Shown in pieces: positions 1-64,000 of a stretch of DNA of 64,000 bases (positions within the stretch are counted from its first letter, which is position 1; each line of letters opens with the position of its first letter). The notes beneath the pieces were generated by a model that did not search any database, had not been told where the DNA came from, and was given only the letters and a program-made list of their open reading frames with translations. The position numbers and the translations under genes are program-made. This stretch comes from Alphaproteobacteria bacterium (GTDB lineage Bacteria; Pseudomonadota; Alphaproteobacteria; Rickettsiales; SXRF01): NCBI GenBank assembly GCA_020049775.1, contig JAGVLO010000004.1:186001-250000 (forward strand). Reading direction: 5' to 3'.

Positions 1-40
1 AAGCTGCGGGACATACGGCAACACACGGTGCAACGAGAGG

Positions 41-751
41 ATGAAGATGTCGGTAAATCCTATTATTGTTGCTCTTGATACGACGGATGTAAAATATGCA
101 TGTCGTTTGTCATCGCAATTATCAGAACATGTTGGAGCAGTGAAATTAGGTCTAGAGTTTTTTACCGCTCATGGTTCGGCAGGTGTAAGAGAAATAGCTA
201 AGACTGGTATGCCGATTTTTCTTGACCTCAAATTCCACGATATTCCAAACACAGTGGCAAAAACCATTCGAGCGCTTAGCAGCCTGAAGGTATTTATGTT
301 CACCATTCATACTTCTGGTGGGAAAGCAATGATGGAAGCGGCTGCTAAGGCGATAAGTGAAACTTTTCTTTATGATAATCCGCCTTCAGTGGTAGGGGTA
401 ACGATGCTAACAAGTCTTGACGAGGGCGATCTTAAAACGATTGGTATGTCAGATGGCATTTCAGGTCAGGTGGAAAGACTTGCCAAATTAGCGCAGAAAT
501 CCGGGCTGAATGGAGTGGTGTGTTCAGCACATGAGATTGAAACTTTGCGCAAAGTTTGTGGACCAAGTTTTAAACTTGTAGTGCCAGGCATCCGCCCAGA
601 AGGTAGCCTTAATAGCGATCAGAAACGCGTGATGACGCCTCGTGAAGCACTACGGAAAGGTGCAAATTATCTTGTAATTGGACGCCCTATTACGGAAGCA
701 AATGACCCTGTATGGGCAGTAAAAGAGATTATTACTAGCATCGCGGCTTAA
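41..751 (+). CDS. pyrF: Orotidine 5'-phosphate decarboxylase
   Basis: IVALDTTD start, LDLKFHDIPNTV active-site motif, VVPGIRPEG and YLVIGRPI motifs. Confidence 0.96.
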   Translation: MKMSVNPIIVALDTTDVKYACRLSSQLSEHVGAVKLGLEFFTAHGSAGVREIAKTGMPIFLDLKFHDIPNTVAKTIRALSSLKVFMFTIHTSGGKAMMEAAAKAISETFLYDNPPSVVGVTMLTSLDEGDLKTIGMSDGISGQVERLAKLAQKSGLNGVVCSAHEIETLRKVCGPSFKLVVPGIRPEGSLNSDQKRVMTPREALRKGANYLVIGRPITEANDPVWAVKEIITSIAA

Positions 752-1815
752 GCTGCGCGCCCCGTAAGGCGTTGTGAACGCCAGCGGGCAATAATGGCTA
801 GCAGCGCCTTTTCAATATTCTCGCTCACACCATCAATCGAATATTTGGTTTTTGCCTTGGCAAAGGCGTTGGCGGCGAGGTCGTCGGCAAGGCGCGTGCT
901 GTCGAGCAGCTTTGCCAGCGCGTCGGCCATTTCCACAGCGTCGCTTTTCTTTACAATCAGCGCGTCGAAATTCGGGGTGATGAAGTCACGCGGGCCTTCG
1001 CTATCGGTGGAAACCACCGGCACGCCGTGGATGAAGGACTCCAGCAGCACGATGCCAAACGGCTCATGCAGCGACGGCAGGCAGAAAATATCAATGCCAT
1101 GGAAAAAGCCGCGCTTGTCTTCAATCCAGCCGGGGAACATCAGTATTTTGTCCAGCCCTGCGGTAGATGCTTTCTTTTTCAGCGCCGCTTCTTCAACGCC
1201 GTTACCGCCGATGGCGGCGCGGAACTGGTAGCCGCGGTTTTTCAATATGGTGATGGCGTCGATGAAAACATCAAAGCCTTTTTTCTTCACAAAACGTCCC
1301 ATAGTGCCAATCATGGGCGGCTGGTGGCGCGGGCCGCGGTGCGGCAGCTCGTGACAGCGCACCATGTTGGGGATAAGGAATATGCGGTCTTCCGCCACGC
1401 CCTGCTTGGCTACGAATTTTATCAAATCCTGCGTGGTGGCGAATGCGCCGTCAGCTTCCGTCAGTTTGCGCACGCGCGCGTTATAATTATGGGCGATGCC
1501 GACCAGCGGGCAAAAACCGTTGATGGCTTTGCGCGCCAGTATGAATGCGCGGCTGGCATGGCCGATAACAACGTCCGGCGCGAGTATCTGCAATTGCTGG
1601 CGCAGCTTGCGCACGGCGAAAATATCCCACTCGCCCAGATTTTTCATGTGGAGTGTGTCAATGCCCAGCGCCTTGAGGTCGGTGTTGATGGGCGCTTCAG
1701 GGTGGGTGATGGCGGTAATGCGGTGGCCGCGATGCAGCAGCCCTTCGCAGTAATCGACAAAGGCCTGCTCTATGCCGCCGGAGTTACAGCTGAACATGAT
1801 ATTGACAATATGCAC
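748..1815 (-). CDS. Glycosyltransferase family 4-like (GT-B)
   Basis: GGIEQAFVDYCEGL N-terminus; GRFVKKKGFDVFIDA and SLHEPFGIVLLESFIHGVPVVSTDSEGPRDFI motifs. Confidence 0.9.
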   Translation of the reverse strand: MHIVNIMFSCNSGGIEQAFVDYCEGLLHRGHRITAITHPEAPINTDLKALGIDTLHMKNLGEWDIFAVRKLRQQLQILAPDVVIGHASRAFILARKAINGFCPLVGIAHNYNARVRKLTEADGAFATTQDLIKFVAKQGVAEDRIFLIPNMVRCHELPHRGPRHQPPMIGTMGRFVKKKGFDVFIDAITILKNRGYQFRAAIGGNGVEEAALKKKASTAGLDKILMFPGWIEDKRGFFHGIDIFCLPSLHEPFGIVLLESFIHGVPVVSTDSEGPRDFITPNFDALIVKKSDAVEMADALAKLLDSTRLADDLAANAFAKAKTKYSIDGVSENIEKALLAIIARWRSQRLTGRAA

Positions 1816-1919
1816 TTGTATAAACCTGCAGGGACTTAAGGGTGTTACTCTTTGGCCTTTACTTTCGCTACCTGCGGTGCCAATTTCAAACCTAATAGCA
1901 ACCCCTTACACCTTTTTAT

Positions 1920-2702
1920 ATGGCGAGTAAACTTCCCATTTCGGTTTTTATCATTGCCTTTAACGAGGCCGACCGCATAGCCCGCGCTATCGAAAGCGTG
2001 CGCGCATGGGCGGATGAGGTGGTGGTGGTTGATAGCCTAAGCACTGATGAAACAAGCAAAATAGCTGATTCGCTGGGGACGAAGGTGTTCTTCAACAAAT
2101 GGCCGGGCTATGGGCTGCAGAAGCGTTATGCCGAAGACCAGTGCAGCAATAAATGGCTGCTGAACCTCGATGCCGACGAGGAAATTACTCCCGAGCTGGC
2201 CGCAGAAATCGAAGCGCTTTTTGCAAGCGGCGAGCCAAGCATGTCCGGCTATGTGCTGCAAATCCGTGATTTGCTACCTGGCGAAGAAAAACTCGCACAC
2301 GGGGCGCACACTAATTTTGTGCTGCGGCTCTATAATCGCGAAAAGGGACGCTTCTCCGACAGCCCCGTGCATGATGCGGTGCAAATAGAGCAGGGCGGGG
2401 TGGCTATGCTGGAACAGCCGGTGTTGCACCGTTCGTTCCGCGACCTCGCGCACGCGATTGATAAAATGAACAGCTACACCAGCGCGCAGGCAAAAAACCT
2501 GATGGGCCAAAATCTAATGGGTGGGGGCATGACGCTGCCGTTACTCCGGCTGTTGACGGAATTCCCCATCGCCTTTTTCAAGGATTATGTGCTGCGCTTT
2601 TATTTCCTGCGCGGCAGACGTGGCTTTGTATATGCCGTGACCTATGCGTACACGCGCTTTGTGCGTATTGCCAAATATCTGGAACTAAAAGACCGGCCTT
2701 AA
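1920..2702 (+). CDS. Glycosyltransferase family 2 (LPS core glucosyltransferase-like)
   Basis: ISVFIIAFNEADRIARAIESV, EVVVVDSLSTDET, LNLDADEEI motifs. Confidence 0.9.
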   Translation: MASKLPISVFIIAFNEADRIARAIESVRAWADEVVVVDSLSTDETSKIADSLGTKVFFNKWPGYGLQKRYAEDQCSNKWLLNLDADEEITPELAAEIEALFASGEPSMSGYVLQIRDLLPGEEKLAHGAHTNFVLRLYNREKGRFSDSPVHDAVQIEQGGVAMLEQPVLHRSFRDLAHAIDKMNSYTSAQAKNLMGQNLMGGGMTLPLLRLLTEFPIAFFKDYVLRFYFLRGRRGFVYAVTYAYTRFVRIAKYLELKDRP

Positions 2703-2974
2703 GCCGCTTCTTCTTCGTATTCCGGAAGCATGTCCAGCGCGTGCAGGTAGGTTTCCAGCACGGTTTCCTGCTCTTCGCGTTCCTGCGCGTCCATTTTGCG
2801 CATTTTAATGATGGTGCGGATGGCTTTTATATCAAAACCATTACCCTTGGCTTCGGCGAACACGTCGCGGATATCGGCGCTGATGCCGGTTTTTTCTTCT
2901 TCCAGCTTTTCCACGCGGGCGATGATGCTTTTCAGCTGGTCAACGGCGAGGCCGCCTTTTTTCGTTTTTGCCAT
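2699..2974 (-). CDS. gapR: GapR-like DNA-binding protein (DUF2312); start trimmed to MAKTKKGG
   Basis: LKSIIARVEKLEEEKTGISADIRDVFAEAKGNGFDIKAIRTIIKMRKMD is the DUF2312/GapR signature; AGGAGA Shine-Dalgarno upstream of the ATG at 2974; the longer ORF to 3220 runs through a gene remnant. Confidence 0.92.
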   Translation of the reverse strand: MAKTKKGGLAVDQLKSIIARVEKLEEEKTGISADIRDVFAEAKGNGFDIKAIRTIIKMRKMDAQEREEQETVLETYLHALDMLPEYEEEAA

Positions 2975-3003
2975 AATACGCTCTCCTAAAATTTTTTTAT
3001 CGG

Positions 3004-3120
3004 GATATATAACTCTTAAATAATTCGTCTTCGCGCAACTCTTTTGCAAGCTGATTTTTACACTAAGATGTTCTGTCAGTGTTTCGCTGATAGTAACCAA
3101 GATGTTAGCCGCAATCTTGC
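3004..3120 (-). pseudogene. Frameshifted remnant duplicating the 3' end of the 3646-4329 gene
   Basis: About 117 nt align with 3652-3770 at roughly 80% identity by eye; translation KIAANILVTISETLTEHLSVK versus KIIANALVTISETLTEHLGVK; a one-base T-run difference shifts the frame. Confidence 0.85.
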
Positions 3121-3278
3121 CATGGGTTCGGAAAACAGATGTTCTTCGGTGTAATGTGATTCCCTCCGCTACATATAAACAATGTTCTAATAAATAATGA
3201 TTATTTGTTGCCGATACCATTTGCTGTCGCCTGAAAAAAAAGCTCTAGATTGGTATGTATAAGCCCTTCATTTTATGG

Positions 3279-3284
3279 TATAAT
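3279..3284 (+). promoter_or_regulatory. Candidate -10 box (TATAAT) for the leader/small-ORF unit
   Basis: Perfect TATAAT in a non-coding stretch upstream of the structured leader; the -35 element is not convincing. Confidence 0.4.
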
Positions 3285-3288
3285 CAAA

Positions 3289-3441
3289 GCGATTTGTTTG
3301 ATGTCTAAGTGTGAAATCGCACTGAGCGATACACGTAGCTTCAAGCTATCAGAGCCGGCATGTGCCTTTGACATTCACAGGTACGCGTGCGCGTTCTGTA
3401 GGATGTAAAAAAGGGCATGTCCTTTTTTGACGGAGGGATCC
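3289..3441 (+). promoter_or_regulatory. Structured 5' leader RNA candidate upstream of the small ORF
   Basis: Perfect 7-bp stem GCGATTT/AAATCGC (3289-3320), TAGCTT-c-AAGCTA hairpin, and AAAAAAGG-GCATGT-CCTTTTTT hairpin (3407-3428) directly before a GGAGG Shine-Dalgarno. Confidence 0.45.
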
Positions 3442-3603
3442 GTGAAAAACAACAGGAAGCCTACCCGCATCAACTTTGGTCTCATTGTGAAAGCAGTGAG
3501 CCTGGTTACGCTTTTCGGAGCGGCAGCCATAGTGATGGGTAGCATCCAGCCCCTTATTCTGTTGGGGGTGATAATCGGGGCGATCTACGTCCTGAGTAAA
3601 TAG
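3442..3603 (+). CDS. Small hydrophobic (membrane) protein, 53 aa, GTG start
   Basis: CGGAGGGATCC-GTG start; translation VKNNRKPTRINFGLIVKAVSLVTLFGAAAIVMGSIQPLILLGVIIGAIYVLSK; followed by a strong terminator; absent from the ORF track (short). Confidence 0.7.
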   Translation: MKNNRKPTRINFGLIVKAVSLVTLFGAAAIVMGSIQPLILLGVIIGAIYVLSK

Positions 3604-3612
3604 TGCAGGATT

Positions 3613-3646
3613 GGCGAGATTTCCTTCGGGAGCTCGCCTTTCTTTT
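3613..3646 (+). terminator. Intrinsic terminator with TTCG tetraloop
   Basis: GGCGAGattTCCttcgGGAgCTCGCC followed by TTTCTTTTT. Confidence 0.8.
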
Positions 3647-4329
3647 TATATTGATATATGACCCTTGAACAATTCGTCTTCACGCAACTCTTTTGCAAGC
3701 TGATTTTTTACCCCGAGATGCTCGGTTAGGGTTTCGCTTATAGTAACCAAAGCGTTAGCAATTATTTTGCTGTCCATTTTATATTCGACCAACGGACCCT
3801 TCATGGTTTTTTCGCCAGTGGTCTCACTGGTCACGGTATAGCCGAGCGCCTCATCCAGTTTTGTCAGGTGGCCGAGCATATCCAGCAGCGCGCGCTTTTT
3901 CAGAAAAGGTACGGTAGCGTCAAACGCTTCAAGAAAAGCCTTTTCCGCCTTGTCCAGATGCTCTTTGGCATGCACAAGGTCAAGGATGCGCGGGAATTCG
4001 CTGGGGTCAACAATCATGTCCGGCTCTTTGTCGCGTACGGGGGTTTCGTCTTCTTCGGGGCGCTTGCCGTCTTTCCATTTGCCCTTGCGCTTGCGTTTGC
4101 GCTCTACGCGATCTTCATGCAGTTCGCGCCGCTCACTCGGGCGCAGTTCCAGCTGGCGCAGTTGTTCGGGCGGCAGGCCTTTCAAATAGGATTGGTCATA
4201 TTCCTTGGTGTCCACAATCAGTTTGTGGTCGTCGAGGTAGGCTTCCTCGAATTGTTTGCGTAATTCGCGGATGGCCTTGCCGATGGTAGCGAAATATTCG
4301 GTATCTGCCTGTCGCTCTGGCGTATCCAT
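3646..4329 (-). CDS. Hypothetical protein, charged, coiled-coil-like
   Basis: Intact 227-aa ORF with a charged KRKRKGKWKDGKRPEED centre; its 3' end is duplicated at 3004-3120. Confidence 0.75.
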   Translation of the reverse strand: MDTPERQADTEYFATIGKAIRELRKQFEEAYLDDHKLIVDTKEYDQSYLKGLPPEQLRQLELRPSERRELHEDRVERKRKRKGKWKDGKRPEEDETPVRDKEPDMIVDPSEFPRILDLVHAKEHLDKAEKAFLEAFDATVPFLKKRALLDMLGHLTKLDEALGYTVTSETTGEKTMKGPLVEYKMDSKIIANALVTISETLTEHLGVKNQLAKELREDELFKGHISI

Positions 4330-4369
4330 ACCCTAATCTCCCGTCTTTACCTGTATTATAGCATTAGAC

Positions 4370-5731
4370 TCAGGCTTTTTGTTTTTTCAGTGTTTCTGCA
4401 ATTAAAAATGCCAGTTCCAGCGATTGCGAGGCGTTCAGGCGCGGGTCGCAATGCGTGTGGTAGCGGTCGCTTAAATTGATTTCGGAAATGGCCTGCGCAC
4501 CGCCAAGGCACTCGGTCACGTCTTGTCCGGTCATTTCAAAATGCACGCCGCCCGCATGTGTGCCTTCTGCCTTGTGGATGGCAAAGAATTGGCGCACTTC
4601 GGTCAGGATGTCTGTGAATTTGCGTGTTTTGTAGCCGTTGGGTGATTTGATGGTGTTGCCATGCATCGGATCGCATGACCAGACGACGATCTTGCCGGAT
4701 TCCTTCACGGCGCGGATAAGCGGCGGCAGCATCTCGCCGATTTTGGTAGCGCCCATGCGCGAAATCAGGGTGAGGCGTCCGGCTTCGTTATCGGGGTTCA
4801 GTATGTCAATCAGCTTGAGTAGATTGTCCACCGTCATGCTCGGGCCGACCTTCACGCCAACGGGGTTGGCGATGCCACGCAGGAATTCCACATGCGCTTC
4901 GTCAGGCGAGCGGGTGCGGTCACCAATCCACAGCATATGCGCCGAGGCGGCGTACCATTTGCCGTCCGTTTCATCAAAACGCGTAAGCGCCGATTCATAG
5001 CCTAGCAGCAATGCCTCGTGCGAGGTGAAGAAACTGGCCTCCGAAAATTCTTCCACGTCATCCAGCGGCAGGCGGCAGGCCTGAATGAAACCCACGCACT
5101 CGTTGATGCGCGCAATCAGGTCTTCAAAGCGTTTGCCCTGTGTGGAGGCTTTTGCGAATTCCACATTCCAGTTGTTGATTTGTTTGAGCGAGGCATAGCC
5201 GCCGCGAGCCAGTGTGCGCAGGAAGTTGAGTGTTGCCGCGCCCTGATAATAGGCGCGCAGCAGGCGTTCGGGGTCAGCCTGACGGCCCTCGGGGTCAAAT
5301 TCCATGGCGTTTATCATGTCACCGCGGTAGGCGGGAAGTTCCTTGCCATCTTTCTTTTCGAAATTGTCCGAGCGCGGCTTGGCGAATTGTCCGGCAATAC
5401 GGCCCACTTTGACCACCGGACAGCTGGCGCCATACATCAGCGCCATGGTCATTTGCAGCAATACACGGAAAAAGCTGCGTAAATTATCTTCGCTGAACTC
5501 AGCGAAACTCTCGGCGCAGTCGCCGCCTTGCAACAGGAAGGCTTTGCCGTAAGCGGCATCGGCCAATTCGCGCTTGAGCGCCCGCGATTCACCGGGCGAA
5601 GCCAGCGGCGGCAGCGATTTCAGAGATTTTTCAACATCTTTGAGCATCCCGACGTTTTTATATTCCGGCTGCTGCTTAATGGGCAGTTCGCGCCAGCTAT
5701 CGAGTGACCAGGCCTTGGTGTTCATTTGCAA
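4370..5731 (-). CDS. aroF: Class-II 3-deoxy-7-phosphoheptulonate (DAHP) synthase
   Basis: [66 protein letters not shown] motifs. Confidence 0.95.
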
Positions 5732-5784
5732 TCTTTATAAATCATGATATACGAAGCGCTATTATTTAAGGTTTATCGAGTCAT

Positions 5785-6672
5785 ATGTCCAGCACTACTG
5801 CCACAATTAACGTTGTTGATCCGGAAAATACCATTGCTTTCATGGGTGTGGAAGGGGCGAATGCCGACCTTGCCTGCCGTCAGGCCTGCCCGTATATGCA
5901 GACCCTTGCTTGTCCCTCGTTTGAGGACGTGTTTGAGGTGGTGGCCGCAGGTAAAGCCGCGCTGGGCATGATTCCCATTGAAAATTCGCAGGCCGGCCGC
6001 GTGGCCGAAATCCATAACCTGCTGCCGCGTACCAACCTGCATATTGTAGGTGAATATTTTCAGCAAATCGAGCATTCCCTGCTGGCTCCGAAAGGCGCGA
6101 CGCTTGCCACGATTAAAGACGTCTATTCCCACCCGCAAGGGCTGCTGCAATGCCGCAACCATATCCGCGAGATGAACCTGACCGCGCATACCTATTCCAA
6201 CACGGCTGCTGCCGCGGCGGATGTTGCCAAGTGGAACGACCCCAGCAAGGCGGCGATTGCCTCACCGTTGGCGGGTGAGCTTTACGGGCTGACCACACTG
6301 CGCGAACATATGCAGGATTCGGACAATAATGTTACCGTATTCGTAATCATCGCGCGTGAGCCTGTGGACCCGAATCCGGATGCTATAAAAGACGGGGGCC
6401 GCGTACTTACCACACTGCTGTTTACGGTGCGCAATATTCCAGCGGTGCTGTATAAATCACTCGGTGGATTTGCCACTAATAACGTCAATATCCTGAAGCT
6501 GGAAAGCTATATCCCCGGCGGTGCCGCCAAGGATGCAGCGCAATTCTTCCTTACGTTGGAAGGACACCCCAGCCAGAAACCCGTGCAAAACGCATTAGAA
6601 GAACTAGGATTTTTCTGCAAGAAAGTCACCGTTCTTGGCGTATATCCCGCTGATCCAGCACGTTTTTCCTGA
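5785..6672 (+). CDS. pheA: Prephenate dehydratase with ACT domain
   Basis: FMGVEGANADLA, GMIPIENSQAGRV, HSLLAPKG and a C-terminal ACT domain (SLGGFATNNVNILKLESY). Confidence 0.94.
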   Translation: MSSTTATINVVDPENTIAFMGVEGANADLACRQACPYMQTLACPSFEDVFEVVAAGKAALGMIPIENSQAGRVAEIHNLLPRTNLHIVGEYFQQIEHSLLAPKGATLATIKDVYSHPQGLLQCRNHIREMNLTAHTYSNTAAAAADVAKWNDPSKAAIASPLAGELYGLTTLREHMQDSDNNVTVFVIIAREPVDPNPDAIKDGGRVLTTLLFTVRNIPAVLYKSLGGFATNNVNILKLESYIPGGAAKDAAQFFLTLEGHPSQKPVQNALEELGFFCKKVTVLGVYPADPARFS

Positions 6673-6765
6673 ATTTTTGTCACAAAACATTAACTTTAAT
6701 TATACCTTTGCTTTGCTATACTTTTAGCAACGAAATATAAAAGCATATAAAAGCAGGGATTATTT

Positions 6766-7218
6766 ATGGTTACGACTTTTGGCGACTATAAGAATATGTC
6801 GAGTGATCAGCTGAACAAGGAAAAACAGAACCTTGAACAGAAGGTCAATAATGATTACATCACCTGGGGCGAAACGGCAAAAGTAGCCGGTAAAGCGACC
6901 ATAGGTGCAGCTGCCGGTGTGGCGGCGACTGCCGGTGTGACCATGCTTGCGAAGCCTGAAATTGCAGAGAATGTAATGAAGGTTTTTTCAGAAAATTCCG
7001 GCACTATCATGGAAGCGACTAAGCAGGCGGTATCGCAGAACAAGATTGCATTTGGTATAGCAGCAGCAGTGGCTGTTGGCGCCGCCATTTACACAGGCGT
7101 TAGTGCCGCACGCGAGTATTCAGTAAAACATGGTGTGGAAAACAGTTCACGCATGTCGCATGTTGAGCGCCTGATGCAGGAACGCGGCAACGCGCAGTCG
7201 CAAATCAAAGAGAGATAA
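6766..7218 (+). CDS. Hypothetical protein with two Ala/Gly-rich hydrophobic segments
   Basis: 150-aa ORF, GKATIGAAAGVAATAGV and KIAFGIAAAVAVGAAIYTGV segments, plausible upstream promoter. Confidence 0.7.
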   Translation: MVTTFGDYKNMSSDQLNKEKQNLEQKVNNDYITWGETAKVAGKATIGAAAGVAATAGVTMLAKPEIAENVMKVFSENSGTIMEATKQAVSQNKIAFGIAAAVAVGAAIYTGVSAAREYSVKHGVENSSRMSHVERLMQERGNAQSQIKER

Positions 7219-7226
7219 TCAGGAAA

Positions 7227-7604
7227 TCAGCCCAGCTGAGTTACGCGCGCAGTTTTTTGCGCAACCTGTTTTTGAATATTCTCGACGACCGTACCCATTT
7301 TTTCGACAAAGTCACCGATGGCCTTAAGGTCCCTTTCGGAATATCCGCCTTCGGGTTTGTTCAGCTGATAGCCGCTTCCGCCCGGCGCAAGTTCTCCGCC
7401 TGTTACCCTTTGCGCATATGCCAGTTCATTTTCGGGGCGGCGATTTATAAAACCAGCTATCAGCCCTTCACCCATGCCGGCGTCAAAGGCCATAGAATCT
7501 GGCCCGTAATAATACAGATGTACCCCACCAAAATCGATCTGGTTGGTATCGGGATCGAAAGAGGGTCTTTGAAAAGCTTTTGTCGAGTTGGACATAATGT
7601 TCAC
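7227..7604 (-). CDS. Hypothetical protein
   Basis: 125-aa ORF in a non-overlapping convergent position; no family recognised. Confidence 0.6.
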   Translation of the reverse strand: MNIMSNSTKAFQRPSFDPDTNQIDFGGVHLYYYGPDSMAFDAGMGEGLIAGFINRRPENELAYAQRVTGGELAPGGSGYQLNKPEGGYSERDLKAIGDFVEKMGTVVENIQKQVAQKTARVTQLG

Positions 7605-7677
7605 TCAATCCTGTTTTACCACTTACGATAATAATATATTAATTTTAATTAATTATTAACGCCGTGATTTACAAAAG

Positions 7678-8313
7678 CTATTCTCTGCCAATCTGTTTAT
7701 TAATCATTGACTTAATTTGTGAATTATCTGGCAGTGAATGATACAGGGCCTTCATGTCTGCCATAGCATCCTGTGTTTTGCCGTCCTGCAGCTTGCGCAG
7801 TGCCATAAAATAACGGGCATCAGGGTTATCTTTTTGTAACATAAGCACCATTTCAAGTCCTTTATGGGCGTCATCAGTGACTTTACCGTCAGCCTGCATG
7901 ATTTGCGCCTTGGCATAGGCCAGAATCAGTGCCGGATCACCGCCAGATAAAACCACCGCCTGCTTGAATGCGCCCACTGCAGAATCCATCTGCCCTGTTT
8001 CGAGAAACGCTGTGCCTAAAATCACCCATGCGCCGAGGTCCTTCGGGTCTGATTTTACCTTGGCAAGGTTGTCAGTGATTTCTGCCGTTAGTTCGACTAT
8101 GCGCTGCTGCCGTTTTTCCAGCAGGGGGATGAGTTGCGGTGAACCCACCACGGCATAGATACCCATGCTGAGGGTGATAAAAAATAAAGCCGTGATGCCT
8201 GCCGCCACACGGCGCTGGGGCATGACAAGCGTGTTGTTCTGCCAGACGGGCGCTAGCAATACCAGCAGGCATAGCGCAACAATTATGGAGAACATCAAAA
8301 ACAAGAGTATCAT
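7678..8313 (-). CDS. ccmI: c-type cytochrome biogenesis protein CcmI (TPR)
   Basis: N-terminal membrane segments, then TPR-like LGAWVILGTAFLETGQMDSAVGAFKQAV; the start at 8313 overlaps the ccmH stop. Confidence 0.85.
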   Translation of the reverse strand: MILLFLMFSIIVALCLLVLLAPVWQNNTLVMPQRRVAAGITALFFITLSMGIYAVVGSPQLIPLLEKRQQRIVELTAEITDNLAKVKSDPKDLGAWVILGTAFLETGQMDSAVGAFKQAVVLSGGDPALILAYAKAQIMQADGKVTDDAHKGLEMVLMLQKDNPDARYFMALRKLQDGKTQDAMADMKALYHSLPDNSQIKSMINKQIGRE

Positions 8314-8717
8314 GATGGTTTTCTGTTGAAATAGCGGTATGCCATGAACATGGCAATTACCAGAATAATGACAGGCCCGAACCACAAGAAATAGGTGGAT
8401 TGCTTGAGCGGCGGGCGCATTAATATGACGTCGCCATAGTGCGACACGAGATAGGCCTTGATGGATTCGTCGGTTTCGCCTGTGGCGACTTTCTCGCGTA
8501 TCAGCCGCCTCATGTCGCTGGCAACGGCGGCGGGTGATTCGGCCACCGACTCGCCCTGACAAACAACACAGCGTATTTCGTAGAACAATGCCTTTGCACG
8601 CGCTTCCTGCGACTGGTCGGCAAGCGGGCTATCCGTACCCAGCGCGTTTGCGGACATCGCATATACAAGCAACAACGCGCACGAAAGCAGTATCAGCCAG
8701 TGGTGGCTACTGAGCAT
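8310..8717 (-). CDS. ccmH: Cytochrome c-type biogenesis protein CcmH
   Basis: RCVVCQGESVAESPAAVASDMRRLIREKVATGETDESIKAYLVSHYGD: RCxxCQ plus CcmH signature. Confidence 0.93.
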   Translation of the reverse strand: MLSSHHWLILLSCALLLVYAMSANALGTDSPLADQSQEARAKALFYEIRCVVCQGESVAESPAAVASDMRRLIREKVATGETDESIKAYLVSHYGDVILMRPPLKQSTYFLWFGPVIILVIAMFMAYRYFNRKPS

Positions 8718-9399
8718 TTGCCGGTGCTGAAGTTGCAGGAACGTCTTGGGGTGCTGAAACAGGCTGAGGTGGCTGTTGTTCAGCGGGCGCATTTTCTGGT
8801 TCATCACTTCTTTTGTTAGACAACAGATCGCGTATTGCAGGCTTTGGCACATATTCACCCTTAGTCAGCTTATCTACAAGCGGAACAATCAGGTTATATA
8901 GAACATCGTCTGTTACCGGCATTTGATAGTGGAAATAGATAGTGCCGTTCTGATCCAGTACGAAGGTTTCAGGAACTCCGGTTAGCGCCAGTGCAATAGT
9001 GCTGGCACCATATTCATCCACACCAATCATCTGATATGGGTTTCCATGCTTGTTCAGCCATTCTGAAACTTTTGCCGGCGTATCCTTCCAGGCTAGGCCA
9101 TACAGGTACAATTTCTTTTCTTTTGCGATTTTCATCCATAGTTTGTGTTCTTCTACGCAGGGTTCGCACCACGACGCAAAAACATTAAGCACCACAACTT
9201 TACCCCTCCAGTCCCGAGGGCTAAACATAGCATTATTGCCTCCAAGGGCAGGGATTCGGAATGTTGCAATATCACGGCCTATGAGGGTGTTTTCTTCAAA
9301 CGGCTCAGAGTCACCGCGCCACAAGCCTGATGCTAGAATCATGGATATTAGGAGCATGACAAGAAGCGGCGCTAGCCTGACTACATCAACAGGTTTCAT
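8707..9399 (-). CDS. ccmG: Thiol:disulfide interchange protein DsbE/CcmG
   Basis: VVLNVFASWCEPCVEEH thioredoxin-like motif; GVPETFVLDQNGTI. Confidence 0.93.
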   Translation of the reverse strand: MKPVDVVRLAPLLVMLLISMILASGLWRGDSEPFEENTLIGRDIATFRIPALGGNNAMFSPRDWRGKVVVLNVFASWCEPCVEEHKLWMKIAKEKKLYLYGLAWKDTPAKVSEWLNKHGNPYQMIGVDEYGASTIALALTGVPETFVLDQNGTIYFHYQMPVTDDVLYNLIVPLVDKLTKGEYVPKPAIRDLLSNKRSDEPENAPAEQQPPQPVSAPQDVPATSAPANAQ

Positions 9400-11269
9400 G
9401 ATGGTGCCTTTGCATAGTTGCGGTTATTCCCCCTAGTGCCATTAGCATAAAACCTGCCCAAATCAAATAGGTCAATGGGTTGTAATAGAATCTTGCAGAG
9501 ATTTTTCCGGTTTTTGCTGATGGTTCGCCGATTACGCCATATAGGTCACCCCATGGCGTAAGGGCAATTGATGCAATGCTGGTTCCGGTCTTCCGGATAG
9601 CAAATGTACGATACTCCGGTGTTAGCGCTTCCTTATGGCCATCGACGCTGAATTGGGCAATGAGTGTGGAATGGTTAGGGGTTTCCTGTGCTAAGAGGGC
9701 ATCGAGCGTTATATGGTAGCCCGCGATTTCAAAATGGTCGCCTTCTGACATCCATCGTTCGGTTTCGCTTTTCCACAGGCCCGCACCTGTGATGCCTGCC
9801 ACTAGCAGGGCAGCGCCAGTATGCCCTAGAAATACAGAAAAGCGCCCGCGTGTGTTCCTGTGCTTGATAAGCCAGCTCAGACTGGCCACCAAAAGCCACG
9901 CACATAGTGCCATGCCGAGTGCCGAAAAGATAACCTGCCGGTTAGCAACCGCCAGAACAATTGCACCCGCTACAAGTGCTGCCATTAGTGCGGGCAGCGA
10001 TTGCCTGAGTGCGTCTGCAAGGGCTGCTTTTTTCCACGGCATAAAAGGAGTTAGTCCGGCAAATATCAGCGGAATCGCCAGTAGCGGTAGTGCCGTGGCG
10101 TTAAAGTAGGGTGGGCCTACGGATATTTTTTCACGGCTTATCCATTCTGCCAGCATGGGGTATAACGTGCCAAGCAATACGGTGGCGCATGCAGTAAGCA
10201 GGAATATGTTATTGATAATAATCATGCCTTCGCGCGACAGCGGAAGCACGCGTTGTTTTCCCTCAGGCGCATGAGTCTTGGTGGCAAATAATGCTAATGC
10301 CCAGCCAAGAATAGCGGTGAGGTAGAGTAATATGAAAAGCCCGCGCTGCGGGTCGCTTGCAAAGCTGTGTACCGACACCAAAACGCCTGAACGCACAAGG
10401 AATGTTCCCAGCATGCTCATACCGAACGTAAGAATGGAAAGTAAAATCACCCACTGCGACAGGCTGCCGCGTTTTTTGAGTACAATATTGGCGTGCAACA
10501 GGGCTGTTCCAGTCAGCCATGGTAAAAGGGAGGCATTCTCAACCGGATCCCAGAACCAGAACCCGCCCCAGCCGAGAACACGGTATGCCCACCAGCTTCC
10601 CAGCCCGATACCTACCGTTAGTGCGCTCCATGACACCAGTATCCACGGATGGGCGAGGTGCGCCCATTCGCGTCCGGTATGTCCGTGGATAAGTCCGGAG
10701 ACGGCAAGCGAAAACACAATCGAGAAGCCGACATATCCGAGGTAAAGTATAGGTGGGTGTATGGCCAGAGCCATATCCTGCAATAGCGGGTTGAGTGCCT
10801 GTCCGTCTGCGGTAGGTGGGAACACGCGTTCAAACGGGCTGGAGGTAAAAATAATAAACGCCAGCGCACCTGCGCAAATAACGGATTGCGTTGCAATGCC
10901 GCTGTGAATAAATTGCAGCGGGTGTGCTTTGCGCCCCATGGCGAGTATGGCGCCAAACACGGCGATAACCCATACCCAGAGCAGCATGGAGCCTTCATGG
11001 TTGCCCCATGCGCCGCTAATTTTATAAAGCAGTGGCAGGCTGCGGTTGGAATGGCTGACAACGTTTTCAACGCTGAAATCATTCATCAAACGCAATATAA
11101 CCAGCGTGGCAAGCGCCAGGCTCACCAGCAAGGCCTGTAACCATGCGGCTGGCGCAAGACATGGGGCAAGCAGCAGCCTTATGCGCTGAACTGGTAATAG
11201 GAACACGGACTGCAGGGTAGCAGTACACAGTGCAAGGATAAGGAAAAAGATGCCAAACTCAGCCGTCAT
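9386..11269 (-). CDS. ccmF: Heme lyase CcmF
   Basis: WGNHEGSMLLWV, GWGGFWFWDPVENASLLPWLTGTALLH motifs. Confidence 0.96.
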   Translation of the reverse strand: MTAEFGIFFLILALCTATLQSVFLLPVQRIRLLLAPCLAPAAWLQALLVSLALATLVILRLMNDFSVENVVSHSNRSLPLLYKISGAWGNHEGSMLLWVWVIAVFGAILAMGRKAHPLQFIHSGIATQSVICAGALAFIIFTSSPFERVFPPTADGQALNPLLQDMALAIHPPILYLGYVGFSIVFSLAVSGLIHGHTGREWAHLAHPWILVSWSALTVGIGLGSWWAYRVLGWGGFWFWDPVENASLLPWLTGTALLHANIVLKKRGSLSQWVILLSILTFGMSMLGTFLVRSGVLVSVHSFASDPQRGLFILLYLTAILGWALALFATKTHAPEGKQRVLPLSREGMIIINNIFLLTACATVLLGTLYPMLAEWISREKISVGPPYFNATALPLLAIPLIFAGLTPFMPWKKAALADALRQSLPALMAALVAGAIVLAVANRQVIFSALGMALCAWLLVASLSWLIKHRNTRGRFSVFLGHTGAALLVAGITGAGLWKSETERWMSEGDHFEIAGYHITLDALLAQETPNHSTLIAQFSVDGHKEALTPEYRTFAIRKTGTSIASIALTPWGDLYGVIGEPSAKTGKISARFYYNPLTYLIWAGFMLMALGGITATMQRHHHETC

Positions 11270-11276
11270 GCCAGCA

Positions 11277-11732
11277 TCATGGTTTGGCAGGCACAGGTGT
11301 TTCGCCTTGCCAATGGCCTGTTTTTTTCAACGCGTCAATGACTTCTCTTGGCATATAGTTTTCATCATGCTTTGCAAGAATGGTTTTAGCGTTGAAGAGG
11401 GTGCCATTTACCAGATAGCCTTCCGCCACAACGCCTTGCCCCTCGCGGAACAGGTTGGGCAATAGCCCCGTATATTGCACTTTTAGGCTGGCCTTGCCAT
11501 CGGTGACTACGAAGGTGATATTGTCTTGCGCACCGTTTATAATACTGCCTGTTTCCACTAACCCGCCGATGCGCAGCCGTTGTGTACTGGAAATGGCGCG
11601 GTCTGCCAGCTCGGAGGGGCTGTAAAAAAACACAAGGTTATCGCGGAATGCGCGCATTGTCAGCAAAACTGAAACGCACAGAAATAATGTTGTCACCATG
11701 ATGAATACAAGCCTCTGGTGTTTTGGCTTCAT
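11277..11732 (-). CDS. ccmE: Cytochrome c maturation protein CcmE
   Basis: RIGGLVETGSI, LFREGQGVVAEG, AKTILAKHDENYMP heme-binding motif. Confidence 0.95.
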   Translation of the reverse strand: MKPKHQRLVFIMVTTLFLCVSVLLTMRAFRDNLVFFYSPSELADRAISSTQRLRIGGLVETGSIINGAQDNITFVVTDGKASLKVQYTGLLPNLFREGQGVVAEGYLVNGTLFNAKTILAKHDENYMPREVIDALKKTGHWQGETPVPAKP

Positions 11733-11917
11733 GACAGGGATTGGGGTATATCGCTTTGCTGGGTTGCATTGAGTTCGGCCAGCATTTTTTGTGCCTTTCG
11801 CAAGGAGCGCACGCTGGAAAATGTCATGATGGCCATAACGGTTCCGGCAATGATAAATGATGGCCAGATATAGGCTGTGTATTCGCCTATAGCTAAAACT
11901 TCTGTTAACTTTTCCAT
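11729..11917 (-). CDS. ccmD: Heme exporter protein CcmD
   Basis: Short single-TM protein GEYTAYIWPSFIIAGTVMAIMT directly upstream of ccmE. Confidence 0.8.
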   Translation of the reverse strand: MEKLTEVLAIGEYTAYIWPSFIIAGTVMAIMTFSSVRSLRKAQKMLAELNATQQSDIPQSLS

Positions 11918-12090
11918 GTTATACAAACGGCATGTGGTATTTGTGCGGCGGATTAAACTGCGCATTCTATCCTGCGTCAAGTAACAAAAAGCTGGTGTAT
12001 TTCAGTGTTTTATATTATGGTTCGACATGATGTACGAAAACGGGTTGCCAGTTACTGCGCCTAGACGCGCTATTCCATAGAAAAGGTTCC

Positions 12091-12810
12091 ATGTCCAATA
12101 AGTCACCCCCTGAAGAATATCTGGAGATTGCCGAGAAAGTCCGAACCGGCGAATATTTCCGCGAAGCGCGGGGCATACATGACGTAACCGTTAACGACCC
12201 GATGTCCGAGCGGTATTTCTATATCTGCATTACATCGCTTGCCATCATGATTCTGCTGGTGGCAATGTCGGCGGCAAAGGGTCTTTATCCGTTGAACATC
12301 TCCATCCCGTTTATTTTCAACACGCATGACATCGTCAATGACCTGCCACGCATGAAAACGATGACGTCATTCAAGGGTGAGAGCGCCACCGAAGCGTTGT
12401 TGAGGTTCTTGGTTAAGAACTATGTTACCATGCGTGAAACCTATGAAATAGACACCTTTGACCGCAATATCAACGGTGTTAAGCAACAAAGCTCCAAAGA
12501 CCTGTTTGCCGAATATCAGCAGTTAATAACCCCCAGTAATCCTGAAAGCCCAATAGTCGTGTACCAGCGCCACACACGCCGCGCAATTGTCATCCTCGCC
12601 ACCAAACGCCTAGAGGATCAGGATTTTGGCATGGAAGTGTATTTCGACGTATTTATGGAAACACGAGGCGAAGTAAAAAAATCACGCTGGCAAGCAGATA
12701 TCGCTTTTAGTTATAGCGGCGTTGAGTTAGATGAGAATAAAGAGAAAGTGAAACCCATCAGCTTCGTTGTGACCAAATATCGTTCCAAGCGAATTCAGGA
12801 CATGCAATGA
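12091..12810 (+). CDS. virB8: Type IV secretion system protein VirB8
   Basis: Single N-terminal TM, VirB8-like periplasmic domain (LLRFLVKNYVTMRETY, SFVVTKYRSKRI), overlaps virB9. Confidence 0.85.
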   Translation: MSNKSPPEEYLEIAEKVRTGEYFREARGIHDVTVNDPMSERYFYICITSLAIMILLVAMSAAKGLYPLNISIPFIFNTHDIVNDLPRMKTMTSFKGESATEALLRFLVKNYVTMRETYEIDTFDRNINGVKQQSSKDLFAEYQQLITPSNPESPIVVYQRHTRRAIVILATKRLEDQDFGMEVYFDVFMETRGEVKKSRWQADIAFSYSGVELDENKEKVKPISFVVTKYRSKRIQDMQ

Positions 12811-13604
12811 AAATAAAATTTGCACTAAAATTGTTGACTCTATCACTGGTGGCTTCTTCCTCTCTCAGCCCGGCATATGCCGTCCGTGAGCCTAAACCGG
12901 TGATGCTGGATCACCGCGTGCGCACGGTGATGTACCAAAAAGATGAAGTGTATAAATATACTGGCCATTACCGTTTCCAGACATCCATCGAGTTCGGTCA
13001 GGAAGAGGAAATCAAGACAATATCGATGGGTGACTCCACGGCGTGGATGCTCAACCCGTCCGGCAACCGCCTGTTTCTCAAACCTATAGAGCAGGATGCC
13101 ACTACAAACATGACCATTATCACGAACAGGAGAATATACCTGTTCGAGCTGCATGCCCGTGAAACCGATGACATCGATGACAAGGACATGACATTTATCA
13201 TGCGTTTTCTCTATCCCGACGAGCTAGAAGAAGTTGATGCGCAGAACATTACAAATTATTTGGATTCCGTACCGATTCCTGAGCTGGACGAGAACCCCGA
13301 AAAATATAACTTCAAATACGAAATATCTGGCTCGGACGCAGTTGCCCCCATAAAAATATTTGATGATGGCCAGTTCACCTTCTTCCTGTTCAAGGACCTG
13401 AACGCGGATGTGCCGGCGTTCTACATCACTGACGACAGGGGCAACGAGGCACTTGTCAACTATCGCACGCGTGGCGACTATATTGTACTTGAGCGCGTGT
13501 CAAAGCGTCTTACGTTGCGCCATGGCACCGATATTGTCTGCGTATTTAATAATGGACCGATTCCAGTAGGCCTGCCTGCGGAAGCGCTGGAAGACAGCTT
13601 TTAA
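12807..13604 (+). CDS. virB9: Type IV secretion system protein VirB9/TrbG
   Basis: Signal peptide; GDSTAWMLNPSGNRLFLKPIEQDATTNMTIITNRRIYLFEL; C-terminal FDDGQFTFFLF..LPAFYI-like domain ending RHGTDIVCVFN. Confidence 0.93.
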   Translation: MKIKFALKLLTLSLVASSSLSPAYAVREPKPVMLDHRVRTVMYQKDEVYKYTGHYRFQTSIEFGQEEEIKTISMGDSTAWMLNPSGNRLFLKPIEQDATTNMTIITNRRIYLFELHARETDDIDDKDMTFIMRFLYPDELEEVDAQNITNYLDSVPIPELDENPEKYNFKYEISGSDAVAPIKIFDDGQFTFFLFKDLNADVPAFYITDDRGNEALVNYRTRGDYIVLERVSKRLTLRHGTDIVCVFNNGPIPVGLPAEALEDSF

Positions 13605-13628
13605 TCTCATTTCGGTCAGGCGTCGCTG

Positions 13629-14636
13629 ATGACAAAAAACCACTATAAGGTCGGTGTGCTGGGTGGGGGCGCATGGGGTACGGCCCTTGCCGTGCTGGCA
13701 AACCGTGCCGGTAGCCAGGCCATGCTCGCCACGCGCAATAACAACGTGCTGCAATCCATCAACGAGCGGCGTACCAACGAAGTCTATCTGCCCTCCATTT
13801 TCATAGATCCGGCCATCATCGCCACCGACAAGCTTGCTGATGTGTGCCGCAGCGACCTCATCATCATTGCCGTGCCGTCACATGTGCTGCGTTCGGTGTG
13901 TATTCTTATTTCCGACATGCTGGCCACCAACGTACCCATACTGATTGCAAGCAAGGGCGTTGAGCGCGGAAGCTTGCTTTTGATGAACGAGGTGGCAGCA
14001 TCCATATTGCCGCATAACCCGATTGGTATCATCTCCGGCCCCAATTTTGCTGATGAAGCGGCGCAGGGTTTGCCTTGCGCCACCACGGTTGCTTGCGCAA
14101 GAAAAGATTTATGGGACATGATAACTTACGCCATCGGCGGTAAGTTGTTCCGTACCTACATGACCACTGACGTCATCGGCACACAGATTGGCGGCGCCAC
14201 CAAGAACGTGATAGCCGTTGCCTGCGGCATTGCCATAGGCAAGAATTTTGGTGAAAACGCACGCGCGGCGTTGGTCACGCGCGGCTTTGCCGAAATTGCG
14301 CGGCTGGCACAGGCCAAGGGCGGTAAATACGAAACGCTGATGGGGCTTTCCGGCCTCGGCGATTTAATTCTCACCTGCGGAAGCACTAAATCGCGCAACA
14401 TGTCGTTTGGCGTGGCCATAGGGCAGGGCAAGGCAAAAGAAGAGACGCTGGCGCAGCGCGGGCGCACTGCAACAGAAGGTGTGGTCGCTTCCGAGTCCAT
14501 TAGCAAGCTGGCAAAAAAATTCGACGTATCCATGCCTATCTGCGATGGCGTGTACCGGATTTTATATGAAAACGCGCCGGTGGACCGCGTTATTGAAGAG
14601 CTTCTTGAGCGCCCTGTAGTGGCTGAGACAGCATAG
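13629..14636 (+). CDS. gpsA: Glycerol-3-phosphate dehydrogenase [NAD(P)+]
   Basis: VGVLGGGAWGTALAVLA, SGPNFADEAAQGLPCATTVA, GATKNVIAVACGI, GLGDLILTC motifs. Confidence 0.96.
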   Translation: MTKNHYKVGVLGGGAWGTALAVLANRAGSQAMLATRNNNVLQSINERRTNEVYLPSIFIDPAIIATDKLADVCRSDLIIIAVPSHVLRSVCILISDMLATNVPILIASKGVERGSLLLMNEVAASILPHNPIGIISGPNFADEAAQGLPCATTVACARKDLWDMITYAIGGKLFRTYMTTDVIGTQIGGATKNVIAVACGIAIGKNFGENARAALVTRGFAEIARLAQAKGGKYETLMGLSGLGDLILTCGSTKSRNMSFGVAIGQGKAKEETLAQRGRTATEGVVASESISKLAKKFDVSMPICDGVYRILYENAPVDRVIEELLERPVVAETA

Positions 14637-14780
14637 CTACATCGTAACCCATTGTATTTTAAAGCGCCTAATATCGGGTTATACAAATTTCCGCGTGACT
14701 TTTTAACCATTTAACGTTAATCATCATTCCCTTTCATGCTATGATGAACGGCTTCAAGTACCCACGAAACATGACAGGCA

Positions 14781-15776
14781 ATGTTACTTAGCGATAACAA
14801 TACGAAGAATGCAGCACCCGCTGGCCGTATCGATTATGAATCGGAAATAAAGCGCCTGCGCAAAGAAATGAACGCCGTCATACTCGCGCATTATTATGTG
14901 GACGACGACATTCAGGAAATAGCGGACTATGTGGGCGATTCGCTGGAACTGGCGCGCCGCGCCGCGCAGACCGATGCCGATGTGATTGTGTTTTGCGGTG
15001 TGCGCTTCATGGCAGAAGGCGCGCGCATACTGAACCCGAAAAAACTGGTGCTTGTCCCTGATATGAAAGCGGGTTGTTCGCTTGAGGATTCCTGCCCGCC
15101 GGACGAATTTGCGAAATTCAAACAACAACACCCCGATCACACGGTAGTCACCTACATTAACTGCTCGGCGCGCATCAAGGCGATGTCGGACATTATCGTC
15201 ACGTCCAGCAACGCCGAGGCCATTATCGGCCAGTTGCCGCAGGACGCTAAAATTATTTTTGCGCCCGACAAATATCTCGGCGCGTATCTCAACAAAAAAA
15301 CAGGCCGCAATATGCTGCTGTGGAATGGCACGTGTATGGTGCATGAAAATTTTTCCGAGCAGGAGCTGATAAAGCTAAAAACGCGCCATCCGCAGGCGCA
15401 TGTCATTGCCCATCCCGAATGTCCGGAAACATTACTCCGCCATGCGGGGCATGTTGGTTCCACCTCGTCGCTGATTAATTTCAGCGAGGCGCATCCGGGC
15501 AAGGAATTCATTGTACTCACCGAGCCGGGCATATTGCATGAAATGAAAAAGCGCTCACCCGGAAGCGTGTTTTACGATGTGCCTGGTCTATCTGAGGGCG
15601 GTGCCTGCGTGTCGTGCAACAACTGCCCGCACATGAAGCTCAACTCGATTGAAAAAATCTATTACTGCATGAAAAACAAATCGCCCGTACTGGACCTGCC
15701 GCCGGAGCTGATAGAGCAGGCGAAAAAGCCGCTCGAACGCATGCTGGAAATGTCAAAAAATATCGGCCGGAAATAA
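14781..15776 (+). CDS. nadA: Quinolinate synthase
   Basis: AHYYVDDDIQEIADYVGDSLELAR, VVTYINCSA, PDKYLGAYL, HPECP, CNNCPHMKLN motifs. Confidence 0.96.
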   Translation: MLLSDNNTKNAAPAGRIDYESEIKRLRKEMNAVILAHYYVDDDIQEIADYVGDSLELARRAAQTDADVIVFCGVRFMAEGARILNPKKLVLVPDMKAGCSLEDSCPPDEFAKFKQQHPDHTVVTYINCSARIKAMSDIIVTSSNAEAIIGQLPQDAKIIFAPDKYLGAYLNKKTGRNMLLWNGTCMVHENFSEQELIKLKTRHPQAHVIAHPECPETLLRHAGHVGSTSSLINFSEAHPGKEFIVLTEPGILHEMKKRSPGSVFYDVPGLSEGGACVSCNNCPHMKLNSIEKIYYCMKNKSPVLDLPPELIEQAKKPLERMLEMSKNIGRK

Positions 15777-15779
15777 AAA

Positions 15780-16997
15780 TTACGCAGTCGCCCGCATTGC
15801 TTCAGGTTCTGCTTCCGGCTCAGCCAGCGCTTCACTTAAGCCAAGCACCTCGCGGTACACCTCAAGCGTTTTGTAGCACATTACGTCCAGCGAGAAGCGC
15901 TGGGCGTTGGCAATCGCGTCTTCGCCGATTTTGTGTAAGCCGGCTTCATCCATCTGCAATACATTGTCGATTGCCTGCGACAGTTCGGCTACATCCCCCG
16001 GTTTTACCAGCCAGCCTGTAACGTCGGGAACGACGGTTTCCATTGGTCCGCCCTGATTGCTTGCGATCACGGGTTTGCCCAGTGCCTGCGCTTCCAACAC
16101 CACGCGGCCGAACGCCTCCGGTTCAATCGAAGCTGATACGACCACGCGTGAAAGCTGGTAGGCTTCGGTCATGTATCTGGTATGGCCGATGATGCGTACA
16201 TGTCCTTCGAGGTTGGATTTGCTGATGAGCTTTTCAAGCGATTTGCGGTATTTTTCGTGTCCCTTGTCATCACCGAGTATGACGGCAAAGAAGCGGCGGT
16301 GCGGCAGTGCGGCAAGCGCCTTGATGAAGGCTTCCTGCCCCTTCCAGCGGGTGATGCGTCCGGGGAAAAGAATCAGCGGTAAATCATCCGGCAAGCGCCA
16401 CTCGCGCGCGAGTTCAATCACGCGTTGGGTTTTCTGTGCGTAAGGGTTGAACAGTTTGAGGTCAACGCCGCGTTGGATAACGCGCAGGCGGCTGGCCTTG
16501 GCATTGGGATAGTTTTTCTTGATGTGTTCAGCAATGAAATGGGAAATGGCAATGACGCGTTCACCGCGTGTCATGATGCTGTTATAGCTGCGCTTGAACA
16601 TGCCGCTTAAATTATACGTGCCGTGGAAGGTGGTGACGAAGTGGCAACCGGTGCGGCGCGACGCAATCCACGAACTCCACGCCGGAGCGCGCGAACGTGC
16701 ATGGATAATATCAACGTTATGTTCGCGGATGATGCGCGCCAGCTTGCCTGCGTTCGACCAGATGGTGAACAGGTCGCGCTTGTCCAGCGGCAGTGTGAAA
16801 TGTTTGATATCGGCATGGGCGAGCTGTGTGGTCATCGGGCCGCCGGCAGAGGCGACAAGGGGAACAGCGCCGGACTGGAAAATAGCGCGGGCGATTTCGA
16901 TAGTGCCGCGCTCAACCCCACCGCTTTGAAGGCTGGGTAACACCTGTAATATGACAGGCGGCTTGTAGTTTGCGGTTGGTGTTTGCGTTTCCATCAA
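15780..16997 (-). CDS. Glycosyltransferase family 4
   Basis: LPSLQSGGVERGTIEIA, GRITRWKGQEAFI, EPEAFGRVVLEAQALGKPVIASNQGGPMETV. Confidence 0.92.
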   Translation of the reverse strand: MMETQTPTANYKPPVILQVLPSLQSGGVERGTIEIARAIFQSGAVPLVASAGGPMTTQLAHADIKHFTLPLDKRDLFTIWSNAGKLARIIREHNVDIIHARSRAPAWSSWIASRRTGCHFVTTFHGTYNLSGMFKRSYNSIMTRGERVIAISHFIAEHIKKNYPNAKASRLRVIQRGVDLKLFNPYAQKTQRVIELAREWRLPDDLPLILFPGRITRWKGQEAFIKALAALPHRRFFAVILGDDKGHEKYRKSLEKLISKSNLEGHVRIIGHTRYMTEAYQLSRVVVSASIEPEAFGRVVLEAQALGKPVIASNQGGPMETVVPDVTGWLVKPGDVAELSQAIDNVLQMDEAGLHKIGEDAIANAQRFSLDVMCYKTLEVYREVLGLSEALAEPEAEPEAMRATA

Positions 16998-17066
16998 GAC
17001 TAATTTATAAAACCCTGCTAATACAGGTCTATAGATGAACCGTTAACAGGTCAATTATAATCCGCA

Positions 17067-17822
17067 ATGACAACCAAATTTCTTTCACTGGCCGATGGCC
17101 GAAAAATCGCCTACTGCCTGACCGAAGGAAAGCTTCCCGGTGTCGTGTTTTGCGGCGGTTTCAAATCCGACATGACCGGCAGCAAAGCCATGGCGCTGGA
17201 GGCCTTCTGCAAGCAGCGGGGCCAGCGTTTTGTGCGCTTTGACTACACAGGCCACGGCCAGTCTTCCGGCACATTTGCCGAAGGCACCATCGGCGCGTGG
17301 CGTCAGGATGCGCTGGATATTCTCGATAATGTAGCCACGGGTGAAAACGTGGTGGTCGGTTCCAGCATGGGCGGGTGGATCATGCTACTTCTGGCGCTGG
17401 CGCGCAAAAAGCAGGTGAAGGCACTGGTCGGCATTGCCAGTGCGCCGGACTTCACTGAAGATTTGATATGGCAGCAGCTCACCGACGAGCAGCGCGAGGA
17501 AATGAACACGAAGGGCGTTATCCACATGCCGTCCTGCTACGGCGAGGACCCATACCCGATTACGCTGCAGCTGTTGGCGGAAGGGCGTGGTCACTGCCTG
17601 CTGGAACAGGCGGTGATTGATATTGCCGTGCCGGTGCGCCTTATTCACGGCACGAAAGATGACGATGTGCCGTGGCAGTTCTCACAAATCCTTATGGAAA
17701 AGCTGGCATCGAAAGACGTCTGCCTGCGGCTGGTCAAAGACGGCGGCCACCGCCTGTCCGAGCCGGACCAGTTGGAAATGATGTGCCAGCTTTTGAAAGA
17801 AGTATTGTGCCTAGTAGAATAG
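17067..17822 (+). CDS. Alpha/beta hydrolase
   Basis: FDYTGHGQSSG, VVGSSMGGWIMLLLA nucleophile elbow, C-terminal DDDVP and GGHR. Confidence 0.9.
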   Translation: MTTKFLSLADGRKIAYCLTEGKLPGVVFCGGFKSDMTGSKAMALEAFCKQRGQRFVRFDYTGHGQSSGTFAEGTIGAWRQDALDILDNVATGENVVVGSSMGGWIMLLLALARKKQVKALVGIASAPDFTEDLIWQQLTDEQREEMNTKGVIHMPSCYGEDPYPITLQLLAEGRGHCLLEQAVIDIAVPVRLIHGTKDDDVPWQFSQILMEKLASKDVCLRLVKDGGHRLSEPDQLEMMCQLLKEVLCLVE

Positions 17823-17825
17823 GCG

Positions 17826-17910
17826 TCATCCCTGCGAAGGCAGGGATCTCCGTTACAACGGCTTGTGGATTGTAAATTATAGAGATTCCCGCCTGCGCGG
17901 GAATGACATT
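17826..17910. repeat. Inverted-repeat (REP/MITE-like) element, copy 1
   Basis: gtcatcCCTGCGAAGGCAGGgatctc ... gagattCCCGCCTGCGCGGGaatgaca: two small palindromes whose outer arms are mutually complementary. Confidence 0.75.
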
Positions 17911-18025
17911 TTTCACGATTTACCACCCACCCGCCACCACTCACCATTTCATTAAAAATCCTTTGCAAGCAGGGCGTTTTGGCGGTAATTCTGTTCCTCT
18001 TTAGCCAACCAAGAGCATAAAAACC

Positions 18026-19189
18026 ATGAAACCCACTGAAAAGCCTAAAAATCCCTGTTTTTCCTCCGGCCCGTGCGCCAAGCGCCCCGGCTGGTCGCTG
18101 GATGCCCTGAAGGGCGCAGCCCTTGGCCGTTCGCACCGTGCGAAAATCGGCAAGACCAAGCTGGCCGACGTGATTGAAAAGAGCAAACAGGTGCTGGGTA
18201 TGCCAGCTGATTATGTGCTGGGCATTGTTCCGGCGTCAGACACAGGCGCTATCGAAATGGCCATGTGGTCACTGCTTGGTGCGCGCGGCGTGGACGTGCT
18301 GGCGTGGGAAAGCTTCGGCTCCGGCTGGGGCGCGGATTGCAAAAACCAGCTCAAACTCGCTGACCTCAATATTTATAAAGCCGATTACGGCAAGCTGCCT
18401 GACCTCTCCAAGGTGGACTGGAATCGCGACGTGGTCTTCACGTGGAACGGAACAACCTCCGGCGTGCGCGTAGCCAATGCTGACTGGATTGCCAAGGACC
18501 GCAAGGGTCTTTCGATTTGCGATGCGACGTCTGCTGCGTTTGCCATGGATTTACCGTGGGACAAGCTTGACGTGGTCACATGGTCGTGGCAGAAAGTGCT
18601 TGGCGGCGAAGCCGCACACGGCATGATTGCGCTTTCACCGCGCGCGGTGGAACGCCTGACGACCTATACGCCCGCATGGCCACTGCCCAAAATTTTCCAG
18701 ATGTCTAAAGGTGGCAAGCTCATTGACGGTATTTTCAAGGGTGAAACCATCAACACGCCTTCTATGCTTTGCGTGGAAGACGCGCTTGACGGCCTTGAGT
18801 GGAGCGCCAAACTCGGCGGGCTGAAAGGCCTCGTTGCACGCAGTGAGGGCAACTTGAAAGCAGTAGAACAGTGGGTGTCAAAATCTGACTGGGCGGCCTT
18901 CCTCGCCGAAGACGCGAAGATCCGCTCCTGCACGTCCATCTGCCTTAAAATTACCGATTCATGGTTCACTGGCCTCGCGCCCGAAGCGCAAGCCGAAGCC
19001 GCCAAGAAAATCGCATCACTCCTTGAAAAAGAAGGTGTGGCGTTTGACATCGGCGCATACCGCGACGCACCTCCGGGCATACGCATCTGGGGCGGCGCAA
19101 CGGTGGAAACCAGCGATTTGAATTTGCTGTTCCCGTGGCTCGACTGGGCATGGAACGAAGTCAAAAACACCGCAGCGAAGGCGGCGTAA
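18026..19189 (+). CDS. serC: Phosphoserine aminotransferase
   Basis: [61 protein letters not shown]. Confidence 0.95.
19169..19189 (+). repeat. 21-bp direct repeat at the serC 3' end (copy A)
   Basis: accgcagcgaaggcggcgtaa, including the serC stop codon. Confidence 0.9.
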
Positions 19190-19194
19190 ACCAA

Positions 19195-19698
19195 GTGAAA
19201 AAGCTATTCACTGTTTTGGCATGCCTACCCCTTGCAGGATGCTATTTCTGGATAGATGTAGAGCGTACATCTTACAGAAATAGTAATAGTGATGTTTACG
19301 TTAGCTCAGTAAAAACAGAGCAAAAGGCCGGGCCGTTTTTTTTCGCTCCAAGAGCGGATATTGGCCTTACGTATACCCAAATAAACAGGTGCTTTGACCC
19401 TGATGTGCGGAAAGATGTTTATATTCTCTACACCGAGCCATACAAAACATCTTATAATCGTGTTTATGATAGCAGAGTTCCTAATCACTTTTTTGAGGCA
19501 GATGATTACAAAGAGGTCTTTGATAAACTATGTACCCAGTATGGTAAGAATAACGACTTGCGCATGTTAGGCACTGAATTGCTTTCCTGTTTTCCAAAGT
19601 ATGATAAAGGATATAAGCATCCGTGGCTCGTTGCACAAGAACAGGCTGAGTGCCAGAATCTCGCTAAAAAGTTAGAGAAGGGTTACAAAGAAAATTGA
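19195..19698 (+). CDS. Putative lipoprotein, GTG start
   Basis: VKKLFTVLACLPLAGC: signal peptide plus LAGC lipobox; no family recognised. Confidence 0.75.
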   Translation: MKKLFTVLACLPLAGCYFWIDVERTSYRNSNSDVYVSSVKTEQKAGPFFFAPRADIGLTYTQINRCFDPDVRKDVYILYTEPYKTSYNRVYDSRVPNHFFEADDYKEVFDKLCTQYGKNNDLRMLGTELLSCFPKYDKGYKHPWLVAQEQAECQNLAKKLEKGYKEN

Positions 19699-19700
19699 AT

Positions 19701-19721
19701 ACCGCAGCGAAAGCGGCGTAA
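19701..19721 (+). repeat. 21-bp direct repeat (copy B) downstream of the lipoprotein gene
   Basis: accgcagcgaaagcggcgtaa, one mismatch to 19169-19189. Confidence 0.9.
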
Positions 19722-19731
19722 TTTTTAAATA

Positions 19732-19832
19732 GTCATACCGGCGAAGGCCGGTATCCATTTTGAAAAAACAAAAAGAGAGGCAACAGAAGAAAAAACATAA
19801 AACAGATAGATTCCGGCCTACGCCGGAATGAC
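19732..19832. repeat. Inverted-repeat (REP/MITE-like) element, copy 2
   Basis: gtcatACCGGCGAAGGCCGGTatcc ... gattCCGGCCTACGCCGGaatgacc; same architecture as 17826-17910. Confidence 0.75.
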
Positions 19833-19882
19833 CAAATATTTTTCATCAACTCTTTCCCCAATAAAAAGTAAGGAAAAAATCT

Positions 19883-21469
19883 ATGTCCAAACCCATCCCC
19901 AAAGTTCTCATTGCTGATAAGCTCTCCACACAGGCCATCGACGTTTTTAAACAAAAAGGCGTACAGGCTGATGTAAAAACCGGACTCACACCGGAAGAAA
20001 TAATCAAAATCATTCCCGAATATGACGGCCTCGCCGTGCGCTCCGCCACCAAGGCGACTGCCGCGCTGCTGAAAGCCGCAACCAGGCTCAAGGTCGTTGG
20101 CCGCGCCGGTATCGGTGTCGACAACGTGGATATTCCTGCTGCCACCGCGCAGGGCATCGTGGTGATGAACACGCCGTTCGGCAACTCGGTTACCACCGCC
20201 GAACACACTATTTCGCTGATGATGTCGCTCGCCCGCCAGATTCCGCAGGCCAACGCCTCCACCCACGCAGGCAAGTGGGAAAAGAACGGTTTCATGGGTG
20301 TGGAACTTGCAGGCAAAACACTCGGCCTTATCGGTGCGGGCAATATCGGCTCTATCGTGGCCGACCGCGCGCAGGGCCTGAAGATGAAAGTGATTGCGTC
20401 TGATCCGTTCCTGTCGAAAGAACGCGCCGATGCGCTGCATATCGAAAAGGTAGAGCTGGAAGATTTGTTCAAGCGTGCCGATTTCATCACGCTGCACACG
20501 CCGCTCACTGATTCTACCCGCAATATCCTGAACAAGGACTCGCTGGCGAAATGCAAAAAAGGTGTTCGCATCATCAACTGTGCGCGTGGCGGCCTCGTGA
20601 ATGAAGCTGACCTCAAGGCGGCGATTGAATCCGGCCATGTGGCGGGCGCGGCGCTTGACGTGTTCGAAGAAGAACCGGCAAAAACCAACGTGCTGTTCGG
20701 TATGCCGCAGGTGATATGCACGCCGCATCTGGGCGCATCCACCACCGAAGCGCAGGAAAATGTTGCCGTGCAGGTGGCCGAGCAGATGGCCGATTACCTG
20801 ACCAGCGGCGCGGTTACCAATGCGCTCAACATTCCGTCTATGTCGGCGGAAGATGCCGCCAAGCTGAAGCCTTACCTGATGCTGGTTGACCAGCTCGGCA
20901 GCTTCGCAGGGCAGCTCACGGAAACGGGCCTCAAGCAGGTGAAGATTGATTATGAAGGTAAGGCAGGCGCGCTCAATACCAAGCCGCTCACCGCTGTTGC
21001 CATCAAGGGCCTGCTCGCCCCGATGACAGAAGGCGTCAACATGGTCAACGCTCCGGTGATTGCAAAGGAACGCAATATCGAAGTCAGCTCCACCAGCCAC
21101 GACCGCGCAGGCGACTATAACACGCTGGTTCGCATTACGGTGGTTACCGAAAAGCGCACGCGCACAGTAACAGGCACGCTGTTTGCCGACCATCCGCGCA
21201 TTGTGGAAGTCAACGGCATCAAGCTGGAAGCAGGCCTCGGCAAACGCATGCTCTATATCAATAACGACGACAAGCCGGGCTTCATCGGAAGTTTGGGTAC
21301 TGTACTCGGCAAGGCAGGCGTCAACATCGCTTACTTCCATCTTGGCCGTAACGAGGCAGGCAGTGAAGCCATCGCGCTGGTGGAAGTCGACCAGCCCGTA
21401 TCGGCGGAAGTGCTGGCAGAAATCGCCAAGCTGCCCAGCGTGAAGCAGGTGAAATTCCTGAATTTCTAA
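19883..21469 (+). CDS. serA: D-3-phosphoglycerate dehydrogenase
   Basis: VGRAGIGVDNVDIPAAT, LGLIGAGNIGSIVA, NCARGGLVNEADL, C-terminal ACT domain. Confidence 0.97.
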   Translation: MSKPIPKVLIADKLSTQAIDVFKQKGVQADVKTGLTPEEIIKIIPEYDGLAVRSATKATAALLKAATRLKVVGRAGIGVDNVDIPAATAQGIVVMNTPFGNSVTTAEHTISLMMSLARQIPQANASTHAGKWEKNGFMGVELAGKTLGLIGAGNIGSIVADRAQGLKMKVIASDPFLSKERADALHIEKVELEDLFKRADFITLHTPLTDSTRNILNKDSLAKCKKGVRIINCARGGLVNEADLKAAIESGHVAGAALDVFEEEPAKTNVLFGMPQVICTPHLGASTTEAQENVAVQVAEQMADYLTSGAVTNALNIPSMSAEDAAKLKPYLMLVDQLGSFAGQLTETGLKQVKIDYEGKAGALNTKPLTAVAIKGLLAPMTEGVNMVNAPVIAKERNIEVSSTSHDRAGDYNTLVRITVVTEKRTRTVTGTLFADHPRIVEVNGIKLEAGLGKRMLYINNDDKPGFIGSLGTVLGKAGVNIAYFHLGRNEAGSEAIALVEVDQPVSAEVLAEIAKLPSVKQVKFLNF

Positions 21470-21495
21470 CACTTAATACAGCAACTTAAAGTTAC

Positions 21496-21530
21496 GTGGC
21501 CGTGGAGTTATTCTGCGGCCACTTTTCTTT
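21496..21530 (+). terminator. Intrinsic terminator after serA
   Basis: GTGGCCG-tggagttattctg-CGGCCAC followed by TTTTCTTT. Confidence 0.8.
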
Positions 21531-21573
21531 GACAATGTTAATTATTATTAATAGACTCACGTAAATTTAATAA

Positions 21574-22656
21574 ATGAAGTTTAAGAAAATGAACAGGGGT
21601 TCAACAGATACATCGTTGGCAAATAATCCGGCACAGCAAAAGTCGCGTGGCACTATCCTCGTTGACGCCAATGTCTTTTTCAATTTATACGCCGCCGTTG
21701 ACAGCAAGTTCCGTCCGTCTGCCACACAAAGCAAACTGCGCCGCTATATTGACGGGCTAAAATTCCTCAGCCATCAGGGTTATGACATCCTTATTCCCGA
21801 GATGGTGGCGTTTGAAACAGAAAACGTGATTTCCACCGGAGACGACGTTGACCGTTATTTCCGCCGTTCCGACGACACGCGCGACAAGGTCTATCGCGGC
21901 GACATGAAAAAATTCTTCAAGGACGTGGCCAAGGGTGAACGCTATCCCAACATCCACATCATCCCCACCGAAGAACCGTATGAAGCGGCAGCTTTCCTAA
22001 AAAGGGTGCATGACATTATTTCGCGCAATCCGCGCCCGTCGCCACAAGCCACGCGCCAGCTTGTAAGCCTGCAGCGCAAGCAGCGCGACGATTTTGGCGA
22101 TCAGGCAATTGAGGCGTTGCTCGAGCATGACGAAATACGCACGCATCACCAGCCGTTTTTTATTCTCTCTGATGACCATGAAGTAGAAAACAACGCCGCT
22201 AAATATCCGGATGTGAATATTGTCAATACGCGCGGCTTTATTGATGCATGTATCCGCAGCGGGTTGTGGGAAGGATTCGGGCTTGTAAAGGGCGTTACCT
22301 CGGAGCAGGTGATGGAAAGTATCGGCGAGCAGAACGAACTTGCCACGGGCATCAAAAATCTCGGCTACCGCGCTAACATAGACCTTACGGCCGGTGATTA
22401 TTCACACCGTTATATTTTGCATGATGGTAAAAGCTCCGACGCACATCCGCTCACCTCATCACTACGCGGGCTGGTCTATGATCTCGGCTGGGACGCAAAA
22501 ACAAGGGAAAACCAGATGCGATCTGGCAAGACCGTGCCGCGCATCAGTCAGGTAGAGACTTTTGTAAAGAAATACGGCAAGCAGCCGGACTACATGGCAG
22601 AGCGTGTAGTGGAAGAGCAGGCGGTTGACATCAAAAAGGCAGCGAACGAACGCTAG
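21574..22656 (+). CDS. PIN-like domain protein with C-terminal extension
   Basis: TILVDANVFFNLY, IPEMVAFETENV, RDDFGDQAI and FILSDDHEVE acidic motifs spaced as in PIN domains. Confidence 0.65.
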   Translation: MKFKKMNRGSTDTSLANNPAQQKSRGTILVDANVFFNLYAAVDSKFRPSATQSKLRRYIDGLKFLSHQGYDILIPEMVAFETENVISTGDDVDRYFRRSDDTRDKVYRGDMKKFFKDVAKGERYPNIHIIPTEEPYEAAAFLKRVHDIISRNPRPSPQATRQLVSLQRKQRDDFGDQAIEALLEHDEIRTHHQPFFILSDDHEVENNAAKYPDVNIVNTRGFIDACIRSGLWEGFGLVKGVTSEQVMESIGEQNELATGIKNLGYRANIDLTAGDYSHRYILHDGKSSDAHPLTSSLRGLVYDLGWDAKTRENQMRSGKTVPRISQVETFVKKYGKQPDYMAERVVEEQAVDIKKAANER

Positions 22657-22675
22657 CCTTAGTTAATACCCAAGC

Positions 22676-23404
22676 TTAGTCCATGTACTGGCCACCATTG
22701 ACCGACAGTGTCGAACCCGTGATAAACGCAGCATCGTCAGCCGCAAGGAACACCACGCAGCGCGCTACTTCTTCCGGCTCACCGAGGCGGCCCACCGGAA
22801 TGCCGGACAGAATGATTTTCATCACATCTTCCTTCACCGCTTTCACCATGTCGGTGGCGATATAGCCCGGCGCAATCGCGTTTACGGTAACGCCGCGGCT
22901 GGCGGTTTCACGCGCGAGTGCTTTGGTAAAACCAAAGATACCGGCCTTGGCTGCCGAGTAGTTGGTCTGGCCGAACTGGCCGAGCTGGCCGTTCATGGAG
23001 CTGATATTGATGATGCGGCCATATTTGCGTTCGCGCATGGAATCAAGGACCCAGCGCGTCATGTTGAACACCGAGGTCAGGTTGGTGTCGATAACATCCT
23101 GCCAGCTTTCCGGCGTCATTTTGTGCATGGCGCTGTCGCGGGTGATGCCTGCGTTGTTGACGAGGATGTCAACCGGCCCGCCCAGTTCCTTGGAGACCAT
23201 TTCAACACCCTGCCTGCAGGCTTCTACATCCGTGATGTCCCACTTGTAGGTGGCGACACCGGTGACTTTGGCAAATTCCTTGGCCACGTCGTCGCGGCTG
23301 GCGTAGTTGGCGGCCACCTTGTAGCCAGCGGATTTCAGGGCGATGGAAATAGCCGCGCCGATGCCGCGTGTGCCACCGGTGACGATTGCGATACGTTGTG
23401 TCAT
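22676..23404 (-). CDS. phaB: Acetoacetyl-CoA reductase
   Basis: SDR: VTGGTRGIGAAI, NNAGITRDSAMHKMTPESW, YSAAKAGIFGFTKALA, GGQYMD C-terminus. Confidence 0.94.
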   Translation of the reverse strand: MTQRIAIVTGGTRGIGAAISIALKSAGYKVAANYASRDDVAKEFAKVTGVATYKWDITDVEACRQGVEMVSKELGGPVDILVNNAGITRDSAMHKMTPESWQDVIDTNLTSVFNMTRWVLDSMRERKYGRIINISSMNGQLGQFGQTNYSAAKAGIFGFTKALARETASRGVTVNAIAPGYIATDMVKAVKEDVMKIILSGIPVGRLGEPEEVARCVVFLAADDAAFITGSTLSVNGGQYMD

Positions 23405-23424
23405 TTATTTAATCTCCAAAAAAT

Positions 23425-24609
23425 TTAATTGCGCTCTACGCACATAGCGACACCCATGCCGCCACCGATGCAAAGCGTTGCAATGCCTTTTTTGGCATCG
23501 CGCTTGTTCATTTCATACAGCAGGCCGGTCAGCACGCGTGCGCCGGACGCGCCCACAGGGTGACCGATAGCAATCGCGCCGCCATTGACATTGACCTTGC
23601 TCAAGTCCCATTTCATTTCGCGGTTCACCGAAATAGCCTGCGCAGCAAAGGCTTCATTGGCTTCGATGAGGTCGAGGTCATTAATGGTCCAGCCTGCTTT
23701 TTCCAGCGCCTTTTTGCTGGCGGGAATCGGGCCGGTACCCATGATAGCGGGGTCAACGCCTGCATGCGCCCATGACTTGATGGTCGCCAGCGGCTTTAGG
23801 CCGCGCTTTTCAGCGTCTTTGCGCGTCATCAGCATGACAGCGGCAGCGCCATCATTGATGCTCGATGCGTTACCGGCGGTAACCGTGCCTTCCTTGTCAA
23901 ACGCAGGGCGCAGTTTGGCGAGACCTTCGATAGTGGTGTCGGCGCGCGGGCCTTCGTCGGTATCAACGGTGATGTCGCCTTTTTTGCTTTTGATAACCAC
24001 AGGCACAATCTGGTCCTTGAACACGCCGGCTTTGATAGCGGCGGCGGCTTTATGCTGCGAGGCAAGGGCGAATTCGTCCTGTTCCTGACGGGTGATGCCG
24101 AACTGCTTGGCAATGTTTTCAGCGGTGTTGCCCATGTGGATATTGTGGAAGGGGTCAACCAGCGCGTCATAGAGCATGGTATCAACCATGGTGGCTGAAC
24201 CCATTTTCACGCCACCGCGCAGCGGAATAGCGTGCGGCGCCTGGCTCATGCTTTCCTGACCGCCGGCGAGTACGATGCTGCTGTCGCCGTTCTTGATAGC
24301 CTGATAACCAAGGCACACGGCGCGAAGGCCGGAACCACAGAGCTGGTTTATGTTCCATGCCGGAGTTTCCTTGGGTACACCAGCGTCGAGCGATGCGCGG
24401 CGGGCGGGGTTCGGGCCGCAATGCGCGGTGAGAATCTGGCCCATGATGACTTCTGATACGTCGCTGCCAGCCACTTTGGTACGGGTCAGCAGTTCCTTGA
24501 GTACGGTTGCGCCCAGTGCGTGCGCGGGTACTGAGCTTAAAGTACCGTTGAAGCTGCCAACGGCAGTGCGAACCGCGCTTACGATTACTACGTCATTTTC
24601 AGAAGCCAT
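23425..24609 (-). CDS. phaA: Acetyl-CoA C-acetyltransferase
   Basis: [69 protein letters not shown]. Confidence 0.96.
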
Positions 24610-24758
24610 GGGGAAATCTCCTACATTGAAAGAAGCCATGTATTTAGGAATCCACAGGGCGATTGTCCAGTCTTTTTATAATAAAAACCTATGGTTGTGC
24701 CATACTGCAACGCAGCAAGCGTTGGTACTCAGCCGATATATATATGGTTATTATAGGG

Positions 24759-25841
24759 TTATTGCGGCAAGGCGTGCAGCCACTCTGCGAGCGGCTGCCA
24801 GAGTTCGCGCTTTGCGTGGCTTCCCACAATCATACCGACATGACCTGCGCCGGGGTGGATGACATGGGCGTTCGGCATTTTACTGGCCAGTGGCAGCGCG
24901 CAGTCAAACGGCACCACATGGTCGTTGCGCGGAATGGCGATAAAGCAGGGTAGGCTGTATTGCGCGGGGTTTACGGCCTTGCCCGCCACCTTCCACTGAT
25001 TTTTTACCAGCTGGTTTTGCTGCGCCCAGCCAATCAAACAGTCCTGCGCCACGCCGCTGGTCATGGGGATGCCGTCATTTACCCAATGCTCAAGCGCCAC
25101 GAAATCGCGGGCAGCACGGCTTTCCGGCTGCAATTCATAAAAACGGCGGAATTTCTGCTCAAACACCCACGGGTCGCTGAGGTAAAACAGCGACTGTATA
25201 ATATCGGCAGGCAGGCTTTGCTGCATACGTATCATTGATTCGGCCATCGGCAGCCACTGGTTATCCAGCACAAAGGGGGCGAAGGCCTTGCAGCCAAAAT
25301 CCCACGGTGTAGCAAAGAGTGCTAGTGAAGACACCTGTTTAGGCTGGCGCAGGGCTGCGGCGAGCGCCAGCACACCGCCCATGCAATAGCCCGCCAGTGT
25401 AATTGGGCCGCCGGATGCCTTGCTGATAAAATCAATGGCAGGCTCTAATATTCCGGTGATGTAACCGCTACAATCGAAGCTTTTCTCATGCTCGCCTGGT
25501 GCGCCCCAGTCCAGCACCAGCGGGTAGATACCCTGCGTGGCTATAAAGCGCAGCATGCTGCGTTCTTCCTCGAGGTCGAGGATGTAATAGCGGTTGATGA
25601 GCGATGGTACGAACAAAGCTACCGGCATATCCGCGGATAAGGTAGTTCCTGCCGTGGCGCCATAATCGAGCAAGCGGGCATTGCCGCAGCGCCAGATGGC
25701 AGGCGGCTCGACTACATTGCGCGCGTAGGGGGTCTCGATATAGCGGAGTATGCCCTCCAGAAGGCTATTTGCGCGGTTTTTTGCTTCCTCGGCCACTGCC
25801 TTTTGCAGGGCTTCTGCTGCTGCTTTTGGGTTTTTTGACAC
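24759..25841 (-). CDS. phaC: Short PHA synthase-like protein (about 360 aa; GTG start inferred)
   Basis: GYCMGG fits the PhaC G-x-C-x-G box; PSLINRYYILDL, VLDWGAPG motifs and terminal H in GAGHVGMIVG; residues upstream of the GTG are low-complexity in the overlapping frame. Confidence 0.82.
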   Translation of the reverse strand: MSKNPKAAAEALQKAVAEEAKNRANSLLEGILRYIETPYARNVVEPPAIWRCGNARLLDYGATAGTTLSADMPVALFVPSLINRYYILDLEEERSMLRFIATQGIYPLVLDWGAPGEHEKSFDCSGYITGILEPAIDFISKASGGPITLAGYCMGGVLALAAALRQPKQVSSLALFATPWDFGCKAFAPFVLDNQWLPMAESMIRMQQSLPADIIQSLFYLSDPWVFEQKFRRFYELQPESRAARDFVALEHWVNDGIPMTSGVAQDCLIGWAQQNQLVKNQWKVAGKAVNPAQYSLPCFIAIPRNDHVVPFDCALPLASKMPNAHVIHPGAGHVGMIVGSHAKRELWQPLAEWLHALPQ

Positions 25842-26118
25842 CTTTTTCCCGCTGTTTTTCGAGTGCGGCAAGGCGCTTTTCGCACATTGCAAGGCGAAAG
25901 GCGAACTCAGCCAACAACTCATGGCCAGCATCAGGTGCATCGGCAGGTTTGGAAGTGGTAGAGGCCTTTGATTTTCTATCATATTCTGGCATTTGCATCG
26001 ACTGGAACATCTCCAGCATAGCGTGGATAAATTGTTTGTCACTAACGACAGTGGAAACCTGTTTTTGCCAAAGATCCATGAATTCCTTGGCTAATTGCTG
26101 GTATGGTGGTGGCTGCAT
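25765..26118 (-). CDS. Small PHA synthase partner-like protein (PhaE/PhaR-subunit-like)
   Basis: 117 aa, PPPYQQLAKEFMDLWQKQVSTVVSDKQFIHAMLEMFQSM helix, basic tail; overlaps the phaC 5' end by about 77 bp in another frame. Confidence 0.6.
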   Translation of the reverse strand: MQPPPYQQLAKEFMDLWQKQVSTVVSDKQFIHAMLEMFQSMQMPEYDRKSKASTTSKPADAPDAGHELLAEFAFRLAMCEKRLAALEKQREKGVKKPKSSSRSPAKGSGRGSKKPRK

Positions 26119-26148
26119 AATGGCCTTTTCTATGGATAATCGTTGCAG

Positions 26149-26162
26149 TTTTCCTAGGAAAA
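26149..26162. promoter_or_regulatory. Perfect 14-bp palindrome in the phaC/phaR divergent intergenic region
   Basis: TTTTCCTAGGAAAA. Confidence 0.5.
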
Positions 26163-26197
26163 TGGTACAAATCCGGCCATTCCCAAGGCGAATTTAC

Positions 26198-26212
26198 TAT
26201 GCATAACGCATA
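26198..26212. promoter_or_regulatory. Inverted repeat, candidate PhaR operator
   Basis: TATGC-ATAAC-GCATA between divergent phaC-side and phaR genes; TGC/GCA half-sites. Confidence 0.4.
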
Positions 26213-26249
26213 TTCGTCTATCACTCGTTAACACAGGAACTATATCATT

Positions 26250-26783
26250 ATGAAGGCTGATAAAAAAGAAAACGAGCCTGTCGTCATTAAAAAATATGCC
26301 AACCGCCGTCTATATGACACGGAAACCAGCGCGTATATTACACTCGAAGACCTGTGCGAACGTGTGAAGCAGGGGCGCGACTTTGTTGTGCGCGATGCCA
26401 AGACCGGTCATGATTTAACCCGTCAGGTACTTACGCAGATTATATTTGAGCAGGAAAGCAAGGGTTCGCAGATATTGCCCACCAGCTTCCTGCGCTCCGT
26501 TATCCGTTTCTATGATGACCGCATGCAGGATGTGCTACAGCATTACCTCGATGCCAGCATGAGCAGCTTCATGTCCAATCAGGATCGTATGCGCAGCGTA
26601 ATGGGCGAATTTTCACCGTTTAAGCAGTTTGATGGCAACCCCCTTGAAGACCTGACACGCCAGAACATGGCACTGTTTGAAAAGGCCGTTTCCATGTTCA
26701 ACCCGTTTGGCGCTATGTTTACCGGCAAGGAAGACGAGTCCGAGGACACCAAAGAATCCAAGGTACAGAGCAAGCGCGGATAG
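26250..26783 (+). CDS. phaR: Polyhydroxyalkanoate synthesis regulator PhaR
   Basis: VVIKKYANRRLYDTETSAYITLEDLCERVKQGRDFVVRDAKTGHDLTRQVLTQIIFEQE. Confidence 0.96.
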   Translation: MKADKKENEPVVIKKYANRRLYDTETSAYITLEDLCERVKQGRDFVVRDAKTGHDLTRQVLTQIIFEQESKGSQILPTSFLRSVIRFYDDRMQDVLQHYLDASMSSFMSNQDRMRSVMGEFSPFKQFDGNPLEDLTRQNMALFEKAVSMFNPFGAMFTGKEDESEDTKESKVQSKRG

Positions 26784-26804
26784 TTTTCCCTGATCGCAGA
26801 TACT

Positions 26805-26835
26805 AAAAAAAGCCACCTGAAAAGGTGGCTTTTTT
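26805..26835 (+). terminator. Intrinsic terminator after phaR
   Basis: AAAAAAAGCCACCT-gaaa-AGGTGGCTTTTTTA. Confidence 0.9.
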
Positions 26836-26876
26836 ATTGAGGAGAATTGACTAACTAGTTCGCAAAAATAATTCTG

Positions 26877-27086
26877 TTAGAAACCAAGGCCCGGGGTTGT
26901 GTCCTTCTTGGTGTTTTCCATGGCGGGCGCGTTGGCGCCTTTCAAATAACTCTGTTGTGCAAGAAAAATCTTGGTAGCCATATCACGTTCAGTGACCGCG
27001 GGTTCGTTTGCAGCTGAGGCCATCCTGCCGGTCGGCACCGCCCTGCCTTCTGCTTCGGTCATTTGTCCCCATGTAGGTACTGGCAT
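26877..27086 (-). CDS. Small hypothetical protein
   Basis: 69 aa with strong AGGAG Shine-Dalgarno (TTAGGAGAAGTTAAAATG). Confidence 0.6.
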   Translation of the reverse strand: MPVPTWGQMTEAEGRAVPTGRMASAANEPAVTERDMATKIFLAQQSYLKGANAPAMENTKKDTTPGLGF

Positions 27087-27224
27087 TTTAACTTCTCCTA
27101 AGACTACGAATAGCGTTGTTCTATAGTTTTAATTTAACTCATCCAGAATAAAAGTGGATGACATTTTGGTGAATCATACCCCAGTTGCTCTGTTACAGTT
27201 TTATTACGGCAAATAATCATTGTT

Positions 27225-27578
27225 TTACTGGGCATTAGCTTGGCTTCCCAACGCTTCGATTTTTTTGCGTATTGTTTCTTCAGGCTTATCGTCTTTAAAC
27301 AACTCGCGGATGGGTACGTCAAACATTTTCGCAACTTTTCTCGTAACATCAGTGGGCGGTTTGCGTCCTTCACCTGATACAACGACCTCGCCGTAGGCGT
27401 CTTTATCGAAATTCTGCATATCATATTGCTTGCTGGTGACGGCACGCAGAAATTCCTGATAACGACTAGGTTTTACAGCAACATAGGTCCAGTAGGGGCC
27501 GCCATGATCCATAGTGCCGAAGGTAAGCAGTAATATACGTGCGAGAGAATCGGGATCGTGCTGCGGATTGTCTGACAT
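27225..27578 (-). CDS. Hypothetical protein, paralogue of 27982-28314
   Basis: VAVKPSRYQEFL ... DAYGEVVVSGEGRKPPTDVTRKVAKMFDVPIRELF aligns with its neighbour; AAGGGA Shine-Dalgarno. Confidence 0.75.
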   Translation of the reverse strand: MSDNPQHDPDSLARILLLTFGTMDHGGPYWTYVAVKPSRYQEFLRAVTSKQYDMQNFDKDAYGEVVVSGEGRKPPTDVTRKVAKMFDVPIRELFKDDKPEETIRKKIEALGSQANAQ

Positions 27579-27596
27579 TAGATCCCTTACATTACG

Positions 27597-27842
27597 TTAT
27601 GCGCCGCGGCCGCCCACGCCTTCAGCCATACCAACAGCCTGCATGCGCGCTGCCATAAGTGCTTCCATACGGTCATTTTCGATTTTCATGGCAAAGCTTT
27701 CACGATCCATTTGCTGTTCGGCTGCGCTGGGGGCTTGATATTCCCTTGAGCCGCCAAAAGCCATCGATACAACTGCAGCACCTGCGATAACGCCCGCTGC
27801 TACTTTTGCCCCTTTGATAACTGAACCCCAAGACATGCTCAT
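27597..27842 (-). CDS. Small Ala/Gly-rich membrane-associated hypothetical protein
   Basis: MSMSWGSVIKGAKVAAGVIAGAAVVSMAFGG; AAGGA Shine-Dalgarno. Confidence 0.65.
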   Translation of the reverse strand: MSMSWGSVIKGAKVAAGVIAGAAVVSMAFGGSREYQAPSAAEQQMDRESFAMKIENDRMEALMAARMQAVGMAEGVGGRGA

Positions 27843-27981
27843 ATGTTTTTTCCTTAATGCCAAACCGCCAAAGGCTGTTATTTACTGGCTTACTTTAGCA
27901 TAACCGCTTGTTTTTGTGTATTGCAATTCTGTGAATCTTGACTGTTTTTAGATATCAGAAAAAACAATTTATTTTTAAAAA

Positions 27982-28314
27982 TCAGGCGCTTTCACTTTTG
28001 GGACCACCGCCGGACTGGGCATCTTCTTCTTTAATGCTATTAAACAGGGTGGTTGGGTCGGTCTGGTACATTTCGGCGACTTTAAGGATAATTTCGTCAG
28101 GCGGGGATTTTCCTTCGCCGGAAACAATAATTTCTCCATAATCTTCAAATGCATAGAGGTCAATCTTGCCTTCCTTCTGCGCATTAAGAAACGGCTGGTA
28201 TTTGCTTGGCTTAACTGCAACAAAAACCCAGCAAGGATTGCCGTTTTCGAACATCGCATACAATAAAACAATAGTGCGTGTCTTATCTTCGATAATTGGT
28301 TTTTGTTCTGTCAT
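27982..28314 (-). CDS. Hypothetical protein, paralogue of 27225-27578
   Basis: VAVKPSKYQPFL ... DYGEIIVSGEGKSPPDEIILKVAEMYQTDPTTLF. Confidence 0.75.
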   Translation of the reverse strand: MTEQKPIIEDKTRTIVLLYAMFENGNPCWVFVAVKPSKYQPFLNAQKEGKIDLYAFEDYGEIIVSGEGKSPPDEIILKVAEMYQTDPTTLFNSIKEEDAQSGGGPKSESA

Positions 28315-28367
28315 TGCCTTTTTTCTACATTTTTCCTAGGCCAGCTCGCGCTACTCATTGGCCATTT

Positions 28368-31043
<2,676 letters not shown>

Positions 31044-31196
31044 GTGAATCTCCTTTTTTCTACTGGCAATTTAAACTATAGCTTTTAAAATGAAATACTT
31101 AAAATAAGGTTACTTATGTTAAGTTTTCGACAGAATTGCAACCGACTGTCATCTGAAAGCTACGGATTTGCACGGTTATTAAGGAGTTGTTGACCA

Positions 31197-31880
31197 TTGC
31201 TGAGTTGTGAGGACATAGGTTGCTTGCGCGGCGAATCCGTGATTTTCAGGGATGTGGGCTTCTGCCTTCAGGAAGGTTCGCTATTACTGCTCAAAGGGCC
31301 AAACGGCTCCGGCAAGACGACCTTGCTTCGCATTCTCGCCGGACTCATGGAACCGCAGCAAGGTCGCGTGATGTGGGATGGCAAGCCGATTGAAAACAAT
31401 TATGATTTCCGCAGGGACCTGATGTCCATCGGTCATAAAAGCGCCGTGAAGCTGGATTGCACCGTGTATGAGAACCTCGCCTTCTGGGCGCATATGCACG
31501 ACACGGAAATGCTGATTCCCGCCGCCATGAAGTTTTTTGACTTAAATCCGCTGCGCGATGTACCTGCCGGACAGCTTTCCGCAGGCTGGCAGCGGCGCGT
31601 GGCGCTGGCGCGGTTAATTGTGTCGCCGTGCAAATTATGGCTGCTGGATGAGCCGACCAACTTCCTTGATGACGACGCCGTGATACTGGCCGCCAGCCTG
31701 ATTGAATCACGCGTGAGTCAGGGCGGCATCGTGGTGGTGGCGTCACATATCATGAATTCGTCGATTGGCGCGCATACGCTCTACATAAATGACTTCAACC
31801 CCAAACTGCCCGTTACGCTCGAGCGCAAGAGAAGCGGCCAGCGCCAGTCTGCCGAGCGTATTGAGGAGCCGATACGATGA
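31197..31880 (+). CDS. ccmA: Heme exporter ATP-binding protein CcmA (TTG start)
   Basis: GPNGSGKTTLLRILAGL Walker A, QLSAGWQRRVALARL, LWLLDEPTNFLD; AAGGAG Shine-Dalgarno. Confidence 0.92.
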   Translation: MLSCEDIGCLRGESVIFRDVGFCLQEGSLLLLKGPNGSGKTTLLRILAGLMEPQQGRVMWDGKPIENNYDFRRDLMSIGHKSAVKLDCTVYENLAFWAHMHDTEMLIPAAMKFFDLNPLRDVPAGQLSAGWQRRVALARLIVSPCKLWLLDEPTNFLDDDAVILAASLIESRVSQGGIVVVASHIMNSSIGAHTLYINDFNPKLPVTLERKRSGQRQSAERIEEPIR

Positions 31881-32515
31881 ACCGCATCTTCTGGCTGGTG
31901 CTGCAACAAACGGTGAATGTGGCGTTCCGCAAGGGTGGCGGTGCGTTTGGCACGCTGGCTTTCTATGTCATCATCTTTACATTGCTGACCTTTGCGCTCG
32001 GGCCGGAGCAAATCACGCTACGCGCTGGTGCGGTATTCTGCATTGCGCTGCTGCTCGCTAATATCACGGCGCTGCCGCTGCTTTTCGAGCGCGACCATGA
32101 AGACGGCACGATTGAACAATTCCTGTTGCAGCCGGTGCTGCTGGAGCTGCTGGTACTGGCGAAAATCTGCGGCCAGTGGGTGGCAAGCGTCGTGCCGTTG
32201 CTTGTTGTTTCGCCGTTGCTTGCTGTGATGGCCAACCTCAGTTTTGAGCAGGCCGTGCGCCCGCTGCTAATGCTTGTGCTGGCGTCACCCACCGTGGTCG
32301 CATTGGGGGCGGTTGCCGCCGCGCTGACGCTGGGCAGTAGGCGAGGGGGCCTACTTCAGGCGCTGGTGGTGATGCCGCTTTATATACCTGTATTGATATT
32401 TGCATCGACGCTGGAAGGTGAGGGAGCATATTACATGCTGGGAGGCATGCTGTGCGCCATTGTGCCGCTGTCATGCTATATCAGCGCAGCACTTATCCGC
32501 GTGTCGCAGGATTAA
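31877..32515 (+). CDS. ccmB: Heme exporter protein CcmB
   Basis: Multi-TM; LLFERDHEDGTIEQFLLQP, 4-bp overlap with ccmA. Confidence 0.93.
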   Translation: MNRIFWLVLQQTVNVAFRKGGGAFGTLAFYVIIFTLLTFALGPEQITLRAGAVFCIALLLANITALPLLFERDHEDGTIEQFLLQPVLLELLVLAKICGQWVASVVPLLVVSPLLAVMANLSFEQAVRPLLMLVLASPTVVALGAVAAALTLGSRRGGLLQALVVMPLYIPVLIFASTLEGEGAYYMLGGMLCAIVPLSCYISAALIRVSQD

Positions 32516-33744
32516 AGTAAATCCAGCACGGTAAACCGGTCGCGTAGGAAGCGGGCATAGCTCGTTGCCTTCTGTAACTGTTCCTTATTCCAGCCCAGCT
32601 TTTCCGGTACATGCGGCGCGTCTGCCGCTTCCAGTACGGAGCGGATTTTATCGGGCGGCAGCATGGTTTTTTCCAGTTTTGCCACCACTTCATCCCATCG
32701 GCGGGCAGGTATTTCCCCGCCAATTCCGCTGTGTTCCATACGTTCCAGTTTTTTGAAATAGGCTTTTTTGCTTTCATCCGCCACATGCCCGCCGAACAAG
32801 GCGGCAATATCTTCCTTCGGGAAATTGTCGCGGCGAAGGGAAGGTTTTTGGCGCAGCAATGCGTGCTGCAACTGCGCGACATGCAGGCTGGTGACGCCGA
32901 TTTCCTCGCCATGAAGCGTTGCATGATTTTGTGTGTTGCCTTTCAGCATCCCGTAGCTATGCGCAATCATATGTTCCGACTGGCTGGCAGGGTAGCTGCC
33001 GCCCGCCATGGTCATGCCGAGGCCGGACAATAACAATACATGCATCAGCAGCTCAACACTCGCCATATCGCCCTTGGCAATACCGCGTGCATGATCCAGC
33101 AGTTGCGGCTCGAGCGCTGCCAGAATTTGAAACGGGGTTTCGTCATAGTCTGTTCCAAGCAGCAGGTGCGACAGCAGCCAGTCAAACTGCGCGGTTGGGC
33201 GTGCCAGTGAATCACCCAGCCCGCTTTTGTTCAGGCGGGCAGGGGCGGCGGCAATCACCGAAAAATCACAGAACACGGCGCGCGGTATGTGCGCGGCCAG
33301 CGTCTGCTTGTAGCCGTCATCTGCAATCGAGGCGTTGGCGGAAAGATAACCGTTCATCGATGCTGCAGTAGGGAACACGGCGTAGGGCTTACCTGACTTA
33401 TGCGACACATATTTACATATGTCATTGATAGTGCCGCTGCCCACCGCGATGAAAGCGTCGCAGCCTTCTGCTTTTTGCGCGACGTAAGCGGCTATCTCTG
33501 TCGTTGCTTCCGGCGTTCCGGCCAGCGTGACGTGCATTACGCCAAAGCGCCCTTTGAGCGCGCGATGTACATGGTCGCCCATGGCGTCGGAAGTCTGCGC
33601 GTCATCCACAATTGCCAGTTTCGATGGCGGGAAAATGCTGGCAACAAGATCATCGATGTCGTGCTTCAGCGAACGGCCGCCGATGATGGTCGGCATGTCG
33701 CTGATTTTCTTTTCGAGGAGCTTGACCGTATCGTTGCTGAACAT
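32512..33744 (-). CDS. sn-glycerol-1-phosphate dehydrogenase-like (EgsA/AraM family)
   Basis: FIAVGSGTINDICKYVSHKSGKPYAVFPTAASMNGYLSANASI; SGLGDSLARPTAQFDWLLSHLLLG; SEHMIAHSYGML. Confidence 0.85.
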   Translation of the reverse strand: MFSNDTVKLLEKKISDMPTIIGGRSLKHDIDDLVASIFPPSKLAIVDDAQTSDAMGDHVHRALKGRFGVMHVTLAGTPEATTEIAAYVAQKAEGCDAFIAVGSGTINDICKYVSHKSGKPYAVFPTAASMNGYLSANASIADDGYKQTLAAHIPRAVFCDFSVIAAAPARLNKSGLGDSLARPTAQFDWLLSHLLLGTDYDETPFQILAALEPQLLDHARGIAKGDMASVELLMHVLLLSGLGMTMAGGSYPASQSEHMIAHSYGMLKGNTQNHATLHGEEIGVTSLHVAQLQHALLRQKPSLRRDNFPKEDIAALFGGHVADESKKAYFKKLERMEHSGIGGEIPARRWDEVVAKLEKTMLPPDKIRSVLEAADAPHVPEKLGWNKEQLQKATSYARFLRDRFTVLDLL

Positions 33745-33834
33745 GGTTTATCTTTAGTCGCGGGTTCAAAAGCGGTTGCTATGCTGCTGCCGTTATACTA
33801 TCTAAACTAAGTTGCTTCCTTATACTCAAGGATA

Positions 33835-34362
33835 ATGACTATGACACATATTTTTGCCTGTGCAGGTGCCCTATATATAATGACGGCCCTGTTTTCAGCA
33901 GAAACCGGTATGGCCGGTACTGCTTCAGGCAACCAGGGAGCGGGCGTCCCAGCTATTACCACGCCGGAAGAGGCAATAGATGCAGCGCTCAGCAAAAAAG
34001 AACCCGAGAAGGCCCCTGAAAAAGTTCCCGAGAAAGCTCCCGAGAAAGTTTCCGAAACGAAGCCTGCGCCCAAACCCAAGCCTGTTGCGAAAGTTGCCAG
34101 CACGTCTTCTTCCGCAAAAAAATCAACCGGCAGCACAAAGTCGTATAGCCGCAGTACTTCTGAGAAAAAACCGTCACTCAGCACGTCATCGAAGTCTTCA
34201 TCGTCTTCGTCTAAAACGACATCGTCCTCGCGCACATCAAAAACAAAAACCGCCTCTACGGGTAATACATCCAAATCTGCGCCCAAACCCGCCACAGCTG
34301 CTGCCCCTGCACCCATGGATGCGGCATCGCTGGATAAAGAAACCGGTATTGCAACACGTTAA
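33835..34362 (+). CDS. Exported low-complexity Pro/Lys/Ser-rich protein
   Basis: N-terminal hydrophobic segment then EKAPEKVPEKAPEKV and Ser/Thr/Lys-rich tract; just upstream of mltB. Confidence 0.6.
   Translation: MTMTHIFACAGALYIMTALFSAETGMAGTASGNQGAGVPAITTPEEAIDAALSKKEPEKAPEKVPEKAPEKVSETKPAPKPKPVAKVASTSSSAKKSTGSTKSYSRSTSEKKPSLSTSSKSSSSSSKTTSSSRTSKTKTASTGNTSKSAPKPATAAAPAPMDAASLDKETGIATR
34003..34050 (+). repeat. 12-nt tandem repeat encoding PEKx
   Basis: cccgagaaggcc cctgaaaaagtt cccgagaaagct cccgagaaagtt. Confidence 0.85.
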
Positions 34363-34364
34363 TT

Positions 34365-35378
34365 ATGAGAGTTGATAACCCACTTATGCGAATCTTTTAT
34401 TTGCTACCCTTCCTTGCCGTTTTTGTTGCTTTCCCTGTGTCCGCGGAAGCGGAGACACTCAACAAAAAGCCCTTCGGCATGTGGCTGAACGAATTCAGGC
34501 AGGACGCCATGAAACAGGGCATCTCTAAAAAAACACTCGATGAGGCATTTAGCGATATCGAGCCGATAGAAAGTGTCATCGAACTAGACCGCAAGCAACC
34601 GGAAGGCCGCATGACGCTAGCCCGCTATCTCAAAAATACTGTGACTGACCATCGTGTGGATGAAGGCAAGGAACTGATGGATGAGCATCGGGAATTGCTG
34701 AAAAAAGTCAGCAAGGAATATGGCGTGCAGCCGGAATTTGTTGTTGCGCTATGGGGCATAGAAACCAATTTCGGTTCAAACACCGGCGGTTTTGACGTAG
34801 TGGATTCGCTGGCTACGCTGGCCTATGACGGCCGCCGCAGCGAATTTTTTCGTAGCGAACTGATAAGCGCGCTCAAGATTCTGGAACAGGAGCATATCAC
34901 GGTGGACGAAATGCAGGGATCGTGGGCGGGTGCGCTCGGCCAGTGCCAGTTCATGCCCAGCACCTTCCTGAAGCACGCTGTTGATTTCAACAAAAACGGC
35001 AAGCATGACGTATGGAATGAGCAGGGCGATGTGTTCGCTTCTATGGCAAACTACCTACAATCGCTTGGCTGGAACGGCGACGAGGGCTGGGGATTGCGCG
35101 TGCAGCTACCTGAGGGTTTTGACCGCAGCCTGCTCGATATCAAAAAAACCAAGCCGATGAAAGAATGGTCTAAGCTCGGGGTGCGCAAGGCGGATGGCAA
35201 ACCGCTACCTGAAAAGGGTATGGTCAAAGATATGGAAGTAACGGTGGCGCTGGTAGGTGAGGGAGAAGACGCCGTACCCCACCTGATGTATTCCAACTTC
35301 AAGGCATTGCTGAACTGGAACCGCTCGCGCTTTTTTGCCACGGCAGTGGGGACGCTGGCCGAACGTATCGGCGACTAA
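34365..35378 (+). CDS. mltB: Lytic murein transglycosylase (MltB-like)
   Basis: FVVALWGIETNFGSNTGGFDVVDSLATLAYDGRRSEFFRSELISALKIL; GSWAGALGQCQFMPSTF. Confidence 0.94.
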   Translation: MRVDNPLMRIFYLLPFLAVFVAFPVSAEAETLNKKPFGMWLNEFRQDAMKQGISKKTLDEAFSDIEPIESVIELDRKQPEGRMTLARYLKNTVTDHRVDEGKELMDEHRELLKKVSKEYGVQPEFVVALWGIETNFGSNTGGFDVVDSLATLAYDGRRSEFFRSELISALKILEQEHITVDEMQGSWAGALGQCQFMPSTFLKHAVDFNKNGKHDVWNEQGDVFASMANYLQSLGWNGDEGWGLRVQLPEGFDRSLLDIKKTKPMKEWSKLGVRKADGKPLPEKGMVKDMEVTVALVGEGEDAVPHLMYSNFKALLNWNRSRFFATAVGTLAERIGD

Positions 35379-37091
35379 ATGACCCTGCGGCAGTGCATAC
35401 ATGTTGTATTGCTGCTGTTGCTGGGTGTTGTTGTAGTTGTCTCAACCTATATCAAGCTGAGCTATACGGCCGATGAGCCGTTCCATGTGTTTTGTGGCAT
35501 GGAGTGGTGGCAAAAAGGGCAATACACTATTGAAGCGCTTCACCCGCCGCTGACGCGCCTGATGGTCGCAGCGCCGGAATATTGGCTTTACCCATCTATC
35601 AAACATTATTTTCCGGTCATTGCCAGTTACTGGGAACTGAAAATCGTGTTGTCGCGGCTGGGTAATCTTCCATTCTTTATTATAGGCGGATGGCTTGTGT
35701 TTTCCTGGAGTCGCAAGCTGTCTGGTTATAATCAGGCGCTATGCTCGCTGGCATTATATGTTTCATGTCCGATTTTGCTAGGACACGCCGGACTTGCTAC
35801 AACCGATATGGGTTATACGGTTATGTTCGTGTGGGCTATGATGGCCTGTATCAACTGGATAGAAAAACCTACCGTCAGGGCGTCGCTTGTGGCTGGCGTA
35901 TCGGTTGCGTTGATGGCAGGCGCCAAATTTTCTGCGTTTATCCATTGGCCAATAGGCATGCTTGTGGTGCTTGCTGCTCAATTCTTTGTGCAGTGGCGTA
36001 GTGGCAAAAACAGGATTCTAATAGGAAAAACGCACATAATCCACGGCATTATCTATGTCGCGCCCATATTTGCATTTATACTGGGAGCGCTGTATTTTTT
36101 TAATTATGGCTCGTTGCTCGATGGTATAAACGAGGCTTACATCAAAAACCAGAAAGGCCACGCAATTTGGCTTTTTGAGCCATTACACAATCAGGGCGTA
36201 TGGTATTTCTTTCCGGTGGTCTTTTTCTACAAGACGCCGCTGCCGTTTCTTATTGCTGCATTTTACGGAATTTTTCTTATTTTCCGTCGCCTGAAACACG
36301 ATAATAATGCAATAAGCCAGCTGTTGCCATTTATGATTGCCATGGCGGTGCTGATGGTGAGCATGACCGGCAATATCAATCTTGGGGTGCGCCATGTCAT
36401 GCCGCTTTATCCATTACTGGCCGTGCCGGCAGGATATGGTTTGTATTGTATATGGCAATCTAAGCAGGTTGGACGGTATGTCGCCCTGTTTTTAGTTTTC
36501 TGGCAGCTGTTTGGTGCAGTGAAATCCTACCCTGAATTTATCGCGTACTATAATGAACTGGCGGGAAGCAGGCCTGAATATATTTCGCTGGATAGTGATT
36601 TTGATTGGGGCCAGAATATTATACTTGGTGATAAGGCTGTAAGGGAAATGGGTATTGGGCGCTATCGTTTGTGTGCGCGTAATCTCAATATAACCAAGAC
36701 AAGTATTGCTTATTTTTTAGCTAAAAAACCTGATGACTGCGCCGGTCGCCCTACCATAGGCTGGACACTGATAAGCAGAACTCTCTTGCCCGCGCAAGTT
36801 CCGGCATATGCGTGGTTGAATGACTACAAGCCTGTGGCGGCTGTTGGGCAAACTATGTATCTCTACTATGTAGCGCCATGGCATGTGATGGAATATTGGC
36901 GGTATGTTTCTCCGCGTGATGAATCAGGCAATTTTATGCGCTATCGCGATATGGTTGCGCAAACTTCAGCCTGTAAAACAGGAGTCTATACGTCCGGCAT
37001 TTTATCGTGGCGGGCGCGTGTTTATGTGTCAGTCAAAGCTGCGCTGCCTGCGCACATGAGCGGTTGTATAATAAAGCAGTCTGTAAAATAA
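35379..37091 (+). CDS. Membrane glycosyltransferase (GT39/ArnT-like)
   Basis: Multi-TM, N-terminal YTADEPFHVFCGMEWW ... EALHPPLTRL with acidic motif after TM1. Confidence 0.75.
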   Translation: MTLRQCIHVVLLLLLGVVVVVSTYIKLSYTADEPFHVFCGMEWWQKGQYTIEALHPPLTRLMVAAPEYWLYPSIKHYFPVIASYWELKIVLSRLGNLPFFIIGGWLVFSWSRKLSGYNQALCSLALYVSCPILLGHAGLATTDMGYTVMFVWAMMACINWIEKPTVRASLVAGVSVALMAGAKFSAFIHWPIGMLVVLAAQFFVQWRSGKNRILIGKTHIIHGIIYVAPIFAFILGALYFFNYGSLLDGINEAYIKNQKGHAIWLFEPLHNQGVWYFFPVVFFYKTPLPFLIAAFYGIFLIFRRLKHDNNAISQLLPFMIAMAVLMVSMTGNINLGVRHVMPLYPLLAVPAGYGLYCIWQSKQVGRYVALFLVFWQLFGAVKSYPEFIAYYNELAGSRPEYISLDSDFDWGQNIILGDKAVREMGIGRYRLCARNLNITKTSIAYFLAKKPDDCAGRPTIGWTLISRTLLPAQVPAYAWLNDYKPVAAVGQTMYLYYVAPWHVMEYWRYVSPRDESGNFMRYRDMVAQTSACKTGVYTSGILSWRARVYVSVKAALPAHMSGCIIKQSVK

Positions 37092-37148
37092 TCGCGATAA
37101 GTTCTTGCCTAAAGCTAGTTGCTCAGTCTATTTTCATAACTATATATA

Positions 37149-38360
37149 GTGATGCCAACTATCATTAGAGAAGGGTTGCACATGATGTCGCATAGCTTGA
37201 GGAATTTTGGTATCTGCATGCTGGTAGGCTTGCTGGCCGCATGTCAACAGCAGCCGTCATCTTCATCGAACCAGTCCGCGCAGATGAAAATCGGCAAGCC
37301 TTATGTCATAGACGGCAAAACCTATTATCCGGAATATGATGCTGGCTATGACCGTGTTGGCGAAGCATCATGGTATGGCCCGGGCTTCCACGGCAAATAC
37401 ACCGCCAACGGCGAAGTGTTCAACCAGAACGACCTGACAGCGGCACACCCCACGCTGCCCATGCCTTCGCTTGTGCGCGTGACGAACCTCACCAATGGCA
37501 AGAGCCTTGTGGTGCGCATCAATGATCGTGGTCCGTTCAAGAGCAACCGCATCATCGACCTGTCGAAAGCCGCCGCCCAGAAATTGGGTGTAGCCGGAGT
37601 GACGCAGGTGCGCGTACAGTTCATGAAGGACGAAAGCGCCGAATATCTTGCCAACCTTGAATCCGGCGGCAAGTCTCTTGATATGGTGGCGCTTAATGAG
37701 ACCATCAAGAACCGTCCGATTATTAGCGACTACACAACCGCCAGCGCGAATGCGCCCGTCTATTCCGGCGATGCAGCGCCTGTATCATCGGTTAACACCA
37801 ACGAGTTGAGAGTGCCGCCAATTGCGTCGCAGAAGGCCGCGCCTGTCCCGATTGCTAAAAAGGAAACCAAGACCGCTGCTGCCAGCAAGTCCGCCAGCAA
37901 ACCTACCAGTAAGTCACAGGCGGCCCTGATTAAGGAAGTCTGGGCAGATGAGGGTGGTTCTGCGCCTTCAGGTTCGCTGGAGCCAGTGGTGTTGAGTCAG
38001 GCTGCTACCGATGTGAAGAATGCGAAACCCTACTCCCCGCCGTCGAATAATACGGCTGCCGTAGCCCAGCCGCAGCAAGCTCCCGCTGTTACAGCGACTG
38101 CTGCTGCCAAGGCCAGCCCTGCCAGTGGTGGTGCTCTGGTGATTCAGGCCGGTTCATTCTCGGCTGAAGCCAATGCCAAGAAACTCACCGTCAAACTTGC
38201 CAGTATTGCAACCGTAGCGATTGACAAAGTAGTTGTTGGCGACAAGACGTGGTTCCGTGTCCGCCTTGGGCCTTTCCACGACAGGCAGAGTGCCGAGGCT
38301 GCGCTTAGCAAGGTACATTCTTCCGGTGTGCCTGACGCCCGCATTGCCCGCCAGTCGTAA
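37149..38360 (+). CDS. rlpA: RlpA-like septal lytic transglycosylase with SPOR domain
   Basis: ASWYGPGFHGKYTANGEVFNQNDLTAAHPTLPMPSLVRVTNL; NDRGPF; C-terminal SPOR VIQAGSFSAEANAKKL. Confidence 0.93.
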   Translation: MMPTIIREGLHMMSHSLRNFGICMLVGLLAACQQQPSSSSNQSAQMKIGKPYVIDGKTYYPEYDAGYDRVGEASWYGPGFHGKYTANGEVFNQNDLTAAHPTLPMPSLVRVTNLTNGKSLVVRINDRGPFKSNRIIDLSKAAAQKLGVAGVTQVRVQFMKDESAEYLANLESGGKSLDMVALNETIKNRPIISDYTTASANAPVYSGDAAPVSSVNTNELRVPPIASQKAAPVPIAKKETKTAAASKSASKPTSKSQAALIKEVWADEGGSAPSGSLEPVVLSQAATDVKNAKPYSPPSNNTAAVAQPQQAPAVTATAAAKASPASGGALVIQAGSFSAEANAKKLTVKLASIATVAIDKVVVGDKTWFRVRLGPFHDRQSAEAALSKVHSSGVPDARIARQS

Positions 38361-38386
38361 CAGGGCGTGGTTGAGTTGTTGAAACA

Positions 38387-39523
38387 ATGAAAAAACTGCT
38401 TTTGCTGACTGTTGCTACTTCTATTGCGCTTGCTCCTTTTGCGGCGCAATCCACCACCAATGAAAGCATTGCTAAACAGGCGTTTATGATAGACGCCACC
38501 ACACATGCCGTGTTGTTTGACAAGGCAGGTGACGAGCTGATGCATCCGTCATCCATGAGCAAGCTGATGACGCTGTATGTGCTTTTCCAGAAACTCAAAT
38601 CAGGCCGCCTTAAAACCGAGGATAAATTCATCGTCAGTGAAAAGGCGTGGCGCACGCAAGGATCCAAGACGTTTGTTGACCTTGGCGGTGAAATCTCTGT
38701 GGAAGACCTGATTCACGGCATCATTATCCAGTCGGGTAACGACGCCTGCATTGTGGTGGCAGAAGGTATCAGCGGCAGCGAGGAAGCCTTCGTCAAGGAA
38801 ATGAACCGTGTAGCCAAGGAAATAGGCCTTATGCACAGTAATTTCATGAATTCGTCCGGTATGCCGGAAGACAATCACCGGATGACGGCGCGTGACCTTG
38901 CCACGCTTTCCGAGCGCCTTATCAAGGATTTTCCTGAATATTACCATTATTTTGCCATCCGCGAATATACCTATAACAAAATCAAGCAGCAGAATCGTAA
39001 CCGTCTGCTCGGCGCTTCGCTGGGCGTGGACGGGTTGAAGACAGGACATACTGAAGACGGCGGTTACGGTATTGCGCTGGCGGCCCAGCAGGGTGACCGC
39101 CGTCTGATTCTGGTACTCAACGGCATGGCCAGTGACAATGGCCGCGTGCAGGAGGGCGACCGCCTGCTGCGCTACGGTTTCCGCGAATTCGAGAATAAGA
39201 CGATAGTCAAGAGCGGCCAGAAGGTCGCTGACATTCCGGTGTGGTTCGGCAAAACGAAAACACTGCCGCTGGTAGCCGATAAAGACGTAGTGGCCACTTT
39301 GCCCGTAACGGCTGAAAAGGATACCAGTTTTGTCCTGAAATATAACAGCCCTGTGTCCGCACCCGTTGCACAAGGCACGCATGTGGCTGACCTTGTGATC
39401 AAAAGCAAGGGCGGCGGCGAACAGGTGATTCCGCTTAAGGCGGGCGAGGAAGTACCGAAACTTTCTGCCTTTGGCCATATGTTCGCCGTCATCAGGCATT
39501 TTGTCATGTCCTCTGGCCAGTAA
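38387..39523 (+). CDS. dacA: D-alanyl-D-alanine carboxypeptidase (PBP5/6)
   Basis: HPSSMSKLMTLYVLF (SxxK), SGNDACIVVAEGI (SGN), VDGLKTGHTEDGGYG (KTG). Confidence 0.96.
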   Translation: MKKLLLLTVATSIALAPFAAQSTTNESIAKQAFMIDATTHAVLFDKAGDELMHPSSMSKLMTLYVLFQKLKSGRLKTEDKFIVSEKAWRTQGSKTFVDLGGEISVEDLIHGIIIQSGNDACIVVAEGISGSEEAFVKEMNRVAKEIGLMHSNFMNSSGMPEDNHRMTARDLATLSERLIKDFPEYYHYFAIREYTYNKIKQQNRNRLLGASLGVDGLKTGHTEDGGYGIALAAQQGDRRLILVLNGMASDNGRVQEGDRLLRYGFREFENKTIVKSGQKVADIPVWFGKTKTLPLVADKDVVATLPVTAEKDTSFVLKYNSPVSAPVAQGTHVADLVIKSKGGGEQVIPLKAGEEVPKLSAFGHMFAVIRHFVMSSGQ

Positions 39524-39529
39524 CCTGTA

Positions 39530-40177
39530 ATGGCGGGCCGTTTCATCAGTTTCGAGGGCGGTGAGGGCAGTGGTAAATCCACGCAGTCGCAACTATTATG
39601 CAAGGCGTTTGGTGCGGCAAAAGTGGCGCATGTGTCCACGCGTGAACCGGGCGGTTCGTCCGGTGCCGAGCAGATACGCAGCCTGCTGGTCACCGGCGAT
39701 AAAGATGCATGGGACGCGGAAACGGAAACGTTGCTTTTTTACGCGGCACGCCTTGACCATCTCAACAAGCTGATTTCTCCAGCGCTGGCCTCGGGCAAGC
39801 ATGTGGTGTGCGACCGCTTTGCCGATTCCACCCGCGTGTATCAGGGGGTGGGAAAGGGGTTGCCTGCACAATTCATACAGATGCTGCACCGCCTGACGAT
39901 AGGCAATGTCATGCCCGACATCACGCTGATATTCGACATTAATCCGGAAGAGGGGCTGAAGCGCGCGCATGCGCGGCGCGGTAACGAAACACGCTTCGAG
40001 TCCATGGATATGGAATTCCACCACCGTATCCGTGCAGGTTTCCTTGCTATAGCCAAGGAAGAGCCGTCGCGCTGCATTGTGTTTGATGCTTCACAAGACA
40101 AGGTGACATTGCATAAGCAGGTGGTAGAATCGCTGAACCATAAACTAGGTTTAGCGCTTAACCCCTGCAATGATTGA
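39530..40177 (+). CDS. tmk: Thymidylate kinase
   Basis: RFISFEGGEGSGKSTQ, STREPGGS, VVCDRFADSTRVYQG. Confidence 0.96.
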   Translation: MAGRFISFEGGEGSGKSTQSQLLCKAFGAAKVAHVSTREPGGSSGAEQIRSLLVTGDKDAWDAETETLLFYAARLDHLNKLISPALASGKHVVCDRFADSTRVYQGVGKGLPAQFIQMLHRLTIGNVMPDITLIFDINPEEGLKRAHARRGNETRFESMDMEFHHRIRAGFLAIAKEEPSRCIVFDASQDKVTLHKQVVESLNHKLGLALNPCND

Positions 40178-41234
40178 CGAAGAACTTTCCCCCAGAAATG
40201 CAACCGAACTCTATGGCCACAGCGAGGCAGAGGCCGTGCTGCTGCACGACATGTCCGGCGGACGCATGCCGCATGGCTGGATATTTTCCGGCGGCGAGGG
40301 TATAGGCAAGGCTACGCTGGCCTACCGTTTTGCGCGTGCGCTGCTTGCGGGCCGCAAGTCACTGGATATGCCGCCCGAGCATCCGGTGTTCCGCCGTGTG
40401 GCGGCGGGTTCGCACTCCGATTTGCTGGTGGTCGAACCCATTCATGACCCCAAAAAAGAGGAAAAAAACCGCATCATTTCCGTCGAGCAGGCGCGCGGGA
40501 TTGGCGAGTTCCTGTCGCTGACGCCAGGTGAGAGCTTCTGGCGGGTGGTGATTGTCGATTCCGCCGATGCGCTCAACAACAACGCCGCCAACGCCATCCT
40601 GAAAATTCTGGAAGAGCCGCCGCCGCAAACGGCGCTTATCCTTATTTCGCATAATTCGGGCCGCTTGCTTCCCACCATCCGCTCGCGCTGCCGTATGCTA
40701 AAGCTCAAGCCGCTGGACGAGCAGGACTTTACCAATGTCATGCGCCAGATTGCCCCGGGCAATGATAGCGATTATGTGCGCACGCTTGGTGTGCTTTCGG
40801 CCTTTGCACCGGGTGTGGCGCTGGCGCTGCACCAGCAGGAAGCCCCCGAGTTGTATGAAAAATTGCTGGCTCTGTTCGCCAAACTGCCCGCCATCAATAG
40901 TGGTGAGGTGTATGCGCTGGCGGATGAGGTAGGCACGGGTAAAGTACACACGAACTGGCAGGCCTTCACCCGATTGGTGCTGTGTCTATTGTCGCGAGCT
41001 GCCAAATTTTCGGCGGGGCTTCCGGTGGATACCATGTCGGAGGAAGAGGGCAAGGCACTCGCGGCCATGCAGCAGCTGCACCCGTCCACGGTCTGGGCAG
41101 GCAAGTGGCAACAGACGATGGATCAGTTTTTATTGGCGGAAAGGCTGCATCTCGATTACAAACAGGTGATTATTACCTTTATTCACTCGCTTAACTCGAA
41201 AGAAGGGTTCCAGATAGGGAACGCAGCCGCTTGA
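40170..41234 (+). CDS. holB: DNA polymerase III subunit delta'
   Basis: HGWIFSGGEGIGKATLAYRFAR, VVIVDSADALNNNAANAILKILEEPP. Confidence 0.93.
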   Translation: MIDEELSPRNATELYGHSEAEAVLLHDMSGGRMPHGWIFSGGEGIGKATLAYRFARALLAGRKSLDMPPEHPVFRRVAAGSHSDLLVVEPIHDPKKEEKNRIISVEQARGIGEFLSLTPGESFWRVVIVDSADALNNNAANAILKILEEPPPQTALILISHNSGRLLPTIRSRCRMLKLKPLDEQDFTNVMRQIAPGNDSDYVRTLGVLSAFAPGVALALHQQEAPELYEKLLALFAKLPAINSGEVYALADEVGTGKVHTNWQAFTRLVLCLLSRAAKFSAGLPVDTMSEEEGKALAAMQQLHPSTVWAGKWQQTMDQFLLAERLHLDYKQVIITFIHSLNSKEGFQIGNAAA

Positions 41235-42778
41235 CTAATAACAATTTTTACGTAACCACTCCCATTTATTATGTAAACGACCGCCCGCATATAGGCCATG
41301 CCTATACGTCGGTGGCCTGTGACGTGCTGGCGCGTTACAAGCGACTGTGCGGTTATAACGTAAAATTCCTGACCGGCACCGATGAACACGGCCAGAAGGT
41401 TGAAAAATCCGCCGCGTCAGCGGCTGTTGCCCCGCAAGCACTGGCTGATGCCAATTCGCAACATTTCCGCGAATTGACCGGCCTGATGGACCTTAGCAAC
41501 GATGACTTCATACGCACCACCGAGCCACGCCATGTTGCCGCTGCGCAGGCGTTATGGAAAAAAATGGCGGATAACGGCCATATTTATCTTGGCAGCTATT
41601 CCGGCTGGTATTCTGTGCGTGATGAGGCCTATTATCAGGAATCCGAGCTTGTCGCAGGGCCAAAAGGTAACAAGATTGCCCCCACGGGCGCAGAGGTTGA
41701 ATGGGTCGAAGAACCAAGCTATTTTTTCAAATTATCGGCCTTTGAAGGTCCATTATTAGCCCATTATGAGCAAAATTCCGGCTTTATAGGCCCTGACACC
41801 CGCCGAAACGAGATAATAAGCTTCGTAAAAGGTGGCCTGAAGGATCTTTCTATATCAAGGACTACCTTTTCATGGGGTATTCCCGTACCCGGGGATGAAA
41901 AACACGTCATGTATGTGTGGCTGGACGCCCTGACCAATTACCTGTCGGCTCTGGGCTTTCCAGATACCTCCAAACCCGATTATAAGGCCTTCTGGCCAGC
42001 CGATTTGCATATGGTTGGCAAGGATATCATCCGTTTTCACACGGTTTATTGGCCAGCTTTCCTTATGGCAGCCCAGTTACCCCTGCCAAAAAGGGTGTTT
42101 GCCCATGGCTGGTGGACGATTGAGGGCGAAAAAATGTCAAAATCGCTCGGAAATGCCATCGCGCCACAGGCTTTGGTGGAAGAATTCGGGCTGGACCAGA
42201 CACGCTGGTTCATGATGCGCGAAGTTCCTTTTGGCAATGACGGCAACTTTTCCCGCGAGGGTATGATTAACCGTATCAATAGTGAACTGGCCAATAACAT
42301 CGGTAACCTTGCCCAGCGTACCCTGTCCATGGTGGCTAAAAACTGCGACGGCAAGGTGCCAGGCAAAGTAGCCATGAATGCGCAGGATGAAGCCGCGCTG
42401 GACAAGCTGTATAAGTCTGTGAAGAGTTATATGGAGTCCATTGATTCCTATAAATTTAATCAGGCGCTGGATGTGGTGGTGGCGTTTGCCAGCGAGGCCA
42501 ATGCCTATATCGATGTGCAAGCGCCATGGAAGCTGAAAAAGGAAGATCCCAAACGCATGGAAGCCGTGCTATTCGTGCTTCTGGAGTATATCCGTGTAAT
42601 TGCCATTCTTTTGCAACCTGTTATGCCTAAATCCTCATCAAAAATATTAGACCAGCTGTGCATAACTCCTGAAGGCCGCGGATTTTCTGCCTTGGGGTAC
42701 TCGGCTAGGCTGTCCCCCGGGGCGGTTTTACTAGCGCCCGAGCCGGTATTTCCACGCTTCATGGAAAAGGCAGCCTGA
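41231..42778 (+). CDS. metG: Methionyl-tRNA synthetase (TTG start)
   Basis: YVTTPIYYVNDRPHIGHAYTSVACDVLARY, FLTGTDEHGQKVEKSA, EGEKMSKSLGNAI (KMSKS). Confidence 0.97.
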   Translation: MTNNNFYVTTPIYYVNDRPHIGHAYTSVACDVLARYKRLCGYNVKFLTGTDEHGQKVEKSAASAAVAPQALADANSQHFRELTGLMDLSNDDFIRTTEPRHVAAAQALWKKMADNGHIYLGSYSGWYSVRDEAYYQESELVAGPKGNKIAPTGAEVEWVEEPSYFFKLSAFEGPLLAHYEQNSGFIGPDTRRNEIISFVKGGLKDLSISRTTFSWGIPVPGDEKHVMYVWLDALTNYLSALGFPDTSKPDYKAFWPADLHMVGKDIIRFHTVYWPAFLMAAQLPLPKRVFAHGWWTIEGEKMSKSLGNAIAPQALVEEFGLDQTRWFMMREVPFGNDGNFSREGMINRINSELANNIGNLAQRTLSMVAKNCDGKVPGKVAMNAQDEAALDKLYKSVKSYMESIDSYKFNQALDVVVAFASEANAYIDVQAPWKLKKEDPKRMEAVLFVLLEYIRVIAILLQPVMPKSSSKILDQLCITPEGRGFSALGYSARLSPGAVLLAPEPVFPRFMEKAA

Positions 42779-42790
42779 CGTGAGGAGGAA

Positions 42791-43585
42791 ATGATGCTGG
42801 TTGATAGTCACTGCCACCTCAATTTTCCTGATTTTAAAGAAGACCTTGATGGCGTTGTTTCACGTGCAAAAGCGGCGGGTGTAGGCGTTATGCAGACCAT
42901 TTGCACCGAAATGGCTGAATTCGACGAGGTCCACGGTATCGCCCAACGTTATGAGGGCATCTATTGTTCCGTAGGTGTACACCCTAATGATTCGGGAGAG
43001 ACTAAAATCACTTCAGCAGAGGATCTTATAGCCAAAACTTCAAGTGAAAAAGTCATCGGTATCGGTGAAACGGGGCTGGATTACCATTACGAGCGCAGCA
43101 ACCGCGAGATCCAGAAAACCAGCTTTATCGAGCATATCAAGGCCGGCCGCGCCACCGGCCTGCCGGTCATTATCCATACGCGTGACGCGGACGAGGACAC
43201 GATTTCCATATTAAGGGAAGAGGCGGCAAAGGGTTCTTTCAAGGGCTTGATACATTGCTTTACATCTTCACAATATCTAGCTGAAGAAGCAGTGAAAATG
43301 GGTTTTTATATCTCGCTGTCGGGCATCATATCCTTCAAGAACGCACAGGCCATCCGCGATGCCATAAAAAATGTACCAATGGACAGTCTGTTAGTGGAAA
43401 CCGACGCCCCATATCTTGCGCCAATGCCGCACCGTGGCAAGCGAAACGAGCCATCTTTTGTCATACACACCAACAAGGTGCTGGCTGAACTTAAAGGCAT
43501 TTCTGAGAAAGAGTGTGCAACCATTACCACAGACAATTTTTTCAGGCTTTTTGACAAGGCAAAGCGTCCGGAGGCGTTCGCATGA
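42791..43585 (+). CDS. TatD-family hydrolase
   Basis: LVDSHCHLNF, GVHPND, GIGETGLDYHY, VIIHTRDAD, HCFTSS, VETDAPYLAP. Confidence 0.96.
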   Translation: MMLVDSHCHLNFPDFKEDLDGVVSRAKAAGVGVMQTICTEMAEFDEVHGIAQRYEGIYCSVGVHPNDSGETKITSAEDLIAKTSSEKVIGIGETGLDYHYERSNREIQKTSFIEHIKAGRATGLPVIIHTRDADEDTISILREEAAKGSFKGLIHCFTSSQYLAEEAVKMGFYISLSGIISFKNAQAIRDAIKNVPMDSLLVETDAPYLAPMPHRGKRNEPSFVIHTNKVLAELKGISEKECATITTDNFFRLFDKAKRPEAFA

Positions 43586-44355
43586 AGGTGACGATGTTGG
43601 GTTGCGGCGCATCGGCGGGTGTACCCATGATTGGTTGCGATTGCGAGGTATGCACCTCGAATGACCCAAAAAACAAGCGCAGCAGAGTTTCATTGTTATT
43701 GGAAATCAATGATATAAATATACTTATCGACACGTCGCCAGATTTAAGAATGCAGGCCATTGCCAATAACATCCGCCGCGTGGACGCCGTATTATACACA
43801 CATGACCATGCCGACCATACGCATGGCGTTGATGATTTGAGGGCTTTTAACTACTTATCAAACAAAACCATACCGGTTTACGGCGATCAGGAAACCATCG
43901 GCATCCTGCAGGAGAAATTCAAGTATGTGTTCCTGCCGCGACCACAGAACATCTGGTACCGGCCAAGTATCGAACCGCATGTGCTGCCGGACGCGCCGGT
44001 ACTGCAATTCACCCTTATGGGGCTGGATTTTGTGGCTTTCAAGCAACAGCATGGCAAAATTGCGACATTGGGCTACCGGATAGGTAACTTTGCATACTCA
44101 ACCGACGTAAATCACCTGCCAGAGGCGGCTTTTGATGCTTTGCAGGGCGTTGAAGTATGGGTGGTGGACTGTCTGCGATATACGGAGTCGCCGACCCATT
44201 CCAACCTTGAGCGCACGCTGGAATGGATTGGCCGTATGCGGCCAAAACTCTCGGTTCTGACGCATATGGGCCATGAATTTGAATACCATAAGCTGGCCTC
44301 GGAACTACCTGCCGGCGTGGTGCCAGGCTATGACAATATGGTTATTGAACTATAA
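43582..44355 (+). CDS. MBL-fold hydrolase (PhnP-like)
   Basis: GCGASAGVPMIGCDCEVCTS, YTHDHADHTHGVDDLRAF, YSTDVNHLPE, LTHMGHEF. Confidence 0.92.
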   Translation: MKVTMLGCGASAGVPMIGCDCEVCTSNDPKNKRSRVSLLLEINDINILIDTSPDLRMQAIANNIRRVDAVLYTHDHADHTHGVDDLRAFNYLSNKTIPVYGDQETIGILQEKFKYVFLPRPQNIWYRPSIEPHVLPDAPVLQFTLMGLDFVAFKQQHGKIATLGYRIGNFAYSTDVNHLPEAAFDALQGVEVWVVDCLRYTESPTHSNLERTLEWIGRMRPKLSVLTHMGHEFEYHKLASELPAGVVPGYDNMVIEL

Positions 44356-44365
44356 CAATAAATAG

Positions 44366-44947
44366 GTGACTATAATGCGAATAATAATCAACTTTCTTCT
44401 TATTATGCTTTTTTTGGGGGCTGCCATCATGACATCGCCACTCCATACGGCTACAGCAGCAGACACCCAGACGGCCTATGATTTTTCCTTTGAAACGCTG
44501 GACGGCAACCCATTGAAGCTGGCGGATTTCAAGGGCAAGCCGCTGCTTATTGTGAATACGGCGTCAAAATGCGGCTTTACGGGCCAGTATAAGGGCCTGC
44601 AGGCGCTATACGACAAATATAAGGACAAGGGGTTGGTGATAATCGGCGTGCCGTCCAATGACTTTGGCCAGCAAGAGCCGGGCAGTGCTAGTGAGATCAA
44701 GAAATTCTGCGAGCTGAATTACGGCGTGACATTCCCGATGACCACCAAGCAGGTCGTGTCAGGCGATAGCGCGCATCCGTTTTATCAATGGGCCTATAAA
44801 AAACTTGGATTTGGTACTGGGCCTAAATGGAATTTTCATAAATATCTGGTAGATACTAAAGGTAATGTAGTCGATTACTTTAATTCAACTACGGCACCGG
44901 ATGCTGATAATCTAGTCGCTGCCATTGATAAAGTGATTGAAAAATAA
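44366..44947 (+). CDS. Glutathione peroxidase-family protein, exported
   Basis: VNTASKCGFTGQYKGLQALYDKYKDKGLVIIGVPSNDFGQQEPG; KWNFHKYLVD; N-terminal signal peptide. Confidence 0.93.
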   Translation: MTIMRIIINFLLIMLFLGAAIMTSPLHTATAADTQTAYDFSFETLDGNPLKLADFKGKPLLIVNTASKCGFTGQYKGLQALYDKYKDKGLVIIGVPSNDFGQQEPGSASEIKKFCELNYGVTFPMTTKQVVSGDSAHPFYQWAYKKLGFGTGPKWNFHKYLVDTKGNVVDYFNSTTAPDADNLVAAIDKVIEK

Positions 44948-45007
44948 CAATTTATATATCTTATGGTCTGTTTTTTCCATAATATATATTATACGATAAT
45001 TTGAGGT

Positions 45008-45859
45008 ATGATTATTCAGTTCGAAGATATATTAGCTGTGCTGTGCCCTGGTGGCTTTGAGCTAAAGCACGCGACGGATTTCCAGAAACATTTTTCCGTC
45101 AATGATGAAAAGGAAGCCAAGCTCGCTTTTGACTTGCTGGTGTCTTACGGCTTTGACGTAAAAGTCTATCCTGATGAAGAAACATCCGGCGCAAAGCTCT
45201 ACGTCACGCTCGGCGCCACCGAACAAGCCGTAACCGAAGAACAGCGCATGAACGCCTCCATGGCGTATGGAAATGCGCTTGGAGACATAAAGCAACGCCT
45301 CGACGCGCTGTGCGAACAGGAATCCGCCATTCTGCAATCGCCTGACTACACCCTGACTTTCTCTAATGCCGCGCAAGGCGCAAAACAGATATTGATTACA
45401 GTCAGTCCGGCCGTTGCAGTAGTTACCGCCCCTGCGCAATCTGTTGCCCAGCAGCAGGCACAGGCTGCCGCTGCCAACCGTCCTGCGGTGCGTAAGATAG
45501 CCAAAAAGAAAGAGGATGACGGTTTTAACCAAGGCCCCGCCATCGCCAAGCAGCTCTACACCGGCAAGCCAGGTAACAAAAACGGCCAGGGTGATGACGA
45601 TTTGCGCCAGCGCATGTTTCTGTTCATTACCGGTAACATTGCCACCGGCGGCGCTGGTGTTATTGCTATGGGTGTATTACTTTTTGTGTTGTTCTCTTTC
45701 TTCGTATTGGCTAAGAGCTTCCTGTGTCCCGACTTCGCCGTCGAAAAGAAAAATGTGAATCGAGCTTGGTATTGTAAAAACCCGAATGCTGAAGAAGACC
45801 CCAACAAGCCAAAACAGCCAGACCTGCAAATGGAGTTGCCGACCCCTAATATCCGTTGA
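45008..45859 (+). CDS. Hypothetical protein with C-terminal TM segment
   Basis: 283-aa ORF in the aroA-upstream slot; TM GGAGVIAMGVLLFVLFSFFVLAKSF. Confidence 0.65.
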   Translation: MIIQFEDILAVLCPGGFELKHATDFQKHFSVNDEKEAKLAFDLLVSYGFDVKVYPDEETSGAKLYVTLGATEQAVTEEQRMNASMAYGNALGDIKQRLDALCEQESAILQSPDYTLTFSNAAQGAKQILITVSPAVAVVTAPAQSVAQQQAQAAAANRPAVRKIAKKKEDDGFNQGPAIAKQLYTGKPGNKNGQGDDDLRQRMFLFITGNIATGGAGVIAMGVLLFVLFSFFVLAKSFLCPDFAVEKKNVNRAWYCKNPNAEEDPNKPKQPDLQMELPTPNIR

Positions 45860-45883
45860 TTATACGGTGAAGGGTCTGCTGCC

Positions 45884-47902
45884 ATGATTCATTCCCCTGC
45901 TCCTTATCCCATGCGCTCCAGTGGCGCCACTGCCCTTAAAGGCGACGTGTCTGTTCCGGGTGATAAATCCATTTCGCACCGCGCGTTGATGCTTTCCTCG
46001 CAAGTGATTGGCACCACACAGATTAACGGTCTGCTTGAGGGCGAAGACGTTCTAAATACCGCAAAGGCGCTCACCGCCCTTGGCGTACAGCTTACACGAC
46101 TTTCCAAGCAATGCTGGGAAGTGCATGGTGTGGGCATCGGTGGCCTGCGCGAAAGCGACCATGTGCTTGACCTCGGCAATTCCGGCACCAGCACAAGGCT
46201 TCTGATGGGACTGGTAAGCCCCTATCCTTTTACCACGTTTTTTACCGGTGATGATTCCTTGCGTACCCGCCCGATGGCGCGCGTGATTACGCCGCTGACC
46301 ATGATGGGCGCACGTATAGTGGCGCGTGGCGGTAACAAGCTGCCGCTGGCAGTAACCGGAAGCGCAGACATGTTGCCAATACGTTATAGCCTGCCCGTGG
46401 CGTCGGCACAGGTCAAATCGGCTGTATTGTTGGCGGCGCTCAATACGCCTGCTACTACCACCATTACAGAACCTCAGCCAACGCGTGACCATACTGAAAA
46501 CATGCTGCGCTATTTCGGCTTCAAGTTGCATAGTGAAAAAGCCGAGGATGGATCGGTAAGTGTGGCCATAATGGGCCAGCAGAAAATACGTCCCGCCGAC
46601 CATGAAATATATGTGCCGGGCGACCCCTCTTCCGCCGCTTTCCTTGTGGTTGCGGCCCTAATCTGCCGTAATTCCAGCATATATATTCGCAATGTCTGCG
46701 TGAACCCGCTACGCGCCGGATTGTTTAAAACACTCAAGGAAATGGGCGCGTCCATCGAACTGCGAAACGAGCGCAGCATTGCCGGTGAAGACGTGGCCGA
46801 CCTCGTGGTCAGCAGCAGCAGGCTCAAGGCCATCACCGTACCTGCCGAGCGCGCCCCATCGATGATTGACGAATATCCCATATTGGCTGTAGCAGCTGCG
46901 TTTGCCGAGGGCGAAACGGTGATGCATGGCTTGTCGGAACTGCGTGTAAAAGAAAGCGACCGCTTGAGCGCTATCATCGAATCACTCGAAGCGTGTGGCG
47001 TTACTGCGCGCGCGGAAGGCGATACTTTATATGTTACAGGCTGTGCCGAGCAGCCCAAGGGTGGCGTAACCATACATACGCGCTACGATCACCGCATCGC
47101 CATGGCGTTTATGGTCATGGGCATGGCTACTGCCCAGCCGGTTACTGTCGATGACGCGACCGCCATACAGACAAGTTTTCCTGACTTTGCCAACCTGATG
47201 AATAGCATAGGAGCGGACATGGTCGCCGTGGGCGCCACGCATGTCGCCGCGACGACGCATGCCCCTATTACGATTGCTATCGATGGTCCCGCTGCCTCAG
47301 GCAAAGGTACGCTGGCGCGGCGCCTAGCGGAATATTTTGACCTGGAATATCTCGATACCGGCAGCCTGTACCGCGCCGTAGGCATGAAAGTAGTGTATGC
47401 AGGCAAGGACCCGCAGGACAAGAGTGCTGCGCTGGAAGCTGCCAAAAATATTGATGCCGAGGATCTTGCCAATCCCCGCCTGCGTCAGGAACGCATCGGT
47501 CAGGCCGCATCCGTTGTTTCTGCCTTCCCCGAAGTGCGCGAGGCATTGCTTGAATTCCAACGCCAGTTTGCCGCTTCCGGCAAGGGTGCGGTGCTTGATG
47601 GCCGAGATATCGGCACAGTGGTTTGCCCTGATGCAGATTTTAAATTCTTTGTTACCGCCACGCTTTATGCGCGCGCCAAGCGCCGCCACCGCGAGCTTCA
47701 GGGGCAAGGTATCGAGGTCGTGTTTGAATCAGTGCTGGAAGACCTACGAGAGCGTGATGCGCGGGATGAAAAACGCTCCGTCGCCCCGCTAAAACCGGCG
47801 GACGATGCTATTATTATCGACAGCTCGGCAATTGACGCAAACAATGTATTTGAAAAAGTATCGCAGATTGTGCTTAAAAAATATCCCGCGCTGGCCGCTT
47901 AA
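45884..47902 (+). CDS. aroA-cmk: Fused EPSP synthase / cytidylate kinase
   Basis: AroA motifs GDKSISHRALML, LDLGNSGTSTRLLMG, RVKESDRL; continuous with ITIAIDGPAASGKGTLARRLAEYFDLEYLDTGSLYRAVG ... LDGRDIGTVVCPDADFKFFVTA of Cmk; no intervening stop. Confidence 0.95.
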   Translation: MIHSPAPYPMRSSGATALKGDVSVPGDKSISHRALMLSSQVIGTTQINGLLEGEDVLNTAKALTALGVQLTRLSKQCWEVHGVGIGGLRESDHVLDLGNSGTSTRLLMGLVSPYPFTTFFTGDDSLRTRPMARVITPLTMMGARIVARGGNKLPLAVTGSADMLPIRYSLPVASAQVKSAVLLAALNTPATTTITEPQPTRDHTENMLRYFGFKLHSEKAEDGSVSVAIMGQQKIRPADHEIYVPGDPSSAAFLVVAALICRNSSIYIRNVCVNPLRAGLFKTLKEMGASIELRNERSIAGEDVADLVVSSSRLKAITVPAERAPSMIDEYPILAVAAAFAEGETVMHGLSELRVKESDRLSAIIESLEACGVTARAEGDTLYVTGCAEQPKGGVTIHTRYDHRIAMAFMVMGMATAQPVTVDDATAIQTSFPDFANLMNSIGADMVAVGATHVAATTHAPITIAIDGPAASGKGTLARRLAEYFDLEYLDTGSLYRAVGMKVVYAGKDPQDKSAALEAAKNIDAEDLANPRLRQERIGQAASVVSAFPEVREALLEFQRQFAASGKGAVLDGRDIGTVVCPDADFKFFVTATLYARAKRRHRELQGQGIEVVFESVLEDLRERDARDEKRSVAPLKPADDAIIIDSSAIDANNVFEKVSQIVLKKYPALAA

Positions 47903-47905
47903 GGC

Positions 47906-48265
47906 TTATTTATAAACGGGATTGACTGGCGGCTGCTGAGAGAAGCGTAGTGGCTGTCCTGGTTGGCCTTCGTTGGTAGGAAGAGGATCAGCCTTTCGAT
48001 ATGGCTGGGCCTTCGGCTTATCGCTTAAAACATAGCTGCTGCCGTCATGGTTTATAATAACGCGCTCTTGGTTTGGCGTTGGCTCCACAGGCCCGCCGCT
48101 GGAAAAACTAGAGTTTCTTTTATTGTTCTGGTGTTCATATATCGCCTGTACCAGATTATTGCCACGGTAAAGCTGGTAATCGTTGGCTTGCCGCTCAGCC
48201 ATGACGCTCAGGTAGTACATGCCTACCCCAAACAACACCAACATAACTAATGCCACGATTCTCAT
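47906..48265 (-). CDS. Hypothetical membrane-anchored protein
   Basis: 119 aa, N-terminal TM RIVALVMLVLFGVGMYYLSV, Pro/Gln-rich tail. Confidence 0.6.
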   Translation of the reverse strand: MRIVALVMLVLFGVGMYYLSVMAERQANDYQLYRGNNLVQAIYEHQNNKRNSSFSSGGPVEPTPNQERVIINHDGSSYVLSDKPKAQPYRKADPLPTNEGQPGQPLRFSQQPPVNPVYK

Positions 48266-48286
48266 AAGCTTGATTATACAAAATAA

Positions 48287-48320
48287 AACCCCATGCAGGC
48301 AAGCGCCAGCATGGGGTTTC
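48287..48320 (-). terminator. Intrinsic terminator below the pilin block (possibly bidirectional)
   Basis: AAACCCCATGC-tggcgcttgcct-GCATGGGGTTT then TATTTT on the minus strand; T-rich on both sides. Confidence 0.75.
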
Positions 48321-48344
48321 TAATTTTTTGTTCACGTAGCGAGG

Positions 48345-48686
48345 TTAGCAGGCCTGACCCTGGTTCATCGCTATCATTGCGGCCAGCGAAGCAGCACCGA
48401 ATATCACGGAGATACCAACACCAACTACGACGGCCTGTGTCCAGGTAATACGACCAAGGGTCGCCATGATGCCGAGAATGATAATACCCAAGGTGGCGAT
48501 ACCGCGACCAATCGAGGTGTTAATTACGGCGAGCGGGATGGTACACAGGGCGTTTGACATGCCGTTAGCGCTTGCATAAACATCACCAGCGCCGATGGCT
48601 AAGCAGATGACTGCCACAAAAAACATGTACCTGCTGGCATGTACCACAAATAGTGGCGCAGCAGATGATTTTTTGGTGTTTTTCAT
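48345..48686 (-). CDS. virB2: VirB2/TrbC-family pilin, copy 1
   Basis: Signal peptide ending VYA|SANG; two hydrophobic helices IARG-like GRGIATLGIIILGIMATLGRITWTQAVVVGVGISVIFGAASLAAMI. Confidence 0.88.
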   Translation of the reverse strand: MKNTKKSSAAPLFVVHASRYMFFVAVICLAIGAGDVYASANGMSNALCTIPLAVINTSIGRGIATLGIIILGIMATLGRITWTQAVVVGVGISVIFGAASLAAMIAMNQGQAC

Positions 48687-48759
48687 TGGAGGACTCTCCT
48701 AAAAATAATACATTAATCAATTGGTTGTTTTGTCTTTAAGTAAGTAATGTTTATAACGT

Positions 48760-49101
48760 CTAACATGCCTGACCTTGGTTCATTGCTATCATCGCGGCCA
48801 GTGAAGCAGCGCCAAATATCACCGAAATACCGACGCCCACAACTACTGCTTGCGTCCAAGTAATACGGCCTAATGTCGCCATAACGCCAAGAATAATTAT
48901 ACCAAGAGTCGCGATACCGCGTCCGATCGAGGTGTTAATTACTGCCAGAGGAATTGTACATAGGGCGTTTGACATACCGTTGGCGCTTGCATAAGCGTCT
49001 CCGGCACTAATAGCGAAACAGATTAAGGCCACAAAAAGCATGTATTTTGTAGCATCTCCCCCCAGGAACTGCAGGTTTAGTTGGTTTTTTTTGTTTTTCA
49101 T
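48760..49101 (-). CDS. virB2: VirB2/TrbC-family pilin, copy 2
   Basis: C-terminal about 75 aa identical to copy 1 except one I/V; the start MKNKKNQLNLQ at 49101 makes both copies 113 aa. Confidence 0.88.
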   Translation of the reverse strand: MKNKKNQLNLQFLGGDATKYMLFVALICFAISAGDAYASANGMSNALCTIPLAVINTSIGRGIATLGIIILGVMATLGRITWTQAVVVGVGISVIFGAASLAAMIAMNQGQAC

Positions 49102-49139
49102 CTGAGTATTCCCTAAAAGAGTCATACAAGTTAAGGCGT

Positions 49140-49295
49140 TTAGGCGCAAAGAGAGACACCCGAAGAAGCGATAACCATGATGCTTAGCGTCAAAACGCAC
49201 CACATTGCGGTAAGCGTACCAAACTTATCAAAAAGTTTATTTATGTCAATGCTTTGCACAAGGTCGCTATTCTTTACAGCTGCTGCGTATGTCAT
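49140..49295 (-). CDS. Small single-TM protein upstream of the pilins (51 aa)
   Basis: MTYAAAVKNSDLVQSIDINKLFDKFGTLTAMWCVLTLSIMVIASSGVSLCA; GGGAGAT Shine-Dalgarno; not in the ORF track. Confidence 0.6.
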   Translation of the reverse strand: MTYAAAVKNSDLVQSIDINKLFDKFGTLTAMWCVLTLSIMVIASSGVSLCA

Positions 49296-49739
49296 AACCA
49301 ATCTCCCGTAATTCAAATTTGAGCAAATATTCTAATTGCATATGCAATTTTGTAAAATATCACAGTACCCATGATACCATACAGCCTAAAATGCTATTGT
49401 TAAGATTATATGACAATTTGAGCAAAATTTTACCTATTTAAGGTGCAACAACTATAAAATACAGATTCTTAATAAGTGTGTGATTCCCCTATTCGCTATG
49501 GTGGGCCGCTTCGGGTTGTAGAGCAAAAACTTGTGCTACGGAATAGTTTCAAAACACCAACAAATAGCTTGATTTCATACTATTTCCGGGTACAAATTGG
49601 CCCCTATTTAACTCCAGAATGCGCGGTTTGTCAGCTAAACCGCTGTTTTATAGATTTTTCTTTAACCAGAAACAAGGCTGGCTGTTTCGTAACAAACAAG
49701 GGTTTCGGCGCTGCTGAACCCGTGTAAGGAAATAACATT

Positions 49740-51500
49740 ATGGCATTTATGAACGCCACCACCAAATCCACCGATTCTGATTTTGATTTTTCCACCGCCG
49801 AAGATTTTGGCGCGTTGTTCGAAGAATCGATCAATTCCTCCGGCAAGAACGAAGGCTCGGTTATCACCGGAATTATCGTCGCCGTTGAAAAAGACGTTGT
49901 TATCATCGATGTCGGCCTGAAGTCGGAAGGCCGCGTTCCGCTGCGCGAATTTATCGTTGGCGGCGTTACTCCGGAACTCAAGACCGGTGATGAAGTAGAA
50001 GTGTATCTCGAGAAGATCGAAAATAAGAACGGCGAAGCCATGCTCTCCCGCGAGAAAGCCCTTCGCGAAGAAGCTTGGATTAAGCTGGAAAAAGCATGCG
50101 CCAACGCGCAGCGTGTGGAAGGCGTTATCTTTGGCCGTGTCAAGGGTGGTTTTACCGTCGATATTCAGGGCGCTGTAGCGTTTCTACCCGGTTCGCAGGT
50201 TGACATCCGCCCGATTCGCGACGTAACCCCGCTGATGCATATCAGCCAGCCGTTCCAGATTCTGAAAATGGACCGCAAGCGTGGCAACATCGTTGTTTCC
50301 CGCCGTGCCGTTCTCGAAGAATCGCGCGTTGAAGCACGCGAACAGCTGCTGGGCAAAATTGCTGAAGGCCAGGTGCTTGAAGGTATGGTCAAGAACATCA
50401 CCGATTACGGTGCGTTCATTGACATGGGCGGTATTGACGGCTTGCTGCACGTCACCGATATTTCATGGCGCCGTATCAGCCATCCGTCGGAAGTGCTGCA
50501 TCTCGGCCAGACTGTGAAGGTGATGGTGACCAAGTTCGACCAGAACACCAAGCGCGTCAGCCTCGGCATGAAGCAGCTTGAAACCAACCCGTGGCAGGGC
50601 GCCGACGTGAAATATACTGTTGGCACCAAGCTGCACGGCAAGATCACAAACATCACCGATTACGGTGCGTTTGTTGAACTGGAGCCGGGCATTGAAGGCC
50701 TCGTTCACGTTTCTGAAATTTCATGGGTGAAGAAAAACATGCATCCTTCCAAGCTGGTTTCGGTCAGTCAGGAAGTGGATGTTGTCGTACTCGATATCGA
50801 CGCTGCCAAGCACCGTATCAGCCTTGGCATGAAGCAGTGCGAAGAAAATCCATGGGCTATCTACGCTACCAAAGTGAAGGTTGGCGATATGATTGAAGGC
50901 GAAATCCGCAACATCACCGATTTCGGTCTGTTCGTTGGCCTTGATGGTGATATTGACGGCCTCGTGCATCATTCCGATCTCAGCTGGAAAGATGCAGGCG
51001 ACGTTGCCATCAAAAACTACAAAAAGGGTGACAAAATCAAAACAAAGATTCTTGCCATTGATGTCGAAAAAGAACGTATCAGCCTCGGCGTGAAGCAGCT
51101 GGATAGCGATCCTGCTGAATCCGAACTGGCTGGTATCGCCAAGGGCGCAACGGTTACCTGCACGGTTACCGAAGTGCATGATGACGGCATCACCCTGAAG
51201 GTAACGGACAATGTTCAGAGCTTCGTTAAGAAGGCTGACCTCGCCCGCGAACGTCAGGAACAGCGCACCGACCGCTTTGCAGTGGGTGATCGCGTTGACG
51301 CCAAGATCACCAGCGTTGATAAGGCAACCCGCAAGGTGGCCCTGTCCATCAAGGCACTGGAAGCCGAAGAACACAAGAAAGCGATTGCTGAATACGGTTC
51401 TGTGGACAGCGGCGCATCGCTTGGCGATATCCTTGGTGCTGCCCTTGATCAGGCCGCTGCTGAGAAGACCGGCAAGAAGAGCAAGAAGACACAAGCATAG
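49740..51500 (+). CDS. rpsA: 30S ribosomal protein S1
   Basis: Six S1-like repeats (NITDYGAFIDMGGIDGLLHVTDISW etc.). Confidence 0.98.
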   Translation: MAFMNATTKSTDSDFDFSTAEDFGALFEESINSSGKNEGSVITGIIVAVEKDVVIIDVGLKSEGRVPLREFIVGGVTPELKTGDEVEVYLEKIENKNGEAMLSREKALREEAWIKLEKACANAQRVEGVIFGRVKGGFTVDIQGAVAFLPGSQVDIRPIRDVTPLMHISQPFQILKMDRKRGNIVVSRRAVLEESRVEAREQLLGKIAEGQVLEGMVKNITDYGAFIDMGGIDGLLHVTDISWRRISHPSEVLHLGQTVKVMVTKFDQNTKRVSLGMKQLETNPWQGADVKYTVGTKLHGKITNITDYGAFVELEPGIEGLVHVSEISWVKKNMHPSKLVSVSQEVDVVVLDIDAAKHRISLGMKQCEENPWAIYATKVKVGDMIEGEIRNITDFGLFVGLDGDIDGLVHHSDLSWKDAGDVAIKNYKKGDKIKTKILAIDVEKERISLGVKQLDSDPAESELAGIAKGATVTCTVTEVHDDGITLKVTDNVQSFVKKADLARERQEQRTDRFAVGDRVDAKITSVDKATRKVALSIKALEAEEHKKAIAEYGSVDSGASLGDILGAALDQAAAEKTGKKSKKTQA

Positions 51501-51518
51501 TTTTTTGGCGCATAATAT

Positions 51519-52436
51519 ATGGCAATGAGCGCGGATACGTTACTTGACAGGCTTTACCTGAAAGGTCAGGTCACCAAGTGGCGTATCCTCGCGATTGCTT
51601 TCGCGGCGCTTGCTTTTATCGTCAGTTTTGAAAGCGTGCTTCCCAACTCTCCCATGGAGAAGGAATACGTGGCGCGTGTCAGTATTGACGGCTTCGTCTC
51701 TGATAACCAGAAATTCTACGACCTTCTCAAAACCATAGAAAAAAACCGCAAAATTAAAGCTGTCATCGTGTCGCTGGATACGCCGGGCGGCAGTGCGGTG
51801 GGCGGCGAGGAAATTTTCCTGCGCCTGCGGCAAATGTCTCAAAAAAAACCTATAGTGGCGGTAATGCGCTCTGTTAGCGCGTCTGCTGGCTATATGGTGG
51901 CGCTGGGTGCGGATTATATTGTCGCCCGCGAGGGAACAATTACCGGCTCGATTGGCGTGCTGATACAATCGGCAGAAGTTACGCAGCTGGCCGAAAAGCT
52001 TGGTATTAAGCCGGTAATTATCAAATCCTCGGCACTTAAAGGCAGTCCCTCACCCTTTGAAAAATCGACGCCGGAATCAGAAAAAGTTATTGGCGATGTT
52101 ATTCAGGATTTTTACAACCGTTTCGTACAAATGGTGGCTGAACGCCGCAATTTACCTAGAGAAAAGGTGGTCGTACTCGCGGACGGCCGCATCTACAGCG
52201 GGAAACGGGCCGTCGAGACCAAGCTAATCGATGCAATTGGCGGGGAACAGGAGGCCATGAAATGGCTGGTAGAACAAAAGCATATAAGTGACGGATTAGA
52301 GATAAAAGATGCTAAAATGCCGCAACCGGACAACCTGATTGATAATATTTCTCAGAGTGTTACCGGAAAATTTTTTCAAAGCAGCGGCTTATCGCTTGAC
52401 GGCTTACTTGCAATCTGGCATCCTGAACTACACTAA
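51519..52436 (+). CDS. sppA: Signal peptide peptidase SppA (short form)
   Basis: VIVSLDTPGGSAVGGEEIF, SVSASAGYMVALGADYIVAREGTITGSIGV, ADGRIYSGKRAVE. Confidence 0.95.
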   Translation: MAMSADTLLDRLYLKGQVTKWRILAIAFAALAFIVSFESVLPNSPMEKEYVARVSIDGFVSDNQKFYDLLKTIEKNRKIKAVIVSLDTPGGSAVGGEEIFLRLRQMSQKKPIVAVMRSVSASAGYMVALGADYIVAREGTITGSIGVLIQSAEVTQLAEKLGIKPVIIKSSALKGSPSPFEKSTPESEKVIGDVIQDFYNRFVQMVAERRNLPREKVVVLADGRIYSGKRAVETKLIDAIGGEQEAMKWLVEQKHISDGLEIKDAKMPQPDNLIDNISQSVTGKFFQSSGLSLDGLLAIWHPELH

Positions 52437-52463
52437 TCCATTCTATTTCAAAGGCCTGCACAC

Positions 52464-52775
52464 ATGACCAAATCTGAACTCGTCCTTAGACTCGCTAAGA
52501 GATATCCTCACCTCTATCAGCGCGATATTGAAACGCTGGTTAACACCGTTTTTGACAGCATTTCCACTACGCTGGTCGAAGGTGGCCGTGTTGAGCTGCG
52601 TGGCTTTGGTGCGTTTTCCATCCGCAAGCGTGAAGCACGCAAGGCCCGCAATCCGAAAAATGGTCAGGAAGTGCATATCGGCGAGCGTTTCGCCATCTAC
52701 TTCCGCACTGGCAAGGAACTGCGCGAGCGCATCAATAAAATGCCGGTGATGACGCATTCTTCCTCCGCTAACTAA
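52464..52775 (+). CDS. ihfB: Integration host factor subunit beta
   Basis: TKSELVLRLAKRYPHLYQRDIETLVNTVFDSI; RVELRGFGAFSIRKREARKARNPKNGQEV. Confidence 0.95.
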   Translation: MTKSELVLRLAKRYPHLYQRDIETLVNTVFDSISTTLVEGGRVELRGFGAFSIRKREARKARNPKNGQEVHIGERFAIYFRTGKELRERINKMPVMTHSSSAN

Positions 52776-52791
52776 ATCATTGTTGCGTTAG

Positions 52792-53115
52792 GTGCTTACT
52801 TCAACCAAGCGTATGCTTAGGGCGGTCGCTGTTGCGGTTGTCACCATATTTTTCCTGATATTTGCCGTCGATAACCACGATCCGGTCAGCATTGGCCTGT
52901 TCCCGCTCCCCTATACTTTTGAAATACCCAAGTTTCTGCTGGCGCTGGTGTGTTTTGCCGGGGGCGTGGTGGTTGGCGGCTTTACGGTTAGCCTCAAGCT
53001 CACCAGAACGCGCCGCTTGTTTAAGCATGAACATAAGCGTGTTGTCGCCCTGCAAAACGAGCTTAAAGGTGTCAAGGAACAGCAGCCGCGCTCGCTGACT
53101 GTGGCGGGCGGCTGA
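52792..53115 (+). CDS. LapA-domain (DUF1049) protein; start may lie further in
   Basis: TIFFLIFAVDNHDPVSIGLFPLPYTFEIPKFLLALVCFAGGVVVGGF, two TM. Confidence 0.8.
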   Translation: MLTSTKRMLRAVAVAVVTIFFLIFAVDNHDPVSIGLFPLPYTFEIPKFLLALVCFAGGVVVGGFTVSLKLTRTRRLFKHEHKRVVALQNELKGVKEQQPRSLTVAGG

Positions 53116-53123
53116 TTTCTCCC

Positions 53124-53771
53124 ATGACGGTTTCCATCAAAATTTGCGGCCTTACGGACGAAGTGTCGGTAAAGGCCGTTATTGACGTCAGGGCGGATTA
53201 TGCAGGCTTTGTGTATTTCCCCGCTTCCCCGCGCCATATAACACTGGAAAAAGCAGCAGAATTGAAGTCACTCCTGCCCGCCTCCATCAAGTCCGTATCG
53301 GTGCTGGTAGATCCCGACGATGCGCTGCTGGCACAGGTATTTTCAGTGCTTAAGCCGGATTATGTGCAACTGCACGGCAAGGAATCACCAGCGCGATTGC
53401 AGGACATACGCAATGCGCACCCCGCTGCTAAAATTATAAAAGCCCTGAAAATCCGCACGTCCGACGATGTGGCGCAGGCGGCGTCATTCAAGGCGGTTGC
53501 CGACATGCTGTTGTTTGACGCCAAGGCGCCGGAACTGCCAGGCATGCTGCCGGGCGGCAATGGTCTGAGCTTTGACTGGGCGCTGCTTAAAAACCGTGAA
53601 TTCCCACTGCCATGGATGCTTTCCGGCGGCTTGAATATTGAGAACGTGGCCGACGCTGTACGACAAAGCGGTGCGCACATGGTGGATATCTCTTCTGGCG
53701 TTGAGCGCGCACCCGGTGTAAAAGACCCTGCGTTGATAAAAGCGTTTACCGATAAGGCAAGGGGTATATGA
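53124..53771 (+). CDS. trpF: Phosphoribosylanthranilate isomerase
   Basis: [63 protein letters not shown]. Confidence 0.96.
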
Positions 53772-54970
53772 AAACCAATCTGGCAGGGCCAGACGAGCGC
53801 GGGCATTTCGGAATTTACGGCGGACGTTATGTCGCCGAAACGCTGATGCCGCTTATTCTCGACGTCGAGAAAGCCTATCAGTCGCTCAAAAACGATCCCG
53901 AGTTTCACAAGCAACTCGATTATTATTTCAAGCATTATGTCGGCCGCCCCAGCCCGCTCTATTTTGCAGCGCGGATGACCGAATATTGTGGCGGTGCAAA
54001 AATCTATTTCAAGCGCGACGAATTGAACCACACGGGCGCGCACAAAATCAATAACTGCATCGGTCAAGTGCTGCTGGCCAAAAAGCTTGGCAAAAAGCGC
54101 ATTATAGCTGAAACAGGCGCCGGCCAGCACGGTGTGGCGACTGCCACGGTGTGCGCCCTCTTTGGCCTGCAATGTGTGGTGTATATGGGCGCGAAGGATA
54201 TTGAACGCCAGGCACCCAACGTATTCCGCATGAAAATCCTTGGCGCCGAGGTGATTCCCGTGCAGTCAGGCTCGTGTACATTGAAAGATGCCATGAATGA
54301 AGCGCTACGCGACTGGGTAACGAATGTGGAAAGCACATTTTACCTTATCGGCACGGCGGCAGGTCCGCATCCATACCCCGAGATGGTGCGTGATTTCCAG
54401 TCAATCATAGGCCGTGAAACGCGCGAGCAGATGCAGGAAGCCGAAGGGCGCCTGCCCGATACGCTGGTGGCTAGTATTGGCGGCGGGTCAAACGCGATTG
54501 GCCTGTTTCATCCATTCATACAAGAGCCTAGTGTCAGCATGATTGGCGTGGAAGCGGCAGGGCATGGGCTGGACTCGGGAGAGCATGCTGCATCCATTAC
54601 GCGCGGCGCGCCGGGCGTGCTGCATGGCAGCCGCACCTACCTGCTGCAGGATGACGACGGCCAGATAAAAGACGCCCACTCGATTTCCGCAGGGCTTGAT
54701 TATCCGGGCATCGGGCCGGAACATGCGTGGCTGCATGACACAGGACGCGTGCAATATGTTTCCATCACCGATAATGAGGCGCTGGAAGCGTTTCAGACCG
54801 TATCGAAGCTCGAAGGCATTATCCCTGCCCTTGAACCTTCGCACGCGCTGGCACATGTGATGAAAATCGCGCCCAAGCTGCCCTCCAGCCACCTGCTGGT
54901 TGTGAATATGTGCGGGCGCGGCGACAAGGATATTTTCACCGTGGCCAATGCGCTTGGGGTAAAATTATGA
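53768..54970 (+). CDS. trpB: Tryptophan synthase beta chain
   Basis: [62 protein letters not shown]. Confidence 0.98.
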
Positions 54971-54986
54971 ATTGCGCTCAATGCTC

Positions 54987-55049
54987 AAGAAAAAATGTGA
55001 TTTTTTCTTCGCTTTTTGGCGCCGCGCATGCTGCGCCCCTCAATGGGGC
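54987..55049 (+). promoter_or_regulatory. trpB-trpA junction with consecutive hairpins
   Basis: AAGAAAAAAT-gtg-ATTTTTTCTT (54987-55009), GCGC-atgct-GCGC (55024-55036), GCCCC-tcaat-GGGGC (55035-55049) covering the G-rich region before the trpA ATG. Confidence 0.5.
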
Positions 55050-55055
55050 TGTGAT

Positions 55056-55859
55056 ATGAGCAAGCGCATCGAAACCGCATTTGAGAAAATACGTGCCACC
55101 AATCGCGCGGCGCTGATTCCATTCATTATGGGCTATCACCCCGACGCCAACACATCTGCAGCTTTGCTGGATGCCCTGCCCGCCGCAGGCGCAGACATCA
55201 TTGAAATTGGCATTCCCTTCTCTGACCCGATGGCCGACGGTCCGGTGATTCAGGCCGCTGGCAAACAGGCGCTGGAACAAGGCGCAAAGCTTGCAGGCAT
55301 TCTGGAGCTGGTGCGCGTTTTCCGTAAAAAACACGCCGATGTGCCGGTGATACTGATGGGTTATTTCAACCCCGTGTACCGTTATGGCAGTGAGAAATTC
55401 TGTAACGACGCCACAGCAGCAGGTGTTGACGGCATCATCCTTGTCGATTTGCCACCGGAAGAGGAAGACGAAATACGCCCTTACCTCGATAAAAGCGGTC
55501 TGAAACTCATTCGCCTGATTGCGCCCACCAGCGGCGATGCAAGGCTTAAAACACTCTGTGCTTCGGCAAGCGGCTTTGTGTATTACATCTCGGTGGCGGG
55601 CATTACCGGCGCAAAGACGGCGAGCGCGTCTGACCTTACAGGTAAGCTGGCGCAATTGCGCGGCGTCACCAAATTGCCGGTGGCCGTTGGTTTTGGCATC
55701 AAGACCGTGCAGCAGGTAAAAGACGTGGCGGCGGTGGCTGATGCAGTGGTGGTTGGTTCGGCGCTGGTGGATGTGATTGCCAAGGCAAAAGATGGCAGCG
55801 CCGCGGTTAGCGACGCGTCGAAGTTTGTCAGTGATTTGGCAAAAGGTCTGAAACGGTAA
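55056..55859 (+). CDS. trpA: Tryptophan synthase alpha chain
   Basis: IETAFEKIRATNRAALIPFIMGYHPD, IEIGIPFSDPMADGPVIQAA, GFVYYISVAGITGAK, VGFGIKTVQQV. Confidence 0.96.
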   Translation: MSKRIETAFEKIRATNRAALIPFIMGYHPDANTSAALLDALPAAGADIIEIGIPFSDPMADGPVIQAAGKQALEQGAKLAGILELVRVFRKKHADVPVILMGYFNPVYRYGSEKFCNDATAAGVDGIILVDLPPEEEDEIRPYLDKSGLKLIRLIAPTSGDARLKTLCASASGFVYYISVAGITGAKTASASDLTGKLAQLRGVTKLPVAVGFGIKTVQQVKDVAAVADAVVVGSALVDVIAKAKDGSAAVSDASKFVSDLAKGLKR

Positions 55860-56700
55860 AATACCCTGCCACCAACTGTGACTGGCGCAGCGCTTCTGCG
55901 GCGGTATCCAGTGAACCCAGCAACTTCGGCAATTTATAAACCGGCAGCGAGGCGTCGCCGTAAATCTGCGGACCCGGCTCGTTTTTATTGGCAATTCCAT
56001 AGTGCATAGCAGCCAGAATTATGGCAATCACGCGGCCTGTGTTGGCGTCTGCGCCGGAAACGCGGTGTTCGATGTGTTTTTTATCATGCTCGGCCTGCGG
56101 CAGGCGGATGGCGCAGCTGCGGTTATTTGCGCCCCAGCTGACACATAATGGTGTGGTTTTACCTGCTATAAAACGGTCATAGGAATGTGGCGATGGTGCG
56201 AAAACGGCCATGGAATCATGCATCCAGTGCAGCAGGCCGCCGATGCTGAAATTCAGTTCGTCGCTGATGCGATCGTCGTCTTTGTAATACATGTTCTTGC
56301 CGTCGGCATCGGCAAGGTGGATATGGATATGCAGGCCGTTGCCAGGCTGGTCTGCACTTGGCTTGGCAGAGAAATCGGCCTTCAGGGAGTGTTGGCTGGC
56401 TACTTCGGCAATGATGTGCTTCAGCAATTCGGTGTCGTGCGCGGTTTTGACGGGGTCATTGCATGGCTTGATGGAAATTTCATGCTGCTCAGGGCCGTCT
56501 TCCTTGCCGATATGGGCAACATCAATGCCCTTGTCTTCGGCGGCTTTGCGGATTTCTGCATAACATGCTTCGACGGCGGTAGATTGCGCCGAGCCATGCA
56601 TGGAAAATTCGATTTCCGCTGCGGTGTAGGGATACAGGCCATGGTCATCGCGCAGGCGCTGCACTTGCGGGGTGATGAGGGCAGCGTATGCCGCTGTCAT
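55828..56700 (-). CDS. Minimal glutamine-synthetase-like protein
   Basis: AAEIEFSM, GPEQHEISIKPCND, FSAKPSADQPGNGLHIHIHL, NNRSCAIRLP; only 290 aa with no N-terminal beta-grasp region. Confidence 0.85.
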   Translation of the reverse strand: MTAAYAALITPQVQRLRDDHGLYPYTAAEIEFSMHGSAQSTAVEACYAEIRKAAEDKGIDVAHIGKEDGPEQHEISIKPCNDPVKTAHDTELLKHIIAEVASQHSLKADFSAKPSADQPGNGLHIHIHLADADGKNMYYKDDDRISDELNFSIGGLLHWMHDSMAVFAPSPHSYDRFIAGKTTPLCVSWGANNRSCAIRLPQAEHDKKHIEHRVSGADANTGRVIAIILAAMHYGIANKNEPGPQIYGDASLPVYKLPKLLGSLDTAAEALRQSQLVAGYFTVSDLLPNH

Positions 56701-56712
56701 AATCGTTTCCGT

Positions 56713-57042
56713 TTACGCACCGCCGATGACGGAATCAATCCATTCCACCAGCTTGCTTTTGGGCAGTGAACCGACCTTGGTGGAGAGCGCCTGACCATCT
56801 TTGAAGATGATAAGGGTAGGAATGCCGCGCACGCCGAACTTCTGCGGAGTGCCGGGGTTTTTATCGATATTCACCTTGGCGATAGTGATACGGCCTGCGC
56901 GCTCGTTGGCGATTTCATCAAGGATAGGGGAAATCTGTCGGCACGGGCCACACCATTCGGCCCAGAAATCTACGAGGAATGTGCCGTTGGCTTTCAGGAT
57001 GCGGTGTTCGAATTCGCTATCATCAATATGCAGTGCAGCCAT
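56713..57042 (-). CDS. trxA: Thioredoxin
   Basis: FLVDFWAEWCGPCRQISPILDEIA; GIPTLIIFKDGQ. Confidence 0.97.
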   Translation of the reverse strand: MAALHIDDSEFEHRILKANGTFLVDFWAEWCGPCRQISPILDEIANERAGRITIAKVNIDKNPGTPQKFGVRGIPTLIIFKDGQALSTKVGSLPKSKLVEWIDSVIGGA

Positions 57043-57071
57043 AAAACGGTCCTTTCAGTGAATGAATTACA

Positions 57072-60000
57072 TTATATGTAGGTACTTGTATCGACTTCGT
57101 CAAGCAGTGCCTCGTCCAGCGGCGTAAGTTTCGGAAGCGCGGTCCATAACAGCCCGCAATATACCTTTTTTTCAGGATATATGCGCTGCATCAGCAGTTG
57201 GTACAGGCGCATCTGGCTCAGGTAGGCGGTAGGAGTCTCACGCGGGTTTTCCGGCGCGTTGCGGTTGCTTTTGAAATCGACAATCCACACTTCTTTTTCG
57301 CTGATATGCATACGGTCTATCTGCCCTGCTACTGCGACCTGTCTGCCATTAATATCAACGCAGCCAGCGACGGGCGCTTCCGCCAGCGAGCCTTCGCCGA
57401 AAAGGAATGCAAACGGCGGGTGGGTGATGATGTGCATGGCTTCGCGCACACATGCGTCCAGCACGTCCTGCGGCATGGATTTGCGGTAAAGCGCGGCGAT
57501 ATTCACTCCGGCCTGCACGCGCTTGCTTTCTGCTATTTCCGGCAGGTGCTGCAACAGGCGGTGGATGAGTGTGCCGCGCTGGTAGAAATGTGCATCACCC
57601 GTAAGCGGCGACGCTGCGGCCGGCTCTTCTGCCACCATGCGCGAAGGCACTAGCGGTTGTGGCGGGTTTGGTTCGTTCGGTGCGCGGGCGCGCAGGAACG
57701 CCAGCTGCGAATCAGCAGGCGCATCAACCGCAATATTGGCAGGTGCGTTGGCCACGGGTATTGCCGCTGCCGGCAATTCACCGAGGCGCAGTCCCTCGCC
57801 ATTTTCATGTGTAAATTTTTGGGAAATTGGTTCCAGTCCTGCTTTTATAAGATCGTACCAGTGGGTTTCGTTGAGTTTTTTCTGAGGTTGAATGCCGCAG
57901 ATATACAGTTGGTCTTCGGCACGTGTGAGTGCCACATAGAGCTGACGGCGGTATTCCTGCATTTCGGCTTGCCGTTTTTGCCGACGCAGTGTGGTGCATA
58001 ACGCATTGTCATTACCCTTGGCGCGAGGCCAGAACGGTAGCGGTGATTTTTCACCCTCCTCCTCCCACAGAAACACATCATTCTGCGGTGGCAGGCTGGT
58101 AGTATCCGGCAATATCACAATCGGTGCTTCCAGCCCTTTTGCCCCATGCACGGTGAGAATGCGTACCTGATTATGTGCTTGCTCCATGTCGCGCTTGATT
58201 TCGCTGTTGCTTGACGTAATCCAATGTATGAAACCTTGTAGTGACGGCGTGTGGCTGCGTTCGTAGAGCAGCGCCTGCCCTAGGAATTCATCGATGGAAT
58301 CGTGATATTCGCTGCCCATGCGTCCGGTAAAGCGCCTGCGAGCGCCCAGCGTGTCCAGCAGATAGGCATAGAGTTCGTAGGGCTTCACAAAATCCGCGCG
58401 CGAGCGAAGGTCGCTGAGCAGCGTAAAAACCTCGTCAAACGGCGGCTTGCCCGACATCTGGTACAGTCGCGCCCACAACCTGTCGTCGCCACGGTTATGG
58501 GCCAGTGTGAACAAATCATCTTCACTCAAGTTGCATATCGGACTTTTGAGTACACAGGCCAGCGTCAGGTCGTCTTCAGGCAGCAACAGGCACTGGCCGA
58601 ACGCAATCAAATCGGCAATGGCGAGGTTCTCGCCCAGCTCCATGCGGTCGTGGCCTGCCACGGGGATGCCTCTGCGCTTGAGTGCGCGCACCAGTGGATC
58701 GACAAGCAGGCCGCGCTTGCGCACCAATATCATGATGTCGCCTGCATCGATATTGCGCTTTTTGCTTTCGATATACATGCCGTCATCCAGCCAGCCGCGT
58801 ATGGTGGATGCAATCTGGCGCACGAATTGCAACACTGGCGGCGGTGCATCTTCATCTTTTTTCGGCGGGAGCAGTAGCGGCCACATTTCCACCAGCCCGT
58901 AATAGTCCTGACGGTGGATTTTATGTTCAATCTGCACATCATCAAATGTAAGGCCATGGCGGGTGGCAGCGTTTGCGAACACGGCGTCGGTGGCGGAGAG
59001 TATCGCCTGTGTGGAGCGGTAGGATTTGGTCAGCGCGCGCTGATGCACCTGCATGCCTGCGTCTTTGATGCGCTGCGTGAAGTAGCGCTGCATTTTTCCC
59101 AGTGCGGCGGGGTCAGCTCCCTGAAAACTGTAGATGGATTGTTTTTCGTCACCCACCACGAACAGCGAGCGGTCGGCCTCGGCGCGGCCAAGGCCGGAGA
59201 AAAATTCCTCGGTCAGTGCTTTGACAATGTTCCACTGGATAGGGCTGGTGTCCTGCGCTTCGTCAATCAGCACATGGTCGATGCCGCCATCGAGCTTGAA
59301 CAGCACCCACGGCGCGATGCCCGGCCGCTCCAGCAGGTTGCGGGCCGTGAGTATGAGGTCGTCATAATCCATCTGCACCTGCGAATGCTTGAGCGTTTCA
59401 TACAGCGCCAGCAACTCGTGCGCTACGCGCAACATATGTGCGGTGCTTTCTGCTACCTTCAGTGTGTTCCATGGCTCAAGGAAACGCAGCATGCGCTGTT
59501 GTTCGGCAAACAAGAGTGCTTCCTGGCTTTCGCTTAAAGAGCCTTTATTGAAAAAGCTTTTTTGCGTGCGCGCTTCCAGTTCCTTTGTTAGCACTATGCC
59601 AATGTAGGGTTTTACATCGTCAAGCGTTTGCTTGCCATTTGCTGTCTCCAGCCAGCGTGCCAAGCCCTGCCCTGTTTTTTGATCGGTAGCTTTTCCCTGC
59701 ACCAGCAGTGCCGTGATTTCGCGTAAAGCGGCTAGCGTTTGCGCGTCATAGGTGAAATGTTGCGCAACCAGTGCTTCAGCGTTTATGTTTTGCGATATAC
59801 CGAGCTGTGCATAGACATCGGCAATCGCGCTGTTCACTGCATCATAACCAGAAAAAAGCGCAAGGAAGCGTGATTTATACTTCACGATCTCTTCCAGCAG
59901 TTTCTGCACAGTGAATTCGCTGATGCCATGGGCGATGGCGTGGAGGCTGGCAAGCAGCGCGGGGTCATCTGCCTGCGCCTTGCTAAACAGGCGCATGCGC

Positions 60001-60512
60001 GCTTCTTTAAGCAGTTCCTGTTCAGTGCGCTTGTCCATGACGGCAAAATGCGGGCTGACGCCAGCTTCAAGCGGGAAACGACGCAGCAGCGACTGGCTGA
60101 AGCCGTGGATGGTTTGTATGCGCACGCCTTCCGGCGCTTCCAGCACAGTGGCGAACAGCCCCCTCGCCCGCTCGGTCAAATGCGCTGGCGGTGCGCTGCC
60201 GATGAGTTTTTCCAGCTCTTTTTCTAGCGACTGTTTATCCGTCATCACCCATTCACCCAGTACTTTCAGCACGCGGTTGGACATTTCGGCGGCAGCGGCG
60301 TTGGTAAAGGTAAGGCAGAGTATGCGTGACGGCGAAACGCCATGCAGCAGCAAACCCAGCACGCGGTTGGTCAGCAGGCTGGTTTTACCTGCACCTGCAT
60401 TGGCAGATACAAATACCGACATATCCGGCCTGAAGGCGGTGTGGAGTTCATAAGCCCCTGTGTTAAGGGCCTGCGCTGCGGAGATAGATGGCATTTTAGC
60501 AGTATTTGTCAT
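57072..60512 (-). CDS. addA: Double-strand break repair helicase AddA
   Basis: VSANAGAGKTSLLTNRVLGLLL, HVLIDEAQDTSPIQWNIV, FVVGDEKQSIYSFQGADP, LTVHGAKGLEAPIVILPDT, WIVDFKSNR. Confidence 0.97.
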   Translation of the reverse strand: MTNTAKMPSISAAQALNTGAYELHTAFRPDMSVFVSANAGAGKTSLLTNRVLGLLLHGVSPSRILCLTFTNAAAAEMSNRVLKVLGEWVMTDKQSLEKELEKLIGSAPPAHLTERARGLFATVLEAPEGVRIQTIHGFSQSLLRRFPLEAGVSPHFAVMDKRTEQELLKEARMRLFSKAQADDPALLASLHAIAHGISEFTVQKLLEEIVKYKSRFLALFSGYDAVNSAIADVYAQLGISQNINAEALVAQHFTYDAQTLAALREITALLVQGKATDQKTGQGLARWLETANGKQTLDDVKPYIGIVLTKELEARTQKSFFNKGSLSESQEALLFAEQQRMLRFLEPWNTLKVAESTAHMLRVAHELLALYETLKHSQVQMDYDDLILTARNLLERPGIAPWVLFKLDGGIDHVLIDEAQDTSPIQWNIVKALTEEFFSGLGRAEADRSLFVVGDEKQSIYSFQGADPAALGKMQRYFTQRIKDAGMQVHQRALTKSYRSTQAILSATDAVFANAATRHGLTFDDVQIEHKIHRQDYYGLVEMWPLLLPPKKDEDAPPPVLQFVRQIASTIRGWLDDGMYIESKKRNIDAGDIMILVRKRGLLVDPLVRALKRRGIPVAGHDRMELGENLAIADLIAFGQCLLLPEDDLTLACVLKSPICNLSEDDLFTLAHNRGDDRLWARLYQMSGKPPFDEVFTLLSDLRSRADFVKPYELYAYLLDTLGARRRFTGRMGSEYHDSIDEFLGQALLYERSHTPSLQGFIHWITSSNSEIKRDMEQAHNQVRILTVHGAKGLEAPIVILPDTTSLPPQNDVFLWEEEGEKSPLPFWPRAKGNDNALCTTLRRQKRQAEMQEYRRQLYVALTRAEDQLYICGIQPQKKLNETHWYDLIKAGLEPISQKFTHENGEGLRLGELPAAAIPVANAPANIAVDAPADSQLAFLRARAPNEPNPPQPLVPSRMVAEEPAAASPLTGDAHFYQRGTLIHRLLQHLPEIAESKRVQAGVNIAALYRKSMPQDVLDACVREAMHIITHPPFAFLFGEGSLAEAPVAGCVDINGRQVAVAGQIDRMHISEKEVWIVDFKSNRNAPENPRETPTAYLSQMRLYQLLMQRIYPEKKVYCGLLWTALPKLTPLDEALLDEVDTSTYI

Positions 60513-60592
60513 AAAAAATTAACATCAATTAACGAATAAGCAAGGAAATCTGCGGTATAATGAGGGTTCAAACACAGGAGACAATACACGCC

Positions 60593-61015
60593 ATGCAACA
60601 TCATATGCACACCAATATTGGGCCGCAGACGGTTGTTTTCATGCCTAGCGTGTTTAATGAAACCATGCAGTTGCTCAACGACTCGCATGAGTACTTTTTT
60701 CTGTTTGGTGAAGATGACCAGAGCCGTATCGAAAACGACCTGCGCGCGCTTTACACTTGCGAGATGTCGCGCATTACGCTGAGGCTGTCTTCTATCATGT
60801 CGTGGATCATGGTGCAGCGTGCGGTATGCGCCGGCAAGATCGAGGCCGAGGACGCCGCACAGCGTTATGGGCTGGATTTCCAGCATATCTGCCTTGTTGA
60901 CAACCGTGTACTCCATGGCGTGCTGCCGTCGTATGTGTGCTACCTTCTCGATCGCTCGCTGGAGCTGTATGAGCGCGTGCTTCGCCTTGACGACCAGTTC
61001 AAGCAGATTCATTAA
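60593..61015 (+). CDS. DUF1465-family protein
   Basis: Alphaproteobacterial DUF1465-like sequence ALYTCEMSRITLRLSSIMSWIMVQRAVCAGKI; CAGGAG upstream. Confidence 0.75.
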   Translation: MQHHMHTNIGPQTVVFMPSVFNETMQLLNDSHEYFFLFGEDDQSRIENDLRALYTCEMSRITLRLSSIMSWIMVQRAVCAGKIEAEDAAQRYGLDFQHICLVDNRVLHGVLPSYVCYLLDRSLELYERVLRLDDQFKQIH

Positions 61016-63993
61016 GCCGCTTCCCATTCTTTTTTCCGTGTCAGGTGTTCGTAGTCGTTATACTCGAGTTCAAGCGATTTATACTGCTGCGCAGTGTATG
61101 GTTCAGACGCATTGTCAAAACGCCTAACCAGTGACTCCAGCCGTGTCTGCGTTTCTGTCAGCCATGCGTTTATACCTATTTCTTTACAGTGGCGGTGGAA
61201 GCTGTCGATTTCGCATTGTTCGGCGCTGCTGCCCAGTTTCCAGTACTCGGTGGCGGCAATGGCATTTGGTAGTGGCGACACCGGTGGATCAAGCGTTCCG
61301 TTGAGCAGCACCAGCGATTCCAGCGGCAACTGGTTGGCGATGCCGCGTTCGAAGTCTTTTTTCTCTCGTGCTTTTCCGGTTTTATAATCGATGACGGCGG
61401 CGCTTCCGTCCTTGCGTAATTCAATGCGGTCGATGCTGGTGGTGAGCGTGAATGGTTTTCCGTCCACGGCGAATTCCCAATTTCCTTTGCATTCGGCGAA
61501 CACTTGCGTGATGCCTCCCCTTCTCTCTTTTTCTTGCACAACAACCCACTGCGCGACATTTTCAAAACGCGGCCACCACAGGCAATGCACGGCGGGACGG
61601 TCGATATAGGTTGAAAACGCGCTTTTACCACATTCTATCAGCGCTGCTAATGCATCGTCTGGTAGGGATTGCGGCCAACGCTTGGCAAATAACTCCAGCG
61701 CTTTATGTACCAGCGTGCCAAAATCGGCGGCGTCCGGCTCTTCGTCAATCGGCGGCAGCATGGAAAGCTTGAGTACATACTGTGCGTAAATGGCGTAGGG
61801 GTCGCGCAGCCAGCGGTCGATGGCGGTAATGCGCATTTGGCGCGGACGTGCAGCCAGCGGCGGTTTTGGCGCAGGTGGCTGCAGTGTGGGCAATGCCTGC
61901 GGCTGGTCAAGGAACTGCTTGCGCTGCGTGTAATAATTATTGGCGCTTAAGTCTTCGGCCAGTGTTTTGTCAAGCCCGTCCACCAGCGTTTTCAGGCGCA
62001 CCAGCCAGCGCGATGGTACGGTGGGTGCGCCTTCCACTTTTTCGGCGCGGCTGAGGATGACTTCTTTCGCGCAGCAGAACTGGAATACGTCATGCGCCGC
62101 GATGCCGATATTGTATTCCGGTGTATCAAGGCCGAATTTGGTGCGCATGGGGCGGCTCATCCACGGGTCGGCCTCGGGCGTGGCGGGCCATGTGCCTTCA
62201 TTAAGGCTGCCCAATATCATCAGGTCGAAATGCTGCAGCCGCGCTTCCATTGGTCCCAGCACATGCAAGCGCGGGTGCAGGCCGTGGCGCGGGCGGTGGG
62301 CTTGCTCGGCAAGCAGCGCGTCTAGCAGGCCGGAATAGTTGAACGTGTCGATTGGCTCTAGCCTGTCTGCATGTTCCAGCAGTTGCGCAAGGAAAACGGC
62401 AAGATTGTTGCCCGCCTCACCCGACCACAGGCGTTCGTCTCCGCGCTTGTCAGCGGTGGAAGCAAGCCATTCGGCAAAGGCGATGTGCGCTTCCAGCATA
62501 TCGCGCAAGCTGGCGTTATTTTTGTGTTCAAAAAAACGCAGGAAAACTTTGCCTTTTGCGCGGATATTTTCCAGCAGTGAATGCAGTTGTTTATATTCAG
62601 CCGCGCCATGACAGAGCGCATCCAGCCCTGGCGTGTGGCGTACACCGCGCAGCAGCTTGGTGGTTTCCATATCGCGTGAGAGCTTGCGGCATAGCGACGG
62701 CTCGATGCCAGCGGCGGCCAGCGGGTGCCGCAGCATGGCGAGCAAGGGTACAGGTGCGCACTGGCTGGTGGCCATCTGTGCCACAAGGCGCAGGAAACAG
62801 GCAGGCGGCGTATCGCGTAGCGGCATGCCTGCCGAGTCGTCGAGCGTGATGCCAAAGCGGTGCATTTGCGAGGCCACCATGCGTGCAAGGTTGCGGTCAG
62901 GCGTGATCAAAGCTGCGGTTTTGGCAGGTGTTTCTAGCGCCTCGCGTAGTGCTATGGCAATCATGCGCGCTTCGTCGGCTTGCGTTTCGGCAACCAGCAG
63001 GCGCATACCCTGCAAACCCTCTTTCAGCGGCGGTTTGGCCAGTGACCATCCGGCGGTGGATGCGGGCGGTTGGAAGATAGTGCGCAGGCATGTAATACGT
63101 GCTTCCCGCGCACTGGCAGGCACAGATGGCACATCAAGCATGACAACATTGGTGCGTTTTACGTCCAGTCTATCCAGTAATTGCTTCAAGCTGTATTGCG
63201 GGTGAGTTTCGTCGAGTATGTTCCAGTCGGCGTCACCCATGGCGGAATCAAGCGCGGGCAAAACCAGTTTGCCCTGAGGCAGGGCGGCGATGGTGGCAAG
63301 CAACTTTGCCGTGGCGGGCTGGCTGCCGGTGGAGCTGGCGGCGATGACCGGATGCGTAGGTGGCTGTTTTCGCCAGTGGGCGGCGGTGGCGGCAAGCACG
63401 CGGTTGCGCTGTTCCACCACGTCGAGCAGACCCTCCTCTGCAAGGATGCCAGGCCACTGGCGCGAGACGATATTGAGGAATTCAACGGTTTGCTCCCAAT
63501 GTTTGGCCATGTCGCCGCCCTTGTCCACCAGCGAGGCAATGGCGGACATGTCGAGGCCTGCACGCGTGGCTTCGTCCAGTAGCGAGGCCAGCTGGCGCGC
63601 TAGTTTTGCCGCCTGCTCGATATTGTAGCTGCGGTTTTTGTTTATACCGGATTTGCGCTTTTCAAAACCATGTACCAGCCGCGTCAGCAACAATTGGCGG
63701 CACAGGGGGGTGATGGCGGCAGGCAGTGCCGAATCCTCGCTGTAGTGGGCAGCGGCAAATTCCTCATCGGCGTCACCAATGGGCTGAATGCGTGGAAGCA
63801 GCATTGGCTTTCCGGCGCTGATTTCCAGCAGCGCGTTGCGCAGGCTGCGGCAGGCGCGGCGGTTGGGCAGCAAAACCAGCGTTTTGCTCATTAAAGCGGC
63901 GTTATGGCCGTACTCAGCCATAAGCCAGCCCGCCAACGCGTTAATAAAGGCTTTACCAGCGGGAATAGTGTAGCAATGCAGCGCTTGGTTCAT
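61012..63993 (-). CDS. addB: Double-strand break repair protein AddB
   Basis: LVLLPNRRACRSLRNALLE, MILGSLNEGTWPATPEADPWMSRPMR, C-terminal nuclease AAVIDYKTGKAREKKDFERG. Confidence 0.95.
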   Translation of the reverse strand: MNQALHCYTIPAGKAFINALAGWLMAEYGHNAALMSKTLVLLPNRRACRSLRNALLEISAGKPMLLPRIQPIGDADEEFAAAHYSEDSALPAAITPLCRQLLLTRLVHGFEKRKSGINKNRSYNIEQAAKLARQLASLLDEATRAGLDMSAIASLVDKGGDMAKHWEQTVEFLNIVSRQWPGILAEEGLLDVVEQRNRVLAATAAHWRKQPPTHPVIAASSTGSQPATAKLLATIAALPQGKLVLPALDSAMGDADWNILDETHPQYSLKQLLDRLDVKRTNVVMLDVPSVPASAREARITCLRTIFQPPASTAGWSLAKPPLKEGLQGMRLLVAETQADEARMIAIALREALETPAKTAALITPDRNLARMVASQMHRFGITLDDSAGMPLRDTPPACFLRLVAQMATSQCAPVPLLAMLRHPLAAAGIEPSLCRKLSRDMETTKLLRGVRHTPGLDALCHGAAEYKQLHSLLENIRAKGKVFLRFFEHKNNASLRDMLEAHIAFAEWLASTADKRGDERLWSGEAGNNLAVFLAQLLEHADRLEPIDTFNYSGLLDALLAEQAHRPRHGLHPRLHVLGPMEARLQHFDLMILGSLNEGTWPATPEADPWMSRPMRTKFGLDTPEYNIGIAAHDVFQFCCAKEVILSRAEKVEGAPTVPSRWLVRLKTLVDGLDKTLAEDLSANNYYTQRKQFLDQPQALPTLQPPAPKPPLAARPRQMRITAIDRWLRDPYAIYAQYVLKLSMLPPIDEEPDAADFGTLVHKALELFAKRWPQSLPDDALAALIECGKSAFSTYIDRPAVHCLWWPRFENVAQWVVVQEKERRGGITQVFAECKGNWEFAVDGKPFTLTTSIDRIELRKDGSAAVIDYKTGKAREKKDFERGIANQLPLESLVLLNGTLDPPVSPLPNAIAATEYWKLGSSAEQCEIDSFHRHCKEIGINAWLTETQTRLESLVRRFDNASEPYTAQQYKSLELEYNDYEHLTRKKEWEAA

Positions 63994-64000
63994 GATATTT

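What the first reader, a model, noticed from the sequence alone, without database searches (positions are those of the whole stretch)
3004..3770. Small-gene cassette bracketed by a duplicated gene 3' end
The 3' end of the 3646-4329 gene is repeated, frameshifted and degraded, at 3004-3120 in the same orientation. Between the copies lies a self-contained unit: TATAAT, about 150-nt structured leader, 53-aa hydrophobic GTG-start ORF, and TTCG-loop terminator. This topology is what insertion at a gene's 3' end leaves when the gene is restored and the original end displaced, yet there is no integrase.
Basis: partly seen in the sequence, partly recalled or inferred. Interest (0 to 1): 0.72.

Follow-up and report, generated by a model that had tools for sequence, protein, structure and literature searches.

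The report
Relocated small-gene unit at gene end
A small bacterial gene with its own promoter, folded leader RNA and stop signal sits at the end of another gene, between two diverged copies of that gene's tail; in the only relative available the same small gene lies elsewhere and this spot is empty, so the unit has changed place, but no enzyme that could move it was found.

Summary
The 3' end of gene X (3646-4329, -) is repeated at 2994-3120: 88% identity over 66 nt, then 76% over 66 nt, one 1-nt deletion, stop codon kept. Between the copies lies one transcription unit with a 53-aa hydrophobic ORF. The only held congener (G001, isolate SW_32) has a single gene X directly beside gapR, 44 nt apart: an empty site. 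Its ORF53 orthologue (58% aa, purifying selection) lies instead at the 3' end of a patatin gene. The host's own patatin gene lacks ORF53 but carries two tandem units with unrelated small membrane-protein ORFs and a similar leader RNA (no Rfam match). So the unit changes place, always convergent with a gene's 3' end. The two gene X tails differ mostly at synonymous sites (12 of 19; 21.5% expected), so they diverged as working gene ends. No trace of a second full-length gene X remains. The longest identical stretch (26 nt) lies inside the repeat, not at its inner boundary where an attachment core should be. I favour acquisition from a related lineage by recombination anchored in gene X, with an illegitimate join at the other end. 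Integrase-type capture in trans and a truncated tandem paralogue remain possible. Two genomes only; mechanism inferred.

The parts
3646..4329 (-). Gene X, 227 aa, no known family; its 3' end is the intact (restored) copy
   Evidence: No match in Pfam, PHROGs, NCBIfam or PADLOC; orthologue in G001 at 54% aa identity
3643..3770 (-). Intact copy of the repeated 3' end
2994..3120 (-). Second, displaced copy of the gene X 3' end next to gapR: 1-nt deletion, stop codon kept, mostly synonymous divergence
3121..3278 (.). AT-rich stretch between the displaced end and the promoter; no similarity to gene X, to the flanks of the other units or to the G001 contig
3279..3284 (+). TATAAT, putative -10 box, followed by GATTTGTT, which also follows the TAAAAT box of the two related units
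   Evidence: sequence; not called by the consensus scan
3291..3441 (+). Leader RNA; conserved core 3346-3436: CTATCA, long irregular hairpin, U-run, GGAGG in a CGGA/TCCG mini-hairpin
   Evidence: no Rfam match
3442..3603 (+). ORF53: 53-aa hydrophobic protein, GTG start, predicted helical from residue 12 to 52
3613..3648 (+). Intrinsic terminator of ORF53; T-run overlaps the stop codon of gene X
   Evidence: sequence
2699..2974 (-). gapR; direct neighbour of gene X in the congener
   Evidence: PF10073 E 2.5e-32

Best explanation
The ORF53 unit (promoter, leader RNA, 53-aa membrane protein, terminator) is an accessory transcription unit that changed place in this genus. In this genome it came into the gene X-gapR junction together with a diverged gene X 3' end. 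I think a DNA piece from a related lineage, carrying a gene X tail followed by the unit, recombined with gene X by homology at one end and joined by illegitimate recombination inside the resident gene X at the other (homology-facilitated illegitimate recombination). The incoming tail completed gene X, and the resident tail was pushed downstream and then lost its frame. Shown: the repeat, the single uninterrupted gene X in the congener, the different place of the unit there, selection on ORF53, and the synonymous divergence of the two tails. Inferred: the donor, the direction and the recombination route. The protein's job is unknown; most likely it is a small inner-membrane protein whose synthesis is controlled by its leader.
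For: Gene X stands alone and abuts gapR in G001. ORF53 lies elsewhere in G001, and the orthologous patatin site of this genome lacks it. Changes between the two tails: 12 synonymous, 7 nonsynonymous, P = 1e-4, about half the X-to-G001 difference (17% vs 35%), which fits a within-genus donor. Homology ends abruptly at about 3121 with no further gene X remnant. The longest exact run (26 nt) is interior, so no crossover core is evident at the boundary. The route is documented in naturally competent species and in E. coli (PMC3240628).
Against: No donor genome with gene X followed directly by ORF53 is known. HFIR needs an incoming piece already so arranged, which moves the origin of that arrangement elsewhere. 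Natural competence of this organism was not tested. Only two genomes bear on the question.
Confidence: 0.42

Rival explanations
1. Truncated tandem paralogue: an ancestor had two full-length gene X copies that stayed functional long enough to diverge at synonymous sites; the ORF53 unit then inserted into the downstream copy with loss of its 5' part.
For: Explains the synonymous divergence equally well; duplications are common.
Against: G001 has one gene X copy; no remnant of the 5' part of a second copy is detectable in 3121-3345; needs duplication, deletion and insertion instead of one event.
Confidence: 0.28
2. Site-specific mobile cassette: the unit carries a gene X 3' end as attachment site and is integrated and excised by a recombinase encoded elsewhere (in trans), like islands that restore the 3' end of their target gene.
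For: Topology; empty site and a different 3'-end site in the congener; units with a similar leader at another gene's 3' end; 3' ends of coding genes are known targets (trmE for SGI1, PMC8409611), and an island can bring a divergent copy of its target (recA, PMC4405046).
Against: No recombinase among the neighbouring genes examined; no perfect core at the inner boundary (first exact runs 6 and 11 nt, the 26-nt run is interior); no target sequence shared by the two sites (gene X, patatin) was noticed; no 3'-end repeat at the G001 patatin site, though the contig ends there; unit single-copy.
Confidence: 0.17
3. Ordinary gene-order change: the unit moved by general rearrangement and the gene X tail repeat is an unrelated older partial duplication next to it.
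For: The two genomes are well diverged (54-74% aa), so synteny breaks are expected.
Against: The unit is bracketed by the two tails, its terminator abutting gene X's stop codon, which is unlikely for unrelated events.
Confidence: 0.13

Closest known systems
Integrative elements that target and restore the 3' end of a protein gene (SGI1 at trmE, dusA islands)
   Same: Insert at a gene end; gene kept whole; empty site in a relative
   Different: Those are many kb long and encode an integrase; here 0.5 kb, one 53-aa ORF, no recombinase seen, no attachment core at the boundary
recA mobile element of Vibrio cholerae S24 (PMC4405046)
   Same: Brings a divergent version of the target gene sequence that keeps the function while the resident copy is broken
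   Different: 32.8 kb with phage integrase and XerS-like recombinase, 9-bp inverted repeats, proven excision; it carries the whole gene, here only the tail is repeated
Homology-facilitated illegitimate recombination products (PMC3240628)
   Same: One homologous and one illegitimate junction; can leave a repeated anchor (inference)
   Different: Laboratory-observed events; here inferred from sequence only
Structured 5' leaders of small membrane proteins (riboswitch-like or attenuator RNAs)
   Same: Promoter, long folded leader with a U-run hairpin just before the Shine-Dalgarno site, short ORF, terminator
   Different: No Rfam family matches; ligand or regulator unknown; found in this genus only

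Membership tests
Site-specific integrative element at a gene 3' end | Direct repeat of the target gene 3' end flanking the insert | tested here: met
   2994-3120 vs 3643-3770
Site-specific integrative element at a gene 3' end | Empty site in a relative | tested here: met
   G001 C317: gene X stop at 638, gapR start at 683
Site-specific integrative element at a gene 3' end | Identical crossover core at the inner boundary of the repeat | tested here: not met
   First exact runs 6 and 11 nt; the 26-nt run is interior; later mutation could have erased a core
Site-specific integrative element at a gene 3' end | Integrase or recombinase in the element | tested here: not met
   Only ORF53 between the repeats; no recombinase family among matches
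Site-specific integrative element at a gene 3' end | Same element at several sites with the same boundaries | tested here: inconclusive
   A second site exists in G001, but its contig ends inside the leader
Site-specific integrative element at a gene 3' end | Excision or circular form | not testable with these tools
   Needs reads or PCR
HFIR insertion | One homologous junction and one without homology | tested here: inconclusive
   Abrupt loss of homology at about 3121 fits, but the homologous crossover point cannot be located without a donor
Decayed tandem duplication | Remnants of the rest of the second gene copy | tested here: not met
   No gene X similarity in 3121-3345 above shuffles
Decayed tandem duplication | Two full-length copies in a relative | tested here: not met
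   One copy in G001; only one congener available
Known Rfam RNA family | Match of the leader to a covariance model | tested here: not met

The most novel reading that the evidence does not exclude
A class of minimal mobile cassettes: a transcription unit of about 0.5-0.7 kb made of a common leader RNA, an interchangeable small membrane-protein ORF and a terminator, inserted convergently at gene 3' ends in this genus by a recombinase acting in trans, perhaps with the leader or terminator hairpin as the recognised site.
Probability: 0.1. Interest if true: 0.8.

Novelty: new variant of a known kind. Interest (0 to 1): 0.46.

Why it matters
If the units really move, they would be among the smallest gene-carrying insertions that leave a repaired target gene behind, without an integrase of their own. 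The leader appears on two unrelated kinds of small membrane protein and is in no RNA library, so it may be a new regulatory RNA whose target genes change while the RNA stays.

Tried and rejected
Rfam on the window unit and on the related units: nothing. ORF53 relatives: none beyond G001 in one genome for each of about 85,000 species, in viral contigs or in 344 genomes of the order (the weak rows at E 0.004-0.01 were not pursued). MSSK proteins and units: none in phages, plasmids, viral contigs or the order. Leader pattern in family genomes: only the four real leaders; the other hits, judged by what follows them, were not leaders of small ORFs. 17 viral pattern hits: none with the leader fold plus a suitable ORF. 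RNA models over the order: only G000 and G001 plus two weak hits that lie inside coding sequence. A 19-nt match between the patatin 3' end and cobD (L009 2536 / 4075) was set aside as coding chance. The PHROG 'superinfection exclusion' match of MSSK1 covers only its lysine-rich transmembrane part and was not used. MAFFT could not align the two leader types by structure, so no covariation statistic for the whole family is claimed.

Full report
What is there. The window is G000:C10:186001-250000 of a 2.54-Mb, 15-contig genome; gapR and the title of its congener's record (isolate SW_32, Alphaproteobacteria) place it in the Alphaproteobacteria. Gene X (3646-4329, -) has no known family. Its 3' end is repeated next to gapR at 2994-3120: 88% over 66 nt, then 76% over 66 nt, with a 1-nt deletion and the stop codon kept. 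Nothing comparable repeats in the window except the VirB2-like genes, the S1 domains of rpsA and a 31-nt pair.

Between the copies lies a unit: TATAAT at 3279-3284, leader, GTG ORF of 53 codons at 3442-3603, and a TTCG-loop terminator at 3613-3638 whose T-run runs into gene X's stop codon. The leader and ORF fold better than shuffles (z -4.9; leader alone, z -2.8). ORF53 is single-copy, hydrophobic, and predicted helical from residue 12 to 52 (pLDDT 84). It has an orthologue at 58% aa identity in the only held congener, G001, with synonymous changes in excess (29 of 59, 25% expected, P = 7e-5), so it is a working gene.

Place in the congener. G001 has gene X (54% aa) followed after 44 nt by gapR, with nothing between. 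Its ORF53 lies on another contig, convergent with the 3' end of a patatin gene. The patatin orthologue here (74% aa) has no ORF53. In its place, also convergent, stand two tandem units with 122-aa and 106-aa ORFs, here called MSSK1 and MSSK2. These are related to each other (27% aa) and not to ORF53 (tested with MSSK2). The units therefore changed place, and both places are gene 3' ends. G001 is a 74%-complete MAG, but the contig with ORF53 also carries the dehydrogenase-patatin order found here, so it belongs.

The leader. The leader of ORF53 and those of the MSSK units share CTATCAG, GGCA-n-TGCCTTT, ACAGGT and TCTGT, a long irregular hairpin ending in a U-run (weak in MSSK2), and a GGAGG set in a short CGGA/TCCG hairpin right before the start codon (the mini-hairpin is read from the sequence). 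Local similarity of the ORF53 and MSSK1 leaders scores 31, above all 2000 shuffles (maximum 25); ORF53_G000 against ORF53_G001 scores 25 (4 of 2000 shuffles reach it); but G001's leader against MSSK alone is not significant. A covariance model of MSSK1 finds the G001 leader at the right place at E 0.11, and a model of the two ORF53 leaders ranks the MSSK1 leader first after its own members at E 0.32; the MSSK1 model did not find the window's own leader. Common descent of the two leader types is therefore likely but rests on few sequences. No Rfam family matches, and no further member was found in family genomes, 344 genomes of the order or viral contigs.

How the repeat arose. The two gene X tails differ at 19 aligned sites, 12 synonymous against 21.5% expected (P = 1e-4); by codon position the differences are 5, 2 and 12. 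They differ by 17%, against 35% to G001. So they diverged while both were working gene ends, not by decay after a duplication. Homology stops at about 3121 and no rest of a second gene X is seen. An integrase crossover should leave its core at that inner boundary; the runs there are 6 and 11 nt, and the 26-nt run lies inside, although later mutation could have erased a core. Homology-facilitated illegitimate recombination with DNA of a related lineage fits all this in one event and needs no integrase (PMC3240628). A truncated tandem paralogue needs more events. Known 3'-end islands (SGI1 at trmE, PMC8409611) and the recA island with its divergent recA (PMC4405046) have a like topology but carry recombinases.

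Function. From anatomy alone: a leader-controlled small inner-membrane protein. The hairpin with U-run just upstream of the ribosome site, and the site's own mini-hairpin, suggest control of transcript elongation or of translation start. This is inference; no ligand, regulator or phenotype is known.

Verdict. The integrase-type mechanism is not shown. Evidence rests on two genomes.

Noticed in passing
L009 2713-3078 and 3410-3727 (-), i.e. G000:C3 about 42.7-43.7 kb: Two tandem small-ORF units with GC3 of 0.98 and 1.00, while nine other genes of this genome had GC3 0.34-0.67; their leaders and terminators are nearly identical but the ORFs only 27% aa identical; no relatives found in any collection searched.
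   Followed up: partly
48345-49101: Two tandem TrbC/VirB2-type pilin genes (PF04956), 79% identical over 300 nt, near rpsA.
   Followed up: partly
L003 959-1837: The congener has an IPP transferase (MiaA-like) gene between gapR and the glycosyltransferase; here those two genes overlap with nothing between.
   Followed up: no
2699-3220 (-): The displaced gene X tail lies in an open frame that runs in frame into gapR (173 aa in all); whether it is translated is unknown.
   Followed up: no

What the first reader, a model, noticed from the sequence alone, without database searches (positions are those of the whole stretch)
48345..49295. Tandem VirB2-like pilin genes with near-invariant mature region but divergent leaders, plus a 51-aa companion
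Two adjacent 113-aa minus-strand proteins share about 75 C-terminal residues with a single I/V difference, while their N-terminal leaders differ strongly. At DNA level the shared part carries many synonymous differences (e.g. ctgaccctggttcatcgctatcattgcg versus ctgaccttggttcattgctatcatcgcg). This looks like an old duplication under strong purifying selection on the mature pilin rather than a recent copy. Both predicted mature forms (SANGMSNALC...GQAC) carry one Cys near the start and one as the last residue, so the termini could be linked. A 51-aa single-TM ORF with its own Shine-Dalgarno precedes them. Multi-copy VirB2 is known from Rickettsiales-type (rvh) systems.
Basis: partly seen in the sequence, partly recalled or inferred. 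Interest (0 to 1): 0.8.

Follow-up and report, generated by a model that had tools for sequence, protein, structure and literature searches.

The report
Duplicated pilin genes of rickettsial secretion system
Two neighbouring genes encode almost the same pilus subunit of the well-known Rickettsiales-type (rvh) type IV secretion machine; they are old copies kept nearly identical by selection, which is a good extra example of a known pattern rather than a new kind of system.

Summary
Window 48760-49101(-) and 48345-48686(-) encode two 113-aa VirB2/TrbC pilins (PF04956, E 2.5e-13 and 4.2e-13). Residues 39-113 differ only by V/I, while 38 of 74 same-residue codons differ. Mature dS is about 1.5 (dN/dS 0.012, upper limit 0.03); leader dN/dS is about 0.26. 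This is an old duplication under strong purifying selection; core and leader dS agree, so no recent gene conversion shows. The genome carries the Rickettsiales vir homolog (rvh) hallmark set: seven VirB2, VirB3, two VirB4, five VirB6, two VirB8, two VirB9 (the second VirB8/B9 pair lies in this window, 12091-13604), VirB10, B11, D4. Near-identical VirB2 paralogues recur across the order, and leader variability is general for VirB2, so the pair is an ordinary rvh pilin expansion. A terminal disulfide is plausible but unproven. The 51-aa ORF has a Shine-Dalgarno but no detectable relative in 54 other genomes. Structure models were too weak to use.

The parts
48760..49101 (-). VirB2/TrbC-type propilin, upstream copy (113 aa; leader 1-38, predicted mature 39-113)
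   Evidence: Pfam PF04956 E 2.5e-13; identical mature region to the second copy but V/I
48345..48686 (-). VirB2/TrbC-type propilin, downstream copy (113 aa)
   Evidence: Pfam PF04956 E 4.2e-13
49140..49295 (-). 51-aa ORF with one hydrophobic stretch, GGGAGA Shine-Dalgarno at 49302-49307; function unknown
   Evidence: no Pfam/NCBIfam match passing a curated cut-off, no convincing relative in 54 other genomes
48285..48320 (-). intrinsic terminator after the second pilin gene (12-bp stem followed by a T-rich tail)
   Evidence: fold of 48270-48345: -29.2 kcal/mol, z -5.4
12091..12810 (+). second VirB8 (RvhB8-II type)
   Evidence: PF04335 E 1.6e-15
12807..13604 (+). second VirB9 (RvhB9-II type)
   Evidence: PF03524 E 2.1e-61

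Best explanation
The two genes are paralogous VirB2 major pilins of a chromosomal Rickettsiales vir homolog (rvh, P-type) type IV secretion system in a large-genome (2.5 Mb) member of the order Rickettsiales. Each is made with a fast-evolving signal peptide that is removed after the A-Y-A / V-Y-A motif; the 75-residue two-helix pilin is inserted in the inner membrane and later polymerised into the pilus/channel of the rvh machine. The mature subunit is held almost invariant because it must pack with itself and its paralogues, while the leader only has to be recognised for export. The two genes are co-directional and end at a strong terminator, so they are probably one transcript, perhaps with the 51-aa ORF. 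The copies most likely serve dosage or separately regulated expression, as shown for Anaplasma VirB2 paralogues, not sequence variation, since the two products are practically identical. Shown here: family, genome context, substitution pattern, terminator-like hairpin. Inferred: processing site, co-transcription, assembly, dosage role, disulfide.
For: PF04956 in both. Seven PF04956 genes over cut-off in the genome; VirB3 + VirB4-I (with ATPase-domain matches) + four VirB6 on the same contig 17-26 kb from the pair; three VirB2 + VirB4-II (no ATPase-domain hit) + VirB6 + VirB8-I + VirB9-I at the start of contig C5, with VirB10-VirB11-VirD4 at the start of contig C6; VirB8-II and VirB9-II in the window. 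These match the published rvh hallmarks: RvhB8, B9, B4 duplication, multicopy B6 (PMC11077975). The order is Rickettsiales: G048, in the same order, carries the exact Rickettsia gltA primer sequence RpCS.877p (identity of the primer from my own knowledge). 52 of 55 genomes searched, own included, have a match. dN/dS 0.012 for the mature part. Anaplasma VirB2 paralogues are differentially expressed between hosts and a paralogue mutant fails only in tick cells (PMC13410764).
Against: No expression or processing data. The AlphaFold models are poor (pLDDT 58 and 63) and the fold search gave no pilin. The two copies differ in third-position GC (0.447 upstream, 0.618 downstream in the mature part, against 0.61 for window genes), which may hint at different histories or expression and adds to apparent dS.
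Confidence: 0.9

Rival explanations
1. The near-identity of the mature regions comes from gene conversion between the two copies rather than from purifying selection.
For: Core homogenisation seems to occur in other genomes of the order: G016 core 60/60 residues identical with dS 0.04 while leaders have dS 1.6; G009 core dS 0.29, leader dS 1.43. The two copies are closer to each other than to the BJ17 homologue, so an ancient conversion cannot be excluded.
Against: In the window pair core dS (1.4-1.5) equals leader dS (1.3-1.4), and 38 of 74 same-residue codons differ: recent conversion would have erased synonymous differences.
Confidence: 0.08
2. The two pilins belong to a conjugative element, not to rvh, and the chromosomal pair is a leftover of it.
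For: The only close homologue found (77% identity) lies with a second VirB2, a MobF relaxase, a TraG/VirD4-like coupling protein, ParA/ParB-like genes and a serine recombinase on a contig of a Planctomycetota MAG that has no detectable VirB4.
Against: In the tree the pair sits inside the order's VirB2 proteins, near copies of the rvh cluster on contig C5 (poorly resolved). Next to the pair are housekeeping genes (aroA/cmk and rpsA as I read them from the sequence) and no relaxase.
Confidence: 0.1
3. One of the two copies is a decaying pseudogene.
For: The upstream copy has lower third-position GC than other genes of the window.
Against: Open frame, own Shine-Dalgarno, and only one conservative amino-acid difference in 75 codons despite dS about 1.5.
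Confidence: 0.02

Closest known systems
VirB2 of the Rickettsiales vir homolog (rvh) T4SS, e.g. the 8-15 VirB2 paralogues of Anaplasma phagocytophilum (PMC3556328), 4-5 in Ehrlichia (PMC7789307), 2-3 in Orientia (PMC10732058)
   Same: Pfam family, two hydrophobic helices, tandem and dispersed copies, split vir clusters, duplicated VirB4/8/9, multiple VirB6, N-terminal cysteine
   Different: Anaplasma copies diverge before the N-terminal cysteine and near the C-terminus; Ehrlichia paralogues share only about 26% identity; this pair is identical through the C-terminus except V/I and differs only in leader and codons
Agrobacterium VirB2 T-pilin (PDB 8exh, 8cue)
   Same: Weak sequence match (E 0.05 and 0.6), N-terminal Cys (C64) at nearly the same aligned place, variable leader and conserved mature region (PMC4074166)
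   Different: Agrobacterium pilin is head-to-tail cyclised by a peptide bond and has a single Cys; here the last residue is Cys
VirB2 of a Planctomycetota MAG mobile element (BJ17, JACTMY010000009.1)
   Same: 77% identity over residues 18-113, same SANGMSN...NQGQAC ends
   Different: Single copy of this type beside a different VirB2, near a MobF relaxase; no VirB4 found in that genome

Membership tests
TrbC/VirB2 pilin family (PF04956) | Profile match above the curated cut-off | tested here: met
   50.5 and 49.8 bits against 27.9
TrbC/VirB2 pilin family (PF04956) | Long signal peptide, then two hydrophobic helices joined by a short loop | tested here: met
   By inspection of the sequence; low-confidence model gives helices 3-38 and 44-71 of the mature part
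TrbC/VirB2 pilin family (PF04956) | Fold like solved VirB2 pilins | tested here: inconclusive
   Model pLDDT 63, fold search without significant hit
Rickettsiales rvh T4SS | Duplicated VirB4, only one with a complete ATPase | tested here: met
   C10 copy matches P-loop_TraG and AAA_10, C5 copy only CagE_TrbE_VirB
Rickettsiales rvh T4SS | Duplicated VirB8 and VirB9 | tested here: met
Rickettsiales rvh T4SS | Multicopy VirB6 with VirB3-VirB4 and split clusters | tested here: met
   Four TrbL genes after VirB3-VirB4-I, a fifth beside VirB4-II
Rickettsiales rvh T4SS | No VirB5 | not tested
   No VirB5 profile was searched; none seen among the cluster genes read
Rickettsiales rvh T4SS | Member of the order Rickettsiales | tested here: met
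   Indirect: a same-order genome carries the Rickettsia gltA primer sequence exactly; genome names are withheld
Cyclic pilins (T-pilin, RP4 TrbC) | Head-to-tail peptide bond of the mature subunit | not testable with these tools
   Needs mass spectrometry

The most novel reading that the evidence does not exclude
Rickettsiales VirB2 pilins are closed by a disulfide between a cysteine near the mature N-terminus and one near the C-terminus, a redox counterpart of the head-to-tail peptide cyclisation of Agrobacterium T-pilin. The pair is conserved across the order (110 of 112 domains in 51 genomes, one of them the BJ17 MAG) and absent from the sampled VirB2/TrbC proteins of other orders of the class.
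Probability: 0.35. Interest if true: 0.6.

Novelty: new member of a known kind. Interest (0 to 1): 0.33.

Why it matters
It confirms a near-complete rvh system with seven pilin genes in a large-genome rickettsial lineage and gives a clean case of purifying selection on the mature pilin. The order-wide two-cysteine signature suggests a simple, testable idea about how rickettsial pilins are stabilised. The apparent homogenisation of pilin cores and the fused pilins in relatives show that VirB2 copy number and layout evolve quickly around a fixed core.

Tried and rejected
Fold search against PDB: no hit below E 1. Homologues of the 51-aa ORF: none convincing. Plasmid collection with the pilin: no match. 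A wrong contig of the BJ17 genome was fetched first and not used. The simple terminator scan missed the hairpin that folding shows.

Full report
Observation. The window holds two co-directional 113-aa ORFs at 48760-49101 and 48345-48686 on the minus strand, each with a Shine-Dalgarno, 73 nt apart, and a 51-aa ORF at 49140-49295 just upstream. From residue 39 to 113 the two proteins differ only by V/I; in residues 1-38 they differ at 19 positions (Fisher p 3e-10). Thirty-eight of 74 same-residue codons in the mature part differ. Nei-Gojobori estimates give mature dS 1.54, dN 0.018, dN/dS 0.012 (bootstrap upper limit 0.029), and leader dS 1.34, dN/dS 0.26. dS is near saturation, so only a lower age bound is meaningful.

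Family. Both match TrbC/VirB2 (PF04956) at about 50 bits against a cut-off of 27.9. The nearest solved structures by sequence are the Agrobacterium VirB2 T-pilus chains, weakly.

Genome. The window is contig C10:186001-250000 of a 2.54-Mb genome. Seven PF04956 genes exceed the cut-off: the pair, three in a row on C5, and one each on C3 and C7. VirB3, VirB4-I with ATPase-domain matches and four VirB6 genes lie at C10:252-261 kb. On C5, three VirB2 genes are followed by VirB4-II without ATPase-domain match, a VirB6, VirB8-I, VirB9-I and an ORF running off the contig end; C6 begins with the TrbI/VirB10 domain, then VirB11 and VirD4. The second VirB8 and VirB9 lie in the window itself at 12091-12810 and 12807-13604. 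Published rvh hallmarks are duplicated RvhB8, B9 and B4, multicopy RvhB6 and no VirB5 (PMC11077975); all but the last were tested and met. The Anaplasma layout of three clusters (PMC3556328) is matched closely.

Order. Genome names are withheld. One same-order genome, G048 (1.2 Mb, one contig), contains the exact 19-base Rickettsia gltA primer RpCS.877p (primer from my own knowledge), so the order is Rickettsiales. Fifty-two of 55 genomes searched, the window's own among them, have a VirB2 match. Large flagellate rickettsial lineages with rvh are described (PMC9352585); this genome carries a flagellar-hook-like gene on C6 as read from the sequence. The family within the order was not determined.

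How the pair compares with other paralogues. I extracted 117 VirB2 domains from 51 genomes (50 of the order plus the BJ17 MAG) and compared within-genome pairs. Near-identical cores are common: G016, G021, G009, G012, G015, G004. In some of these the core has much lower dS than the leader (G016 0.04 against 1.61; G009 0.29 against 1.43), in others leaders are identical while cores or tails differ, a mosaic pattern that looks like gene conversion or unequal recombination. The window pair is different: core and leader have the same high dS, so its protein identity reflects selection. The tree places the pair together (100/80) with the BJ17 homologue as sister (99/93), so duplication or last homogenisation followed that split; the tree rests on 62 columns and is weak overall.

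Mechanism. VirB2 is exported with its leader, cleaved, inserted in the inner membrane and assembled into pilus or channel (PMC2653234). A variable leader and conserved mature part are general for VirB2 (PMC4074166). In Anaplasma, VirB2 paralogues are switched between mammalian and tick cells and a mutant of one fails in tick cells only (PMC13410764). With practically identical products, dosage or separate regulation is the likelier benefit here. A strong hairpin with a T-rich tail follows the second gene; no promoter was distinguished from chance.

Cysteines. Of 112 full-length VirB2 domains from 51 genomes, 110 have a Cys at the start of the core and one near the C-terminus; 80 of 98 unfused proteins have exactly two cysteines in the mature part. 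The search window for the second Cys was generous, and adjacent units of fused ORFs may inflate a few cases. In the VirB2/TrbC proteins recovered from other orders of the class none shows the pair; many are from distant subfamilies, which limits the contrast. Agrobacterium VirB2 has Cys64, and its C64S form keeps near-wild-type transfer (PMC4074166). Al-Khedery et al. mention the N-terminal cysteine in Anaplasma (PMC3556328). I found no paper in the library proposing a terminal disulfide, in a limited search. Models were too poor to measure the distance.

The 51-aa ORF. It has a Shine-Dalgarno and one hydrophobic stretch, but no family match and no convincing relative in 54 other genomes of the order. 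Its codon score favours its frame yet is weaker than typical genes. It is either a lineage-specific small protein or a leader ORF; no function is assigned.

Verdict. The finding is real and its interpretation is right: a tandem VirB2 pair of a standard rvh system. It is a new member of a known kind. The cysteine signature is the part worth following.

Noticed in passing
L106 (G035), L091 (G018), L115 (G049), L099 (G027), L110 (G040), L107 (G037), L069 (G005): Single open reading frames with two or three VirB2 units in a row (G035: 325 aa, three PF04956 stretches, total E 3.2e-35): fused pilins or pilin polyproteins in the order; most units keep their own cysteines.
   Followed up: partly
L118:4267-6099 (G051), L102:1-1812 minus strand (G031): An ORF of over 600 aa directly after VirB4 begins with a VirB2 unit and continues into TrbL/VirB6 (L118: PF04956 E 1.6e-12, PF04610 E 2.5e-6): a VirB2-VirB6 fusion; G031 judged from sequence only.
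   Followed up: partly
L021, L154, L155 (BJ17, JACTMY010000009.1, G243:C5): A Planctomycetota MAG contig carries two rickettsial-type VirB2 genes beside a MobF relaxase nearest to Planctomycetota plasmids (42% identity), a TraG/VirD4-like protein, ParA/ParB-like genes and a serine recombinase; no VirB4 was found in that genome. Horizontal transfer or mis-binning.
   Followed up: partly
L089 (G016), L093 (G021), L026/L078 (G009), L087 (G015), L042 (G012): VirB2 paralogues look mosaic: leader, core and tail show very different synonymous divergence within one pair, as expected of gene conversion.
   Followed up: partly
window 47906-48265 (-): 119-aa ORF after the terminator with an N-terminal hydrophobic segment and no family match above cut-off.
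   Followed up: no
G219 (same class, other order): A 1.6-Mb genome outside the order, as grouped here, has six PF04956 genes: multicopy pilins also occur elsewhere in the class.
   Followed up: no
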